DNA from: Parvularculaceae bacterium
Lineage (GTDB): Bacteria; Pseudomonadota; Alphaproteobacteria; Caulobacterales; Parvularculaceae
Length of the DNA: 64,000 bases
Direction: 5' to 3'
Assembly: GCA_028284065.1 (NCBI GenBank)
Contig: JANQSJ010000004.1
Coordinates: forward strand, 248,001-312,000
The notes beneath the pieces were generated by a model, which searched no databases, was not told the DNA's origin, and saw nothing but the letters and a program-made list of their open reading frames with translations. Position numbers and translations under genes: made by a program. Shown here one piece after another: positions 1 through 64,000 of the stretch; the stretch's first letter is position 1; each line of letters opens with the position of its first letter.

Positions 1-545
1 GTCCCAAGGGGCAGACCCAGCCGTTCGGCAATTTCCGAATGCGGGGCGTCCTCAATGAAATGCAGCCTCACCACCTCGTGTTGCGCTTGCGGCAGCGTCT
101 CAAACGCCGCCTTGATTTTCTTGTCTCGCTCCGCCCGCTCAACGGTCAGATCAGCCTGCGGCTCCGCTTCCGGCAGAAGCGACGGATCGTCCGGGTCGAG
201 CGCCGGCTTCGCCGCCCGCCGCGCCGCGTCAATCCTAAGATTGCGGGCGATGGTAAATATCCAGGTCGACGCGCCGGCCTTTTGCGGATCAAACAACTGC
301 GCCTTGCGCCAGACCTTTAACATCGTCTCCTGCGCGAGATCGTCAGCTAAATCAGCCGGCGCCCCCGAACGCATGAGATACCCTTTCACGCGTGGCGCGA
401 AATAATCGTACAACTCCGCAAACGCCGACCGGTCGCCCGACGACGCCACACGCAACAAAAGCCCGCTCATGGCCTCTGCGGCCGCGGACGCGCCTGTTCT
501 CTTGGGTCGAGCCGGTGTCACAACGGCGAGTTCAACTCCGTTCAC
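1..545 (-). CDS. ECF RNA polymerase sigma factor, RpoE/ChrR (ECF11) type, 3' end cut by window
   Basis: This is an alternative sigma factor that directs RNA polymerase to stress promoters. Region 2 has the typical aspartate/glutamine-rich core (ADDLAQETMLKVWRKA) followed by STWIFTIARNLRID, very close to Rhodobacter RpoE. Region 4 (KAAFETLPQAQHEVVRLHFIE, then SEIAERLGLPLG) is interrupted by the window edge inside the helix-turn-helix. About 181 codons are present, near the full family length. I chose the GTG at 545 because AAAGG lies 7 bases upstream and a matching ECF promoter ends about 30 bases upstream; the ATG at 470 is the alternative. In relatives a ChrR zinc anti-sigma gene follows directly; here it would lie outside the window. 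The family usually responds to singlet oxygen. Family call is firm; signal and start are inference. Confidence 0.88.
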   Translation of the reverse strand, partial: MNGVELAVVTPARPKRTGASAAAEAMSGLLLRVASSGDRSAFAELYDYFAPRVKGYLMRSGAPADLADDLAQETMLKVWRKAQLFDPQKAGASTWIFTIARNLRIDAARRAAKPALDPDDPSLLPEAEPQADLTVERAERDKKIKAAFETLPQAQHEVVRLHFIEDAPHSEIAERLGLPLG

Positions 546-573
546 TGCCCGACCTTTCGACTGCGCTTAGTCG

Positions 574-601
574 TGTTACGTTGTCGAGCGACGGCGGATC
601 A
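574..601 (-). promoter_or_regulatory. Candidate ECF11 (RpoE-type) promoter, probable autoregulation of the sigma gene
   Basis: On the minus strand TGATCC (601-596) is followed after 17 bases by TAACA (578-574). The Rhodobacter RpoE/ChrR consensus is TGATCC, about 18 bases, TAAGA, so the -35 is exact and the -10 differs at one base. Transcription would start near 567 and give a leader of about 22 bases before the GTG at 545. The rest of 546-824 holds no gene I can support, and I found no equally good copy facing the plus-strand oxidoreductase. Confidence 0.6.
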
Positions 602-824
602 CCACTAGCGAAACCATATCGGAAGCCACTGGCGTAATCCACCTAGACATTGGATTTGGCGTAATTCGTCGCCCTTATCGAATGCGGCAAGGGTGGGGCT
701 AACGTCCGCGCCAAATTTTCCCGCGGTTCCCGCGACCGGCGAGCGCTATCGCCGCAACTCGCCTGGCGAGCATGCCGGCGCCCCCGCCCTTGGCGTTCAG
801 GGGCGATATTGACCTGGAGCTGAT

Positions 825-2237
825 ATGCCGTTCGACGCCGCCCGCAAACGCCGCCAAGGGCCGGAGCGCCGCCGCATTGCCGTCATAGGGGCAGGCGTTT
901 CGGGGCTTTCCGCGGCCTGGCTATTAAATAAGCGGCACGACGTCGTACTTTACGAATCGGACGCTCGGCTCGGCGGGCACGCCAATACCGTTCTGGTGAA
1001 GGCCGCTTCCGGCAGGGAGATACCCGTCGACGCCGGCTTCATCGTCTTTAACACGCCGAATTACCCGAATTTCACAGCTCTTGCGGCGCATATCGATCTC
1101 GCGATCGACGAGACCTGCATGTCCTTTGGGGCGTCGATGGACGATGGCGCGTGCGAGTATTCCGGGCAGTCCATAACTGGGTTGTTCGCGCGGCCTGCCT
1201 CCATCGTCGAGCCGGCCCATTGGGCCATGCTGCGCGATCTGCCGAAATTCAACGCTCGCGCGAAAGCGGCGCTTAGCGATGGCTTGCCGGAAGGTCGGTC
1301 TATCGGCAATTTTGTCAAGGAAAACAGGCTATCGCAGGCATTTGTTGAGCGTTTCCTGACGCCTTTTGCAGCTGCGATCTGGTCGGCGCCCGCCGACAGC
1401 GTTCTCGATTACGCGGCGTCGGCGTTCCTGAAGTTCTTTGACAATCACGGGCTCTTACAGATCCTGAACATGCCGCTCTGGAATACTGTGGCAGGCGGCT
1501 CGAAAACCTATGTTCATAAACTGGCGACCAGCCTCGCCAATCCGCCGCGCCTCGACGCCGCCGTCGCTTCAGTCAGGCGATTGGAGAACGGCGTAGAGGT
1601 CGTCGAAGCATCCGGCGCGCGGGACATATTCGATGATGTCGTGATCGCCAGTCATTCCGACCAGGCCCTCGCCATGATCGAAGCGCCGAGCGCCGCCGAG
1701 CGCGAGCTGCTTGGCGCAATGCGCTATCAGCCGAACCGAGCGGTAGTGCATACGGACCCGGCGCTGATGCCGCGCCGTCGGCGGGCCTGGTCGAGCTGGA
1801 ACTATCTCGGCGGTCGCGATGGCGTGGCGGTGAGTTACTGGATGAACAGGCTGCAGAACCTTGGCGACGACGCGCCGGACGTGTTCGTCACGCTCAATCC
1901 GTCCCGCCCCATCCGGGAGGAGGCGGTGGTCGCGGAATTCGACTACGCCCATCCGATGTTCGACGTCGCCGCGGAGCGGGCCCAGCGACGCCTCTGGTCG
2001 CTTCAGGGCGCAGACCGGCTGTGGTTTTGCGGCGCCTATTTCGGCCAGGGTTTTCACGAGGATGGGCTACAGGCGGGCCTTGCCGTCGCCGAAGCGCTGG
2101 GCGGGGTCCGACGGCCCTGGGCGTCAGGCGACTGGGACGTGGCGCGGGAGTCCGCCCGGATTCACCGCGGGCCTGACCCGGATCTTGCGCCGATCGCGCG
2201 ACCGGGCGGGGACGCGGCGGGAACGCCGGCCTCATGA
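825..2237 (+). CDS. FAD/NAD(P)-binding amine-oxidase-like oxidoreductase (COG2907 type)
   Basis: Predicted flavoprotein oxidoreductase of 470 residues. The dinucleotide-binding fold sits at the N-terminus: GAGVSG at residues 22-27, the ribose-binding Glu at 44, then a Gly-Gly pair (ARLGGHANT) as in amine oxidases and phytoene-desaturase-like enzymes. A second FAD-contact segment near the C-terminus reads CGAYFGQGFHEDGLQAG. GGAG lies 5 bases before the ATG. The gene overlaps the downstream DUF1365 gene by 4 bases (ATGA), so the two are almost certainly co-translated. In Rhodobacter homologous genes belong to the RpoE singlet-oxygen regulon, and the adjacent ECF11 sigma gene fits that. The substrate is unknown; a lipid or fatty-acyl chain is a plausible guess. 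Confidence 0.85.
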   Translation: MPFDAARKRRQGPERRRIAVIGAGVSGLSAAWLLNKRHDVVLYESDARLGGHANTVLVKAASGREIPVDAGFIVFNTPNYPNFTALAAHIDLAIDETCMSFGASMDDGACEYSGQSITGLFARPASIVEPAHWAMLRDLPKFNARAKAALSDGLPEGRSIGNFVKENRLSQAFVERFLTPFAAAIWSAPADSVLDYAASAFLKFFDNHGLLQILNMPLWNTVAGGSKTYVHKLATSLANPPRLDAAVASVRRLENGVEVVEASGARDIFDDVVIASHSDQALAMIEAPSAAERELLGAMRYQPNRAVVHTDPALMPRRRRAWSSWNYLGGRDGVAVSYWMNRLQNLGDDAPDVFVTLNPSRPIREEAVVAEFDYAHPMFDVAAERAQRRLWSLQGADRLWFCGAYFGQGFHEDGLQAGLAVAEALGGVRRPWASGDWDVARESARIHRGPDPDLAPIARPGGDAAGTPAS

Positions 2238-3073
2238 CCGGCGAAAAAGATGCTCAACGAGATTTCGCGTCCGGCATTTACAGGGGCGTCGTCGTCCACA
2301 AACGCCTTAAGCCGGTGCGGCACGCGCTGCGGTATCGTGTGTTCTCGATGCTGATCGATCTCGACGAACTCGATGAGATGAACGCCCGGCTCAAGTGGTT
2401 TTCGAGGGGGAGATTCAATCTCTTCTCGTTTCACGACCGGGACTATGGGCCGAAGCCCATCCCCAGGAATGGCCCTGTGGAGGATCTCGCCCGGCATGTG
2501 CGGGAGCGCGCGGCGGCGCACGGGCTTGACGCATCCGGTCCTGTCCGGCTGCTGTGCTATCCGCGCATGCTAGGCTACGCCTTCAATCCGATCGCCGTTT
2601 TCTTTCTGCATGACGCCGGCGGACGGGCGTCCGCGATGCTTTACGAGGTGAGCAACACCTTTGGCGATCGGCACGCGTATCTTATCCCGGTGACGGAGCC
2701 GGGCGACGTTATCCGTCAGGAGGCGGAGAAAAAGCTCCACGTTTCGCCCTTCATGGACATGGACATGCGATACGCCTTTCGCGTCAAGCGCCCGGGCGAC
2801 GACATTCTCGTCTCCATCCTTCAGTCCGACCCCGAAGGCCCCATTCTCTCCGCGTCCTTTGCAGGCGAGTGGACGCCCATGTCCGACCGCGAGCTATTGA
2901 GCGCCTTCCGCGATTATCCGCTGATGACCGCAAAGGTCATCGCCGGCATTCACTGGGAGGCGGTGAAGCTGCTCCTTAAGGGGCTGCGCCTGCGCTCCGG
3001 CGATCCGCCGCCCGAGACGACGATCACCTTCACGCCGCCGGCGGGATCGGCCGCGCAGGCGCCGCCGGCTTAA
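2234..3073 (+). CDS. DUF1365 family protein
   Basis: 279-residue cytoplasmic protein of the DUF1365 family. Recognisable segments are IYRGVVVHKRLKPVRHALRY near the N-terminus, LLCYPRMLGYAFNPIAVFF in the middle and VSNTFGDRHAYLIPV after it; these are family hallmarks. Its ATG overlaps the stop of the oxidoreductase gene (ATGA). DUF1365 genes commonly sit between such an oxidoreductase and a cyclopropane-fatty-acid-synthase-like methyltransferase in RpoE/ChrR regulons. That third gene is missing here, since the next genes encode a CoA-transferase. The biochemical activity is not known to me; a role in lipid modification under photo-oxidative stress is inference from gene context. Confidence 0.85.
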   Translation: MTGEKDAQRDFASGIYRGVVVHKRLKPVRHALRYRVFSMLIDLDELDEMNARLKWFSRGRFNLFSFHDRDYGPKPIPRNGPVEDLARHVRERAAAHGLDASGPVRLLCYPRMLGYAFNPIAVFFLHDAGGRASAMLYEVSNTFGDRHAYLIPVTEPGDVIRQEAEKKLHVSPFMDMDMRYAFRVKRPGDDILVSILQSDPEGPILSASFAGEWTPMSDRELLSAFRDYPLMTAKVIAGIHWEAVKLLLKGLRLRSGDPPPETTITFTPPAGSAAQAPPA

Positions 3074-3186
3074 GCGCCGCCGCGCCCGGTTGTGGACGCC
3101 TCCGGCCTTGGGCGCTAAATCGACGGCGAATTGGGCAGTCGGGCGTGAACCCGATCGGCCGCCTGCCTGAACAGGAGCGCCAGTAA

Positions 3187-3891
3187 ATGGACAAGACCTA
3201 TCAAAACGCAGGGGAGGCCCTCGACGGCGCGCTGAGCGACGACATGACGATCATGGCGGGCGGCTTCGGGCTCTGCGGCATTCCAGAAAACCTGATCCTC
3301 GCTATCCGAGAGTCGGGCGTCAAAGATCTCACCGTCATTTCCAACAATTGCGGCGTCGACGATTTTGGTTTGGGCCTGCTTCTGGAAACGCGCCAGATCA
3401 AGAAGATGATTTCGTCCTATGTCGGCGAGAACAAAGAGTTCGAGCGGCAGTACCTTTCCGGCGAGCTTGAACTTGAGTTCAATCCCCAAGGCACCCTCGC
3501 GGAACGCATCCGGGCAGGGGGCGCCGGCATTCCCGGCTTCTTCACCAAGACAGGCGTCGGCACCGTCATCGCCGAAGGCAAGGAGCATAAGGAGTTCGAC
3601 GGCGAGACTTATATTATGGAGACAGGCCTCGTCGCCGACCTCTCGATCGTCAAGGCGTGGAAAGGCGATGCGCAAGGCAACCTCGTCTATCGGAAGACGG
3701 CGCGAAACTTTAATCCGATGATGGCGACGGCGGGCCGCCTGACCGTGGCGGAGGTTGAAGAGATCGTCCCGGTGGGCGCTCTCGACCCGGACAATATCCA
3801 TACGCCGGGCATATTCGTGCAGCGGATTATTGCAGGCGAGCACGAGAAACGCATCGAACAGCGCACCGTGCGCGAGCGGGAGGACGCCTGA
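3187..3891 (+). CDS. scoA: 3-oxoacid CoA-transferase subunit A
   Basis: Alpha subunit (234 residues) of succinyl-CoA:3-ketoacid CoA-transferase, which moves CoA from succinyl-CoA to acetoacetate for ketone-body or PHB-derived carbon use. The CoA-transferase family I signature [15 protein letters not shown] is at about residues 21-35, followed by the SNNCGVDD and [19 protein letters not shown] segments of the SCOT alpha half. An AGGAG precedes the ATG. The stop overlaps the start of scoB by one base (TGATG), the usual arrangement for the two halves of the enzyme. A related acetate or butyrate CoA-transferase is a less likely reading. Confidence 0.93.
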
Positions 3892-4529
3892 TGCCCTGGG
3901 ATCGCAATCAGATGGCCGAGAAGGCCGCGCAGGAACTTAAAGACGGGTTCTACGTGAATCTCGGCATCGGAATTCCGACGCTTGTCGCGAACTACATTCC
4001 CGATGGCGTCGACGTCACGCTGCAATCGGAAAACGGCATGCTTGGCATGGGGCCGTTTCCTTTCGACGAAGACGTTGATCCCGACCTTATAAACGCTGGC
4101 AAGCAGACGATTACCGAGCTTGACCGAACGTCGTATTTTTCTTCCGCCGACAGTTTTGGAATGATCCGCGGCGGGCATATCGATCTGTCGATCCTCGGCG
4201 CCATGGAGGTGTCGGAAACCGGCGACCTCGCCAACTGGATGGTGCCCGGCAAGATGGTAAAGGGCATGGGCGGGGCGATGGACCTCGTCGCGGGCGTGAA
4301 GCGCGTCGTCGTCGTTATGGACCATGCGTCGAAGTCAGGCGCGCCGAAGCTATTGCATCAATGCTCTCTTCCGCTGACGGGGCGGTGCGTCGTCGACCGC
4401 GTCATCACCAATCTCGGCATTTTCGATGTGCATCGCGGCAAAGGCATGCGCCTTGTCGAGCTCGCGCCCGGCGTCCATGTGGATGACGTAAAGGCGCAGA
4501 CGGAAGCCAGCTTCGAAGCGGCGCTGTGA
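3891..4529 (+). CDS. scoB: 3-oxoacid CoA-transferase subunit B
   Basis: Beta subunit (212 residues) of the CoA-transferase and partner of the preceding alpha subunit. The catalytic glutamate that forms the glutamyl-CoA thioester is expected in SENGMLG; here it is Glu47. [11 protein letters not shown] precedes it, and [14 protein letters not shown] and [17 protein letters not shown] are further family blocks. Length and motif order match bacterial ScoB. It starts on the last base of the scoA stop, so translational coupling is expected. The gene is followed after about 100 bases by the 3' end of an opposite-strand gene. I see no clear terminator in that gap. Confidence 0.93.
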
Positions 4530-4630
4530 CGGCGGCGCGGCCCGACGCTTATTGCCTGCGATAATGGCGGCGTCAAAGCCGTCTGGCTGTGAGTGAAGAG
4601 CTGTCAGTCGCGCCATGCGGCCGCAAGTCT

Positions 4631-7084
4631 TTAGTTCTTTCTGCGCAAACCAGCGGTCACCGCGAGCGTATCCGCCGTGTGGTCGACAAAACTGTCGACG
4701 TCGAAATAGGCGGTGTGCAGAAGTTCTTTCCACGTTAACGTCTCGGCGATCTCAGGCAGCGGCGTTGCGCCCTTCGGCCGAAGGGAATGCAATGAGATCA
4801 AGTCGCGCAGGCGTTCGATGGTCTCTGACGTGAACTGGCGCACGTATTCGTCAATGTCCCTTTCGACGGCCGGGGGAAGGGTGCCGACCTGCTCAGCGGA
4901 AAAGTCGAGCCCGGGCGCGACCTGTTCAATCTTCTCGCCGTGGCCGTCATTGCCGAAGACATTGCTGCGGATCAGTTCATTGAAGATGCCGGACAGCATC
5001 GGCGCAAGGACGAAGCTGGCGGCCCATGCGACAGTCCAGGCGACGATTAGCACCGAAAAGACGAAATAGAATGGCGAAAGAATGCCCGCCTGGACGCCGC
5101 CGAATTCAAGATAGTCGCTCGCCTCTACGGCGCCTTCATAGTCGCTTTGCGTGCCGGTCACCTTGTCGAGGACTTCCCCGCCAAGCTGAACCAGGTTTTC
5201 CAGATAGTACTCCACTTCGGCGAGGACGGTGGTGGCGAGGTCGTAAACCGTGAAGGTCTGGCCCTCCACCTGGCCGCAAAGCCCTTTTAGCGACGCCAGA
5301 CGCGCCGGTTCTTCAAAAAGGCCGAGCGACAGCCCTTGCGCCTGCCGGACCGCGGTGGAGAAGAAGCATGCGACCTGCGCGTCGTTAAAGGTTGAGCGTT
5401 CGAACACGATCGCCTCGCCCCGCCTCAGCTCCGGGTAAACGAGGAACGCATCGATATAGGATGCAAGGGGAGACGCGTCCTTGCTGCCGGTCATCATAGT
5501 GGTGAGTTCGACAAGCTCCGGGCGCGATGAGTACATCGCGTCGTCGGCGATATCGGTCAGCGCCCCCTCCGCCAGCAGCGCCTCCATCGCAGAGCCGCCG
5601 TCGAGCACCATAACGTCGCTGGCCCGGCAACGCTGCTCTTGCGCATCGAGCCCGCGCGCGACTGCGCGCGCTTTCGGTCCCGCCGCCTCGCGCACGTCCT
5701 CTACTTCAGTTGGCGAATTTCCGCCGTCCCGGCCACGCGCGTTCGGCGTCAGGATTTTCGATCGGGACGCTTGTCCGCCGCCGGCGGCGGAAACGTTGAT
5801 GACGCCGCCGCCCGCTGGTCGCGCGCGCGCGGCATAATCGCCGGTCAAGGCTCCGGCGCGTTCGATCAAAGCCGCCTGGCCGTCGAGAGTGAGATAGATA
5901 GCATCGCGCGAGCAAACCCGGCCGTCATTGAAGTTGACGACGCCCGAAACTTCCGTCGGCCTCAGGTTTTCGAGATAAGCGATGAGGTCGTCTTTCGACC
6001 GCGCCCTGACGGCGGTCGCCAAGTCGAGGACAACATAATCGTCGCGCAGGAACACGGTGGTCTGGCGCAAGAGGCCGGCGCGGTCATTCGCTTCGGTGCG
6101 CACGTCTCCCGAAAGGGCGCGGATCTGCGAGCCCGCGTCTCGAAGTCCGAGACTGACATACCCTGACAGATCTTCTTCAAGTTCGCGTTCCTCGACCTCC
6201 GGCGCGACGAGCGCGCGCAAGGATTCCACATCGACGATCTCCGATGCGGTGCGCGCGCCTAAAACGCCGGCCAAAACGAGCGCAAGCGGCGCGAAGATCG
6301 CCGTCTGCACGGTTCGACGATCCGCGATTGTCAGATCGAGCTTGGCCCCCGTCTTCAGGGCCGCGATGGCTTCGTCCTGGGCGTGATTAAGCGGCGCGTA
6401 TATGTTCCGGAATTCGCGCCAGAGCTTGTTCTTTGCGAACGTGCGGTTGCGCGCCGCGCTGCGTCGCGTGAATTGATTGAGAATGACGAACGGCAGGACA
6501 GTGGTCGTTAGGATCGCCGGCGTGAAAACCTGCAGGACACGGCCGATCAGGTTATCCTCAAACTCCACCAAGCCTGCGAATACCGATTCGCCGAGCAAGG
6601 CCGAAAGGTCGCCAAACCGGTCGCCGAGAATGATCGCCCCGGTCGTCAGTCCGCCAATCAGAATCGCGTAGATCAGAAAGAGCTGCCCAATGATATTGAA
6701 GCGGAAGATTGGGTTTGGCGCGCCCGAGTAGCGGATCATTGGAGTGCCGACGGTTATCAGTCCGCGCAGCGCGGCAGCGGCCTTCTGGGGCGATTTCGTG
6801 AACACGGAGAAGAGGGCGTGAAGCGCGACCGAGCCGCCATGGCTGTGCCCCATGAGGATCACAGGCTCTTTGGCCGCCAATAGGCGTTTGGCGAGCGCTG
6901 CGCCGGCGCTGCGCCGTTCGCGCTCGGAATTCGCGCCCGACCACTGGAACGGTTCGAATTCAAGCTGGTCGGCGATGCGTTCGGAAAGACCCGCCTGGAA
7001 CGGCGATCCGCGCTGCCACCACTCGTCACCCCGGTCGCTCTCGGCCCCGGCGTTCGTGCCATGGATCGTGATGACCTTGACCAT
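4631..7084 (-). CDS. Large membrane-anchored serine hydrolase-like protein of unknown function
   Basis: 817-residue protein that begins like an alpha/beta-hydrolase: MVKVITIHGTN at the N-terminus, then GDEWWQRGSPF, FQWSGANSE (residues 46-54) and a nucleophile elbow GHSHGG with Ser81. Instead of continuing as a small hydrolase it carries hydrophobic, probably transmembrane, segments at about 128-153, 186-205, 261-277 and 667-699. A soluble region of roughly 390 residues (280-665) without recognisable motif separates them. The C-terminal ELLHTAYFDVD resembles the catalytic-His region of such hydrolases (His790). I chose ATG 7084, with GGGGA upstream, over a TTG four codons earlier. No operon partner is evident. 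Substrate, partner and the role of the insertion are unknown. Confidence 0.75.
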   Translation of the reverse strand: MVKVITIHGTNAGAESDRGDEWWQRGSPFQAGLSERIADQLEFEPFQWSGANSERERRSAGAALAKRLLAAKEPVILMGHSHGGSVALHALFSVFTKSPQKAAAALRGLITVGTPMIRYSGAPNPIFRFNIIGQLFLIYAILIGGLTTGAIILGDRFGDLSALLGESVFAGLVEFEDNLIGRVLQVFTPAILTTTVLPFVILNQFTRRSAARNRTFAKNKLWREFRNIYAPLNHAQDEAIAALKTGAKLDLTIADRRTVQTAIFAPLALVLAGVLGARTASEIVDVESLRALVAPEVEERELEEDLSGYVSLGLRDAGSQIRALSGDVRTEANDRAGLLRQTTVFLRDDYVVLDLATAVRARSKDDLIAYLENLRPTEVSGVVNFNDGRVCSRDAIYLTLDGQAALIERAGALTGDYAARARPAGGGVINVSAAGGGQASRSKILTPNARGRDGGNSPTEVEDVREAAGPKARAVARGLDAQEQRCRASDVMVLDGGSAMEALLAEGALTDIADDAMYSSRPELVELTTMMTGSKDASPLASYIDAFLVYPELRRGEAIVFERSTFNDAQVACFFSTAVRQAQGLSLGLFEEPARLASLKGLCGQVEGQTFTVYDLATTVLAEVEYYLENLVQLGGEVLDKVTGTQSDYEGAVEASDYLEFGGVQAGILSPFYFVFSVLIVAWTVAWAASFVLAPMLSGIFNELIRSNVFGNDGHGEKIEQVAPGLDFSAEQVGTLPPAVERDIDEYVRQFTSETIERLRDLISLHSLRPKGATPLPEIAETLTWKELLHTAYFDVDSFVDHTADTLAVTAGLRRKN

Positions 7085-7304
7085 GCGGATCCCCAACTCG
7101 CCCCCGACGCATAATTAACCTAGCAAGCCGGCGGAATTTGGGCCAGCCACCCGCCGGCCGCGCGCCGGCGCCGCTCAAGACTGATGAATTGCCGTAGCCG
7201 GCGCTAGGACCAAATCGCCTCACGAGGATCAAAACTATTCCGGCTGAAGCGGGCCAAGCGCGCAAAGGCGCGTCGTCCCGCCCCAAATGATTGAATTCGT
7301 TTTC

Positions 7305-7844
7305 CTATTTCGCGTTCAACGCAGCTTCGTGCGCGCGCGCCTCGGCGACATAATGGGCCGCGCCGATCAGCGCCATTTTGTCTTCCCCTTCGCGCAGGTC
7401 GCGGAACTTCTTCGCCGGCGTTCCGGCCCAAAGCTCGCCTGCGGGGACCCGCTTTTTCGGCGACAAAAAGGCGCCGGCGGCCAGCATCGCGCCGGTCTCC
7501 ACAACCGATCCGTCGAGCATGGTCGCGCACATGCCTACAAAGCCGCCGACCGCCACCGTCGCGCCATGCAGCATGCATTTGTGGCCCACAAGCGCGTCGG
7601 ACCCGATTGTCGTTGGCAGGCCGCCCCATTTCGGATCGTCCACGTGGATCACCGTGCCGTCCTGCACATTGGCGCGGGCGCCGACAATGATCTTGTTGGT
7701 GTCGGCCCGGAGCACGCAGCCATACCAAACGGAGGCGTCCTCGCCGACTTCAACGTCGCCGCACACGACGGCGCCGGGCGCGATAAAGGCGGAAGGGTGA
7801 ATTTTCGGCGTCTTGTCGCCGATGGCGAATATCAAAGGCTCCAT
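7305..7844 (-). CDS. Gamma-class carbonic anhydrase-like hexapeptide-repeat protein
   Basis: 179-residue left-handed beta-helix protein of the gamma-carbonic anhydrase/YrdA/PaaY group. Successive hexapeptide turns run from about residue 20 to 150. The metal-binding triad is present as His67, His88 and His93 (VIHVDDP and VGHKCMLH), at the spacing seen in Cam-type enzymes, and Arg46/Asp48 and Gln61/Asp62 fall where active-site residues lie in relatives. I start at ATG 7844 because the 33 codons upstream are Arg-rich and unlike the family N-terminus. Activity may be CO2 hydration or another zinc hydrolase reaction; many family members are untested. No operon partner is obvious. Confidence 0.88.
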   Translation of the reverse strand: MEPLIFAIGDKTPKIHPSAFIAPGAVVCGDVEVGEDASVWYGCVLRADTNKIIVGARANVQDGTVIHVDDPKWGGLPTTIGSDALVGHKCMLHGATVAVGGFVGMCATMLDGSVVETGAMLAAGAFLSPKKRVPAGELWAGTPAKKFRDLREGEDKMALIGAAHYVAEARAHEAALNAK

Positions 7845-7900
7845 CTTCGGAAGACTAGGGCGCCTGCTTCGCGGGTCAACGCCGTCTCCGCGTCGCGAAG

Positions 7901-8263
7901 CTAGCGGAACCCTTTGAAACTCAGAAACAGGCCGATGGCGCACAGGGTCGCGGTCGTCGGATAGACGAGGTTTGTGTCCAACGTCCGCGCGGCCTCAGGC
8001 AAAAATAGCCTCATGACTCCCGCCGCGAGAAGAACCCATCCCAAGAGCGTGACCAGGACCGTCCAGTTCGCCCGCCAGCGATTGTGGAACCGCACAATGG
8101 CGAGGCCGGCAACGAACAGGATCATTCCGTTGAGATACGTAATTGGCGGTGACGGCGTCGCCCAGATATGCAGGTTGATCGTTTCGGATATCGCCACGGC
8201 CGCAAGCGTCGGGCCGAGGATTGATGCAATAGCCTTAGAACGCGCGTCCGCATCGTCCGACAT
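7901..8263 (-). CDS. Small integral membrane protein, unknown function
   Basis: 120-residue protein with a charged N-terminus (MSDDADARSK) followed by four hydrophobic segments at roughly residues 12-30, 42-58, 66-86 and 98-115, so a small four-helix inner-membrane protein is likely. GGAGA lies 6 bases before the ATG at 8263, which decides this start over a GTG nine codons upstream. It ends about 56 bases before the gamma-carbonic anhydrase start on the same strand and could be co-transcribed with it. No catalytic motif is visible and I do not recognise the family. Confidence 0.7.
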   Translation of the reverse strand: MSDDADARSKAIASILGPTLAAVAISETINLHIWATPSPPITYLNGMILFVAGLAIVRFHNRWRANWTVLVTLLGWVLLAAGVMRLFLPEAARTLDTNLVYPTTATLCAIGLFLSFKGFR

Positions 8264-8333
8264 GCCGGCTCTCCAACCGACCTCCCACACTGTCCACGCA
8301 AGACTTGAGCGGCCGATGAAATTGCGTTTCGGC

Positions 8334-8678
8334 TCAGTATTCCCAGAGGCCGTGCTGGATTCCGCCGAGAAAGTAGATCGCGAACTTGCCGTGGCCGGGG
8401 ATCTCCGTCGCGGTCATGGCGAACTCAGCGCCGGCGGCGGTCGCCGCGGCCGATGCGGCCTCAATGTCGTCGACAAGCAAATATGGCCGAACCACAGGCG
8501 CCTCGTCCTCACGCATCGGCGCGCGTATGCCGATCCGGCCGCCGCCTTTCAGGGACGCAACGCGCGCTCCGCCTAATGCGGCCTCGGGTTCGCTGAAGGC
8601 GACGCCGTGCGCCTCGGCAAGCGCGGCGCAAGTCTCCTCGACTTTAGGCGTGACAATCTCCAGATACTGCACCTGCAT
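8334..8678 (-). CDS. VOC (glyoxalase/bleomycin-resistance) family protein
   Basis: 114-residue protein of the vicinal-oxygen-chelate fold. It opens with MQVQYLEIVTPKVEETCAAL, has RPYLLVDDIEAASAAA in the second half-module and ends GGIQHGLWEY, typical of small single-domain alphaproteobacterial VOC proteins. A near-perfect ribosome site (GGAGGAGACGCC) stands just before the ATG at 8678. The frame stays open upstream, and a second ATG at 8834 would add 52 residues with a basic then hydrophobic stretch resembling a signal sequence; that longer form is a real alternative. No metal ligands can be assigned with certainty, so enzyme activity is unknown. Confidence 0.8.
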   Translation of the reverse strand: MQVQYLEIVTPKVEETCAALAEAHGVAFSEPEAALGGARVASLKGGGRIGIRAPMREDEAPVVRPYLLVDDIEAASAAATAAGAEFAMTATEIPGHGKFAIYFLGGIQHGLWEY

Positions 8679-8971
8679 TGGCGTCTCCTCCGACGTCGCT
8701 TCATGCCTGATGGCCGATCCTTGTCCTCCGAGGGAGACCGTTGATCCGCATGACCACAGGACTAGCGCCGCTAGCGTCATTCTACGGGTGGAGCGCCTTA
8801 GGCGGTTGGAACGCTTTGTGGAAGTCGTTTTCATCAGGTCGTGTCCTCGGGCGTGTAGAGTGCGCCTGCGACGAGCGTCGTCAAGCGGCGCGCGCATCGC
8901 GTCGCGATGATCGGCCCGGGATGGCAGGAATGAAACGCCCTTGGGCGCGCGCGATAGCTGCGGCCGGGAGA

Positions 8972-9631
8972 TTACCCCGTTGACCGAACGACGCCGCCCA
9001 AGAAGCGGCCCCGCTTGGCGATCGTCGCGCCGCCATGGATGGTCACTTCGCCGCCGAGACGCGCATATCCTTCCGCTGTCTCGCTCGCGTGCACGTCCAC
9101 GACGCCGCCGGTTCGCGCCTTTGCCTTTACCCGTTCGCACAGAACGGCGCGCGCGTCGATCACGCCGCCAGTCTCCGCTTTTGCGAATAGGTCCGTACAC
9201 CTTCCGGACGCCTCCAACTCGCCCCCGGTATCGACAATCGCTTCGGCGCCGCGGTCGAGAACAAGGTCCGATCCGTCAAGCGTTGCGCCGGTTGAGACCT
9301 TGATCCGAGAGAGCCGCGTAGCCACTACATCGACATTGAGGTTGAACCCGTCGCCATCGGACAGGCCTTCACGGCGGACGTGCAGCACGTCGTCCTCCAC
9401 GAACACTTCGAGCCGGTCAAAGTCAGCATCGTCCGTATCCGCGCGCACCGATGCGGTCTCGCCCATCGTTAATGATACGCGTACCCCGCGTGCGGCGTGA
9501 ACGCCGGTGAATGGCGCGTCGATCTCAATCTCTTGCGGTTCGGCGTGGGCCGGCGCGACAAGAGCCGGCGCGAATAGGGCCGAAGCGATCGCCGTCGCCG
9601 TCCACAGCCGAATTGAATTCGTTTTTGGCAT
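8972..9631 (-). CDS. Secreted GIN-domain (DUF2807) protein
   Basis: 219-residue exported protein. Residues 1-30 form a classic signal peptide (hydrophobic core ATAIASALFAPALVA, cleavage after AHA). The remainder is a repetitive beta-solenoid pattern with alternating Asp/Gly/Val (KVSTGATLDGSDL, TGGELEASGRCTDL, TGGVIDARAVLC, TGGVVDVHASE), matching the DUF2807 head-GIN domain seen in putative adhesin heads and periplasmic proteins. The ATG at 9631 has a GGGAGGG upstream. Two cysteines could form a periplasmic disulfide. The function is unknown; the family is widespread and often a single gene, as here. Confidence 0.83.
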   Translation of the reverse strand: MPKTNSIRLWTATAIASALFAPALVAPAHAEPQEIEIDAPFTGVHAARGVRVSLTMGETASVRADTDDADFDRLEVFVEDDVLHVRREGLSDGDGFNLNVDVVATRLSRIKVSTGATLDGSDLVLDRGAEAIVDTGGELEASGRCTDLFAKAETGGVIDARAVLCERVKAKARTGGVVDVHASETAEGYARLGGEVTIHGGATIAKRGRFLGGVVRSTG

Positions 9632-9777
9632 CCCATCGCCCTCCCGTCAGACTGCGCCTGTTCCGCTCTAGGTCGACCGCCTCGGGGCGGCAATCGATAT
9701 GCGACGGGCCGCCTCTACAATGCGGGGGATTGGCCGGTGGGGAGCGTTGATCCTGAGAGCGATGTATTTGGCGACAG

Positions 9778-10419
9778 CTATTCAGGCGCCCGCGCATCCG
9801 GCTGGCGGTCGGGGTGGGCGGCCTGAAAGGCGGGATGGTCGGCGCAGGCTGCTTCGATCCGCGCCAGTCTGGCCATTTGCGACATGTCGATCCCGAACCG
9901 GCGCGCCGCATAGATCTGCGGGACGATGAATGCGTCCGCTAGACCAGGCGTCGCGCCCATCGCGAAAGGCCCATCATCCGAGATGAGCGAGTCGGCGGCC
10001 TGCATCGCGCCCCCGCCCCAATGGTTGAGCCAGTCCTGCAGCGCAACGTCGTCGAAGGCAGCGTCTCGTTTCAGGTATTGCTGCACGCGCAGATTCATGA
10101 ATGGCTGCGCCTCGCAGGCGATCGCCGCCGCGATCGCCCTGGCGCGCGCGCGCGCGTTGGGCGCTCCGGGCAACAGCGGCGGGCTCGGCTGCGTCTCCTC
10201 AAGGTATTCCGCAATTGCGATCGACTGGGTGATGATGGTCCCGTCGTCGGTTTCCAGAGCGGGGACGAGGGCTTGCGGGTTGCGCGCAATATGCGCATCC
10301 GATCCTTGATCGCCGGCAAGGAGATTGACCGGCTCATACGTATAGGGAATCTCTTTAAGGGCGAGCGCGATTCGAATGCGGTACGTCGCGCTTGATCGCC
10401 AGTAACCGAAGAGCTTCAT
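9778..10419 (-). CDS. maiA: Maleylacetoacetate isomerase (zeta-class glutathione transferase)
   Basis: 213-residue zeta-class GST that isomerises maleylacetoacetate to fumarylacetoacetate using glutathione in tyrosine/homogentisate breakdown. The N-terminal thioredoxin half has the zeta signature YWRSSATYRIRIALALK with active-site Ser9/Ser10, then NPQALVPALE and the glutathione contact TQSIAIAEYLEE. The C-terminal helical half holds GLADAFIVPQIYAARRFG. The ATG at 10419 has GGAGA upstream; the open frame above it is not homologous. No other homogentisate-pathway gene is in the window, so another zeta-GST role cannot be excluded. Confidence 0.9.
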   Translation of the reverse strand: MKLFGYWRSSATYRIRIALALKEIPYTYEPVNLLAGDQGSDAHIARNPQALVPALETDDGTIITQSIAIAEYLEETQPSPPLLPGAPNARARARAIAAAIACEAQPFMNLRVQQYLKRDAAFDDVALQDWLNHWGGGAMQAADSLISDDGPFAMGATPGLADAFIVPQIYAARRFGIDMSQMARLARIEAACADHPAFQAAHPDRQPDARAPE

Positions 10420-10599
10420 GAACGTCTCCAAAGCCAATCTGGCATGCATAGCCCGGCGCCGCCGTGCCGCGAAGCTCTTGCCGCAGCCGCCGGCGCATCG
10501 TTTACGTTCTTGCCTCTGGCGTGCGAGCTTGGCGACGCCGAACGGGCCGTTCGGCAGCGACACAAGAAAAAAGGAGACGCGCTCTTGGCGCCAGGATCG

Positions 10600-11571
10600 A
10601 TGACCCGCGTCGGCGCAAAGTCGGCCGCCGCCGCGTTGCTGCTCGTCGCCTGCGCATGTGTGTCATTTCCTGATGCGCCGGCAGGCGCCGCCATTCCATC
10701 CTATACGGAACAAGGCCTGACCGCTATTGACGGCGCTTCGCTGCCGGTAACCGTCTGGGCCGCCGACAAGCCTCGCGCAATCGCCGTCGCGCTTCACGGC
10801 ATGAACGACTACGCCAACGCGTTCGCGCTGCCGGCGGATGAGTGGGCGATGTCGGGGATCACCACCTATGCGCTTGACCAGCGCGGCTTCGGGCGCGGCT
10901 CTGACCGCGGGCGATGGCCGGGCGCGCCCACGATGAAGGCCGACCTGCGCGCCGCCGTCGCCGCGGCGCGGGCCGCGCATCCCGGCTTGCCGGTCTTTGT
11001 CGTCGGGCATTCGATGGGCGGGGCGGTGGCGCTTTCCGCCCTCGGCGACGAAGAAGGTCTTGATGCGGACGGCGTTGTCCTTGCGGCGCCCGCCATCTGG
11101 GGCGGTTCGCGCATGCCATTCTTCTACCGCATCGCAATCAATGTCGCCGCCTCGATTCTTCCCGGCAAGACGGCGACAGGCGAACGCGCCGGCCGCCAGG
11201 CGAGCGACAATATCGACATCCTGCGCCAGATGGCCGCCGATCCGCTGATGATCGGCCCAACGCGTCTCGACGCGACGCTCGGGCTTGTGCGGCTGATGGG
11301 CGAGGCGTGGCGTTCGAGCGAGGCTGCGTCCGGACGCATTCTGGTGCTGTTCGGCGAGAAGGATGAAATCATCCCCCCGAAGGCGATTCGCGAGACGGCG
11401 GCGCGCCTGTCAGGCGACGTCGAGGTAAAGGCGTATCCGGACAGTTGGCATCTCGTCTTCCGTGATCTTGCGCGCGCCGGGCCGACCAAAGACGCCGCGG
11501 ACTGGATGTTAAGCTTGGCGGAGCCGGCGAAGGCTCAGTCGGACGCCGCGCCGCTTGCCGCAAGCCAGTGA
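10600..11571 (+). CDS. Alpha/beta-hydrolase lipoprotein, monoacylglycerol lipase/lysophospholipase-like
   Basis: 323-residue serine hydrolase. An N-terminal signal with a lipobox (LVAC, lipidated Cys18) predicts membrane anchoring on the periplasmic side. The core follows the lysophospholipase pattern: LHGMNDYA, DQRGFGRG, nucleophile elbow GHSMGG with Ser138, the Asp in LFGEKDEIIPP and the His in DSWHLVFRD. The ATG at 10600 is reported, but its ribosome site is poor. A TTG at 10585 in the same frame has AAGGAG eight bases upstream and may be the true start, adding five residues. The 3' end overlaps the convergent cutA gene by 37 bases. The lipid substrate is unknown. Confidence 0.85.
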   Translation: MTRVGAKSAAAALLLVACACVSFPDAPAGAAIPSYTEQGLTAIDGASLPVTVWAADKPRAIAVALHGMNDYANAFALPADEWAMSGITTYALDQRGFGRGSDRGRWPGAPTMKADLRAAVAAARAAHPGLPVFVVGHSMGGAVALSALGDEEGLDADGVVLAAPAIWGGSRMPFFYRIAINVAASILPGKTATGERAGRQASDNIDILRQMAADPLMIGPTRLDATLGLVRLMGEAWRSSEAASGRILVLFGEKDEIIPPKAIRETAARLSGDVEVKAYPDSWHLVFRDLARAGPTKDAADWMLSLAEPAKAQSDAAPLAASQ

Positions 11572-11876
11572 AGAAAAGGCTCGAAACTCGCTCCCTCGTC
11601 GATCGCCACTGCGGCGAATGCTGGCGTATCATAGGGGTGCAGGTCGACGAAGACGGCGCGCGCCGTATCGATTTGGTCGCCTGAGATCTTCATGATCATC
11701 GCGGCTTCGGTTGCGCGCTGTGTTTTTCCGTCCCATTTGAAGTGCGCGATCATGCCCGGAAGGACGTTGACGCAGGCGGCGAGGCCGTCCCGCACAAGCC
11801 GCTCGGCGATTTCGCCGGCGACGTCCGCGTCCGGCGCGGTGGCGTATACGAGGTAGGCTGGCGCATTCCGCGGCAT
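11535..11876 (-). CDS. cutA: Divalent-cation tolerance protein CutA
   Basis: 113-residue CutA1-family protein, normally a very stable ferredoxin-like trimer linked to copper tolerance. Family blocks are visible: LVRDGLAACVNVLPGM near residues 27-42, FKWDGKTQ (the conserved Trp region), EAAMIMKI and LHPYDTPAFAAVAIDEG. The ATG at 11876 has GGAGGAA upstream. Its last 37 bases lie under the end of the convergent lipase gene, so the two mRNAs are complementary there. Its physiological role in bacteria remains uncertain. Confidence 0.92.
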   Translation of the reverse strand: MPRNAPAYLVYATAPDADVAGEIAERLVRDGLAACVNVLPGMIAHFKWDGKTQRATEAAMIMKISGDQIDTARAVFVDLHPYDTPAFAAVAIDEGASFEPFLHWLAASGAASD

Positions 11877-12059
11877 GTGGGCGGGCTTCCTCCATCGCTA
11901 GGCTGGATCGCTCTAACGCGGGACCGCGAGCGCATCGCGTTTCCGGCGGCGCGTTGAGCCTAATCATGTTGAGGCTAACATAAGGCGATGCGATTGAAAC
12001 GCATACGGCGGCCTTTGCATTGTCGGCCGGATTGAAAAAGGCGAAACGGAAAGATCGGC

Positions 12060-12776
12060 ATGCGTCCCTTGGACCAAAGACGCGCTCTGGCTCTGTTCTC
12101 AGGCGGGCAGGATTCGTCGATCGTTCTCGCCTGGGCGCTGGAGCGGTTCGACCGCGTCGACACGATCGGCTTCGCTTATGGTCAGCGCCATGAAGTGGAG
12201 CTGCAGGCGAGACTGGACATTCGCCGCGCCTTCGCCGGCCTGTCGCCTGACTGGCGTGATCGCCTCGGCGATGATGCGGTCATTGACCTCAGCGGCTATG
12301 GCGCGATGTCGGACACGGCGTTGACGCGCAACACGCCGATTGAGATAGATGCGGCGGCCGGGTTGCCGACGACGTTCGTCCCCGGACGAAATCTGGTGTT
12401 TTTGTCGGTTGCGGCGGGCCTTGCCTATGCGCGGGGCATAGGGGTTCTGGCGGCGGGCATGTGCGAAGAGGACGCAACCGGTTATCCGGACTGCCGCGCG
12501 GAAACGCTGAACGCCCAGATCGCCGCCCTGAGGCTCGGGCTGGACGCGGATATCCGCCTCGAGACGCCGGTTCTCGCGACCTCTAAAGCCCGTTCATGGG
12601 CCTTGTTGGAGGAAATCGGCGGCGATGCGCTGGTCGACACAGTGCGCGAGGCCTCGCACACTTGTTATCGCGGCGTGCGCGACGCGCATGAGTGGGGCCA
12701 CGGTTGCGGGACGTGTCCCGCCTGCGTCTTGCGCGCTGAGGGCTGGTCCGCGTATGTCGCCGGAAAGGCCGTGTAG
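12060..12776 (+). CDS. queC: 7-cyano-7-deazaguanine synthase
   Basis: 238-residue ATP-dependent enzyme that converts 7-carboxy-7-deazaguanine plus ammonia to preQ0 in queuosine biosynthesis. The PP-loop SGGQDS is at residues 14-19. The C-terminal zinc site is present as Cys202, Cys216, Cys219 and Cys222. GQRHEVEL and FVPGRNLVFLS are further family motifs. It is followed after 5 bases by queE, which makes its substrate, so the pair is an operon. queD and queF are not in the window. Upstream I see no convincing preQ1 riboswitch. Confidence 0.95.
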   Translation: MRPLDQRRALALFSGGQDSSIVLAWALERFDRVDTIGFAYGQRHEVELQARLDIRRAFAGLSPDWRDRLGDDAVIDLSGYGAMSDTALTRNTPIEIDAAAGLPTTFVPGRNLVFLSVAAGLAYARGIGVLAAGMCEEDATGYPDCRAETLNAQIAALRLGLDADIRLETPVLATSKARSWALLEEIGGDALVDTVREASHTCYRGVRDAHEWGHGCGTCPACVLRAEGWSAYVAGKAV

Positions 12777-12781
12777 ACTCG

Positions 12782-13414
12782 ATGTATTCCGTAAAGGAAT
12801 TATATTATACCCTTCAGGGCGAGGGCGCTCAGGCCGGCCGCGCCGCGGTGTTTCTTCGGTTCTCCGGGTGTAACTTGTGGTCCGGGCGCGAGCGCGACCG
12901 GACGCAGGCGGTCTGCACGTTCTGCGACACCGACTTCGTCGGCGTCGATGGGGATGGGGGAGGGCGGTTTCACGGGACCGACGCGCTCGCCGACGCTGTC
13001 GCCCGGTTGTGGCCGGATGCCGATTGCGGCGGCGCTTATGTCGTTTGCACAGGAGGCGAGCCGCTCCTTCAACTCGATCAGCCCCTGATCGAAGCGCTGC
13101 ACGGTCGAGGATTTGAGATTGGCGTTGAGACCAACGGAACGATTGTCGCGCCCGACGGCGTCGACTGGCTTTGCGTCAGCCCGAAATCATCTGCGCCATT
13201 GTCGCAATTGACGGGGGACGAACTAAAGCTTGTCTATCCGCAACCTCACGCGATGCCGGATCGCTTCGAGACGCTCCAATTCCGTCATTTCTTCCTGCAG
13301 CCGATGGACGGACCGCACATTGAAGCGAATACCCGGGCGGCCGTCGACTACTGCAAGCGCCACCCGAAATGGCGCCTGAGCGTTCAGACCCACAAGGCGA
13401 TCGGGATTCCCTGA
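12782..13414 (+). CDS. queE: 7-carboxy-7-deazaguanine synthase (radical SAM)
   Basis: 210-residue radical-SAM enzyme that contracts 6-carboxytetrahydropterin to 7-carboxy-7-deazaguanine. It has the QueE-type expanded cluster-binding motif, Cys30-X14-Cys45-X2-Cys48, rather than the common CX3CX2C. YTLQGEGAQAGR precedes it, and TGGEPLLQ (the SAM-contact GGE), ETNGT and CVSPK follow. It lies 5 bases after queC, so translational coupling is likely. The stop is 10 bases from the end of the convergent flagellin-like gene. Confidence 0.95.
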   Translation: MYSVKELYYTLQGEGAQAGRAAVFLRFSGCNLWSGRERDRTQAVCTFCDTDFVGVDGDGGGRFHGTDALADAVARLWPDADCGGAYVVCTGGEPLLQLDQPLIEALHGRGFEIGVETNGTIVAPDGVDWLCVSPKSSAPLSQLTGDELKLVYPQPHAMPDRFETLQFRHFFLQPMDGPHIEANTRAAVDYCKRHPKWRLSVQTHKAIGIP

Positions 13415-13424
13415 CCGAGGCGCG

Positions 13425-14111
13425 TCATGCGCTCAGCCGACTTTGGAGCTCAAGTCGCGCAATCAGGAAGCGCGCATCCCGGCAATAGCTGATCGCCGCC
13501 CTGTCTGCGCGCTGCAGGGCGTTGTCCAGCTCCGAGAGCGCGGCCTCGACTTCTTCATCGCCTACGAATGCGTTGTGGGGCGGGCTCAGGTTCAGGCCCT
13601 TGTTGGATGCGTCGAGCCTGGTTGGCGTGATGGAATACTGCATCTGCCCGCCAAGGCGTACGTCGATCTGACGCTTTTCGCGGCCGACGAGCGTGGCGCC
13701 ATTCTCGGTCGCTTCCTCCGCTATCCTCGTGATTTCGAGCCTCAGGTCGTCATAGCTTTCCGCTAGCAGCGCCCGCGCCGCGGCGTCTGCAGTCTCCTGG
13801 GCTGACAGCGCTACGTCGTATGCCTGCTCAATGACGTCACGAATGCGGTCTATCGTATAAAGAGCAGTCTCGATGGCGTTGAGCGCATCGTTTATCTGGG
13901 CGCGCTGCGCGTCGGCGGCCTGGCTGCCCTGGGCTCGGGCGGCGAGCCTCAGCGCACGCGTGACGCCGGCGCTGACGTCAAGCGCCGAAATGTCCAGACT
14001 TGCGGATTCGTCTTTGCGGCCGAACCACCCGGCGAGCGGGCTTCTTCTCGGCTTGGCGCGCTGGGGCGCGCGTGGTTGGGTCGCGGTCGTAACTGGCACG
14101 GGCGATCTCAC
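13425..14111 (-). CDS. Flagellin-domain-like protein of unknown function
   Basis: 228-residue protein, mostly helical and Ala-rich. After a basic, Pro-rich N-terminus (residues 1-35) the middle resembles the flagellin N-terminal helices: LSAQETADAAARALL then YDDLRLEITRIAEEA and NGATLVG, where flagellins have an AEEATFNG-like turn. The C-terminus (ALSELDNALQRADRAAISY, FLIARLEL) resembles the flagellin C-terminal helix. The large surface domain of real flagellins is missing and no flagellar genes are nearby. The GTG start at 14111 is uncertain because no good ribosome site is visible. It could be a flagellin-fold chaperone, a minor filament protein, or an unrelated coiled coil. Confidence 0.6.
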   Translation of the reverse strand: MRSPVPVTTATQPRAPQRAKPRRSPLAGWFGRKDESASLDISALDVSAGVTRALRLAARAQGSQAADAQRAQINDALNAIETALYTIDRIRDVIEQAYDVALSAQETADAAARALLAESYDDLRLEITRIAEEATENGATLVGREKRQIDVRLGGQMQYSITPTRLDASNKGLNLSPPHNAFVGDEEVEAALSELDNALQRADRAAISYCRDARFLIARLELQSRLSA

Positions 14112-14266
14112 TGGGTACGCAACTATACGCGGCGCGTCATCCCTGGCGCAGCGGACCGGGCGGGCGCCCGGACTACGAAAAAGTAAGGTGCGTGCGTTTC
14201 GCCTGCGTTAAGAGCGGCAATCAAAAGACGCTCAAAACACCGACAAATTAGACGCGCCGATAACGC

Positions 14267-16378
14267 TCAGGTTTGCCGTCGCCCGCGGCTCTCAAGCGCC
14301 CAGGCTCCGATAACCGCAGCGGCGATGAGCGCAAGCCAAACGATGGGCGGCGCAACCGGGGCGAGCGTAACGGCCTCAATTCGCGTCGCATTACGTTCCG
14401 GCAATCCGGCCCATGTGGCCGCTGCGCGGCTGGCGGCGCGCGCCGCGACGCGCCGTACGCCGGGCGCGTCGACCTGTGCGCCTGCGCCGTCGCGCAGCGT
14501 AAATGCGCCGCCGCCTGTCGCCAGCGCAGCTTCGGTCAGCGCGCGGCGGTCCATTGCGGCGTCGGCGAACTCCGGCGGCGCGGCGAGGCCGACTTCGCCC
14601 ACGGCGAAAAGGCCGTCTGCCCGCGCCCGGTAGATCCCACGAGGCGCGTCTTCGATGCGCGCGACGTACGCGCCAGGCCCAGTCGGCGACATCTCCAGAC
14701 TACGCAAGGAGCCGTCTGGAAGGGTAAGCTCGGTCGCTCCTGCCGTTTCGGCGAGCGTGCGTCGCGAAACGATGAGCGCGCCCGCGCGCTCTTCGAGGAT
14801 CAGGCGCTCCTCTTCCAGCTCCGGCTCCTTCATCAGCCAGTGGGCGATCCTGCGCAGAAGCTCTGCGTGCGGACCGCCGCCGTCGAAACCGCGGGCCCAG
14901 AGCCACACATGGTCCGAGAGGAGCGCGCCGACGCGGCCCTCTCCGACGCGGTCGAGCACCAACAACGGACGCTCTTCCGCATCCGCCATAAGCACGCGGC
15001 CGCTGCGCTGCGCGGTCGGCTGGGTGCGCAGCCAGCGCCCCCAGCGCTCCGCGTCCGGGAGGTTTGCGACGACCGGATGACGCGCGCCGTTTTCGGTCAC
15101 CTGCGGGCGATAGGGTCCCTGCGCTTCTTCGCCAATGGGCGTCACCGGCAGGATGTAGGAGAAGTTTCGGCGCGCCGCGAGGCTGAGCGGTCCTGAAAAC
15201 TCAGGACCCGCCGAAACGAGCACGGCGCCGCCGCGCTCGACATACCTTGCGATATTTTCGAAATGAAAGGCGTTCAGGACCCCTCGGTACGTGTACCTAT
15301 CGAAAATGACGAGGTCGAACTCCGACAGCTTTTCGATAAAAAGTTCATCATAGGGAAATTCGATGAGCGCGAGTTCGCGCTGGTCAAGGACGCCGTCGCT
15401 TGCCTGCTTCTCCGCAGGCCGCAGGATCGTGAAATGGACGAGGTCGATTGCAGGGTCCGATTTCAGGAGATTGCGCCATACGCGTTCGCCCGCGTGCGGC
15501 TCGCCGGAGATAAGCAGCGTGCGCAGCCGATCGCGGATGGCTTCGATTCTGAGAACGGCGGAATTGTTTCGGGTGGAGAGTTCGCCATTGAGAGACGCAG
15601 CCTCCAGTTCGACGATCGTCTCGCCGGGCCTCGCCAGGGGCGCCGCAAATCGCACCTCCGCGCCGACCGGCACGGGTTGGCGCACGATTTCCTCGCCGTC
15701 GACCCGCAGAACCACCTCCACATTGCGGCCGTCTGCGGCCGCCCTCGCCCCGTCGACGGCGATGTCTTCGACGCGAAAACTGACCTCGGCGGGCTGGTTG
15801 ACGATCCCGTACCTCGGCGCCTCGACAAGCGTCAGCTTACGGTCGATCTCGTCAGGTCGGCCGGTGAAAATCACATGGAGCGCTGTTTCTTCCGGGAGCG
15901 TCGATGCGGAGATTTCGTCCCGCGTCAGCCCGTCTGTGATGATGAACGCGGCTGACAGCCTGCCTCGCGGCGTCGCCCCGAGCGCCTGCGCCAGCGCGGC
16001 GCCGAGTCTTGTTTCATCCGCCCCAGTTGCGTCGACCTCGACGACGTCTACGTCGCCTAGCGCCTCGATATCCGCCTTAACTCGCGCAGCTGTCGCCTCG
16101 GCGGCCGCCTCGCGACCGTCGAGGCTCTGGCTCGCGGTGCGGTCCGTTAAGATGATCGCCACATCGTTCAGCGGGGACTCCTCCGCGACCCGGAATTGCG
16201 GATTCATCAGCAATCCGATGAACGCCGCCGCCGCGGCCGTCCGCATGAGAAGCGCGCCGATGTCTCTGAGGGTCGAGGCGCGCGCCGCCGCCAGCAGGAG
16301 CGTGGCTAGCGCCAGGAAGCCGCCCGCCGCAATCGCCCAGAGTGGGAGAAGCGGTTGCCATGCGATCGCCTGGGTCAC
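14267..16378 (-). CDS. Membrane protein with amidotransferase-like fold, last gene of a MoxR operon
   Basis: 703-residue membrane protein. Two hydrophobic helices lie near the N-terminus (about residues 8-30 and 40-58) and one near the C-terminus (VWLALIAAAVIGAWAL). The periplasm-facing middle holds an IILTDRTASQSL segment, a vWA-like beta-strand with a modified metal site, and later FENIARYVERGGAVLVSAGPEF, as in class I glutamine-amidotransferase-like folds that lack the catalytic Cys. The GTG start at 16378 overlaps the stop of the upstream gene (GTGA). This gene is regularly last in alphaproteobacterial MoxR-DUF58-DUF4159 clusters; a role in envelope homeostasis is inferred, not shown. Confidence 0.8.
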   Translation of the reverse strand: MTQAIAWQPLLPLWAIAAGGFLALATLLLAAARASTLRDIGALLMRTAAAAAFIGLLMNPQFRVAEESPLNDVAIILTDRTASQSLDGREAAAEATAARVKADIEALGDVDVVEVDATGADETRLGAALAQALGATPRGRLSAAFIITDGLTRDEISASTLPEETALHVIFTGRPDEIDRKLTLVEAPRYGIVNQPAEVSFRVEDIAVDGARAAADGRNVEVVLRVDGEEIVRQPVPVGAEVRFAAPLARPGETIVELEAASLNGELSTRNNSAVLRIEAIRDRLRTLLISGEPHAGERVWRNLLKSDPAIDLVHFTILRPAEKQASDGVLDQRELALIEFPYDELFIEKLSEFDLVIFDRYTYRGVLNAFHFENIARYVERGGAVLVSAGPEFSGPLSLAARRNFSYILPVTPIGEEAQGPYRPQVTENGARHPVVANLPDAERWGRWLRTQPTAQRSGRVLMADAEERPLLVLDRVGEGRVGALLSDHVWLWARGFDGGGPHAELLRRIAHWLMKEPELEEERLILEERAGALIVSRRTLAETAGATELTLPDGSLRSLEMSPTGPGAYVARIEDAPRGIYRARADGLFAVGEVGLAAPPEFADAAMDRRALTEAALATGGGAFTLRDGAGAQVDAPGVRRVAARAASRAAATWAGLPERNATRIEAVTLAPVAPPIVWLALIAAAVIGAWALESRGRRQT

Positions 16379-19209
16379 CGCGGCCCCAGCCTTTCCAGAA
16401 GCGTCGGCGTGTGGACCTGGTCGGACTTGTAGTTTCCGGTGAGCGCCACCATCGCCATGTTCACGCCGGCGCGATAGGCGCATTCGCGCGGCGGCACGGC
16501 AGGGCGCACTGCGCAGCCGCGCCCTGCAGAGACGCTCGGCATGCGCCTTACCGGAACGTTGGCGTCATCGCGCGCCCATGCGCCGGCCCAGTCGCGCCCG
16601 CCGATAACGATCGGCGTCACGCCATCATTGTCGCCTGCTCCTTCCGCCACCCAGACCGTCCCGTCGCCGGCGCGGCCAGCGAGATCCGACAACAGATAAA
16701 ACGACCGCGTCAGGACATGATCATTCGTCAGCGGCCGCAGCGGCGGCGCGTCGATGCGGCGCAACAACTCCCGCAGCGCGGCGCGTTCGGGCGTCAGCGT
16801 TCCGCCGACCGCCCGCTCGTCGTCTCGCGTATCGAAGATAACGAGGCCGCCAAACCGCATGAAGAGTTCAAGGTTCGCCAGCGCGTCATCGGATGGCGCC
16901 GACATGCCTGCGACGATCGGCCAGTAAATGATCGGGTAGACTGACAATTCGTCACGCTCCAGGTCAACTTCTTGCGGCCCGGCGGGCTCGACGGCCGTGC
17001 GGCGGGTCAGCTCCTGCGAAAGCGCAGAAAGGCCATACAATGATAATCGGTCCACGGTGGAATCGCCGGTGCTGACATAGGCGAATCGCGTCTCGATCGC
17101 CGCATCCATGGTTCCAGAGGCGATTGGCCCGTCAAATGGCGGCGGCGACGTGGCGGTTTGCTCGGTGGCCTCGTCTGCGGCCTGTTGCGCCGCCGCGTCG
17201 CTCGCCCGCGTTACGATCGCAATGCTTGCGACGCCCAAGAACGCCGCGGCGGCCGGGCGCCTGGCGAACCGCGGCAAGCGGCCCGCATAGGCGAGGGCGG
17301 CGATGGCGTCGAGCGCGAAAAGACAAAGTGCGGCGATCAGGAGCGGCCCTGCGAGGCGCCTCGGCGGCGTTTCGGAATACGGCGCCGTTCTTCCGAGTGA
17401 CGGCGCGCGCGCGCGCAGCGTCAGGCCCTCGGTCGCCGCATTGATGGCGATTGGCGCGGCGGCGTCGCCATAAAGGCCTGGCGGCGCGTCGATGCTTGGA
17501 CCGGCCGCCGCCGCCGCCAGCGTGACGCCCGGCGCGTCGTTCGGCGCAGGGGCGAGCGCGCCGAAACCATCAAGCCGCCTTACCGGCTGAAACCGTTTGG
17601 CGTCGTCGCCAGCGCCCGCGTCAGACGCTTCGGGCATCGCCGTCGATAAGAATGCGACCCGGCGCAACATGTCGACGAAGGCGCCCGATAGGGGTAGGTC
17701 GGACCACTCCGGGGTCGCAGTGACATGAAACAGGACGATTGCGCCGGCGCCGCGCCGCACTCCGGTCACCAGCGGGGTCGAATCCTCAAGGCTCGCCCAG
17801 GTGCGCTCGGTGGTGACGCCGCCTGGCGCGGCCAGCACCTGCCGGCGGATCAGAACATCGTCCGGAACCGGCATATCTGCGAACGGTCCGTTCTCTGAGA
17901 ACGCGGTGAGCGGCTGCGGCGTCTCCCAGGTCAGCGCGCCGCCGAATGCGCGCCCGCCGCCGCGTAACGGCGCGGGCGTCAGCGGCGCGTCGTTATCCTG
18001 CGCCGCTTCGGCCAGATTGACCCCGGCGAACCGCAGGAGCACGCCGCCCCGCTCTACCCATTCCTCAAGGCGCAGGACGTCTTCGTCGCGCAAGCGCGCT
18101 ACATCGTCCAGGATAATGAGGCTCGCATCCGACGCTGCGAGATCCGCCGCGGTGCCCTCAAAAAATTCCGCATACGGCGCCATCGCGGCCCTCACATAGG
18201 ATGCGCCGGCGAGAAGGTCCCCGACGGCGCCGGCGTCGCCGAGGAAGCCGACAAGCGCGCGGCGCGTACGGCCATCGGCAAGCCGAACCGCCCCCGCGGC
18301 TGCGACGCCTTCGATGCGCGCCGCGCCGATGTCGTTGCGCAGGCCAAGCGGCAGGCGCACGCGCGCCTCGGCCGCGTCGTCGGCTGCGCCAAGCGTGAAC
18401 GCGCCGCGCGCCAGTTCGCGGCCATTGCGCGCCGTTACGACGATTTCTCCGTCCAGACGCTCCCCGTTGCGCGCGCGCGCGACGGTATAGACGTCCTCCG
18501 CTTCATCCGCCTGGCGCCCTGCGAGATAAAGCGCCGGCGCGCTTCCGTCCTGAAGGGTGGTTAACTCGCCGAGGGCGGCTAACGCCTCTGCGAGATCGCT
18601 GGCGTTCGGATGATCAAGTCCATCCGACAGCCAGCGCACGTCATAACCGCCATTCGGACGCGTCGACGCCTGCGCCCGCGCCGACGCCCCGGCATAGTCC
18701 GGCAACAGAGCCTTCGGTTCGAGAGCCGCGGCCGCGTCGTCGAATGAGTTGGGATCCATGACGGCGATGGGCTCGGTTGAGCCCTCGGCGGCGGGGGAGG
18801 TCGTTAGCAGCGCTAGCGCGCGCCGGCCGCTGCGCGCCTCTTCAACGATAGCGGAGAGCGCGTTGCGTCGCAGGCGCCAGGCGGCAGCTGCGGTCCAGCC
18901 GTCGTCTACGACGACAAGGATCGGCCTGCGATCGTCCGCTTCGACGCTTGGCGCATTCAGTATGGGGCCGGCAAGCGCAACGATCGCGAGCGTGGCGACC
19001 AGCAGCCGGAGCAGCAGCAAAATGAGCGGCGTGCGCGCAGGCGTTCGTTCCCGGTCCTCAAGCCGTTTCAGCAGCTCAAAGGCCGGAAACGTGGCGCGGC
19101 GAGGGCGCGGCGGCGTCGCGCGCAGGATAAGCCAGATCGCCGGCAGCGCGGCCAGCGCGGCGAGGATCAGGGGCGATGCGAAGGAAAGCGAGCCAGCAAT
19201 TGACGCCAC
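16375..19209 (-). CDS. BatA-like N-terminal plus DUF4159 C-terminal membrane protein
   Basis: 944-residue inner-membrane protein. The N-terminus (SFASPLILAALAALPAIWLI, then LLLLRLLVATLAIVALAGPI) matches the BatA/aerotolerance-regulator N-terminal domain with two membrane helices. Another hydrophobic pair lies around residues 635-685. The last 240 residues are DUF4159, opening RFAYVSTGDSTVDRL and containing MRFGGLVIFDTRDDE. The start is GTG at 19209 with AAAGG about 12 bases upstream. It overlaps the next gene by 4 bases and follows the DUF58 gene by about 120 bases. Such proteins act with MoxR ATPases, probably in assembling or remodelling envelope complexes; the client is unknown. Confidence 0.85.
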   Translation of the reverse strand: MASIAGSLSFASPLILAALAALPAIWLILRATPPRPRRATFPAFELLKRLEDRERTPARTPLILLLLRLLVATLAIVALAGPILNAPSVEADDRRPILVVVDDGWTAAAAWRLRRNALSAIVEEARSGRRALALLTTSPAAEGSTEPIAVMDPNSFDDAAAALEPKALLPDYAGASARAQASTRPNGGYDVRWLSDGLDHPNASDLAEALAALGELTTLQDGSAPALYLAGRQADEAEDVYTVARARNGERLDGEIVVTARNGRELARGAFTLGAADDAAEARVRLPLGLRNDIGAARIEGVAAAGAVRLADGRTRRALVGFLGDAGAVGDLLAGASYVRAAMAPYAEFFEGTAADLAASDASLIILDDVARLRDEDVLRLEEWVERGGVLLRFAGVNLAEAAQDNDAPLTPAPLRGGGRAFGGALTWETPQPLTAFSENGPFADMPVPDDVLIRRQVLAAPGGVTTERTWASLEDSTPLVTGVRRGAGAIVLFHVTATPEWSDLPLSGAFVDMLRRVAFLSTAMPEASDAGAGDDAKRFQPVRRLDGFGALAPAPNDAPGVTLAAAAAGPSIDAPPGLYGDAAAPIAINAATEGLTLRARAPSLGRTAPYSETPPRRLAGPLLIAALCLFALDAIAALAYAGRLPRFARRPAAAAFLGVASIAIVTRASDAAAQQAADEATEQTATSPPPFDGPIASGTMDAAIETRFAYVSTGDSTVDRLSLYGLSALSQELTRRTAVEPAGPQEVDLERDELSVYPIIYWPIVAGMSAPSDDALANLELFMRFGGLVIFDTRDDERAVGGTLTPERAALRELLRRIDAPPLRPLTNDHVLTRSFYLLSDLAGRAGDGTVWVAEGAGDNDGVTPIVIGGRDWAGAWARDDANVPVRRMPSVSAGRGCAVRPAVPPRECAYRAGVNMAMVALTGNYKSDQVHTPTLLERLGPR

Positions 19210-19327
19210 AGCCGGTCAAACCTTTCTGGGGCGCGTCGCCAAAGTCGGGAAACCGTGTTGGTCGGGCGCGCGCGCAATAACGAAACTCATGAAGCAGGCG
19301 GCCGGCGCAGCCGGCTCGCGCCTCCCT

Positions 19328-20235
19328 TTAAGCCGGCCCCGGCGCGCCGCCGCCGCCTTCGGCGAGCGCGATATAGATTGAAAGGAGCGCCGTCGTCGCG
19401 GGCTCGTCGGTGGAGTGGGTAATAAACGCCCATCCGAGGTCCTCGCAGAGCTCGCCAAGTCGCGCGCGATGCGTAGCGAACGCGGCGCGATAGTCTGACG
19501 CCACGGCTCCTGCGTCGCCAAAAGTAAGGCGTTCGGGGCTTTCGGGGTCAGTGAACTCCGTACGCCCCATAAAAGGAAATTCGACTTCCGCCGGGTCAAC
19601 GACCTGGACAAGGCATCCATATGCGCCTTCCTCAGCGAAGCTCTCCGCCGCGCGCTCCACCTCGTCAGGATCGGCGTAGAAATCGCCGATCAAAACCGCC
19701 GCCGCGCCGGGGATGACATGGTCCGGCGCCGGCGCGGCGGCATTGTCAGGCGCGCGCGCGGCAAGCGCCTGGAGAAATCGTTCAGCGGCGCCGCGGCCAT
19801 GGAATGGCCGTTGCGGCCCGCCCGCGAGGCCGATGCGTTCGCCGCCCCTTGCGAGAAGCATGGTGAGGGCGGTCGCGAGGGTGTCAGCGCGCCGCCGTTT
19901 CGTGTCGGCGAGATCGCCGGACGCATAGTCCATGGAGGCCGAGGGGTCGGACCAAATCCAAGCGGTAGCCGCCGCTTCCCACTCTGTCTGCCTGACGAAA
20001 AGCCGCCCGGCGCCACGCGCGGACTGGCGCCAGTCGACTGTCGAGACGGGATCTCCAAAGGCGTACGGACGATGCTGCCAGAATGTCTCGCCGGGTCCCG
20101 GCCTGCGCCGGCCGTGGGCGCCTGCGGCCACCGTGCGCGCAAGCCGTTCCGCATCAAGAAGAAGCGCATCAAGTCCGTCGCTCGCCGCGGCCGCATCGCG
20201 GCGAATCTCGGCCGGTTCGCTTACCGCGGCCGCGC

Positions 20236-20239
<4 letters not shown>
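19328..20239 (-). CDS. DUF58 (vWA-like) protein, MoxR partner
   Basis: 303-residue cytoplasmic DUF58 protein. The family core is RRPGPGETFWQHRPYAFGDP then STVDWRQSAR, with the vWA-like metal site DPSASMD at the end of the first strand and VLIGDFYADP later. The GTG start overlaps the moxR stop by 4 bases (GTGA), the standard arrangement with a MoxR AAA ATPase. In characterised systems the MoxR ATPase and its vWA partner work together as a chaperone-like pair. The client protein here is unknown. Confidence 0.88.
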
Positions 20240-21276
<1,037 letters not shown>

Positions 21277-21705
21277 GGTTGTGGCCAGGCCGCGCGCAAA
21301 AGCGCCGCCGCGCTCGTCATCACGCTGCGTGGTGCATACCACACGCGGCCGTGCTCGAGGCAACGGCTTGACGCGCGGCGGGTTCTTTTCGCCGCAGGTT
21401 CATTGAAACAGCGTTCCTCGGCGGCTTTATTAAGGCGTCGCATCTAGCTTAAGCTTAAAGGTGAACGCTGCGGCCGCGGCTCCGCGCCTGATTGCTGCTT
21501 GGCGGAAGACGCGAGATCCGGTTTCGAACGGCGGGGGCGCCGCTTGAAATGACTTGAGTGGGTGAGGCCTTGCATCGCCACGTGCAGGCCATTGGGTGCC
21601 TTGGCGCTCCGCGCCCCGGAGACGGCGATGCCGCCGCATTGGACGCCGCGCGGCGTAGTGATGAGTTTAATCAGGTATTTCAGTATTTTGGGAAGGTACC
21701 AGTAA
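21277..21705. other. Divergent intergenic region between moxR and sppA
   Basis: 429 bases without a gene I can support. It must hold the promoters of both divergent units. Visible details are the inverted repeat GTGGT-GCAT-ACCAC at 21329-21342 and an AT-rich patch with a tandem AGCTTA repeat at 21446-21458. GGAAGG at 21691-21696 is the ribosome site for sppA. No confident -10/-35 pair and no structured RNA were recognised. Confidence 0.5.
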
Positions 21706-23598
21706 GTGAGCGCTGAAGAAAGAAATCCGACCGTCTGGGGCTTCGTGAAGGGGTTTGGCAAGTTTCTGATTGGCCTCTTGATGATCGTTCAGGGGATCGT
21801 CGGCCTCGCTGTTCTCCTGCTGATTGTCGGGTTTTTCTCCGGGGTGTCCCAGGGGCTCAGCGGCAGCGCCCAGAAGGTCTCAATTCCGAAAGAGGCTGCG
21901 CTTCTGATCAGGCCGAACGGCGTCCTTGTCGAGCAGGCCGAGCCAGTCGATCCCTTCGAACAGGCGGTGCAGGAGATCTACGGCGCCGAGGAGCCGCGCG
22001 ACATTGAGGTTCACGATCTTGTCAGGGCGATCCGCAAAGCGAAGGACGATGACCGGATCACAGGGCTGGTGCTGGATCTCGGTCGGCTCTTCATTTCCAC
22101 GTCGAGCGCCAGCAAGACGCACTACCTCGCCAGGGAAATCGCCAAGTTCAAGGAAAGCGGCAAGCCCGTCTACGCCATCGGCGACTACTATGGCCAGGAG
22201 ACCTACCTGCTCGCGGCTCAGGCGGACACGGTGATGCTGCACGACAAGGGCAGCTTCGTCATGGTCGGGTACGGGCGTTACGGAACCTACTTCAAATCGT
22301 TCCTAGAGAAGATCAAAGTCACGCCTCATGTCTTTAAGGTCGGCACGTTCAAGGCGGCGGTTGAGCCGATCTTGCGCGATGACATGTCGCCTGAGGCGGC
22401 GGAAGCGAATGAGGCTTTTCTGGGCGTCATGTGGCGCCGGTACGTCGATGCGGTGGCGGCGGCTCGCGGCCTCGATCGCAGCGCCATTCTCGACTACGCC
22501 GACAACTTCAACGAAGCGCTGCGCAGCGCCGGCGGCGACCTCGCCAAGGCGGCGCTCGACGCCGGACTGGTTGACGAATTGAAAGCGCGGCCCGATCAGA
22601 TTGCGGCGCTTGCGGAGAAATTCGGCGAGGGAGAGGACGGCGAAGGCTTCAAGAGCGTCGGGTACGAGCGATACCTTGCCGCCCTTGACGAAGATGTCGA
22701 CGGCGACGCGCCAAATGTCGCTGTTGTGACGGCGGCCGGCGTCATCATCGACGGCGAAGCGCCTCCAGGAGACGTCGCCGCGGGCGACACGGTCGCAGGT
22801 TTCCTGAAGAAAGCCCGAGAGGATGACGACGTGAAAGCGGTCGTGCTGCGGATCGACAGCCCGGGCGGGTCGGCGTTTGCGTCCGAAGTCATTCGCGATC
22901 AGGTGGTGGCGACAAAAGAGGCCGGAAAGCCGGTGGTTGTGTCCATGGGCTCAAGCGCCGCGTCAGGCGGGTACTGGATCGCTGCGCCTGCGGACGAAAT
23001 CTGGGCGGCCCCGACGACCATCACCGGGTCAATCGGCATCTTTGCGTTCTTCGCGACATTCGAGCGCACCGCGGCCGAACTCGGCCTTTATGTCGATGGC
23101 GTCGGAACGAGCGCTCTGTCCTCGCTCTACGCGACCGGCTTCGGCCCGCTGGAGGACAACGTCGCCGATATCTTTCAGCAATCAGTGGAATTCGGTTATC
23201 AGGATTTTCTGAACACCGTCGCCGAGGGGCGTAGTCTTTCTACTGACTACGTCGACTCCGTGGGCCAGGGCCGCGTCTGGATCGGCGAGCGCGCGATTGA
23301 GCTCAAACTCGTCGACAAGATCGGCGGGATCGACGAGGCGGTGGCGGCGGCGGCGCAGCTCGCCGGCCTTGACGAGTACGACCGCGTTGAAATGACCGAT
23401 GACCCGTCGCCATTCGACGCGTTTCTGTCGAATTTTCGCGTTCGAGCCATGAAACTCATGGGCTTCGATCGCGCGCAAGCCCGCGCCAGCCATTCTGCGG
23501 TGCGCAGGATCGTATCGCGCGTTGAGGATCAGATCGAATTCTACGAGTCCTTCAACGACCCCAACGCCACTTACGCCCGCTGTCTCCTGTGCCAGTAG
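21706..23598 (+). CDS. sppA: Signal peptide peptidase SppA, long (67K) type
   Basis: 630-residue membrane-bound serine protease that degrades cleaved signal peptides. One N-terminal membrane anchor spans about residues 20-45. Two tandem SppA domains follow. The catalytic Lys is in VGTFKAAVEP (Lys216) and the nucleophile Ser is the one before GGY in SSAASGGYW (Ser420), a Ser/Lys dyad split across the two halves as in E. coli SppA. The start is GTG with GGAAGG nine bases upstream. A GC-rich hairpin follows the stop. It stands between the MoxR block and the DUF1285-NUDIX-cca block. Confidence 0.93.
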   Translation: MSAEERNPTVWGFVKGFGKFLIGLLMIVQGIVGLAVLLLIVGFFSGVSQGLSGSAQKVSIPKEAALLIRPNGVLVEQAEPVDPFEQAVQEIYGAEEPRDIEVHDLVRAIRKAKDDDRITGLVLDLGRLFISTSSASKTHYLAREIAKFKESGKPVYAIGDYYGQETYLLAAQADTVMLHDKGSFVMVGYGRYGTYFKSFLEKIKVTPHVFKVGTFKAAVEPILRDDMSPEAAEANEAFLGVMWRRYVDAVAAARGLDRSAILDYADNFNEALRSAGGDLAKAALDAGLVDELKARPDQIAALAEKFGEGEDGEGFKSVGYERYLAALDEDVDGDAPNVAVVTAAGVIIDGEAPPGDVAAGDTVAGFLKKAREDDDVKAVVLRIDSPGGSAFASEVIRDQVVATKEAGKPVVVSMGSSAASGGYWIAAPADEIWAAPTTITGSIGIFAFFATFERTAAELGLYVDGVGTSALSSLYATGFGPLEDNVADIFQQSVEFGYQDFLNTVAEGRSLSTDYVDSVGQGRVWIGERAIELKLVDKIGGIDEAVAAAAQLAGLDEYDRVEMTDDPSPFDAFLSNFRVRAMKLMGFDRAQARASHSAVRRIVSRVEDQIEFYESFNDPNATYARCLLCQ

Positions 23599-23609
23599 AT
23601 AGGGGTTGA

Positions 23610-23635
23610 CGCCCGCGCCGGCGGCGGCGCGGGCG
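23610..23635 (+). terminator. Strong GC hairpin after sppA, possible terminator
   Basis: Perfect 10-base-pair inverted repeat (CGCCCGCGCC at 23610-23619, GGCGCGGGCG at 23626-23635) with a 6-base loop, starting 11 bases after the sppA stop. No T-run follows, so Rho-independent termination is not assured. It could also protect the sppA mRNA 3' end. Confidence 0.4.
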
Positions 23636-23691
23636 GGGATGCCTCGGCCGGCCTTGTAACGGCGCGCGGCGACGGCCAGATTTAGGCCGCA

Positions 23692-24255
23692 ATGACCGAC
23701 CTGATGCGCTACGCCGCCGCCCTTGCGGACGACCCGGCCACGCCGCTCCCTCCTGTGGAACGGTGGGACCCGGACTATTGCGGCGAGCTTGATCTCATTA
23801 TTCGGCGCGATGGCGTGTGGGTGCACGAAGGTAGGCCGATCGGCCGCGCCAAGCTGGTTAGGCTCTTTTCCACCGTGTTGAAACGCGAGGGCGACCGGTA
23901 CTTCCTTGTCACGCCGGTGGAGAAACTTGGCGTTCGCGTCGAAGACGCGCCGTTCGTCGCGGTCAGGCTCGACATCGAACGGCGGGGGCGGCCGGATCAG
24001 GAACTGGCTTTCACGACCAATGTCGGCGATCGCGTCATCGCAGGGCCGGACAATGCGATCGAGCTGCGCGGCGGGGGCGAACGCGGCGGTCCGGCGCCGT
24101 ACGTGCATGTGCGGCGCGGCCTTGAGGCGCGGGTCGCAAGGGCCCCCTACTACGAACTCGTCGACGCCGCCGAAGAACGGACGATAGACGGCGCGCCGGC
24201 ATTCGGCGTCGCGTCGAAAGGCGTATTTTTTCCTTTCCCTGTTGAATCCAGCTAA
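23692..24255 (+). CDS. DUF1285 family protein
   Basis: 187-residue cytoplasmic protein of the DUF1285 family. The characteristic opening is PVERWDPDYCGELDLIIRRD, then WVHEGRPIGRAKLVRLFSTVLKRE and YFLVTPVEKLGVRVEDAPF. Structures of this family show two beta-rich domains, but no activity is established. It lies 11 bases before the CoA pyrophosphatase gene and is followed by the CCA-adding enzyme, an arrangement common in alphaproteobacteria, so the three are likely one transcript. Its ribosome site is weak. Confidence 0.88.
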   Translation: MTDLMRYAAALADDPATPLPPVERWDPDYCGELDLIIRRDGVWVHEGRPIGRAKLVRLFSTVLKREGDRYFLVTPVEKLGVRVEDAPFVAVRLDIERRGRPDQELAFTTNVGDRVIAGPDNAIELRGGGERGGPAPYVHVRRGLEARVARAPYYELVDAAEERTIDGAPAFGVASKGVFFPFPVESS

Positions 24256-24266
24256 GTCGGCTTCAG

Positions 24267-24935
24267 ATGAGCGTGGACGCAATCAGAACGATGATCGAAG
24301 GCAACCTTCGCCGCGCGTCCGCGCAGCGGGTGCGCTCCCTGTTCTCGGAGATTAATCCGCACCTTGTGGGCGACGCCTTGTTCGAGAGCCGCTGGAGCGA
24401 CGTCAGAAAAGATGCGGCCGTCCTTGTGCCGATCATCAAGCGCCCGGAGGGGGCGAGCGTTCTCCTGACCGTGCGCTCGTCCGACATGCCTTCGCATGCG
24501 GGGCAAATAAGCTTCCCTGGCGGGCGGGTGCAGGCCGAGGACCGCACCCGGGTCGACACCGCTCTAAGGGAGACGGAGGAGGAGGTCGGAATCCCGCGGG
24601 ACGCAGTCGACGTTGTCGGCGAACTGGGAATTCATCAGGGCGGGCTCGGATACGCCGTCACGCCGGTCGTCGGGCTGGTGTCGCCCGCCGCGCCAATCGT
24701 CCTCTGCGCGCGCGAAGTCGCCGAAGCGTTCGAGGTCCCGCTCGACTTCGTCGCGGACCTGGGCAATCACGTCACCGAGGAACGTGTGCACAAAGGCGTC
24801 CGCTATAATATGTTCGCAGCGCCTTACGAAAACTACCACATCTGGGGGCTTACCGCCGGCATCCTGCGCACGCTCGCCGAAACGCTGCAGCCGGAGGGAC
24901 GCCGGGTCGGGGCAGACGGCGGCGGCGAGCCCTGA
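24267..24935 (+). CDS. NUDIX hydrolase, CoA pyrophosphatase type
   Basis: 222-residue NUDIX hydrolase predicted to cleave CoA or acyl-CoA to 4'-phosphopantetheine and adenosine 3',5'-bisphosphate. The CoA-pyrophosphatase signature upstream of the Nudix box is present (LLTVRSSDMPSHAGQISFPGG, ending at residue 86), and the metal-binding helix reads RETEEEVG at 101-108. It sits between DUF1285 and cca, only 3 bases before the latter. The substrate is inferred from the family motif. Confidence 0.9.
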   Translation: MSVDAIRTMIEGNLRRASAQRVRSLFSEINPHLVGDALFESRWSDVRKDAAVLVPIIKRPEGASVLLTVRSSDMPSHAGQISFPGGRVQAEDRTRVDTALRETEEEVGIPRDAVDVVGELGIHQGGLGYAVTPVVGLVSPAAPIVLCAREVAEAFEVPLDFVADLGNHVTEERVHKGVRYNMFAAPYENYHIWGLTAGILRTLAETLQPEGRRVGADGGGEP

Positions 24936-24938
24936 GCC

Positions 24939-26192
24939 ATGGGCGACGCGAAAAGCCGCCCCGTTTCCTTGCCGCCTGAAGCGGCCGCCGGCTTTGGCTG
25001 GACAAATGAAGGCCCGGCGCGCGTCGTCATCGCCGCGCTTGAGGCGGCGCGTCCCGGCGGCGCGCGTTTCGTGGGCGGTTGCGTGCGGGACGGCCTCGTC
25101 GGCGTCACGGCGAAAGACATCGACATCGCAACCCAGTTGACCCCGGACGAAACGCTCGCCGCATTAGCGACCGCCGGCGTCAGGGCGGAACCGACCGGCG
25201 TCGAACATGGCACCATCACCGCGGTTGTGGACGGAGAAGGCGTCGAAGTCACGAGCCTGCGCGCGGACGTGGCGACGGACGGACGACGGGCGGTCGTATC
25301 GTTTACGGATGACTGGTGCCTCGACGCCGTGCGCCGCGACTTCACGATCAATGCGATTTATCTGACGCCTGATCTGCGCCTTTACGACCCCTGGGACGGA
25401 ATGAAGGATCTCCGCGCAGGCGTCGTGCGGTTCATCGGCGACCCAACTGCGCGGATCAGGGAAGATTACCTCAGGATACTGCGTTTCTTCAGGTTCTCCG
25501 CCCGGTTCGCAAAGGGCGACTATGACGCGATGGGACTTGCCGCCTGCTCGGCGCACAGCGCAGGCATCAACGGACTTTCCCGCGAACGGGTGGGCCAGGA
25601 AATGGCGCGGCTGATCGAAGGGCCGAATGCGGCCGGCGCGGTAAGTCGCATGGCGGCGACGGGCGTTCTTGCGCGCGTCTGGGGCGATGACGCCGACGTC
25701 GCCACGTTCACGGCGCTTAAGCGTATTTGGCCTGATGCGCCGTTCGCAATTGGCCTCGCCGCGCTCTGGCCCAATGCGGCGCCGGACGGGCGGGGGAATC
25801 TTGCAAGCGCGTTCCGGCTCTCCAACGCCAATGCGGCGCGCATGAGAGCGGCCGCCGACAACGCGGGTTCGATCGACGCGCCGCCCGACAGTGCTGCGGC
25901 GCGCCGCCTCGGTTACCGGGTCGGAATCGTCGCCGCCTGCGACGCGCTACGGCTCGCCGCCGCGCTCGGGAAGGTTTCCGATGCCGGCGCCGTCGAAAAA
26001 GCCTTTGACGCCTGGACGCCGCCCTCCTTCCCGATCGGCGGCGGAGACTTGGTCGCGGCGGGGCTCTCGCCCGGACCCGACGTCGGCAAGATCCTCGAAC
26101 GCATCGAGCATCGTTGGGTTGCGGAGAATTTCCCCGACGCTCGCCGCGCGCGCGACATTATGGCTGACGAAATCGCGCGGATCAGGAAATAG
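24939..26192 (+). CDS. cca: CCA tRNA nucleotidyltransferase
   Basis: 417-residue enzyme that adds or repairs the 3' CCA of tRNAs. The class II nucleotidyltransferase head has GGCVRD at residues 46-51 and the metal-binding pair Asp60/Asp62 in KDIDIAT, then RRDFTINAIY and the ERxxxE-like RIREDYLRILRFFRFSARF region. The C-terminal half is helical and Ala-rich, as usual for the tRNA-binding body. It is the last gene of the DUF1285-NUDIX-cca unit and ends 8 bases before the convergent amidohydrolase. A poly(A) polymerase of the same fold is less likely given the intact motifs. Confidence 0.92.
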   Translation: MGDAKSRPVSLPPEAAAGFGWTNEGPARVVIAALEAARPGGARFVGGCVRDGLVGVTAKDIDIATQLTPDETLAALATAGVRAEPTGVEHGTITAVVDGEGVEVTSLRADVATDGRRAVVSFTDDWCLDAVRRDFTINAIYLTPDLRLYDPWDGMKDLRAGVVRFIGDPTARIREDYLRILRFFRFSARFAKGDYDAMGLAACSAHSAGINGLSRERVGQEMARLIEGPNAAGAVSRMAATGVLARVWGDDADVATFTALKRIWPDAPFAIGLAALWPNAAPDGRGNLASAFRLSNANAARMRAAADNAGSIDAPPDSAAARRLGYRVGIVAACDALRLAAALGKVSDAGAVEKAFDAWTPPSFPIGGGDLVAAGLSPGPDVGKILERIEHRWVAENFPDARRARDIMADEIARIRK

Positions 26193-26200
26193 GAACTTCC

Positions 26201-27709
26201 CTATCTTCGATAGTCCAGCGGCGGCCGCCGGTCGCCGAGCAGCGCCTCGTATGTGAAATCTCCGCCTCGGCGTTCGTCGAATTCCTGTTTGGCGGCGACA
26301 ATCAAGTCCGGCGTTTCGTAAAGCTCAACCGCCGTCAGCGCCAACGCCTTGGCGGCGTTGGTCGCCCCCTTGAACCCGATGGAGTGGCCTGACGCAGCGA
26401 CCGCCTGCCAGGAATGGGCCGATGTGCCTGGCACCCAGGATGCGACGCGCAGGCCCACGGTGGGCGTCGCGATCGAGACGTCGCCGACGTCGGTGGAGCC
26501 GTATCCGAGCGAGACGGAGTAGGGGGTGATGTTCATCTGGTCGCCGAGTTTCGCCTTAGGCGCATCGAGGGTTGAATAGATCTTCTCCGCGAATGCGCGT
26601 TCTTCGTCCGTATACTTAACGCCGCCAACCTCGCGAAGTTTTGAATCGGCGATCTTCGCCAGCGTTTCGTTGACCAGGATCGGGTGATTGCCGTGGATGA
26701 TTTCCCACTCCACTTGCGTCCCGGTGCCTTCCGCAGCGCCGCGCGCCGCCGCCTCCAGCCGCGCCCAGATTTTGCGCACTTCCTTTGCTTCCGGGTGGCG
26801 CAGGTAATAAAAGACCTCTGCGAAATCGGGTACGACATTCGGGGCGCGCCCGCCACGAGTGATGACGTAGTGAATCCGTGTTTCCTGAGGCACGTGTTCG
26901 CGCATCAGGTTCACCATGTGATTCATCGCCTCGACCCCATCGAGGGCGGAGCGCGCCTTGTCAGGAGCCCCGGCGGCATGCGCCGAGACGCCTTTGAACC
27001 GAAACTTCGCCGAGCGATTGGCGAGGGTCGTGCGGGCTGCGGCGGAGTTTTCATCGTCCGCATGCCAATGGAGCGTCACGTCGACATCGTCGAACAGGCC
27101 CGCTCGAACCATATAGACCTTGCCCGAGCCGCCTTCTTCCGCAGGCGTTCCATAAAGGCGTACGACGCCCGGCGCGCCGGTCGCCTCAAGCCATTCCTTG
27201 ACGGCGATCGCCGCTTCCGCCGACGCAGCGCCAAAAAGATTGTGGCCGCAGGCGTGCCCCGCGAGCTTGCCCGGGATCGGCGACCGGTCGGGCACTGCGT
27301 CCTGATTGATGCCGGGAAGGGCGTCGAACTCGGCGAGAATCGCGATCGTTGGTCCGCCCTCGCCATACTCCGCGACAAAGGCGGTCGGAATATCTGCGAC
27401 GCCCTTTGTGATGCTGAAGCCAGCGTCGGCCATCATCTCTTGAAGAAGTGCGGACGATTTTTTCTCGCGATATCCGACTTCTGCGTATTCCCAGAGCTTG
27501 CGCGAGATTTCAGCCGTGCGCGCGCGGCGGCCTTCCACAAGGCCTGCGACGTCAACGCCGGTGGTCTCCGCATCCGCTGACCCGCCTTCGCCATCGGTGG
27601 CGACTGTCGCGGTCTCCGCCTCTGCCGTCGTCTGGGCGTGGGCGTCAACAGCGGCGATGACGCTCAATGAGGCCGCGATATAAAAGGCATAGCGAGTGAG
27701 GCGGCGCAT
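26201..27709 (-). CDS. Secreted M20 family amidohydrolase/peptidase
   Basis: 502-residue exported metalloenzyme. The signal peptide is at residues 1-26 (core YIAASLSVIAAV, cleavage after AHA), followed by an acidic, low-complexity linker. The M20D-type active site is LAGHACGHNLFGAAS, with the catalytic Glu pair in TPAEEGG. The dimerisation domain contains FKGVSAHAAGAPDKARSALD. Best relatives are AbgB-like aminobenzoyl-glutamate or aminoacyl-amide hydrolases. GGAG precedes the ATG at 27709. It lies about 90 bases after the kinase gene on the same strand and may share its transcript. The substrate is unknown. Confidence 0.88.
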   Translation of the reverse strand: MRRLTRYAFYIAASLSVIAAVDAHAQTTAEAETATVATDGEGGSADAETTGVDVAGLVEGRRARTAEISRKLWEYAEVGYREKKSSALLQEMMADAGFSITKGVADIPTAFVAEYGEGGPTIAILAEFDALPGINQDAVPDRSPIPGKLAGHACGHNLFGAASAEAAIAVKEWLEATGAPGVVRLYGTPAEEGGSGKVYMVRAGLFDDVDVTLHWHADDENSAAARTTLANRSAKFRFKGVSAHAAGAPDKARSALDGVEAMNHMVNLMREHVPQETRIHYVITRGGRAPNVVPDFAEVFYYLRHPEAKEVRKIWARLEAAARGAAEGTGTQVEWEIIHGNHPILVNETLAKIADSKLREVGGVKYTDEERAFAEKIYSTLDAPKAKLGDQMNITPYSVSLGYGSTDVGDVSIATPTVGLRVASWVPGTSAHSWQAVAASGHSIGFKGATNAAKALALTAVELYETPDLIVAAKQEFDERRGGDFTYEALLGDRRPPLDYRR

Positions 27710-27798
27710 TGGCGGCTCCAATTGTTCGACTGATTTTGAGGATGAGCGTACCGCATTCACGCTGGGAAACGAATTGTCTTGTGCGTTTTGCAAAGAGG

Positions 27799-30159
27799 CT
27801 ACCCGAAACACTCTTTGTATTCGTTTTGGATGATCTCCCAGTTGCCGGCGTCCACTTCCTGCAGCGCGCCCGCCGAGCGCATCGCGTCGGTCTGCCGCTC
27901 CATGTCTTTGATATAACCGCAGCTTCGGGCTTGATCTTCGCGCACGCGGTAATGGGACGCCATGAAATAGAGGTGCACCCAAACGCGACGCTGCTTGACC
28001 GGATCATCCGGCGCTTCTGCCGCCTCCCGGCGGTACCAGTCTCGAGCCTCCAGAAGCAGCGCTTCGGCTTCGTCAAAACGCCCTAGGCTTGAGAGCGGCG
28101 CCGTTATCTCCCCCTTGAATATGGTTCGGCTCAGCGCTGCGTTAGCGTCGTTCGGATCGGCCGCCGCAATCTGCTCTATTAGCGCGATTGCGCGCTCGAA
28201 CTGGGCGACCGCCTCCTCGTGTTTTTCATTAAGATAGAGCGCGTTTCCATACCGCCGATGGGCGCCCGCGCGTTCAATGTTCAAGGCGTTGTCCCCGCCG
28301 GAGAGCTCATACGCACGCTGAGCGTCGTCAAGCGCCGCCTTGTAAAGGGACTGCGCCTCGGGCCTTGTGTCCACGCCATTGAGGAGAGATAGAGCAAGCC
28401 GCGTGCGCGCGCGGCCCAAGAGTTGATCGATGCGCGGGTCGTCAGGCGCCTGCGCGCGCAACTCTTCGGCGTTTGCGATGACGTCTCGGGACTGCGCGCG
28501 CGCGGGCGCCTGGTCGTCATCCCGGTAGAGGAGCGTCGCCCGCTCGCTGCGCATTTCGAGCAAGGCAAGCGACAGGTCGAGGTCTCCGGGAGACGCCTCG
28601 AGGCCGCGCCGGAGGCGCTCTTCCGACTGCTCCAGCGCCGCTGCGGCTGCTGTCTCGTCGCTCATCGCGTCGACCCTCACTCTCGCAATCTGGAGATGGG
28701 CCTTGCCCAGCGCCAGAAGTACGTCGCGAGTCGGCGGCTCTTCAATCCGCATAAGGAGCGCAACCGCCTTGTCCAGATTGTCAAGCGCCGCCTCGGGCCG
28801 GCGAAGCGCGGCGCCGTCAGGGCTGCCGAGCACCCGGCCTAGCTCCAGATAACCCTCCGCCGTCTCGAGGATGAGGTCGGGCGCCGCGCCGTCATTCGCC
28901 GCGAGCTTGTCGAGATAGGCCTGCGCCGCCTCGACGACGATGCGGCGCGCGTTTGTCGCGCCCTGGAGGGGCGTAATCTCGCCATAGACGTCAAAGATCA
29001 TTGTTCGCGCGAGATTGCGAACGTCATTAAACCTCGCCGTCGCCTCAGCTTCCGCCCGTTCGGCGCGAACGAACAGCATTGCGAACGTGGCAAGGCCTGC
29101 AACGAGGCCAAGCGCCGCGAACGCGCCCGCCGCTACGGCGAAACGGCGGCGCCGGATGAATTTCAATGCCGCGTATCCAACCTCGCCGCTGCGTGCGGTC
29201 ACCGGCAGTCCCGCCCGCTCCTTGTCGAGATCATCCATCAGTACGCCAACGGAGGCATACCGCGCCGCCGGGTCTTCGGCGCTCGCTCGCGCTGCGATTG
29301 CGTCGAGGTCCTGGTTTGACGGCAATCCGTTCAGGAGATCGCTCAAGATGCGTCCAAGCGCGTAAATGTCGCCGAGCGTTGTCGCGTCTTCGCCGCGCGC
29401 GCGTTCCGGCGCCACATAGCCGCGGGTGGCCGTTCGGCGAGGTCCATCCTGATCAACTTCGGAACCGAGCGTCCGGGCGATGCCGAAGTCAATTACCTTT
29501 GCTGCGCCGGATTCCGAGACGAGGATATTGTTCGGCGATAAATCGCGATGGATCACCAGATTCTGATGCGCATATTGCACGGCCGCGCAGGCCTCGCGGA
29601 ACACATTGAGCCTTTCGGAAAGCTCGGGCGAAGCTGTGGCGAGCCAGTCGCCAAGCGGCTCGCCTTCAACATACTCCATGACAAAATAAGGAACGCCCGC
29701 ATCCGTTTCGCCGCCGTCATAGAGCTGCGCGACGCCAGGGTGCTTAAGCCTGGCGAGCGTCCGGCGCTCGGCGCGCAGACGTTCGGAGCGTTTCTTCGCG
29801 GCGCCGCCGCCGGTGACGAATTTCACCGCCACCTGGTGATCGAAGTCGCCAGCGTCGCGTTCGCCGAGATACACTGCGCCCATCCCGCCACGTCCGATGA
29901 GGCGCGTCAGCCGGTACGCGCCGACCCGGTCAGGGTGCGCATCGACGGCCGCGGTCGCGAATTCGGCGCCGGCGCCGGTGATTTTTACGCTGTCCGGCGT
30001 TGCGTCCGCATCAAGAAGCGCCAGCGTGCGCGCCATCAGGGCTTCGTCCTTGGCGGCTTCGCCTTCAATGAAGGCGCGACGGTCCGCCGACGCAATGTCA
30101 AAGGCGCGCTCGAGCAGTTGCAGCGCGGCGCTCTCCAGCGCGTCAGAATTCGTCGCCAT
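27799..30159 (-). CDS. Transmembrane Ser/Thr protein kinase with TPR-like C-terminal half
   Basis: 786-residue receptor-type kinase. The kinase domain is at about residues 83-320: glycine loop IGRGGMGAVYLGE, ATP-binding Lys113, catalytic loop HRDLSPNN with Asp206, DFG with Asp224 and an APE-like VAPERARG. The usual HRDLKP lysine is Ser208, a departure from the classical loop. A membrane helix spans about 340-364, and the outer 400 residues are helical, repeated pairs in TPR style. ATG 30159 has GAGG upstream and lies inside the end of the upstream sigma gene (17-base overlap). Kinases of this plan are habitually paired with the sigma factor type found here; the target is not evident. Confidence 0.9.
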   Translation of the reverse strand: MATNSDALESAALQLLERAFDIASADRRAFIEGEAAKDEALMARTLALLDADATPDSVKITGAGAEFATAAVDAHPDRVGAYRLTRLIGRGGMGAVYLGERDAGDFDHQVAVKFVTGGGAAKKRSERLRAERRTLARLKHPGVAQLYDGGETDAGVPYFVMEYVEGEPLGDWLATASPELSERLNVFREACAAVQYAHQNLVIHRDLSPNNILVSESGAAKVIDFGIARTLGSEVDQDGPRRTATRGYVAPERARGEDATTLGDIYALGRILSDLLNGLPSNQDLDAIAARASAEDPAARYASVGVLMDDLDKERAGLPVTARSGEVGYAALKFIRRRRFAVAAGAFAALGLVAGLATFAMLFVRAERAEAEATARFNDVRNLARTMIFDVYGEITPLQGATNARRIVVEAAQAYLDKLAANDGAAPDLILETAEGYLELGRVLGSPDGAALRRPEAALDNLDKAVALLMRIEEPPTRDVLLALGKAHLQIARVRVDAMSDETAAAAALEQSEERLRRGLEASPGDLDLSLALLEMRSERATLLYRDDDQAPARAQSRDVIANAEELRAQAPDDPRIDQLLGRARTRLALSLLNGVDTRPEAQSLYKAALDDAQRAYELSGGDNALNIERAGAHRRYGNALYLNEKHEEAVAQFERAIALIEQIAAADPNDANAALSRTIFKGEITAPLSSLGRFDEAEALLLEARDWYRREAAEAPDDPVKQRRVWVHLYFMASHYRVREDQARSCGYIKDMERQTDAMRSAGALQEVDAGNWEIIQNEYKECFG

Positions 30160-30703
30160 CAAGCGCCTCTTTCAGCCAGGCGCGGGTTGCGCGCCAGGCT
30201 CGTCGCACCGTCGCCTCCGACACGCCCATGACGCAGCCGATCTCTTCCGATGTCATGCCGCCATAATACCGCATCGTGACGATCTCCGCGCGTTGCGGGT
30301 CGATGGCCGCAAGGCGGATCAGAACTGTCTCTAGGCGTTGCGCCTCATAAGGGACATCGGCGGGCGTTTCCGCGTCCGGGGTGAGGGTCACTGTGATCTT
30401 TTGGCGTTTCTCCGCCCCCCTGCGCCGACCGGCGTCGATCAGCACCTGCCGCATCACCTTCGCGGCGATGGCGAGGAAGTGCGCCTTGTCCGAGACGCTC
30501 GCGGCGGGCGATGTAAGCAATCGCACAACCGCCTCATTGACTACATCGCCGACGGAAAAAGAGACCGGCCCGTCTTCGCGTCGCAGCAACGCGCCCGCGA
30601 TGCGCGACAGCTCCGCATGGGCGGCCTCATAGACCTCGGCGCGCGCATCCGCGTCTCCGGCGTTGGCTGCGCGCAGTCGCTCGATGAAGGCCGTCGGCGG
30701 CAT
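30143..30703 (-). CDS. ECF sigma factor, Sig-70_X6/TIGR02999 type
   Basis: 186-residue sigma-70-family protein of the group linked to Ser/Thr kinases. Region 2 shows VSFSVGDVVNEAVVRLL and AHFLAIAAKVMRQVLIDAGRRR, the hallmark of this group. Region 4 ends with MTSEEIGCVMGVSEATVRRAWRATRAWL, the DNA-reading helix-turn-helix. I start at ATG 30703; the open frame upstream is Arg-rich and unlike sigma factors. It overlaps the kinase gene by 17 bases, so the two are translationally coupled. The kinase probably controls the sigma factor by phosphorylation; that is inference from family behaviour. Confidence 0.9.
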   Translation of the reverse strand: MPPTAFIERLRAANAGDADARAEVYEAAHAELSRIAGALLRREDGPVSFSVGDVVNEAVVRLLTSPAASVSDKAHFLAIAAKVMRQVLIDAGRRRGAEKRQKITVTLTPDAETPADVPYEAQRLETVLIRLAAIDPQRAEIVTMRYYGGMTSEEIGCVMGVSEATVRRAWRATRAWLKEALDGDEF

Positions 30704-31226
30704 TCTCTCAGGCTGGTCCAGGGAAAACGCTCCAGGGCGACAGCGACGGCCGGGTCGCCAAGCGACGAGGCGGCGACGTGGGGAGACTAGCAGAAATCGG
30801 GCCGCGACCCATAATCCTGCATCACGCCTTATGGACCATCGGGAATTTTTGCCGCGCGCGACTGACCGGAAATCCTGCGCCGATACGCATTCTAGAATGT
30901 GGGGCAGTTCGCGTATGGCAGCGCTCCGCAATGTCGGGGAGGCGCGCCGTGGCCGCCGGAACCCGCGCAGCCGCCCGGTTTGAGAGAGGCCGGGCGGCAT
31001 GTTGCGCGCGTTTAGGGGAGGCGGCTGGAAGAAATGCGCCTGTGGTCCGGCTCCGCGTTGAGACCGCGTGTGGGTTCGGGCGTCCTCGACCGTAACGGCC
31101 GGTCATTCCCTGCGATCCCCTGGGGGAAGCCGTCGCGTCATGGGGGAGCGGTGACGGCCCTCGGTCGGCGCTATTGTCGCGTCGGTCGGGGGCCGCCCGG
31201 GGGCGCGCCCGTCTCGCCGTTCAGCG
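30704..31226. other. Gene-free region upstream of the ECF/kinase operon
   Basis: 523 bases without a supported gene. It lies between the start of the sigma gene and the 3' end of the TadG-like gene, so it should hold the sigma promoter. I see a 12-base perfect palindrome at 30888-30899 and a 9-base-pair GC hairpin at 30970-30998. Neither has enough support to name. Confidence 0.45.
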
Positions 31227-32558
<1,332 letters not shown>

Positions 32559-32620
32559 TCGGTCGGCTCCCCAATAATCGCCAAACTGACCGTCCCGACG
32601 ACTAGTCTGTTCTTTCGTGC

Positions 32621-32635
32621 TTAAACTTACGTTTA
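32621..32635. promoter_or_regulatory. CtrA-box-like site upstream of the tadG-like gene
   Basis: TTAA, seven bases, TTTA: one base away from the CtrA consensus TTAA-N7-TTAA. It lies 63-77 bases upstream of the tadG-like start, a promoter-compatible position, in an AT-rich patch. CtrA control of pilus genes is known in Caulobacter. A single one-mismatch site can occur by chance. Confidence 0.3.
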
Positions 32636-32743
32636 GATTGAAGGTAAATTTTTTCGGTCACGAACGCTCGCCGCGCCAACATCCGATCACCGAACATCTT
32701 CAAATAATCGATGTCGCCGCTCGCAGCCGCCTAGACCTAAAGA

Positions 32744-32771
32744 AAAACGCCCTGCTTTCGCAGGGCGTTTT
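32744..32771 (-). terminator. Intrinsic terminator of ctrA
   Basis: Perfect 12-base-pair stem (AAAACGCCCTGC paired with GCAGGGCGTTTT) with a GAAA tetraloop when read on the minus strand, followed by more T-rich sequence. It begins about 48 bases after the ctrA stop. This is the clearest intrinsic terminator in the window. Confidence 0.9.
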
Positions 32772-32818
32772 GTGATTTCCAGCTTTTCTGGCTGGCGTCG
32801 CCGGCCAGGAGGAGGGCG

Positions 32819-33511
32819 TTACGCAGCTTTTTCCTCGGCGGGATCGCGCAGCACGTAGCCGCGACCCCATACGGTCTCGATATAGTGCTCGCCGCTTGTC
32901 GCCGCAGCGAGCTTCTTGCGCAGCTTGCAGATGAAAACGTCGATGATCTTGAGTTCCGGTTCGTCCATGCCGCCATAGAGATGATTCAGGAACATCTCCT
33001 TTGTCAGGGTCGTGCCCTTGCGAAGCGACAGAAGCTCGAGCATCTGATATTCCTTACCCGTCAGGTGGACGCGCTGGCCTGCGACCTCGACGGTCTTGGC
33101 GTCTAGATTGACGGTGAGCGAGCCAGTGGTGATGACTGACTGCGAATGCCCTTTGGAGCGGCGGACAATTGCGTGGATGCGGGCGACAAGTTCGTCCTTG
33201 TGGAACGGCTTTGTCATGTAGTCATCGGCGCCGAAGCCGAGTCCGCGAACTTTCGTTTCAATGTCGCCCTGGCCGGTAAGGATGAGGATGGGCGTATTCA
33301 CCTTCGACACGCGCAGTGATTTCAGCACGTCAAAGCCCGTCATGTCAGGCAGGTTAAGGTCAAGGAGGATAATATCGTAGTCGTAGACTTTGCCGAGATC
33401 GACGCCCTCTTCGCCGAGATCCGTCGTGTAAACGTTGAAGCCGTCAGACTTCAGCATAAGCTCGATGCTCTGGGCGGTCGCCCCGTCATCTTCAATCAGC
33501 AAAACCCGCAT
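32819..33511 (-). CDS. ctrA: Cell-cycle response regulator CtrA
   Basis: 230-residue OmpR-type response regulator, the master cell-cycle transcription factor of many alphaproteobacteria. The receiver opens MRVLLIEDD, with phospho-acceptor Asp51 in [11 protein letters not shown] and the switch Lys in [14 protein letters not shown]. The winged-helix domain contains [17 protein letters not shown] and the DNA-reading [15 protein letters not shown], nearly identical to Caulobacter CtrA. The protein ends EEKAA; a C-terminal Ala-Ala is required for ClpXP removal of CtrA at the G1-S step in Caulobacter. ATG 33511 has GGAGA upstream. It is transcribed away from mraZ. Two GANTC sites lie about 215-240 bases upstream of the start. 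Confidence 0.97.
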
Positions 33512-33723
33512 GGCCCTACGTCTCCCGGTTCGGCGCCAACGCGCTGCGGCGCGCGTGGGCATTCGAGCAATTCCCTTAAACAATGCTTAGGCTGATTTAC
33601 TTTCATAAAGGTTAACCGCGTTAAGGCGGATGAACGAAACGTCAGCGCGCTGATGTGAATGCGGAAACTTAGAAACGCCCCAGACAGGCATGCGCGACGT
33701 TCGGGTGGCGGTCTGCTGTTGCG

Positions 33724-33753
33724 GACTCCAACGCTTCGGACGCTAACTGATTC
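33724..33753. promoter_or_regulatory. Pair of GANTC (CcrM methylation) sites upstream of ctrA
   Basis: GACTC at 33724-33728 and GATTC at 33749-33753, 25 bases apart. In Caulobacter the ctrA P1 promoter carries a GANTC site whose hemimethylation after fork passage sets the timing of transcription. The sites are seen; their role here is inferred. Confidence 0.4.
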
Positions 33754-33854
33754 GAAACCATTACGCCTGAGCTTCCGGCCAGCAGTCGTTGCAGGTTCGA
33801 AAAAGGCGTTGAAACAGTCGCTTCACGCCGGTGGGATGGCGTTGGCGGGACCGT

Positions 33855-33883
33855 TTGACGAGACGGTCTCGCCCGTGATATCC
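33855..33883 (+). promoter_or_regulatory. Possible sigma-70 promoter for the mraZ operon
   Basis: TTGACG at 33855-33860 is a good -35 element. After 16-17 bases comes GATATCC (around 33877-33883), a weak -10. It lies about 160 bases before mraZ. Alphaproteobacterial promoters diverge from this consensus, so confidence is low. Confidence 0.25.
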
Positions 33884-33964
33884 CGAATATTGTCTTAACA
33901 TCCCGGTCTGGCCCAATTGGAGCTTTCGCGGCCCACATGACGCCGCGTCGGCCCGAAGGGCGTT

Positions 33965-33989
33965 TGCGAGCCGATGGGACGTTTCGGGA
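33965..33989 (+). promoter_or_regulatory. Candidate MraZ operator (three TGGGN-like repeats)
   Basis: TGCGA (33965), TGGGA (33975) and CGGGA (33985) recur at exact 10-base steps, each separated by 5 bases. In E. coli MraZ represses its own operon by binding TGGGN direct repeats separated by 5 bases. Two of the three copies here carry one mismatch. The position 57-81 bases upstream of the mraZ ATG fits autoregulation. Confidence 0.5.
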
Positions 33990-34045
33990 CTGAAACGCGC
34001 GTTGCCGGCGCGGCTGCGCCGGATTCGGGGAGAGGCGAGAGGTGC

Positions 34046-34552
34046 ATGCTCATATCCGCCAGCCGTTCGGGCGCGTCCTCATTCCTCGGGGCGCATGCGA
34101 ACAAGGTCGACGCCAAAGGCCGCGTGCAGGCGCCGGCCGATTTTCGCAAGGCGCTCGACCTTGTGGCCTTCAATGGTTTCTTCTGCGTTCCGTCCCTGGA
34201 AGGGGCGCATCTGGATTGCGGCGGTCCGGACTATATCGAGGGCCTGAAGGCGAGCATCGCCGCGCTCGACCCATTCGATCCGGATCGGCGGGCGCTGGAG
34301 ATCGCGCTGCTCGGCCAGGCGCGCCCCATCGCCTTCGATCAGGACGGCCGGTTCATATTGCCAAAGGAGCTTCGTCAGCACGCGCGCATCGAGGATCGCG
34401 CGAAGTTCGTTGGCCTCGGCGACACGTTTCAGATTTGGCGCGAGGACGGCGCGGAGGAGACGATCGCCGATCACAGGGAAACGGCGCGCGCGGCATTGCG
34501 TCGATTACGCAATCCAGGGGCGCCGGCCGCGGCGGCGGAGCTCGACACGTGA
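34046..34552 (+). CDS. mraZ: Transcriptional regulator MraZ
   Basis: 168-residue AbrB-like ring-forming DNA-binding protein, usually the first gene and autorepressor of the dcw operon. The two MraZ repeats are visible: FLGAHANKVDAKGRVQAPADFR near the N-terminus and IAFDQDGRFILPKELRQHARI in the second half, each with the Asp-x-x-Gly-Arg turn. I use ATG 34046, where family similarity begins; an in-frame ATG at 33974 would start inside the presumed operator. The stop overlaps rsmH (GTGA). Confidence 0.93.
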   Translation: MLISASRSGASSFLGAHANKVDAKGRVQAPADFRKALDLVAFNGFFCVPSLEGAHLDCGGPDYIEGLKASIAALDPFDPDRRALEIALLGQARPIAFDQDGRFILPKELRQHARIEDRAKFVGLGDTFQIWREDGAEETIADHRETARAALRRLRNPGAPAAAAELDT

Positions 34553-35559
34553 GCGGCGACAGCCCCCACGCGCCCGTATTGCTGCAGGAGGCGATGGCCG
34601 CCCTTTCGCCTTTGCGCGGCGGCGTGTTCTTAGATGGCACGTTTGGCGCTGGCGGCTATTCGCGCGCGATGCTTGACGCCGGCGCGCGCGTTTTCGCCTT
34701 TGATCGCGATCCGACCGCTATCGCGCGCGCGGCGGAATGGGCCGCAGCGTATGGCGACCGACTAACGGCGGTAGAGGCGCCCTTCGCTGATCTCGAGATG
34801 GAGCTTCAGCGCCGTGATGCCCCGCCCCTCGACGGCGCGGTCTTCGACCTCGGGGTCTCCTCCATGCAGTTCGATGAATCGGACCGGGGGTTCTCGTTTC
34901 GCGCGGACGGCGCGTTGTCCATGCGCATGGACGGGGGGCGGCCGAATGCGGCCGACATCGTCAATCAAGCGGGCGTTGAAGACTTGGCGATGATTCTCCG
35001 GGCGTTCGGTGAGGAGCGCTTTGCCGGCCGCATCGCCAAGGCCATCGCCGTCGCACGGGCGCAGGCGCCTATCCGATCGACGCTGCGGCTCGCAGACATC
35101 ATAGAGGCGGCGCAGCCGAAGGGCCCGCCGAACCGCATTCACCCCGCGACGCGCGCATTTCAGGCGCTGCGGGTGTTCGTGAATGACGAGCTCGGACAAT
35201 TGGCGCGCGCCCTAGCTGCGTGCGAGCGCGCGCTCGCGCCGGGCGGCCGCCTTGTCGTCGTCACCTTCCATTCGCTTGAGGACCGGATCGTTAAGCGCTT
35301 CATCGCGGCTCATGCTGGCGGCGCCGGAGGGCGCGGGTCACGGCATGCGCCGATTAGCGTCGCCGCGGAGGCGAGTTTTGAGCCGATCAACAAGAAACCA
35401 GTGACGCCAGGCGACGGTGAAGTCGCCGCCAATCCGCGCGCGCGATCAGCGAAGCTGCGCGCCGCCCGCCGGACGGCCGCGCCGGCGCTGGCGCTCGACC
35501 CCGCCGTCTATTTCGCGCCGCCGCCCGCGCCATCGCTTGAAGCTTACTGGAGCCATTAG
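34549..35559 (+). CDS. rsmH: 16S rRNA m4C1402 methyltransferase RsmH (MraW)
   Basis: 336-residue SAM-dependent enzyme that N4-methylates C1402 in the 30S decoding centre. HAPVLLQEAMAALSP opens the protein, with the SAM site FLDGTFGAGGYSR, the acidic FDRDP and FDLGVSSMQFDE following. The C-terminal HSLEDRIVKRF is diagnostic. The GTG start at 34549 overlaps the mraZ stop by 4 bases, so no separate ribosome site is needed. It is the second gene of the division cluster, its standard place. Confidence 0.95.
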   Translation: MSGDSPHAPVLLQEAMAALSPLRGGVFLDGTFGAGGYSRAMLDAGARVFAFDRDPTAIARAAEWAAAYGDRLTAVEAPFADLEMELQRRDAPPLDGAVFDLGVSSMQFDESDRGFSFRADGALSMRMDGGRPNAADIVNQAGVEDLAMILRAFGEERFAGRIAKAIAVARAQAPIRSTLRLADIIEAAQPKGPPNRIHPATRAFQALRVFVNDELGQLARALAACERALAPGGRLVVVTFHSLEDRIVKRFIAAHAGGAGGRGSRHAPISVAAEASFEPINKKPVTPGDGEVAANPRARSAKLRAARRTAAPALALDPAVYFAPPPAPSLEAYWSH

Positions 35560-35561
35560 GA

Positions 35562-35942
35562 ATGCGACTTTCTTTGTTTGTTCTGTGCGTCCTCCTCTTC
35601 GCCGCCGCCGCCGGGCGCTATCATGCCGAAGCGGGCCTGAGAGCCGTTGAGCGGGAAATCGCTTCGCTTGAAGCGCGCCGCGAGGCGAGTGCGCGCGAGA
35701 TTCAGATGCTGCGGGCTGAAATTGCGTCCTTGGAGAACCCTGACCGGCTGGCCGACCTGGCGGCGGCGCATACGGAGCTTAGGCCGCTTTCGAGCGCGCA
35801 ATTTCTGACGGCGGATGATTTCATGATCGCGTTTGGACGCAATGAGACCTTGGAGGGCGCTGAAAGCGGCGGGCGCGAAACGCCGATCCGCGATGCCGCG
35901 CCGACTGCTTTGGCGGCCGCCGGCCCTTCTGCGTTGAATTAA
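35562..35942 (+). CDS. ftsL: Cell-division protein FtsL
   Basis: 126-residue bitopic inner-membrane protein of the divisome. One membrane helix spans residues 3-18 (LSLFVLCVLLFAAAA), followed by a coiled-coil stretch rich in Glu, Ala and Leu (residues 25-62), with NPDRLADLAAAHTELRPL marking the FtsL family end of the coil. It is expected to bridge FtsQ and FtsW/FtsI. It follows rsmH after 2 bases; GGAG inside the end of rsmH serves as ribosome site. Sequence identity in this family is always low, so position supports the call. Confidence 0.85.
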   Translation: MRLSLFVLCVLLFAAAAGRYHAEAGLRAVEREIASLEARREASAREIQMLRAEIASLENPDRLADLAAAHTELRPLSSAQFLTADDFMIAFGRNETLEGAESGGRETPIRDAAPTALAAAGPSALN

Positions 35943-36001
35943 AGATCGCCGTTTAGACGACGAGGAGCGCGCCGTCCTCAGTACATTAAACAGAGACGCA
36001 G

Positions 36002-37804
36002 ATGCACAAACTGAAGAGGCGAATTGAAAGGCGGTTGGGCCGCCGCGCTGCGCCCCGCGCGCGTGTCGTCTCCGTTTATGATCCGGAGGCGGTGGAGCCG
36101 GTTTCAGACGGCGCGACCCACATGGTCCGAGCGCAACAGCCGCTGCGCGGCAAGGGCGCGCGGCGGCGTATCCGCCTGTGCTCCGGCGCGTTTGTCGCCG
36201 CTTTTGCAATCCTGGGGCTGCGGGCGTTGGATGTCGCGACGGACGAGGAATTGCGCGCGGAAGCTGCTGCGGCGCGTCAGATGCGCGCCGGACCGCGACC
36301 GGAAATCGTCGACCGAAATGGCGTCTTGCTGGTCGCCAATCTGCCGATGCGAGGCATTGAAGTGGCGGGACCTGAGGTATGGGACCCCGAGGAAACCGCA
36401 AGGAAGATCTCCTGGGTTGCGCCGCAGGTGGACGCCAAGTGGATTGAAGAGCGGCTCGCGGAGCGAAAGTATGCAAGCATTCCGCAGCCGATTTCTCCGG
36501 CCCAGGAGCGTGCGCTGTTCGAGATGGGACTGCCGGGCGTGACGTTCGTCGATCGCGTCAAGCGCTATTATCCGCAGAAAGATCTTGCAAGCCATCTTGT
36601 GGGCCGGGCCGCGCCCGGCCGTGGCGGCCTTGAAGGGTTGGAGGCGGCCCTCGATGATGCATTCCCCGAGTCGGGAGATGGCCGTCCGATACGGGCCACG
36701 ATCGACGTTCGCGTCCAACAGGCTTTGGAGGCTGAACTGGACGCAGCGATGGCGCAATTCCGCGCCGAGGCGGCCTGGGGCGGGGTTATCGACGTCTCAA
36801 CGGGCGAAGTGATTGCGCTCGCGAGCCTGCCTGACTTCGATCCCAACCGTCCCGGCGCGCGGTCGGCGGGGGCGATGCGCAACCATTTTGTCCATGACCG
36901 CTATGAACTCGGCTCAATCTTCAAGGTCTTCACCGCGGCGGCAGCCTATGACGCAGGCCTCGCAGACGAGGCGACGCTTTATGACGCGCGCGCGCCGCTT
37001 CAGGTCGCCGACTGGGCAATCCGTGACTACCATGGCGAGGACCGTGTACTGACCTTTAGCGAGGTTGTCCGGTACTCATCTAATATCGGCGCGGCGCTTA
37101 TGGCTGAAGACCTCCGGCCGCGTGGGCTAAGGGCAGCTTTGGGCCGGATCGGACTGCTCGATCGGCTCCCGATTCCGTTGATCGAGCGAAGCGCGCCCAT
37201 CCTGCCGGAAAAGTGGGGGCCGGTGGAGGCCGCCACGATCGCTTACGGCCACGGGCTTGCCGTGACGCCGCTGCACGCGCTCGCCGCTTTCGCGGCCGTC
37301 GTAAATGGCGGCGTTTACTTGACGCCCCGCTTCTTCGCCGAAAACGAACCGGCGCAGGCTGGGCGCCGCGCCTTCTCGGCCGAGACGAGCTTCGCCATGC
37401 GGCGCGTCCTGAGGTCGGTCGTCACCGAGGGCACGGCGTCAAAAGCCGACGCCGCCGGGTATTACGCGATCGGAAAAACGGGCACTGCGGAGAAGCCGGT
37501 GCGGGGCGGTTACTCCAAGCGCGAAAAGGTCACGAGCTTCGTCGGGGCGTTTCCCGGCCATGCGCCACGCTATGCGGTGCTGGTGTCGCTTGACAATCCG
37601 CAGCCCTCCGAAGGGGACTGGGGCCATGCGGAGGCTGGCTGGAATGCCGCCCCGACGTTCGCGCGCGTCGTTGAACGCATCGGCCCTTTGGTGAACCTGC
37701 CGCCGGCGGCGCCGGACGCCGACCCCATGGTCGAGGCGATGCTGTTCAACCGGCGGTTGCGCGCGGCGACGAAACTAAGTTCGGTCGAGCGGAGCGGCCC
37801 ATGA
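36002..37804 (+). CDS. ftsI: Septal peptidoglycan transpeptidase FtsI (PBP3)
   Basis: 600-residue class B penicillin-binding protein that cross-links septal peptidoglycan. After a basic cytoplasmic tail a membrane helix lies at about residues 60-77. The pedestal domain begins GPRPEIVDRNGVLL. The transpeptidase triad is complete: SIFK with Ser305/Lys308, SSN at 359-361 and KTG at 492-494. The C-terminal residues after the KTG region are short. The stop overlaps the murE start (ATGA). A gap of 59 bases separates it from ftsL. Confidence 0.95.
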   Translation: MHKLKRRIERRLGRRAAPRARVVSVYDPEAVEPVSDGATHMVRAQQPLRGKGARRRIRLCSGAFVAAFAILGLRALDVATDEELRAEAAAARQMRAGPRPEIVDRNGVLLVANLPMRGIEVAGPEVWDPEETARKISWVAPQVDAKWIEERLAERKYASIPQPISPAQERALFEMGLPGVTFVDRVKRYYPQKDLASHLVGRAAPGRGGLEGLEAALDDAFPESGDGRPIRATIDVRVQQALEAELDAAMAQFRAEAAWGGVIDVSTGEVIALASLPDFDPNRPGARSAGAMRNHFVHDRYELGSIFKVFTAAAAYDAGLADEATLYDARAPLQVADWAIRDYHGEDRVLTFSEVVRYSSNIGAALMAEDLRPRGLRAALGRIGLLDRLPIPLIERSAPILPEKWGPVEAATIAYGHGLAVTPLHALAAFAAVVNGGVYLTPRFFAENEPAQAGRRAFSAETSFAMRRVLRSVVTEGTASKADAAGYYAIGKTGTAEKPVRGGYSKREKVTSFVGAFPGHAPRYAVLVSLDNPQPSEGDWGHAEAGWNAAPTFARVVERIGPLVNLPPAAPDADPMVEAMLFNRRLRAATKLSSVERSGP

Positions 37805-39276
37805 AGCTTTCCGACGTCCTGGCGAGGCCGTGCGATCCGGACCCGGAGATTTCCGGCCTTACGGCGGACAGCCGCAAGGTCGGCCCGGGCGTCCTGTTCG
37901 CCGCGTTTCAGGGCGTGACGGCGGACGGCGCGACCTTCATCGACGATGCGGTCGCCCGCGGCGCCGCGGCGGTTCTCGCTTCTCACGACGTTGCGGCCGC
38001 GCGTTGCGGAGGCCTGATGGGAAGGAGCGTCGCCATTGTCGGCGATCAGGAACCGAGGCGTCTGTTCGCCAAAGCGTCCGCCAGATTTTTCCGTCCGCGA
38101 CCGGAAAAAGCCGTCGGCGTAACGGGGACGAACGGGAAGACATCGACGGCCTGGTTCGCCGCCGGCGTATGGGAGCGCCTCGGCCGCAGGAGCGGCTTTA
38201 TCGGCACCCTAGGCGCGGCGGGTGCGGGTTTTGAGCGGGAGCTTGGCCATACGACGCCGGAGCCGCAGCTTCTCCACGAGACTTTGAAGGATATGGCCGC
38301 AACGGGGATCGAAAGGGTGGCGATCGAAGCGTCGAGCCACGGCCTCGCGCAGCACCGCGTTGACGGCGTCAATTTTGACGCCGGCGCGTTCACCAACATC
38401 ACGCAGGACCATCTCGATTATCATCCGACCTTTGCGGACTACGAGGCGGCCAAGCGGCGGCTTTTCGATGCGTGCGTGGTTGACGGCGGCGTGGCGGTAA
38501 TCTCCATGGATGGTCCGGGTGCTGACAGGATGCGCGCTGCCGCCGTCAACCGCGGCCTTGAAGTGATCGAAACCGGCGTTGCCGGACGCGATCTGCAGCT
38601 GACCGATGTCGCCGCGCAGGTTGACGGACTTTCGGCAAGCGTAACAGTCCGCGGCGAGGCGATCGCCTTTTCCATGCCCTGCATCGGGGCATTCCAGATT
38701 GAAAACGCGCTTACCGCCGCGGCGCTCGCCGCGTGCGTCGAGGATGACGCGCCTTTCGCGGCTGCCGTCCGTGCGCTGGATGGCCTTGAAGGGCCGCCGG
38801 GCCGAATGCAGAAGGCCGCTGAGATCAATGGCGCGGCCGCGTTTGTGGACTACGCTCACACGCCGGAAGCGCTTGCAACGGCCCTGCGCGCCGCGCGCGC
38901 CCACGCTGAGAAACGCCTGATCGTGGTCTTCGGCGCCGGCGGCGACCGCGACCGCGCGAAGCGTCCGTTGATGGGCGCGGCGGCCGCCTCGCACGCTGAC
39001 GTCGTTGTCGTCACGGATGACAATCCGCGCTCGGAGGACCCGTCTGAGATTCGCCGGGAAGTTATGGCGGGCGCGCCGAACGCGGTCGACATCGGCGACC
39101 GACAAGAGGCTGTCTCGGCGGCGGTTAAAATGCTTGAGGCCGGGGATATCCTGATCGTGGCTGGAAAAGGACATGAAACGGGCCAGATTGTCGGTGACGA
39201 GGTGCGGCTCTTCGACGACCGCGCGGCCGTCGCCGAGGCGGCCGAGCGGGTCCGTGGCAAGACGGAGGCGGTATGA
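37801..39276 (+). CDS. murE: UDP-MurNAc-tripeptide ligase MurE (meso-DAP adding)
   Basis: 491-residue cytoplasmic ligase that adds the third amino acid to UDP-MurNAc-L-Ala-D-Glu. The ATP loop is GVTGTNGKTSTAW, TTPEPQ and the carbamylated-Lys region lie downstream, and DDNPRSEDP carries the DNPR motif typical of enzymes that use meso-diaminopimelate rather than lysine. The N-terminal LTADSRKVGPGVLFAAFQG is the MurE UDP-binding part. It overlaps both neighbours by 4 bases. Confidence 0.96.
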   Translation: MKLSDVLARPCDPDPEISGLTADSRKVGPGVLFAAFQGVTADGATFIDDAVARGAAAVLASHDVAAARCGGLMGRSVAIVGDQEPRRLFAKASARFFRPRPEKAVGVTGTNGKTSTAWFAAGVWERLGRRSGFIGTLGAAGAGFERELGHTTPEPQLLHETLKDMAATGIERVAIEASSHGLAQHRVDGVNFDAGAFTNITQDHLDYHPTFADYEAAKRRLFDACVVDGGVAVISMDGPGADRMRAAAVNRGLEVIETGVAGRDLQLTDVAAQVDGLSASVTVRGEAIAFSMPCIGAFQIENALTAAALAACVEDDAPFAAAVRALDGLEGPPGRMQKAAEINGAAAFVDYAHTPEALATALRAARAHAEKRLIVVFGAGGDRDRAKRPLMGAAAASHADVVVVTDDNPRSEDPSEIRREVMAGAPNAVDIGDRQEAVSAAVKMLEAGDILIVAGKGHETGQIVGDEVRLFDDRAAVAEAAERVRGKTEAV

Positions 39277-40823
39277 GGGCGCGCGACAAAGATAGTGGTG
39301 TCCCAAGCGCATCTTTGTGGACTGCCTATGAAGCGGCCGCCGCCACGGGCGGGGCCTTGTGCATCCGTCCGGAAAAAGGCGCGGCCGACGCGGACGGAGG
39401 CTGGCCAGCGGAGGAATGGGCCGCCACCGGGATTTCAATTGATACGCGTGCGATCAATAAGGGCGATATTTTCGTCGCGTTGAAAGCTGCGCGCGACGGC
39501 CATGACTTCCTTAGCGCGGCCTTCGAAAACGGCGCTTCGGCGGCGCTGGTCTCAAGGATCGCCGACGCCGCGCCCGCGGACGCGCCGATGCTTGTGGTGC
39601 CCGATGTCGACGCAGGGCTCCGAGACCTCGCCATCGCTGCAAGGCGTCGCAATTTCGGCCGGCGCGTCGCAATCACCGGCAGCGCGGGAAAGACGTCGAC
39701 CAAGGAAATGATGCGTGTCCTTCTGTCGGGGTTCGGCGCGACTCACGCGCCTGACAAGAGCCTCAACAATCATATCGGCGTGCCGCTGACCCTTGCGAGA
39801 ATGCCGATGGAGACGGACTTCGGGGTATTTGAGATAGGCATGAATCACGCTGGCGAAATCACGCCCCTGACCCGGCTCGTCAGGCCCCACATAGCCGTCA
39901 TCACCACTGTCGGTGAAGCGCATCTCGAAAATTTCGAGAACGTCCAAGGGATCGCGCGCGCCAAGGCGGAGATCATGCTCGGGCTCGCGCCGGGCGGCGT
40001 CGCGATACTGCCTATAGACAATGAGCATTTCGATTTTCTGGTTGAGCGCGCCCGCGAGGCGGGAGTTGAACGGATCGTCACCTTCGGCGAGAACGCCCGC
40101 GCCGATGTGCGCCTCCTGGAGTATGGCACCGATGGCGTCACGGGCCGCGCCGCTGCATTCGCGGGCGGGCAGCGCCTGCAATTCGATATCGGCGCGCCCG
40201 GGAAGCACCACGCCATGAATGCCATGACCGCCCTCGGCGCGGCTATCGAATTCGGGCTTCCGGTGAAGGAGGCGGCCGCGCGGCTTGGGCGCTTCGGCGC
40301 CGGTGGCGGGCGCGGCGCGCAGTTGCGGATCGAATTCGCCGACGGGCGGCGAGTGACGGCGCTTGATGAAAGCTACAATGCAAACCCTGCGTCCGCGCGA
40401 GCCGCGATTGCCCTTCTCGGCGCTATGGCGCGTCTGGCTGCGGCGGAGGGGAAGGCCGGGCGCAAACTTGTCGTCCTGGGCGACATGCTGGAGCTTGGCC
40501 CGGATGCGCCCGCGTTGCACGCCGGCCTCGTCGATTCGCTCGTCGCCGCGGGCGTCGATAAGGTCTATTCGGCCGGCGCTCTCGCCAAATGCCTGGTTGA
40601 CGCGGCGCCTGCTGAGATGCGCGGCGTTGCGGCGCCAGATGTCGATGCGTTGATAAAGAACCTGATGCCGTCGCTGCGGGATGGCGACATTGTAATGGTC
40701 AAGGGATCGAACGCGTCTAAGGTCGCCCGCGTCATCGACGCGCTTGTCGCCGCGAATGTCGCGCCGGCGCCCCAGGGCGCGTCGCCTGACGCCGCCCGGC
40801 CGCCCGCGCGCCGCTCCGTCTAA
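39273..40823 (+). CDS. murF: UDP-MurNAc-tripeptide D-Ala-D-Ala ligase MurF
   Basis: 516-residue ligase that joins the D-Ala-D-Ala dipeptide made by Ddl to the UDP-MurNAc-tripeptide. The N-terminal [17 protein letters not shown] is family-typical, the P-loop is [14 protein letters not shown], and [11 protein letters not shown] and [10 protein letters not shown] follow. It overlaps murE by 4 bases. The C-terminal 20 residues are Ala/Pro/Arg-rich and may be disordered. A 40-base gap separates it from mraY. Confidence 0.96.
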
Positions 40824-40863
40824 TCAGCGGCCGCCTCGCCGCCACAAACGCCTCGCTGGTTCG

Positions 40864-41997
40864 ATGTTTTACGCGCTGTTCACGCCCTACGCAGAGAATT
40901 TCCAGCTCTTTAACGTATTCCGATACCTGACGTTTCGGACGGGCGGCGCGATCGTGACCGCCCTTCTATTGTCGTTCGTTTTCGGGCCGTCTCTCATTCG
41001 CTGGATGCGGCGCAAGCAGGGCAAGGGCCAACCGATCCGAAAGGACGGCCCGCAAGGGCACATCATCGAGAAGGCCGGCACGCCGACAATGGGCGGCGTA
41101 TTGATTCTCTTTTCAATGACGGTGGCGACGTTCCTTTGGGCGCGCCTTGATAATCCGTTCGTATGGATCGTGATGGGCGTGACTCTGAGTTACGGCGCCC
41201 TTGGTTTCATCGACGATTACATGAAAGTGACGAAACAGACGACAGATGGCGTTGTCGGCAGCTTAAAGCTAAGCGTGCAATTCGCGGTGGCGCTCGTCGC
41301 CGGCTACTACTGCGTCGACATTCTCGCCGCCGATCCGGCCGCGCCGCCGGGCATCGCCACGTCGGTGGGCGTGCCCTTCTTTCCGTTGCGCCTATTTGAG
41401 GACTGGTTCGGCGCGCCCGGCGTGCCCTTCGGCTTCATGATCATTCCCTTCGCCGCTTTCGTCATTGTCGGCGCATCAAACACGGTGAACCTCACCGACG
41501 GCCTCGACGGTCTTGCGACGGTGCCGGTAATGATCGCTGCGGCGGCCTATGGCCTCATCGTCTATCTCGTGGGCAACGCCATTTACGCGTCCTATCTCGG
41601 CGTGCCGTTCGTGCCGGGCGCGGGGGAGCTCGCGGTCATCTGTGGCGCGATAATCGGGGCGGGGCTCGGCTTTCTCTGGTTCAACGCGCCGCCGGCGGCG
41701 ATCTTCATGGGCGACACAGGCTCGCTGGCGCTCGGCGGCGCGATTGGGGCGATCGCCGTCGCAGCCAAGCATGAGATTGTGCTAGCAATCGTCGGCGGCC
41801 TGTTCGTTCTTGAGGGGCTGTCGGTGATGGTCCAGATCGCGTCATTCAAGCTGACCGGGAAACGCGTCTTTAGAATGGCGCCGATCCATCATCATTTCGA
41901 ACAATTGGGCTGGAAGGAATCGACCATCGTCATTCGCTTCTGGATCATTGCGGTCATTCTCGCGCTGATCGGCCTGTCGACCCTGAAGCTGCGGTGA
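40864..41997 (+). CDS. mraY: Phospho-MurNAc-pentapeptide translocase MraY
   Basis: 377-residue polytopic membrane enzyme that transfers phospho-MurNAc-pentapeptide to undecaprenyl phosphate, forming lipid I. About ten hydrophobic helices are visible. Catalytic motifs are KAGTPTMGG, the aspartate pair in [21 protein letters not shown] and the [11 protein letters not shown]-type loop (IHHHFEQ). I start at ATG 40864, where the family N-terminus ([11 protein letters not shown] nearby) begins; its ribosome site is poor, suggesting coupling to murF. Confidence 0.95.
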
Positions 41998-42019
41998 ACG
42001 GCCAAATGTTGAGGCGGAT

Positions 42020-43468
42020 ATGTTCGCGCTGACCGGCGTTTCGAAACGAAAATACGCAGTCTTCGGCCTCGGCGCGACGGGGCGGGCGGCGGCTGCCGCG
42101 CTCGTCAGCGCGGGCGCGGAAGTCTACTGTTGGGACGAGGCTAAGCAGGCGCGCGCCGCGGCCGACGAGACGGCCTTTCCCTCAAGCCATCCGAAGGAAT
42201 GGCCGTGGGCCGAACTCCAGGCGGTCGTTCTGTCTCCCGGCGTGCCGCTAACGCATCCGGAGCCGCACGTCATTGTGCGCAAGGCGCGGCAGGAGGACGT
42301 GCCTGTCATTGGTGACATAGAGCTTTTCGCGCGGACGATCAGCGCAATGAAGAAGGAAGAGCGCCCGCGCGTCGTGGCGGTCACAGGCTCGAACGGCAAA
42401 TCGACCACAACCGCGCTTATCGGCCACATTCTGCGCGAGGCGGGGCGCAAAGTGCATGTGGGCGGCAATATTGGCGAGCCGATACTCAGTCTTCCCGCGG
42501 CGAGCCCGGACGCTACCTATGTCCTTGAATTGTCCTCGTATCAGCTTGATCTGTCGGAAAGCCTCAAAGCCAACTGCGCGGTGTTTCTTAATCTCTCCCC
42601 GGATCACCTCGACCGCCATGGAAGCATGGAGGCCTATTTCGCGGCCAAGCGGCGGATATTCGCCAACCAGGCCTCGGGCGATCTGGCCGTCGTCGGCGTC
42701 GACGACGACTACGCCCAGGCGGCCTGCGCAGAACTTGCCCAGGAGGGACGCGTGCGCGTCACCGCGATTTCGTCAAGGGGCGCTCTTGGCCGCGGCGTCT
42801 TCGCACTGGACGGCCGTCTCTACTACCGCCTTGGTGAGAAGACGGGAGAGGCGGGGCAAATCGCCAGCGTTGAGCCGCTCGCCGGCGCGCACAACCACCA
42901 AAATGCAGCGGCCGCGCTCGCGGTCGCGATCGACTTTGGCGTCGCTCCCGCCGTCGCCATTCGGTCGATGGAGCGCTTCAAGGGCTTGCCGCATCGTTCC
43001 GAAGTCGTCGCGCAGCAGGGCGGGGTCCTGTTCGTCAACGATTCCAAGGCCACCAATGCGGCCGCCGCAGCGCGATCGATGTCGGCCTATGACGAGGTTT
43101 ACTGGATCGCGGGGGGGCGCGCGAAAGAGGGCGGCGTCGATGCGTTGAGGCCGGCCCTGTCGCGGACGCGAACCGCTTATCTTATTGGAGAGGCGGCAGG
43201 CGATTTCGAAGCCGCGCTCGGCGATGTTGTCCGTTGCGAACGGTGCGGCGATCTTGAGGCCGCGGTCGCGCGCGCCGTCGCTGATGCGCTCGACGGGCCG
43301 CAAGCGGCTACGGGTCGCCGGCGCGCGGTGCTGCTGGCGCCGGCGTGCGCATCCCATGATCAGTTCAGGAACTTCGAGGAGCGCGGCGAAGCCTTTCGCC
43401 GCGCCGTTCACGAAGCGCTTGCGGCGCGTGCGGGCGGCCAGCCGGCCGGCAATGGAGAAGCGGCGTGA
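42020..43468 (+). CDS. murD: UDP-MurNAc-L-alanine D-glutamate ligase MurD
   Basis: 482-residue cytoplasmic ligase that adds D-Glu. A Rossmann-like N-terminal domain (VFGLGATGRAAAAAL) binds the UDP moiety, SPGVPLTHPE follows, the ATP loop is VTGSNGKSTTTALI, and NLSPDHLDRHGSM and NDSKATNAAAAARS are the other MurD landmarks. It lies 22 bases after mraY, and its stop overlaps the GTG start of ftsW. Confidence 0.96.
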   Translation: MFALTGVSKRKYAVFGLGATGRAAAAALVSAGAEVYCWDEAKQARAAADETAFPSSHPKEWPWAELQAVVLSPGVPLTHPEPHVIVRKARQEDVPVIGDIELFARTISAMKKEERPRVVAVTGSNGKSTTTALIGHILREAGRKVHVGGNIGEPILSLPAASPDATYVLELSSYQLDLSESLKANCAVFLNLSPDHLDRHGSMEAYFAAKRRIFANQASGDLAVVGVDDDYAQAACAELAQEGRVRVTAISSRGALGRGVFALDGRLYYRLGEKTGEAGQIASVEPLAGAHNHQNAAAALAVAIDFGVAPAVAIRSMERFKGLPHRSEVVAQQGGVLFVNDSKATNAAAAARSMSAYDEVYWIAGGRAKEGGVDALRPALSRTRTAYLIGEAAGDFEAALGDVVRCERCGDLEAAVARAVADALDGPQAATGRRRAVLLAPACASHDQFRNFEERGEAFRRAVHEALAARAGGQPAGNGEAA

Positions 43469-44604
43469 AAGGACCAAACAGGCTTGACGCGTCGGGGCTC
43501 GCGCACTGGTGGCGATCGGTGGACCGCGTCCTGCTGGCCGCTTTCGCCGCCCTCATGGCAATAGGCCTCGTCTTACTGCTCGCGGCAGGTCCGGCGACCG
43601 CCGCGCGCCTTGGCATCGCGAACGATTTCCATTTCCCCTTGCGTCAGGCTGCCTTCGTTTTCCCGGCGGTCGCCCTTGCAGTAGGGGTTTCGATGTTGTC
43701 GCCGCTCAATGCGAGGCGGGTCGGCGTTCTCGCTTTCGCGTTCGGGCTCGGTGCGATGCTTCTGTTGCCGCTTATAGCCGGCGAGATAAACGGCGCCCGG
43801 CGATGGGTCTCGCTTGGCGGCTTTTCGTTTCAGCCCTCGGAAGTGATGAAGTCGGGTTTTGTCGTCGTTGCGGCATGGATGCTGTCAGAAAAACGTCGTA
43901 ATGCGGACTTTCCGGGCATTGCCATAGCGATGGGGCTCTACGCGGTCGCAATCGCGCTTTTGGTCGCCCAACCTGATTACGGACAGGCGGCGCTGCTGAC
44001 TGCGGTATGGATGGTGATGTTTTTCATCTCCGGCTGGAATTTTTTGTGGGTGGCGGCGATCGGCGGCGGCGCGTTGGGCGTTCTGGCGTTTGGCTTCTTC
44101 TTTTCCGACCATATCGCCTCCCGAGTTATCGCGTTTCTAGACCCCAGCGCCGATGGCAATTACCAGGTGCGCCAGTCCGTCGAAGCCATCGCGACAGGCG
44201 GGTTGACCGGGGCGGGCGACGGGCCGGGCGTTGTCAAGATGCGACTCCCGGATGCGCATGCGGATTACATTTTTGCTGTCGCGGGCGAACAATACGGCTT
44301 CTTTTTCTGCCTCTTGATCATCTTCCTGTTCGCCGCCTTTGTGGTTCGGGCGTTCGCGAACGCCGTGCGCGCGCAGACAGCGTTTGCGCAGTGCGCCGTC
44401 GCGGGTCTTGGCGCGCTCATCGGTTTACAGGCCTTCATCAACATTGGCGTTGCGCTGCGCGCTCTGCCGGCGAAGGGCATGACCCTGCCGTTCGTGTCTT
44501 ATGGCGGGTCATCGCTTATGGCGGCGGGCCTGACCGTCGGTCTATTGCTGGCGTTGGCCAGGCGTCCGCGGCGCGTGCGCCGCCGGCGGGAGATCATGGC
44601 GTGA
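43465..44604 (+). CDS. ftsW: Septal peptidoglycan glycosyltransferase FtsW (SEDS)
   Basis: 379-residue SEDS-family membrane protein with about ten helices that polymerises lipid II with FtsI at the septum. Landmarks are GARRWVSLGGFSFQPSE, the LVAQPDYGQAALL loop bearing the essential Asp, DGPGVVKMRLPDAHADYIFAV and the late LPFVSYGGSSL motif. It starts with GTG overlapping murD by 4 bases and ends with a basic tail (RRPRRVRRRRE). RodA is excluded by the division-cluster context. Confidence 0.95.
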   Translation: MKGPNRLDASGLAHWWRSVDRVLLAAFAALMAIGLVLLLAAGPATAARLGIANDFHFPLRQAAFVFPAVALAVGVSMLSPLNARRVGVLAFAFGLGAMLLLPLIAGEINGARRWVSLGGFSFQPSEVMKSGFVVVAAWMLSEKRRNADFPGIAIAMGLYAVAIALLVAQPDYGQAALLTAVWMVMFFISGWNFLWVAAIGGGALGVLAFGFFFSDHIASRVIAFLDPSADGNYQVRQSVEAIATGGLTGAGDGPGVVKMRLPDAHADYIFAVAGEQYGFFFCLLIIFLFAAFVVRAFANAVRAQTAFAQCAVAGLGALIGLQAFINIGVALRALPAKGMTLPFVSYGGSSLMAAGLTVGLLLALARRPRRVRRRREIMA

Positions 44605-45749
44605 GCGACGCAAAAAGCATCGCCGCAGATGAACAAGCGCCGCTGGTGGCGCTCGCGGCAGGCGGCACTGGCGGGCATATGTTCCCCGCCGAAGCGCTGG
44701 CGGTCGAGCTTCGGCGTCGCGGTCTGCGGACGCTTCTCGTAACGGATTCGCGCGGACAGCGTTATGCGGAGGGGTTTCCTGCTGACGAGCAATTCCTGAT
44801 TTCCGCCGGCAGCCCGAGCGTCGGCGGTCCGGTGCGCAAGGCGTTCGCCGCCGCCGCTATCGCCGGCGGCCTCATCCGGTCGATGCGGGAGTTTCGGCGG
44901 CGCGGCGTCGCCGCCGCCGTCGGCTTTGGCGGCTATCCTTCGTTGCCCGCGATGAAGGCGGCGGAGTTTCTCAAGCTGCCCTATGGCGTACACGAACAGA
45001 ATGGCGTTCTCGGCCGCTCCAATCGCCTCCTAGCAAAGGGCGCGGCGTTTGTCGCGCATGCGTTTCCGGCGCTCGCCAAAGCGCCCGCGGGATTGTCGAG
45101 CGCGATCGAGGTGGGAAATCCTGTGCGCCCCGCCGTCGCCGCGCTTGCGGACGCGCCTTATGTTTCTCCCGAGCCTGGCGGCGAGATTCGTCTCCTCGTC
45201 TTCGGCGGCAGCCAGGGCGCAAGCGTCTTCGCGCGCAGCGCGCCCGCCGCGGTCGCCGGCTTGTCAGATGATATCCGCCAGCGCCTGAAAGTCGTTCATC
45301 AGGCGCGCCCGGCTGATCACGAAGAGGTCGTCGCCGCTTATCGCAGCGCCGGGGCGGCGGCTGAGGTCGAGCCCTTCTTCAAGGACCTTCCGCGCCGCAT
45401 CGCCGACGCTCATCTTGTGATCGCGCGCAGCGGCGCCTCGACAGTGACCGAGCTTTCCGTCATCGGACGGCCGTCGATCCTGACGCCGTTGCCGATCGCC
45501 ATGGACGACCACCAGGCGGGCAACGCCGCCGCTCTCAGCGATGCGGGCGCGGCCTTCATGATTCGCGAGGGCGATAGGTTTGAGGCGGCGCTTGGCGACC
45601 AACTGTCTGAATGCCTTTCCAGTCCTGATCTCCTTGTCCGCATGGCTGCGTTGGCCACGGGCCGCGTCAAGACCGGCGCCGCTGAGGCGCTCGCCGATCT
45701 CGTCGACGAGATGCTTGGCGGCGAGAAAGACTGGAGGCGCGCCGCATGA
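44601..45749 (+). CDS. murG: UDP-GlcNAc:lipid I GlcNAc transferase MurG
   Basis: 382-residue membrane-associated GT-B glycosyltransferase that completes lipid II. The N-terminal loop [12 protein letters not shown] is the membrane/lipid I binding signature; [24 protein letters not shown] and VFGGSQGA follow. The UDP-GlcNAc site [18 protein letters not shown] with [14 protein letters not shown] is in the C-terminal half. The start is GTG at 44601, overlapping the ftsW stop by 4 bases; the open frame upstream is only a shadow of ftsW. Confidence 0.95.
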
Positions 45750-47188
45750 GCGCTATCGCAGAATCGCCTGCTTCCGCGCCGCCCTTTCCTGTCGGCGTGA
45801 TACATTTCGTTGGTATTGGCGGGATAGGCATGTCCGGCATTGCCGAAGTCATGAAGAACCTTGGGTACGCCGTGCGCGGATCGGATATCGCTGAAGGCGC
45901 AAATATCGCGAGGTTGCGGTCACTGGGCATTGACGTCGTGATCGGCCATGCGCCGGAGAATGTCGATGCCGCAGAGGCGGTTGTCGTATCCACCGCCATC
46001 AGCGCCGATAACCCTGAGCTAAGGGCCGCGCGCGCCCGGCACATTCCGGTTGTGCGACGCGCAGATATGCTTGCGGAACTGATGCGGCTGAAATGGACTG
46101 TTTCGGTCGCCGGCACGCACGGAAAGACGACAACCACGACCATGGTCGCCGCGCTTCTTGACGAGGCTGGGGACGATCCGACCGTCATAAATGGCGGCGT
46201 TATCAACGCATACGGCACCAACGCCCGGCTCGGCCAGGGCGACTGGATGGTCGTTGAAGCGGATGAATCTGACGGCGCATTTCTCCGCCTGCCGACGACT
46301 GTCGCCGTTGTAACGAACATCGATCCAGAGCACCTTGACCATTGGGGTTCATTCGACGCCTTGCGCGCGGCCTTCGACGCCTTCATCGAAAACACGCCCT
46401 TCTACGGCTTCGGCGTTGTGTGCCTTGACCATCCGGAAGTGCAGGCGCTCGTCGGACGCGTCACGGACCGGCGACTTATCACCTATGGCGCCAACCCGCA
46501 GGCGGACGTACGCGCGGAGAACATCTCGTTCACGAACGGCGAGGCGCGCTATGATATCGTGTTTCGCGAGCGCGGCGCGGACGGGATGGTCGTCGAGGCG
46601 AGCCGCATAGAGGATGTCCGACTGCCAATGCCGGGCATCCACAATGTTCTGAATTCGCTTGCCGCCGCCGCCGTCGCGCGCCGTATCGGCGCCAGCGAGG
46701 CGGCGATAAAGTCCGGTTTTGCGAAGTTTGCAGGCGTCAAACGACGTTTCACGAAGGCCGGCGCCTGGAATGGCGCTGCGATTATCGACGATTACGGCCA
46801 TCACCCGGTGGAGATCGCCGCGGCGCTGCGCGCGGCGCGAAACGTTGCGTCCGGGAAGGTCATCGCGGTCATTCAGCCCCATCGGTTCACGCGCCTGCGT
46901 ACGCTATTTGACGATTTCTGCGCGTGCGCGAATGAAGCCGACGTCGTTTTCGTTTCGGACGTATATGCGGCCGGCGAAGAGCCGATTGACGGTTTTGACC
47001 GCGATGCGCTCGTCGCCGGGATAGCCGGCCACGGCCATCGCGACGCCCGCGCTCTTGAGAGCTTCGACAAACTGCCGCGCGAGATCGCGGGGATCGCCGA
47101 GCCGGGCGACTATGTCGTTTGCCTCGGCGCCGGCGACATCACCCGGCATGCCAACGCCCTGCCTGCGGCGCTTGAGGCGCTGTCATGA
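45746..47188 (+). CDS. murC: UDP-MurNAc L-alanine ligase MurC
   Basis: 480-residue ligase that adds the first amino acid, L-Ala, to UDP-MurNAc. [15 protein letters not shown] is the UDP-binding loop, [15 protein letters not shown] the ATP loop and [11 protein letters not shown] a metal-binding segment. [12 protein letters not shown] and [15 protein letters not shown] are MurC-specific. It overlaps murG and murB by 4 bases each (ATGA), placing three pathway enzymes in one translational chain. Confidence 0.96.
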
Positions 47189-48117
47189 TTGAAAGGGCGA
47201 CATCGTGGGATCTTCCTTCCGTCCGTGGGCGGTATATTGAGGACGCCGACCTTTCGGCGCTCACCTGGCTACGCGTCGGCGGGCCGGCGGACGTTCTTTT
47301 CATGCCCGCGGATGAGGATGATCTTGCGGGCTTTCTCGCCGCGACGCCTCGCCGCGTGCCAGTGTCGATCATTGGCGTCGGCTCGAACCTCCTTGTGCGC
47401 GATGGCGGCGTGCGCGGCGTTGTGGTGAGGCTCGGCGCGCCCTTCGCGAAAATTGAGATTGAGGGCCAACGCGTAACGGCCGGGGCGGCGGCGCTTGACG
47501 CGCAGGTGGCCAAGCGCGCCGCGGCCGCCGGCGTCTCGGGGCTTGAGTTTTTGCGCGGCGTTCCCGGAACGATTGGCGGCGCCTTGCGGATGAACGCCGG
47601 CGCATATGGCTCGGAGACGAAGGATGTTTTTCGCGCCGCGGTAGCGTTGGATCGCGCAGGCGCCCGGCATGTGTTGGGGCCGGAGGATATGGGCTTCGCC
47701 TATCGGAAGAGCGCCGCGCCGGAGGAGCTTATCTTCATCTCAGCCGAGTTTGACGGCAAGGCGGGGGAGCCAGATACGATTGAGGCGCGCATGGACGAGA
47801 TCATGGCGGCGCGCGAAGCGAGCCAGCCGATCCGCGAGAAGACCGGTGGATCGACCTTCGCCAATCCCGACCCAGCGCAGTCCGGCGGGCTCAACTCCTG
47901 GCAGCTCATCGACAAGATCGGCGGCCGCGGGCGGCGGGTCGGCGATGCTGAGGTCTCCGACCGGCACTGCAACTTCATGATCAACCGCGGCGCGGCCACT
48001 GCGCGCGACTTTGAAGACCTCATCGAAGGTCTGAGGACGGATGTAAAGCGCGATACAGGCGTCGACCTGCGCTGGGAGATCAAGCGCATCGGCGAACCCG
48101 CAGGAGGCGCGCAATGA
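47185..48117 (+). CDS. murB: UDP-N-acetylenolpyruvoylglucosamine reductase MurB
   Basis: 310-residue FAD/NADPH enzyme that reduces the enolpyruvyl ether to form UDP-MurNAc. [17 protein letters not shown] is the FAD-binding opening, with [14 protein letters not shown] and [18 protein letters not shown] following. [10 protein letters not shown] carries the catalytic serine region of the type lacking the extra E. coli loop, and [12 protein letters not shown] is near the C-terminus. ATGA overlaps join it to murC and ddl. Confidence 0.95.
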
Positions 48118-49046
48118 CAGGCAAACGCGTCCTGGTGCTGAAGGGGGGTTGGTCGCCGGAGCGGGAGGTTTCGCTCAACTCCGGACGTGCGGCGGCCGAG
48201 GCGTTGCGCGCCGCGGGCTACGAGGTCGAAGAGCTGGATGCGACGTTTGATTCGCGCGGCCGTCTCGCGGCGCAGTTGGCCGAGGCGACGCCGGACGTCG
48301 TCTTCAATGCGCTCCACGGCCAATGGGGGGAAGATGGATGCGTGCAGGGACTATTAGAGATCCTGAACCTTCCGTATACCCACTCCGGCGTGCTCGCGTC
48401 TGCGCTGGCGATGGACAAGCAGCGCGCGAAAGCAGTTTTCCAACGCGCCGGCATTCGTTCGCCGGAAGGCCGTCTCGCCGACCGGCGGGAGGCCGCCGGC
48501 GGGCATTTGATGACGCCGCCCTATGTCGTGAAGCCAAATGCGCAGGGCTCGTCCGTCGGGGTCTTTATTGTGCGCGAGGGCGACAATCGTCCGCCGGAAG
48601 AGCTAACGAGCGCGCAATGGCCTCTGGGCGATGAGGTGCTGGTGGAGACGTTCATACCAGGACGGGAACTTACGGTCGCTGTGATGGGCGACCGGCCGCT
48701 CTGCGTCACCGAGATCAGGACCGGCCTGAAATTCTACGACTACGAGGCGAAATACGCCGCGGGCGGATCGGAGCACATTTTGCCCGCGGATGTCCCTGAA
48801 GCGGTCGCCGACGCCTGCCTTGACCTCGCATCGCGGGCGCATGACGCCATCGGCTGCCGCGGCGTTTCGCGCGCTGACTTTCGCTATGACGAAAGTGAAG
48901 GCGCCGATGGCGTCTATTGCCTTGAGGTGAATACTCAACCGGGCCTCACCGCAACGTCGCTCGCGCCCGAGCAGGCGGCGCATCTCGGCATCGACTTTCC
49001 CGCCTTGTGCGCGTGGATGGTGGAGGACGCGTCATGCCAAAGGTGA
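48114..49046 (+). CDS. ddl: D-alanine--D-alanine ligase
   Basis: 310-residue ATP-grasp ligase that makes the D-Ala-D-Ala dipeptide used by MurF. Motifs are [16 protein letters not shown] at the N-terminus, [29 protein letters not shown] (ATP-binding Lys) and [12 protein letters not shown] with the metal-binding Glu/Asn. Note [15 protein letters not shown] in the substrate region. It overlaps murB by 4 bases and ftsQ by 13. The position between murB and ftsQ is the classical ddlB locus. Confidence 0.95.
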
Positions 49047-49939
49047 ACCGCAAGGGCGCGCCGGCAAGAAAACGCGCCCCCGCCCGCAAGTTGGGCCGTC
49101 GCGGCGCCGCGAGGCGGCGCGCCGGCGACCGCTCAATTGGCGCAAGGCTCGATCGCGCGCGCGCGGCGCTGGAGGAATACGCGTTCGCATCGATCGCCGG
49201 GGCTCTCGTGCTCGCCGCATTGGCGGTCGGCGTGTTCTGGGCGGGCGGATACGGCCGCGCACTGACGACTGGCGCCGATGCGGCTGGACGCTCCGCGGCG
49301 CGGGCCGTTGGGTTAAGAATTGAGCGGATCACATTGCGGGGCGGTCACGATGTGTCCCACTCGGAGATACTCCGCGCCGTAAACTGGGCGCCCGGCGGAT
49401 CGCTTCTCCATGTCGACTTGCAACAAGTTCGCGAGGATATTGAAGCGGTTGGCTGGGTGCGCCGCGCGGCGGTTTCGCGGCTCTATCCCAACACCTTGCA
49501 CATTACGATCGATGAACGCGCACCGGGCGCGGTGTGGCAGGAAGGCGGCTTGGTCAGGCTCATCGACCATGAGGGGGCCGTAATCCGTGAAATCGCCGCC
49601 CACGAATATCCTAACCTGCCCATGATCGTCGGGGCCGGCGCGCCGGAATCCGCCGCGCCGTTGCTCGGCGCGCTGGAGATTCGACCTGAATTGGCGAGCG
49701 CCGTTTCCGCTGTCATTCGCGTCGGCGAGCGTCGCTGGAACCTCCGCCTGCGCAATGGAATCGACGTCCTCCTGCCGGAGGACGGCGCCGCGTCCGCGGT
49801 CGACCTCTTATGGCGCATGCATGAAGCGCGCGGCGTTCTTGACCAGGCGCTCGAATACATCGATCTGCGTGATGGAGAGAGGGTCGTCGTCCGCCGGCGA
49901 ATTGAGACGGAAGCAGTTGAAATAGACGCCTCCGGATAG
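49034..49939 (+). CDS. ftsQ: Cell-division protein FtsQ
   Basis: 301-residue bitopic divisome protein that recruits FtsL and partners. A highly basic cytoplasmic tail (residues 1-45, rich in Arg/Lys/Pro) is followed by one membrane helix at about 53-72. The POTRA domain starts [20 protein letters not shown], and [22 protein letters not shown] follows, the beta domain signature. ATG 49034 has GGAGG about 7 bases upstream, inside the end of ddl. Confidence 0.92.
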
Positions 49940-50019
49940 TCTTCGACGCGACTATGCAAGAATCGATTTGCCGCGAACGCGGCGACGCATCGGTCTTCTG
50001 AGTTTGGAACGCCTGAACA

Positions 50020-51297
50020 GTGAAACGCGGCAAAACGCGCAAGCATGGCGATCTCGTGGCGTCGATCGACATCGGCGGCTCAAAGGTCGCTTGCGCGATC
50101 GCATCGCTTGTTGAAGTCGCCGGCGGCGGCTTCGAGCCTGACATCGTTGGCATCGGCCAGCAGGGGCTCGCGCGCGGCGCCAGCGCGAACGATAGCGAAG
50201 AGGCGATGCGCAGTGCGATTCACGCCGCCGAGCGCATGGCGGGCGAAGCGATTTCATCGGCGGCGATGATCGCGCCCGGGCGATCAATCGCGTCGAAGCG
50301 GGTCGCCATCGACTTACCGATCGCCGGGGGGCTCGTCACGCTCGAGGACGTCGCCGAGTGTCTTGACGCCGTCGGGCTGATGGTCGACCGAGGTCGCGCG
50401 CTCGTCGCCGCTGACGTCGTGAGATTTCGCATGGATGGCGAGACTGATATCGCCGAGCCTATAGGGCGCGCAGGCGATCTGTTGACCCTCGAAGCGCTGG
50501 TGCTGAGCGCGAGAGACACGTCGGTTGTCAACATGGAGGCGGCTCTTCTTCGGGCGGGCGTCAAACTCGACTCGATTATACCGCGCCCGAAAGCGGCGTC
50601 GGCCGCGGTCCTTGTGGAAGACGAGATGGATCTGGGCGCGCTTGTCCTCGATCTCGGGGCCAAGTCTACCGATTTTGCTGTTTTCGAAAGCGGGGCGCTG
50701 GTCGCTTGCGGCGGCGTCGCTGTCGGGGCCGACAACATCACCCGCGATATCGCGCAGATATTCGGTGCGCCGCTGACGGAATGCGAACGGATCAAGACGC
50801 TGCAGGGTTGCGCGTTCTCGGGTCCGGAAGACGCCAATCGCCTCATCGACTTCACCCAGCTCGGCGCCCCGGGAGAGGTCGCGCGCCACTCGCGCGCGGA
50901 GCTTGCCGGGGTTATCGCGCCGCGCCTTGAAGAAATATTGGAGCTTACCCTGAATGCCGCTGCGCGCGCCGGCGCGAATGCAAGGGATGTGCGGCGCGTC
51001 ATTGTCACCGGCGGCGGCGCATTGCTGCTCGGCGTCATTGGGACCGTGGAGCGGATCGTCGGCGCGCGCGCTAGGCTAGGGCGGCCGGCGGACTTCGTAG
51101 CCGCGCCGGAGGCGGCCGCGGCGCCGCAGTTCGCGGCCGCGCTTGGCGCGCTCAAGCTTGTCGCCCGCAGTGCGGCGCGGCCCGACACAAGCAGCTTTGC
51201 CGGTCGAGACCATCCGCCTTCGGACGCACGTCGCGCCGTGGGTGGGGCGCGATCGCTCATGTCTGGCGTCGGATCGTGGCTAAGGGAGAATTTCTGA
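50020..51297 (+). CDS. ftsA: Cell-division actin-like protein FtsA
   Basis: 425-residue actin-fold ATPase that tethers FtsZ to the membrane. The phosphate-1 motif is ASIDIGGSKVACAI, the 1C-domain is present (residues about 85-165), LVLDLGAKSTDFAVFESG is phosphate-2, and VIVTGGGALLLGVI is the adenosine motif. The C-terminal amphipathic helix that binds the membrane is plausible in SLMSGVGSWLRENF. The start is GTG, with an 80-base gap after ftsQ. 317 bases separate it from ftsZ, so ftsZ can be separately controlled. Confidence 0.95.
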   Translation: MKRGKTRKHGDLVASIDIGGSKVACAIASLVEVAGGGFEPDIVGIGQQGLARGASANDSEEAMRSAIHAAERMAGEAISSAAMIAPGRSIASKRVAIDLPIAGGLVTLEDVAECLDAVGLMVDRGRALVAADVVRFRMDGETDIAEPIGRAGDLLTLEALVLSARDTSVVNMEAALLRAGVKLDSIIPRPKAASAAVLVEDEMDLGALVLDLGAKSTDFAVFESGALVACGGVAVGADNITRDIAQIFGAPLTECERIKTLQGCAFSGPEDANRLIDFTQLGAPGEVARHSRAELAGVIAPRLEEILELTLNAAARAGANARDVRRVIVTGGGALLLGVIGTVERIVGARARLGRPADFVAAPEAAAAPQFAAALGALKLVARSAARPDTSSFAGRDHPPSDARRAVGGARSLMSGVGSWLRENF

Positions 51298-51371
51298 GGC
51301 CCGCATTTCGCTAGTTAAGCGCAGCGCCTGCGTGAAGTGGTCCGTCCGAAATGGCGATTTGCGCAGCTTCA

Positions 51372-51386
51372 GAATCCTATTGATTC
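51372..51386. promoter_or_regulatory. Two close GANTC (CcrM) sites upstream of ftsZ
   Basis: GAATC at 51372-51376 and GATTC at 51382-51386 are exactly 10 bases apart, one helical turn. GANTC is the CcrM methyltransferase target in alphaproteobacteria. Confidence 0.45.
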
Positions 51387-51440
51387 CGCGTGTCGCCCTC
51401 GGTGTTGATTTGGCCGGCGAACACATCTCATTTATCGCCG

Positions 51441-51455
51441 TTAAGGATTTGGTAA
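51441..51455. promoter_or_regulatory. CtrA-box-like site 1 upstream of ftsZ
   Basis: TTAA, seven bases, GTAA: one mismatch to the CtrA consensus TTAA-N7-TTAA. It lies about 160-175 bases before the ftsZ ATG, and its start is 21 bases from that of a second similar site. Confidence 0.45.
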
Positions 51456-51461
51456 GGGTTC

Positions 51462-51476
51462 TGAACGAACTTTTAA
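51462..51476. promoter_or_regulatory. CtrA-box-like site 2 upstream of ftsZ
   Basis: TGAA, seven bases, TTAA (continuing as TTAACC): one mismatch to the CtrA consensus. The 21-base spacing from site 1 is two helical turns, so both would face the same side of the DNA. Confidence 0.45.
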
Positions 51477-51614
51477 CCCTGTTCGAATGGCGGCGATGCT
51501 GTCTTTAGGCTCCGTGCGATGGGCGAAGTCGTCTGTCGCATTCAGCCTGAATGAACTGGCGGCGAACAAGACTCGAGCGGGCCAAGCAAAACCAGGCGTT
51601 AAGCGGAGCGACCA

Positions 51615-53147
51615 ATGCCACTAAACCTCAGCGTCCCGGAGCTGACCGAACTCAAGCCGCGCATCACCGTTTTCGGCGTCGGCGGCGCCGGCGGCAACGC
51701 GGTCAACAACATGATCGAGAGCTCGCTTGAAGGGGTTGAATTCGTCGTCGCAAATACCGACGCGCAGGCCCTCGGCCTTTCCAAGGCGACCAAGCGCATC
51801 CAGTTGGGCGAGGCGACGACGCAAGGGCTCGGCGCCGGGTCGCTTCCCGAGATCGGCGGGGCCGCGGCCGAGGAGTCCCTTGAAGAGATTGTGGAACAGA
51901 TCGGCAATTCCCACATGCTCTTCATCACCGCGGGCATGGGCGGCGGCACCGGCACTGGCGCCGCGCCCGTCATCGCGCGCGCAGCGAAAGAACGCGACGT
52001 TCTGACCGTCGGCGTCGTGACGAAGCCTTTTCATTTCGAAGGCGCGCGCCGGATGAAAATCGCCCAAGCGGGCATCGACGCGCTGCAGGAGCATGTGGAT
52101 ACCCTGCTGATCATTCCGAACCAGAACCTTTTCTCGATTGCGAACGAGCGCACCACGTTCCATGAGGCCTTTGCGCTCGCCGATCAGGTCCTTCATTCAG
52201 GCGTTCGGGGCATTACTGACTTGATGGTGATGCCGGGGCTCATAAATCTCGATTTCAATGATGTGCGCACCGTCATGAGCGAGATGGGCAAGGCGATGAT
52301 GGGCACCGGCGAGGCGGATGGCGAGAAGCGCGCCATTGAGGCCGCCGAGGCCGCGATCTCCAACCCGCTCCTTGACGAAGTTTCGATGAAGGGCGCCAAG
52401 GGCGTGCTCATCAATATCACTGGCTCCATGGATATGACCTTGTTCGAGGTTGACGAGGCGGCGAACCGGATTCGCGCCGAGGTCGATCCGGATGCGAACA
52501 TCATCGTGGGGTCAACGTTCAATCAGGATCTTGAAGGCCGGGTGCGCGTATCGGTCGTCGCCACCGGCATTGAGGCGGCGCAGCGAGAAAGCGGCGGGTA
52601 CCAGATGCGCGCCTCCTCGACGTCGACTGCATCTTCCATCTCGCGCCCCTGGCGATCCGAAGATCCCGTCGGCGAGGCGCCGGCTGCGGCGACGCCCCGC
52701 GAGGCGCCGCCTGCCGCTGCGCCGCCGCAACCGGCGCGCCAGCCCGCGCCGACTACGGCGCCCCCTGCTGCGGCGCACCCTGCTGCGGCGTCTGCGGCGC
52801 AGCCGGAACCGGCCAATCCGGTCGGCGACGTTCAGGCGCGTATTCGCCGTATGCTGATGGATGGCGCGCCGTCCGGCGCCCAGGGAAGCGGGGCGGCTCG
52901 CAATCCGTTTCGGGATGGTCAGCCCAGCGGTTCTGGCGCGAAGACAGGCCTTGGTGCGGCGATCAACAGATTGACCTCGCCGCTTGCCGGGCAAAAACCT
53001 GACGAGGGCGTCGAGGCCGGGACAGGCGCCGCAGCCGCTCCTGAGACCGCGGAATCGAAGCCGACGCCGCGCAGCGACCTATTTGACGATGATGTCGATG
53101 CGGAGCTTGAGATCCCGTCGTTCCTACGAAAGAAACGCGTCAGCTAG
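51615..53147 (+). CDS. ftsZ: Cell-division tubulin homologue FtsZ
   Basis: 510-residue GTPase that forms the Z-ring. [13 protein letters not shown] opens the nucleotide fold, the tubulin signature GGGTGTG is at residues 109-115, and [11 protein letters not shown] carries the T7 catalytic loop (NLDFND). The conserved core ends near residue 320. A linker of about 170 residues rich in Pro and Ala follows, long as in other alphaproteobacteria. The C-terminal peptide [11 protein letters not shown] is the FtsA-binding tail. An intrinsic terminator follows the gene. Confidence 0.97.
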
Positions 53148-53193
53148 CCATCTGCGCAGTACGAGCGTTGACCGCTCTGCATCTGGCGATAAC

Positions 53194-53225
53194 GCCGTCG
53201 ATCCATTGGATCGGCGGCTTTTTTT
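53194..53225 (+). terminator. Intrinsic terminator after ftsZ, directly before lpxC
   Basis: Stem GCCGTCGATCC (53194-53204) pairs with GGATCGGCGGC (53208-53218) over 11 base pairs, including one G-U, with an ATT loop, followed by seven T (53219-53225). It ends only 15 bases before the lpxC ATG. Confidence 0.85.
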
Positions 53226-53240
53226 CGTCATAGTCGCCCT

Positions 53241-54131
53241 ATGGCGGCACTTGTTGAAGATGGCGTACGGGGGTCTTTGGCTGGCGGGTTTGAACTGGCC
53301 GGCGTCGGTCTGCACACCGGCGCGTCCGTTCGCCTCACGGCGCAGCCGGCGCCGCCGGGCGCCGGCGTAAAGTTCATTCGCGCAGACTTAAAAGGGAGTC
53401 CGGTGATCCCCGCCCATTGGAGCGGACTTGCGTCGACACGCCTCGGCACTGAGATCGCTGGCGATGATGGGGGGTCCGTCAAGACGATCGAGCACGTAAT
53501 GGCGGCCTTGTCGATTTGCGGCGTCGACGACGTTGCCATAACGCTCGATGGCCCTGAGGCGCCGGTCATGGATGGAAGCGCGCGCGACATCGTGCGTGAG
53601 ATTCTCAGGGTCGGGACTGCGCCGTCTGGAGTTCCGCGGATGGCGATCGCTTTCGATCGGCCAGTTGAAATAAATGATGGCGATCGGTCGATCGCCCTAG
53701 GGCCTTGCGACGCCCGCGTTCTCGATGTGTCAATTGAGTTTCCAGACGCCGCCATCGGCGACCAACGAGTTGAGGTCGATCTCGACGGCGACGCGGCGTC
53801 GCTTGACGGCCTGGCCAGCGCGCGAACCTTTTGCCGACGCGCCGACATCGAAGGGATGCGCGCCGCCGGCCTGGCGCTCGGTGGGTCTCTGGACAACGCG
53901 ATCGTGGTGGACGGCGGCGCGGTACTGAATGATGGCGGCCTGCGCGAACCCCTTGAGTTCGCGCTCCACAAGGCTCTCGACCTTGTCGGCGACCTCTCGC
54001 TCCTCGGCGCGCGGATCAAAGGCCGAATAGTCGCCGTTCGGCCGGGTCACGACATTAATGTCGCATTCGTCAAGCGCCTTGCGGCGGCGGCGGCGGATCT
54101 CGGATTTGACCGCGCCCCACGCGCCCAGTAA
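53241..54131 (+). CDS. lpxC: UDP-3-O-acyl-GlcNAc deacetylase LpxC
   Basis: 296-residue zinc deacetylase, the committed step of lipid A synthesis. GVGLHTG is the N-terminal motif; zinc ligands are His85 (in TIEHVMAAL), His243 and Asp247 (LHKALDLVGD), and the catalytic His270 is in PGHDINVAFV, matching E. coli H79/H238/D242/H265 in order and spacing. The ATG has no recognisable ribosome site and follows the ftsZ terminator within 15 bases; a TTG at codon 13 is a possible alternative start. The position after ftsZ is the usual dcw end. Confidence 0.95.
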   Translation: MAALVEDGVRGSLAGGFELAGVGLHTGASVRLTAQPAPPGAGVKFIRADLKGSPVIPAHWSGLASTRLGTEIAGDDGGSVKTIEHVMAALSICGVDDVAITLDGPEAPVMDGSARDIVREILRVGTAPSGVPRMAIAFDRPVEINDGDRSIALGPCDARVLDVSIEFPDAAIGDQRVEVDLDGDAASLDGLASARTFCRRADIEGMRAAGLALGGSLDNAIVVDGGAVLNDGGLREPLEFALHKALDLVGDLSLLGARIKGRIVAVRPGHDINVAFVKRLAAAAADLGFDRAPRAQ

Positions 54132-54215
54132 TTCTGCGTCGTCGGCTGGGTTCTGGTGGTCAGCGGGCGTGGACGGGGCGGAAGGCGGGTGCGTGTGAGG
54201 CGTCAGGATGCTGCA

Positions 54216-55151
54216 ATGATGATGCGACGGGCTTTAGCCGCGCTGGCTGTTTCATGCTCCCTAGCGGCCTGCGGTGGCGGCGGCGGTAAGGAGAAATTCG
54301 CCTATGTCGAGAGGCCGGCTGAGGGGTTATATTCCGACGCCGCCGAAGCAATGGAGCGGCGCCGTTACGACCGCGCCATCCCGCTCTTCGAAGAGGTGGA
54401 ACGCCAGCATCCTTATTCCACCTGGGCGCGTCGCGCCATGTTGATGAAGGCTTTTTCGTATTATCGCCAGAATGATTACGATGAGGCGATCGCATCGCTC
54501 GACCAGTTCATTTCGCTACACCCCGGCAATAAGGATGCGCCGTACGCCTACTATCTAAAGGCGATTTCGTTCTATGAGCAGATCCAGGATGTCGGCCGCG
54601 ATCAGGATTCCACAAATAAGGCCGTCGCAGCCCTGACGGATGTGGTGCGCCGCTACCCTCAAACCGAGTACGCCCGCGATGCGCGCCTGAAGCTCGATCT
54701 CACCTACGACCATCTAGCCGGCAAGGAGATGTATGTCGGAAGGTTTTATCTTCGCGCGGGAAAGCACATCGCTGCTGTAAACCGATTTAAGAAAGTTGTT
54801 GATGACTATCAGACGACGAGCCATGTGCCCGAAGCGCTCCATCGTCTCGTCGAGACATACATGCAGATCGGAATCGTCGAAGAAGCGCGCCAGATTGCGT
54901 CGGTGCTGGGATATAATTACCCGGGAAGCAAATGGTATCGTCATAGCTACAACCTGTTGGATGACGCAGGCGTGCTACAACCTGGCAGCACGCCAAAACC
55001 CTCCGCACTCAGAAAGGTCAAGAAGAGGAAAAAGGACGACGAGTTGAAGATCAAGAAGCCCGTCGACCTCGATCGCCCTTCGTCCCCGGTCGATGACGAT
55101 ATTGGCAACAACTCGCCTATTCCGCCCGCCAATCAGTTGCCGGGCGGCTAA
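54216..55151 (+). CDS. bamD: Outer-membrane assembly lipoprotein BamD
   Basis: 311-residue lipoprotein of the BAM complex that inserts beta-barrel proteins. The signal peptide ends in a lipobox (SLAAC), followed by a Gly run. TPR helices cover residues about 35-235: ERRRYDRAIPLFEEVERQHP, ASLDQFISLHPGNKDAPYAYYL and AVNRFKKVVDDYQTTSHVPEAL are classical BamD segments. The C-terminal 60 residues are Lys/Asp/Pro-rich and probably disordered, longer than in E. coli. Triple ATG codons at 54216, 54219 and 54222 make the exact start uncertain. Confidence 0.94.
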   Translation: MMMRRALAALAVSCSLAACGGGGGKEKFAYVERPAEGLYSDAAEAMERRRYDRAIPLFEEVERQHPYSTWARRAMLMKAFSYYRQNDYDEAIASLDQFISLHPGNKDAPYAYYLKAISFYEQIQDVGRDQDSTNKAVAALTDVVRRYPQTEYARDARLKLDLTYDHLAGKEMYVGRFYLRAGKHIAAVNRFKKVVDDYQTTSHVPEALHRLVETYMQIGIVEEARQIASVLGYNYPGSKWYRHSYNLLDDAGVLQPGSTPKPSALRKVKKRKKDDELKIKKPVDLDRPSSPVDDDIGNNSPIPPANQLPGG

Positions 55152-55416
55152 AACGTCCAGGTCGAGCGCGGTTTCCGCTTTGATCGGGCTATTGTGAAGC
55201 GTTTACGGCTGCGCGGGTGAATTGCCCTCAACGCGGCCCCCTCTCTCTAGAACCGATCGGCGATGTCGATTATGTATAAGCTACGCGGTTCGGGCGGCCG
55301 AGATTTCTGACCGCGTGCCCGTGTTCGTGAGGTGAGGTCAGTTTACGACCAGTTGTTTCCGCACGACGTTCAACGGCTCATGACGCGCCATCTTCAGGCG
55401 CTCGACGAGGCGCTAC

Positions 55417-57114
55417 ATGCTGACCGCCCTGCACATCCAGAACTTCATCCTGATCGATGAGTTGTCGATGACGCTCCGGCCCGGCCTCACGGCGCTGACC
55501 GGCGAAACAGGCGCCGGCAAATCCATTCTACTGGATGCATTGAGCTTCGCTGCTGGCGGGCGCGCCGGGCGCGGCGGCGTGCGCCCAGGCGCGGAGAAGG
55601 GCGCTGTGACGGCCGTCTTCGAGCCCGCGGCGACGCATCCCGCATGGGCGCAGTTGGAAGAATGCGGCTACGCCCGTAACGACGATCAGATTATCCTGCG
55701 ACGCGTTCAACACGTTGATGGCAAGAGCCGGGCTTTCGTCAATGGCGAGCCGGCCGCCGTCGCCGTCCTGCGGCAAATAGGCGGCGCGCTTCTTGAGATT
55801 CATGGCCAACACGACGGACGCGGATTTTTGAACGCGGCGACCCACCGGAGCTTGCTTGATGCTTATGGCGGCCTGGAGGCTCACGTTGCCGCATTGCGGA
55901 AGGCCCATGCCGAAAGGCGCGATGCGTTTGCGGCGCTTGATTCGCGCCGAGACCAGTCCGAAAAGGATCTTCGGGAGGCGGAGTATCTGCGCTTCGTGGT
56001 CGACGAATTGCGCAAGCTGGCGCCGGAAGTCGGCGAGGAAGCGCGGTTGGCGGCGCGCCGGACCGAGCTGAGCGCGGCGGAAAAGGTTACCGAAGATCTG
56101 GCGGCCGTTCAGGCGGCGCTTGGCGATGACGGCTTGGAACGTCGCTTGGCGCAATGCGTGCGGCGGCTTTCAAGGGCGGTATCGGAAGGCGCCGCCGCCG
56201 ACGTTTTGGCGGGCGTTATCGAGAGCATTGACGCCGCGCTTACGGCGCTCGGCGATGCGCGCGGCGTCGTGGAGACCGCTAGCGAACGGTTTCTTTACGA
56301 TCAAGGCGAAGCAGACCGGGTTGAAGAGCGGCTCTTCGCAATCCGGGCGGCGGCGCGTAAGCACGGCGTTGCGGCGGATAAACTTGCGCAGCTGGCGACG
56401 GAAGCGGAAGAGGCGCTGCAGCGGTCGACAGAAGGCGAGGCGGACGCCGTAGCGCTAAAAAAAGCAGCCAAGGAGCGTGATCGTCAGTATCGAGCGCAAG
56501 CCGCAGACATGACGAGCGCCAGGCGTGCGGCGGCTGCGGCACTTGTCGTCGCCGTCGCAAAGGAGCTCGAACCGCTGAAGCTTGGGGCGGCGACTTTTGA
56601 AGTTGACGTGCGGACCGATGACGCGTCGCCCGGTCCGGAAGGCGTCGACGTCGTAGAGTTCCTTGTCGCAACCAATCCCGATACGGCGCTTGGTCCTTTG
56701 AAGACCGTTGCGTCGGGCGGGGAGCTGTCGCGCTTCGTACTCGCAATGAAGGCGGCGCTCGCGCAGATGGAGAGCCGTACGGTCATCATCTTCGACGAAG
56801 TGGATTCCGGCGTCGGCGGCGCGGTGGCTGACGCGGTTGGAGAGCGTCTTTCGAAGCTCGCCGCCGGCGCGCAGGTGCTCGTCGTCACGCACAGCCCCCA
56901 GGTAGCCGCCCGCGCCGACGCCCACTGCCTCGTATCGAAAAGCGCCGAAGCCGGCGTTACGCGCGCAAAAGTGGTGCCCCTTGACGCCGCCGCGCGCGTC
57001 GAAGAGGTCGCTCGAATGCTATCTGGCGCGCACGTGACAAATGAGGCGCGCGCAGCAGCAGCCGCTCTCCTCGGCGCGCCGCGACGCAAGCCCCGCCGGC
57101 GCAAATCCGCCTAA
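55417..57114 (+). CDS. recN: DNA repair protein RecN
   Basis: 565-residue SMC-like ATPase that assists double-strand break repair. Walker A GETGAGKS is at residues 29-36, the Q-loop region IHGQHDGRGFL follows, and two coiled-coil arms (about 155-230 and 290-370) flank a short hinge. The signature SGGELSRFVLAMK and Walker B VIIFDEVDSGVGG are near the C-terminus, with VTHSPQVAARAD after them. GAGG lies 6 bases before the ATG. I found no clear LexA box in the 265 bases upstream. It is followed after 9 bases by ligA. Confidence 0.95.
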   Translation: MLTALHIQNFILIDELSMTLRPGLTALTGETGAGKSILLDALSFAAGGRAGRGGVRPGAEKGAVTAVFEPAATHPAWAQLEECGYARNDDQIILRRVQHVDGKSRAFVNGEPAAVAVLRQIGGALLEIHGQHDGRGFLNAATHRSLLDAYGGLEAHVAALRKAHAERRDAFAALDSRRDQSEKDLREAEYLRFVVDELRKLAPEVGEEARLAARRTELSAAEKVTEDLAAVQAALGDDGLERRLAQCVRRLSRAVSEGAAADVLAGVIESIDAALTALGDARGVVETASERFLYDQGEADRVEERLFAIRAAARKHGVAADKLAQLATEAEEALQRSTEGEADAVALKKAAKERDRQYRAQAADMTSARRAAAAALVVAVAKELEPLKLGAATFEVDVRTDDASPGPEGVDVVEFLVATNPDTALGPLKTVASGGELSRFVLAMKAALAQMESRTVIIFDEVDSGVGGAVADAVGERLSKLAAGAQVLVVTHSPQVAARADAHCLVSKSAEAGVTRAKVVPLDAAARVEEVARMLSGAHVTNEARAAAAALLGAPRRKPRRRKSA

Positions 57115-59268
<2,154 letters not shown>

Positions 59269-59285
59269 GGCCTTTGTATGTCAGA

Positions 59286-61103
59286 CTAGATTGGCGCCGT
59301 CGCAAGCGCCAGCCACTTGCGCGTTTCTTCACCAAGCCGCGGACCAATCTCCGATGCGACGCGCGCATGGTACGCGTTGAGCCACGCGCGCTCCTTGTCC
59401 GTCAGTAACGCCACGTCAATCAGCCTGCGGTCTATCGGGGCGAGCGTGATGGTCTCAAATCCCATCATCTCCCGATCGCCGCCTTCGACTGGCGCGGGCG
59501 GCGTGACTATGATGAGGTTCTCGATACGGATGCCGTACTCCCCGGTCTTGTAGAAGCCGGGCTCGTTCGACAGGATCATGCCGGGCAGGAGTTCCTGGTC
59601 CGATCCGGCCTTGGCGATCCGCTGCGGTCCTTCATGGACGCCAAGAAACGAGCCGACGCCGTGGCCGGTCCCATGGTCATAGTCCAGACCAACCTCCCAA
59701 AGCGGTCGGCGGGCGAACGCGTCGATCTGGCCGCCGCTGACGCCGCGCGGGAACCGCGCGGTGGCTATGGCGATATGGCCCTTCAGCACGCGCGTAAACC
59801 TGTCGCGCATTTCCTCGGTCGGTTGGCCGATAGGCGCGGTCCGCGTGATGTCGGTCGTACCGTCCGGGTACTGACCGCCGGAGTCAATGAGGTAGAGCTC
59901 GCCTGGATTGAGCTTGCGGTTGGTTTCGGTTGAGACGCGATAATGGCAATGCGCGCCATTGGGGCCGCTCGCGGAGATGGAATCGAAGCTAAGGTCCACA
60001 AGCTCATTCGACGCGGTTCGGAAAGACTCCAGCTTCTGGGCCGCCGTAATCTCGTCGACGGATCCGTCCTGAGCGGCGACGTCGAGCCAATGGAGAAAGC
60101 GCGTTATGGCGATGCCGTCGCGAACATGCGCCGTTCTCGACCCGGCGAGTTCGACGTCGTTTTTCCTGGCCCGCGGCAAGACGCACGGATCGGTTACATG
60201 GATCGGCCTTCCGCCCGCCTCCTCGATGATATCGACGAACAGCGCGGGCGCCTGGTCAAAGTCGATGCCGATCGCTGCGCCCTCGGCGCCGAGGGCGCGC
60301 AGATGGTCGGCGATACGCGCTTCGTCGTCGATGTCCACGCCTTCCCCAAAATGCGCCGCAACGTCTGCCGCAACCCGGTCTTTGCCTGCGAACAAAGTCG
60401 CCGAGCCGTCCGCCTTTACCAATGCCCGCGCAAGCGCGAGCGGCGTTCGCGTGACGTCGCCGCCGCGGATATTGAACAGCCACGCCACGGAGGGCGGCGC
60501 GGCGATGAAGATGGCGTCGACTTCCTCGTCGGCGGCGACTTTGGCGATGGATGCAATCTTCTTCGCGGCCGACTTGCCGGCGTATTGCTCAGCGTGCGCT
60601 CGAACGTCGCCATTGGGGCGGGCAGGCTGGTCCGTCCACGCTTCGTCAATTGGATTGGACGAGAGCGGCACGAGCTCCGATCCGGCGCGTTGCGCGGCTT
60701 TCTGAAACCGGTCTATGGCGTTTCGGGAATGAAGCATCGGATCATAGCCGTAGCGGGCGCCGGCGCCGCCCTGCTTTTCGATCCACTCCATCGGCGTCGT
60801 CGCGGTGATATCTTCAAATTCGTAAAGGTCGCTGTCGGTCTGATCGCGGACCTGAAGAGTGTAGCGACCGTCTGTGAAGATAACGGCGCGATTGAGGCCG
60901 ACGATGGCGAAGCCTGCTGACCCCGAAAAGCCGCTGACCCACATTAGGCGTTCAGCATAGGCGGGGATGTATTCGTTCTGGTATTCGTCATCATGCGGAA
61001 CGAGCAGGGCGTCGACCTGATGCGCCGCGAGGCGCTTGCGCAGGATTGGCAGATGCCGGCCCGCGAAGCTCCGGTCTGATACAGGGTCGAAGGTCTGGAA
61101 CAT
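59286..61103 (-). CDS. Xaa-Pro aminopeptidase, M24B family
   Basis: 605-residue cytoplasmic metallopeptidase that removes N-terminal residues before proline. Two creatinase-like N-terminal domains (residues about 15-300) precede the pita-bread catalytic domain. Metal ligands are visible in LIDSGGQYPDGTTDITRT (two Asp), HGTGHGVGSFLGVHEGPQ (His) and SNEPGFY plus a later Glu. The length and two-N-domain layout resemble eukaryotic-type APP1, common in alphaproteobacteria. ATG 61103 has GAGG upstream. It may be co-transcribed with prmA and the helicase gene upstream. Confidence 0.92.
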   Translation of the reverse strand: MFQTFDPVSDRSFAGRHLPILRKRLAAHQVDALLVPHDDEYQNEYIPAYAERLMWVSGFSGSAGFAIVGLNRAVIFTDGRYTLQVRDQTDSDLYEFEDITATTPMEWIEKQGGAGARYGYDPMLHSRNAIDRFQKAAQRAGSELVPLSSNPIDEAWTDQPARPNGDVRAHAEQYAGKSAAKKIASIAKVAADEEVDAIFIAAPPSVAWLFNIRGGDVTRTPLALARALVKADGSATLFAGKDRVAADVAAHFGEGVDIDDEARIADHLRALGAEGAAIGIDFDQAPALFVDIIEEAGGRPIHVTDPCVLPRARKNDVELAGSRTAHVRDGIAITRFLHWLDVAAQDGSVDEITAAQKLESFRTASNELVDLSFDSISASGPNGAHCHYRVSTETNRKLNPGELYLIDSGGQYPDGTTDITRTAPIGQPTEEMRDRFTRVLKGHIAIATARFPRGVSGGQIDAFARRPLWEVGLDYDHGTGHGVGSFLGVHEGPQRIAKAGSDQELLPGMILSNEPGFYKTGEYGIRIENLIIVTPPAPVEGGDREMMGFETITLAPIDRRLIDVALLTDKERAWLNAYHARVASEIGPRLGEETRKWLALATAPI

Positions 61104-61209
61104 GGCGGCCTCTGCGGTCTTCGAATTGATGACTGACGCGCCGAATATGCGCCTTCGCGCCCACCGCCTCAACAGGGTCCGCGCGGCCAGGCGTCCGGCC
61201 GTCTTGGGC

Positions 61210-62184
61210 TTAAGCGTTTGCGAAAAGGAGAATTGGCCAGACGGGATGCTGCGCCGGTCCAGAAATTGTTTTCGCGGGCGTTTCGGGCGGCAGGCGATTG
61301 ATGCGGCGGAATCCGGCGCTCTCATAGGCGCGCTTCACGGCTGTCTCCTGCTCCGCCATGAGACCGGCCAGCAGCACGCGCCCGAAGGGTTTGACGATCC
61401 GCGCCATGTCCGGCGCGAAGTCGACAAGCGGACCGGCGAGGATGTTTGCGAAGACGAAGTCAAATGGCGCATTAGCGGCGACCGTCTCATCGGCCGGTCC
61501 ATCGGCGACGGCGATGTCAATTTCGCTGGCGACGCCGTTGAGCCCCGCATTTTCACGGGCGATCGCAACCGAAGTCGGATCAATGTCGACGGCGAAGGGG
61601 CGAACGCTCCAAAGTTTCGCCGCGGCGATGGCTAGAACGCCGGAGCCGCAGCCGAGGTCCAGCACCGCCGCCGCCGGCGCGCCGGCGAATCTGTCGAGCA
61701 TGGTGAGGCATCCGAATGTCGTTGGATGATGGCCGGTGCCGAAGGCCTGGTTGGCGTCGATGCGAATCGGTATCGCGCCGTCTTCGTCCATCACTTTGTC
61801 GGCGTCGTGCGCTCCGTAAAGGCGGAACCGTCCGACTTCGACGACGCCCAGTCCGGACAAGGAGTATTTGACCCAGTCCTCGTCGGGAAGGTCTTCCTTT
61901 CGCCGCGTGACCGTTGACCAGGACGCGCCCGAGGCTTCAGCGAATGCGGCAATCTGCGTATCAAGCGCGTCAATGTCCGTGGCGTCGTCAATGTATAGCT
62001 CGAGGAGCCAGTCTCTCTCTTTCGCCTCTGGCGACCCGTCGACCGGGGCGAGGCCAGCCTCATCGGCGAGCGGCCTCAAGCCTACCGCCGCATTCTCTAC
62101 GAATTCGGAGAGATAGGTTTCCGCGACGTCCAGAACGTCTCGGGGACCGGTCCAAACATGCTTTGCGATTGAAGCGTTCGTCAT
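61210..62184 (-). CDS. prmA: Ribosomal protein L11 methyltransferase
   Basis: 324-residue SAM-dependent enzyme that trimethylates lysines of ribosomal protein L11. A substrate-recognition domain is followed by the linker IRIDANQAFGTGHHPTT, diagnostic of PrmA, then the SAM loop VLDLGCGSGVLAIAAA, AVDIDP and the catalytic-pocket NILAGPL. It overlaps the helicase stop by 4 bases (ATGA) and ends about 107 bases before the aminopeptidase start. Confidence 0.94.
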   Translation of the reverse strand: MTNASIAKHVWTGPRDVLDVAETYLSEFVENAAVGLRPLADEAGLAPVDGSPEAKERDWLLELYIDDATDIDALDTQIAAFAEASGASWSTVTRRKEDLPDEDWVKYSLSGLGVVEVGRFRLYGAHDADKVMDEDGAIPIRIDANQAFGTGHHPTTFGCLTMLDRFAGAPAAAVLDLGCGSGVLAIAAAKLWSVRPFAVDIDPTSVAIARENAGLNGVASEIDIAVADGPADETVAANAPFDFVFANILAGPLVDFAPDMARIVKPFGRVLLAGLMAEQETAVKRAYESAGFRRINRLPPETPAKTISGPAQHPVWPILLFANA

Positions 62185-64000
62185 CCGGCGTCGAGAAACG
62201 TGTCGATGACCCGCTTTGGTCCGGAGTGATCGAAGTCGACAGTGAGCTTCTGGCCTTCGGCGGCGACGACTTTGCCATAGCCAAATTTCTGGTGGAAGAC
62301 GCGCGCGCCGATCACGAACTTCGCTTCGCCGGGCGCGCTCACTGAAACGCTTGTGGCGCGGCCTTCGATCATCGGCGGTTGGGCCGCGGGGCGATGTTGC
62401 GCCTTGCGCGCCCGCCGCCAGCCGGGATTGTCGTAATACGTATCTTCCTCCAGGCGCGCGCCGTCGAAGCGGGAATGGCTGGCGAAATCATCCGCCGCGG
62501 CGCCGTAAAGGCCGGGCTCGGAAACGACCTCCACATGCTCTTCGGGCAACTCGTCGATAAAGCGCGATGGCATTTGCGCGCGCCACTGACCGTAGACCTG
62601 CCGATTGGCGGCGAATGAAATGCGACAGTCTTCCTTCGCGCGGGTGACGCCCACATAGGCAAGGCGGCGCTCCTCCTCCAGGGCGGGCGCGCCGCCTTCG
62701 TCAATTGCGCGCTTTGACGGAAAAATCTCCTCCTCCCAGCCGGGTAGGAAGACCACCGGGAATTCAAGCCCCTTGGCGGCGTGGAGCGTCATCAGCCAGA
62801 CCTGGCCGTCCGCCTGGCCCTCATTGTGTTCGGCGACCAGGGCGACATGGTCGAGATAGGCCGCCATCGTATCGAATTCGGAGACCGCCTGGACGACCTC
62901 TTTCAGATTATCGAGTTTTGACCCCGCCTTGGCCGACTTCGAATGCCGCCAGTGGTCTGTATATCCGGACTCTTCCAGGATGAGCTCGGCCAGGTCGCGC
63001 GGCGAGAAGTTCGGCGCCTCGCGGGCCCAGCGGTCGACCATCTCAATGAACTTACGCAAGGCGTTGCGGCCGACGCCCGACAGCTCGTCGGACGCGATGA
63101 GTTCGCGCGAAGCCGCCATGTTCGAGATGCCGCGGGCGCGGGCGAAGGAATGGATCGCCTGCATTGTCTGGCCGCCAAGCTTGCGCGCCGGCTTGTTTGA
63201 GATGCGGTCAAAGGCGAGGTCGTCATCCTGCGAGCGCACAAGTCGGAAATAGGCGATGGCGTCGCGCGTCTCTTCGCGTTCATAAAAGCGCGGTCCGCCG
63301 ACGACTCGGTAGGGCAGGCCAACCGCGTTGAACCGTTCCTCAAACGCGCGCATCTGGAACGATGCGCGCACGAGGACGGCCATGTCGGCCAGCGGCCTGC
63401 CGCGCGCCTGCTCGCTCTCGATATCGTCGCTGATCGTCCGGGCTTCTTCCTCACCGTCCCAAACGCCGCGTACGCGGACCTTTTCGCCGTCGTTCCGGTC
63501 GGTCCACAGCGTCTTGCCCAGGCGCTCTTTGTTGGCGCTGATGAGGCCCGATGCGGCGCCGAGTATGGCGGGCGTGGAGCGATAGTTCCGCTCAAGGCGG
63601 ATTATCTTGGCGCCAGGGAAGTCCTTCTCGAAACGGAGGATATTCTCCACCTCAGCGCCGCGCCAGCCATAGATCGACTGGTCGTCGTCGCCGACGCAGC
63701 AGATATTCCGGTTCTTCTGGGCGAGAAGCCGCAGCCAGAGATACTGCGCGACATTCGTGTCCTGGTACTCGTCCACAAGGAGATACCGGAACCGCGCGTG
63801 ATACTCCTCAAGGATATCCGGACGTTCCTGAAAGATGGTCACGGTATGCACAAGAAGATCGCCGAAATCGGCGGCGTTAAGCGCGATGAGGCGCGACTGG
63901 TAGGTGCGGTAGAGGTCGATCGCCCGTCCCTCGGCGAAGAAGTAGGCTTCGTTCTTCGGCGTTTTTTCGGGCGTCAGGCCGCGGTTCTTCCAGCCGTCGA
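62181..64000 (-). CDS. uvrD: UvrD/PcrA-type superfamily 1 DNA helicase, 5' end cut by window
   Basis: At least 606 codons of a 3'-5' helicase used in repair and fork maintenance; the reading frame is open through the window end. Motif II is LVDEYQDTN, motif III CVGDDDQSIYGWRGAE, motif IV RLERNYRS, motif V TLHAAKGLEFPVVF and motif VI YVGVTRAKE. The N-terminal Walker A lies outside. The C-terminus (FVIGARVFHQKFGYGKVVAAE) is the Tudor-like RNA-polymerase-binding domain of PcrA/UvrD. Whether it is best named uvrD or pcrA cannot be settled from here. Confidence 0.93.
   Translation of the reverse strand, partial: DGWKNRGLTPEKTPKNEAYFFAEGRAIDLYRTYQSRLIALNAADFGDLLVHTVTIFQERPDILEEYHARFRYLLVDEYQDTNVAQYLWLRLLAQKNRNICCVGDDDQSIYGWRGAEVENILRFEKDFPGAKIIRLERNYRSTPAILGAASGLISANKERLGKTLWTDRNDGEKVRVRGVWDGEEEARTISDDIESEQARGRPLADMAVLVRASFQMRAFEERFNAVGLPYRVVGGPRFYEREETRDAIAYFRLVRSQDDDLAFDRISNKPARKLGGQTMQAIHSFARARGISNMAASRELIASDELSGVGRNALRKFIEMVDRWAREAPNFSPRDLAELILEESGYTDHWRHSKSAKAGSKLDNLKEVVQAVSEFDTMAAYLDHVALVAEHNEGQADGQVWLMTLHAAKGLEFPVVFLPGWEEEIFPSKRAIDEGGAPALEEERRLAYVGVTRAKEDCRISFAANRQVYGQWRAQMPSRFIDELPEEHVEVVSEPGLYGAAADDFASHSRFDGARLEEDTYYDNPGWRRARKAQHRPAAQPPMIEGRATSVSVSAPGEAKFVIGARVFHQKFGYGKVVAAEGQKLTVDFDHSGPKRVIDTFLDAG

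Follow-up and report, generated by a model that had tools for sequence, protein, structure and literature searches.

A probable CtrA operator over the ftsZ promoter of Parvularculaceae, and an interleaved GANTC site missing from one genus

The region upstream of ftsZ in a Parvularculaceae bacterium quite likely holds an operator for CtrA, overlapping the ftsZ promoter, that in most of the family encloses a slot occupied by GANTC; this slot motif would have been lost in the bacterium's own genus, and a nearby pair of GANTC sites would be incidental. CtrA binding, repression, the position of the promoter and the loss of methylation control are elements that we infer from comparison of upstream sequences. 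An operator for CtrA over the ftsZ promoter is well supported by such inference, and its action would most likely be repressive. The stretch analyzed here, referred to as the window, comprises 64 kb of a 3.74-Mb genome in 19 contigs, and its features around ftsZ are as follows.

50020 to 51297, plus strand: ftsA (TIGR01174, 199 bits, above cut-off).
51372 to 51386, plus strand: the GANTC pair, at chance frequency, absent from the genomes G001 and G002, and probably incidental.
51441 to 51478, plus strand: the conserved 38-bp block, a putative CtrA operator, present without indel in 56/56 family ftsZ upstream regions.
51441 to 51444, 51452 to 51455, 51462 to 51465 and 51473 to 51476, plus strand: the half-sites of the block as read from the sequence, TTAA, GTAA, TGAA and TTAA, respectively.
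51449 to 51454, plus strand: predicted -35-like element TTGGTA in the first box (block columns 8-13, moderately conserved).
51467 to 51471, plus strand: the slot, GANTC in 36/56 family genomes by alignment of the 56 upstream regions, here GAACT, which is not a CcrM site.
51472 to 51477, plus strand: predicted -10-like element TTTAAC, overlapping the last half-site (columns 31-35 invariant, column 36 C in 50/56).
51615 to 53147, plus strand: ftsZ (TIGR00065, 405 bits, above cut-off).

The gap between ftsA and ftsZ spans 317 bp and contains three GANTCs (GAATC at 51372-51376, GATTC at 51382-51386 and GACTC at 51570) together with two CtrA boxes, TTAAGGATTTGGTAA at 51441-51455 and TGAACGAACTTTTAA at 51462-51476, which lie 21 bp apart and each carry 1 mismatch to TTAA-N7-TTAA. 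A preliminary description of this DNA had placed two GANTCs one turn apart and two one-mismatch CtrA boxes two turns apart in the gap, and all four sites were recovered at these coordinates, with spacings of 10 bp and 21 bp, respectively. It also held that two boxes in 317 bases are unlikely by chance, given an expectation of roughly one box per 30 kb. The computed expectation is close to that figure, at about 1 per 24 kb (the 64-kb window has 4 boxes of one mismatch or none, versus 2.66 expected from shuffles), and two boxes have a probability of about 0.0045 when the gap is modeled as a first-order Markov chain, in agreement with the earlier judgment. Across the genome, perfect CtrA boxes are in slight excess (21 versus 16 in a reversed control), and 13 of the 21 are intergenic by a crude ORF call that counts the box at ccrM as lying within an opposite-strand ORF. 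Because the perfect boxes stand just slightly above the reversed control, lone boxes elsewhere need context before they can be trusted.

At ftsZ the boxes are conserved. The two one-mismatch boxes constitute a single 38-bp block whose half-sites start at 0, 11, 21 and 32 bp, for a phasing of 11, 10 and 11 bp. The sample comprised 62 family genomes, among which 57 had an FtsZ match and 56 were used; in the one left out (G064) the ftsZ start was not located, although TGAACGATTCTTTAA is present shortly upstream of its ftsZ, outside the 56-genome count. What the region contains is a pair of near variants of the CtrA box, TTAA-N7-TTAA, with phased half-sites kept in all 56 genomes. Nearly all flanking columns have a genus-weighted information of less than 0.6 bits, as against up to 2 bits inside the block. 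The outer half-sites are nearly fixed, with TTAA at the first in 55/56 genomes and at the fourth in 56/56. At the inner ones TTAA is rare: the second reads GTAA in 31 genomes, GAAA in 19, CTAA in 5 and TAAA in 1, and the third TGAA in 33, TGAC in 8 and other words in 15 (n = 56 for each). Many relatives extend the phase beyond the block, with TTAA at -11 (30/56) or GTAA/TTAA at +43 (25/56). Genome-wide, the block pattern has a single exact match, the ftsZ site itself. The boxes also reach beyond the family: in an order-level sample of 24 genomes, reduced to 23 tabulated by leaving out G046, whose ftsZ start was not located, 22 of the 23 genomes from other families carry, no farther than 420 bp from ftsZ, a box with one mismatch or none.

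The distance from the start of the block to the ftsZ ATG ranges from 67 to 193 bp across the 56 family genomes. In two loci of genus g2 (L181 in G066 and L173 in G074) the block lies about 100 bp farther from the ftsZ start than in close relatives with the same block, a displacement that resembles a short insertion or duplication. Where the block lies 67-72 bp before the ATG, as in some relatives, transcription would start within or just after it, provided that the ribosome site is transcribed; this geometric argument is not directly applicable to the window's genus, in which the distance is 115-174 bp. The block itself offers promoter-like elements, a -35-like TTGG(T/A)A separated by a 17-bp spacer from the -10-like TTTAAC, and the slot forms the final five bases of that spacer. 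A sigma-70 consensus scan and a terminator scan returned no hits, TTGGTA and TTTAAC thus going unreported; TTTAAC departs from the usual -10 in having no A at the second position and no T at the sixth, and a consensus scan would miss it for this reason.

The presence of a -35/-10-like pair at standard spacing raises the question of whether the block is kept mainly as a sigma-70 promoter (TTGGTA, 17 bp, TTTAAC), in which case the TTAA-like half-sites would be a by-product and bind little CtrA. The T in column 31, the G and A in columns 26-27 and the C in column 36 (50/56) are in fact conserved beyond the four TTAA-type half-sites. Yet the half-sites hold a 10-11 bp phase that continues at -11 or +43 in many genomes, boxes precede ftsZ in nearly all of the sampled genomes of other families in different surroundings, and TTTAAC would make a poor -10, all of which render this alternative unlikely. 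That a different regulator such as LexA owns the block is highly improbable. GTTC/GAAC words do occur in it, including a one-mismatch GTTC-N7-GTTC repeat at 51463-51477 on the minus strand, but one-mismatch LexA-type repeats occur at chance level in the window (47 versus 51.7 expected), and the conserved columns track the TTAA half-sites instead. A LexA operator in the block was accordingly rejected as a candidate, being a one-mismatch match of a kind that the window holds at chance level.

The preferred reading, a CtrA operator over the promoter, gains a second layer from the slot within the second CtrA box, between half-sites 3 and 4 and directly 5' of TTTAAC. Block position 26 is GANTC in 36/56 genomes, and every other position is GANTC in at most 4/56 (27 in 11,651 slots elsewhere). 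The middle base is free (GAATC in 22, GATTC in 12, GAGTC in 2), as expected of a CcrM site. By genus, the slot is GANTC in 0/3 genomes of g1 (the window's genus), 23/25 of g2, 1/10 of g3, 1/3 of g4, 1/1 of g5, 5/8 of g6 and 5/6 of g7; the coexistence of both states within g2, g3, g4, g6 and g7 points to several changes of state, provided that the genera are natural groups. In the window's genus the slot is mutated in all three genomes, to GAACT in the window and to GAAGT in G001 and G002, and most of the neighboring block is retained. Consequently, the window has no GANTC between its -35-like and -10-like elements, a position at which the 36 relatives have one by sequence if the promoter lies where we place it. 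Within the slot, the T position is associated with the C position (Fisher P = 0.0006, with phylogeny ignored). The G and A do not vary in any of the 56 genomes, those lacking GANTC included, so something other than methylation maintains these two bases. Among the 23 tabulated genomes of the order, 13 have a GANTC at a place from 17 bp before the box to inside it, a raw count taken without chance control. The interleaved element TNAANGANTCNTTAA has a match in 43/62 family genomes, frequently the ftsZ site; it is not supported as a broad regulon feature, since matches are few per genome and a reversed control gives about as many for some of the genomes. The window's own genome has one match, within an ORF by the ORF call.

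These patterns are compatible with a scheme in which the half-sites, being in phase, would place CtrA dimers along the same face of the helix, where they would cover the promoter and exclude RNA polymerase; it is because CtrA on the block would cover the promoter that repression is the expected outcome. Transcription of ftsZ would then take place while levels of active CtrA are low. For most of the family, the slot GANTC would be methylated by CcrM and read by GcrA, stimulating the same promoter. In the window's genus, which retains the operator and has no GANTC at the slot, control by CtrA would stay and the core promoter would probably no longer be under direct control by methylation. The proposal in the preliminary description that the layout joins replication-fork passage to Z-ring assembly therefore divides in two: such a link probably holds for ftsZ in much of the family, and it is probably weakened or lost in the window's genus, where the slot GANTC is mutated in 3/3 genomes. 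It is enticing to go further, although we would lean against it on balance, and to view the family's ftsZ promoter as a compact switch whose 38 bp are contested by CtrA on one side and methylation-dependent GcrA/RNA polymerase on the other; the window's genus would then be a knockout made by nature, with the methylation input gone, the CtrA input kept and Z-ring timing decoupled from replication-fork passage.

Control of ftsZ by CtrA and CcrM, and the tie between fork passage and ftsZ, are published for Caulobacter crescentus, as the accessible text of two papers records (PMC3708114, PMC3973325). There, ftsZ is controlled by CtrA and DnaA, and CcrM activates it by methylating a CGACTC motif, the CcrM-responsive GANTC lying between -35 and -10 (PMC3708114, accessible text). 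Likewise from accessible text, a set of promoters that turn on at 40-60 min is marked by GANTC between -35 and -10, the repressor motifs described for ctrA P1 and mipZ P2 are TTAA half-sites at -10 to -14, and ctrA P1 combines a GANTC at -28/-29 with a TTAA half-site at -14 (PMC4287350). The Parvularculaceae resemble C. crescentus ftsZ in their CtrA boxes, in encoding the same regulators and, for most of the family, in having one GANTC just 5' of a -10-like element. They differ from the Caulobacteraceae-like f3 loci, where GANTC lies 15-17 bp before the CtrA box (5/5), in that their GANTC is inside the second box (36/56) and gone in the window's genus. The arrangement also recalls ctrA P1 as described in those portions of its source, with a CtrA half-site near -10 that represses and a methylation site placed between -35 and -10, but here the distance between GANTC and half-site is shorter, several half-sites flank the GANTC, and the transcription start is a predicted one.

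Gain and loss of GANTC before ftsZ among related lineages has a precedent in the rewiring of GcrA/CcrM in Caulobacterales (PMC7987155, in the text available, whose comparison of 13 orders names Parvularculales); in contrast to the present analysis, GANTC was scored there irrespective of promoter position, and that text makes no mention of an interleaved layout. No description of this layout was found in the literature covered for the layout or for this family, most of it outside subscription journals and represented by partial text. By sequence, then, the CtrA part would be an operator that is conserved and of a familiar type, and the interleaved GANTC with its loss would be a variant not found described. 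A methylation site within a CtrA operator would allow the effect of methylation on CtrA binding to be tested, and the window's genus, together with those members of five other genera that lack the slot GANTC, supplies a test bed for whether ftsZ can do without control by methylation.

The retention of a GANTC within the CtrA box by most of the family, and its loss here, is a more interesting fact than the GANTC pair on which the preliminary description had built. Two GANTC pairs within 12 bp occur in the window versus 1.4 expected for random placement (P about 0.40), and genome-wide there are 7 pairs at exactly 10 bp versus 8 for a reversed control pattern. Neither site of the pair is present in G001 or G002, the two other genomes of the genus, so the promoter-region GANTCs at 51372/51382 are not conserved in close relatives; anchored on the block, GANTC at -69 and at -59 is found in 1/56 each and in none of the other 55 genomes. 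The two sites, which lie 55-69 bp 5' of the block, are most likely incidental, and they were rejected as a module component for their frequency and their lack of conservation: of the single module first proposed, the CtrA boxes exceed chance and are conserved, and the GANTC pair does neither. That the pair and the boxes nevertheless cooperate, with the pair having taken over from the lost slot GANTC as methylation sensor in this species, is quite unlikely. The window's genome (G000) is alone in its genus in having several GANTCs upstream of ftsZ, three of them in 420 bp, it encodes CcrM, and lineage turnover of sites before ftsZ is on record in the available text of PMC7987155; against this stand the chance frequency of the pair, its absence from G001 and G002, the GANTC-free state of its positions in the other 55 genomes, and the lack of a clear GANTC surplus elsewhere near ftsZ in genomes without the slot GANTC (11/20 versus 14/36 with it, over unequal lengths). 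G001 has zero GANTCs within 420 bp of ftsZ and carries a CcrM gene. Over the whole window, GANTC is about 3 times rarer than in dinucleotide shuffles (106 versus 334), a scarcity that fits a CcrM-bearing genome.

The regulators needed for CtrA and methylation control are encoded in the genome, and the presumed binder and a box before it lie in the window.

32825 to 33511, minus strand: ctrA, the presumed binder (NF045991, 425 bits, above cut-off).
33576 to 33590, minus strand: one-mismatch CtrA box, 64 bp upstream of the ctrA start and one of the window's four boxes.

The CtrA protein is 82% identical to that of C. crescentus, and the box before its gene is supporting evidence for ctrA autoregulation. 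CcrM scores 607 bits with NF050803, under the cut-off of 830, yet is full length with this as its best model; GcrA scores 183 bits with NF050816, under the cut-off of 280, and is above cut-off with PF07750. A CcrM gene is present in 3/3 genomes of the genus and a GcrA gene in G000 and G001; no GcrA gene turned up in G002, a genome of 66% completeness. Perfect CtrA boxes lie 104 bp upstream of the longest start of the ccrM ORF, 43 bp upstream of the start of a FliO-like flagellar gene and 23 bp upstream of the longest start of mipZ, whose true start may be somewhat further from the box because the MipZ domain starts at residue 25. The CtrA half of the preliminary description thus finds support both in the block, shared by 56/56 family ftsZ upstream regions, and in the boxes before ctrA, ccrM and mipZ.

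Several further observations concern these upstream regions. The perfect box at mipZ (about 938-952 of L233, contig C2 of G000) lies between that gene and a divergent one with a weak, below-cut-off PapD_N match, and a GANTC lies about 60 bp beyond it, away from mipZ. Upstream of ctrA, the interval 33512-33800 contains two GANTCs 25 bp apart (33724 and 33749), one of them followed by AGTTAGC, as well as a GGTTAACC and the one-mismatch box at 33576-33590, a layout reminiscent of the two-promoter ctrA of C. crescentus. The sole exact LexA-type repeat of the window (GTTC-N7-GTTC) is at 51553-51567 on the minus strand, 47 bp upstream of the ftsZ start, and is absent from the aligned G001 sequence. 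Finally, at 51403-51423, about 20-40 bp upstream of the block, TTGATTT and GCGAAC(A) stand at a fixed spacing that is common to 3/3 genomes of the genus.
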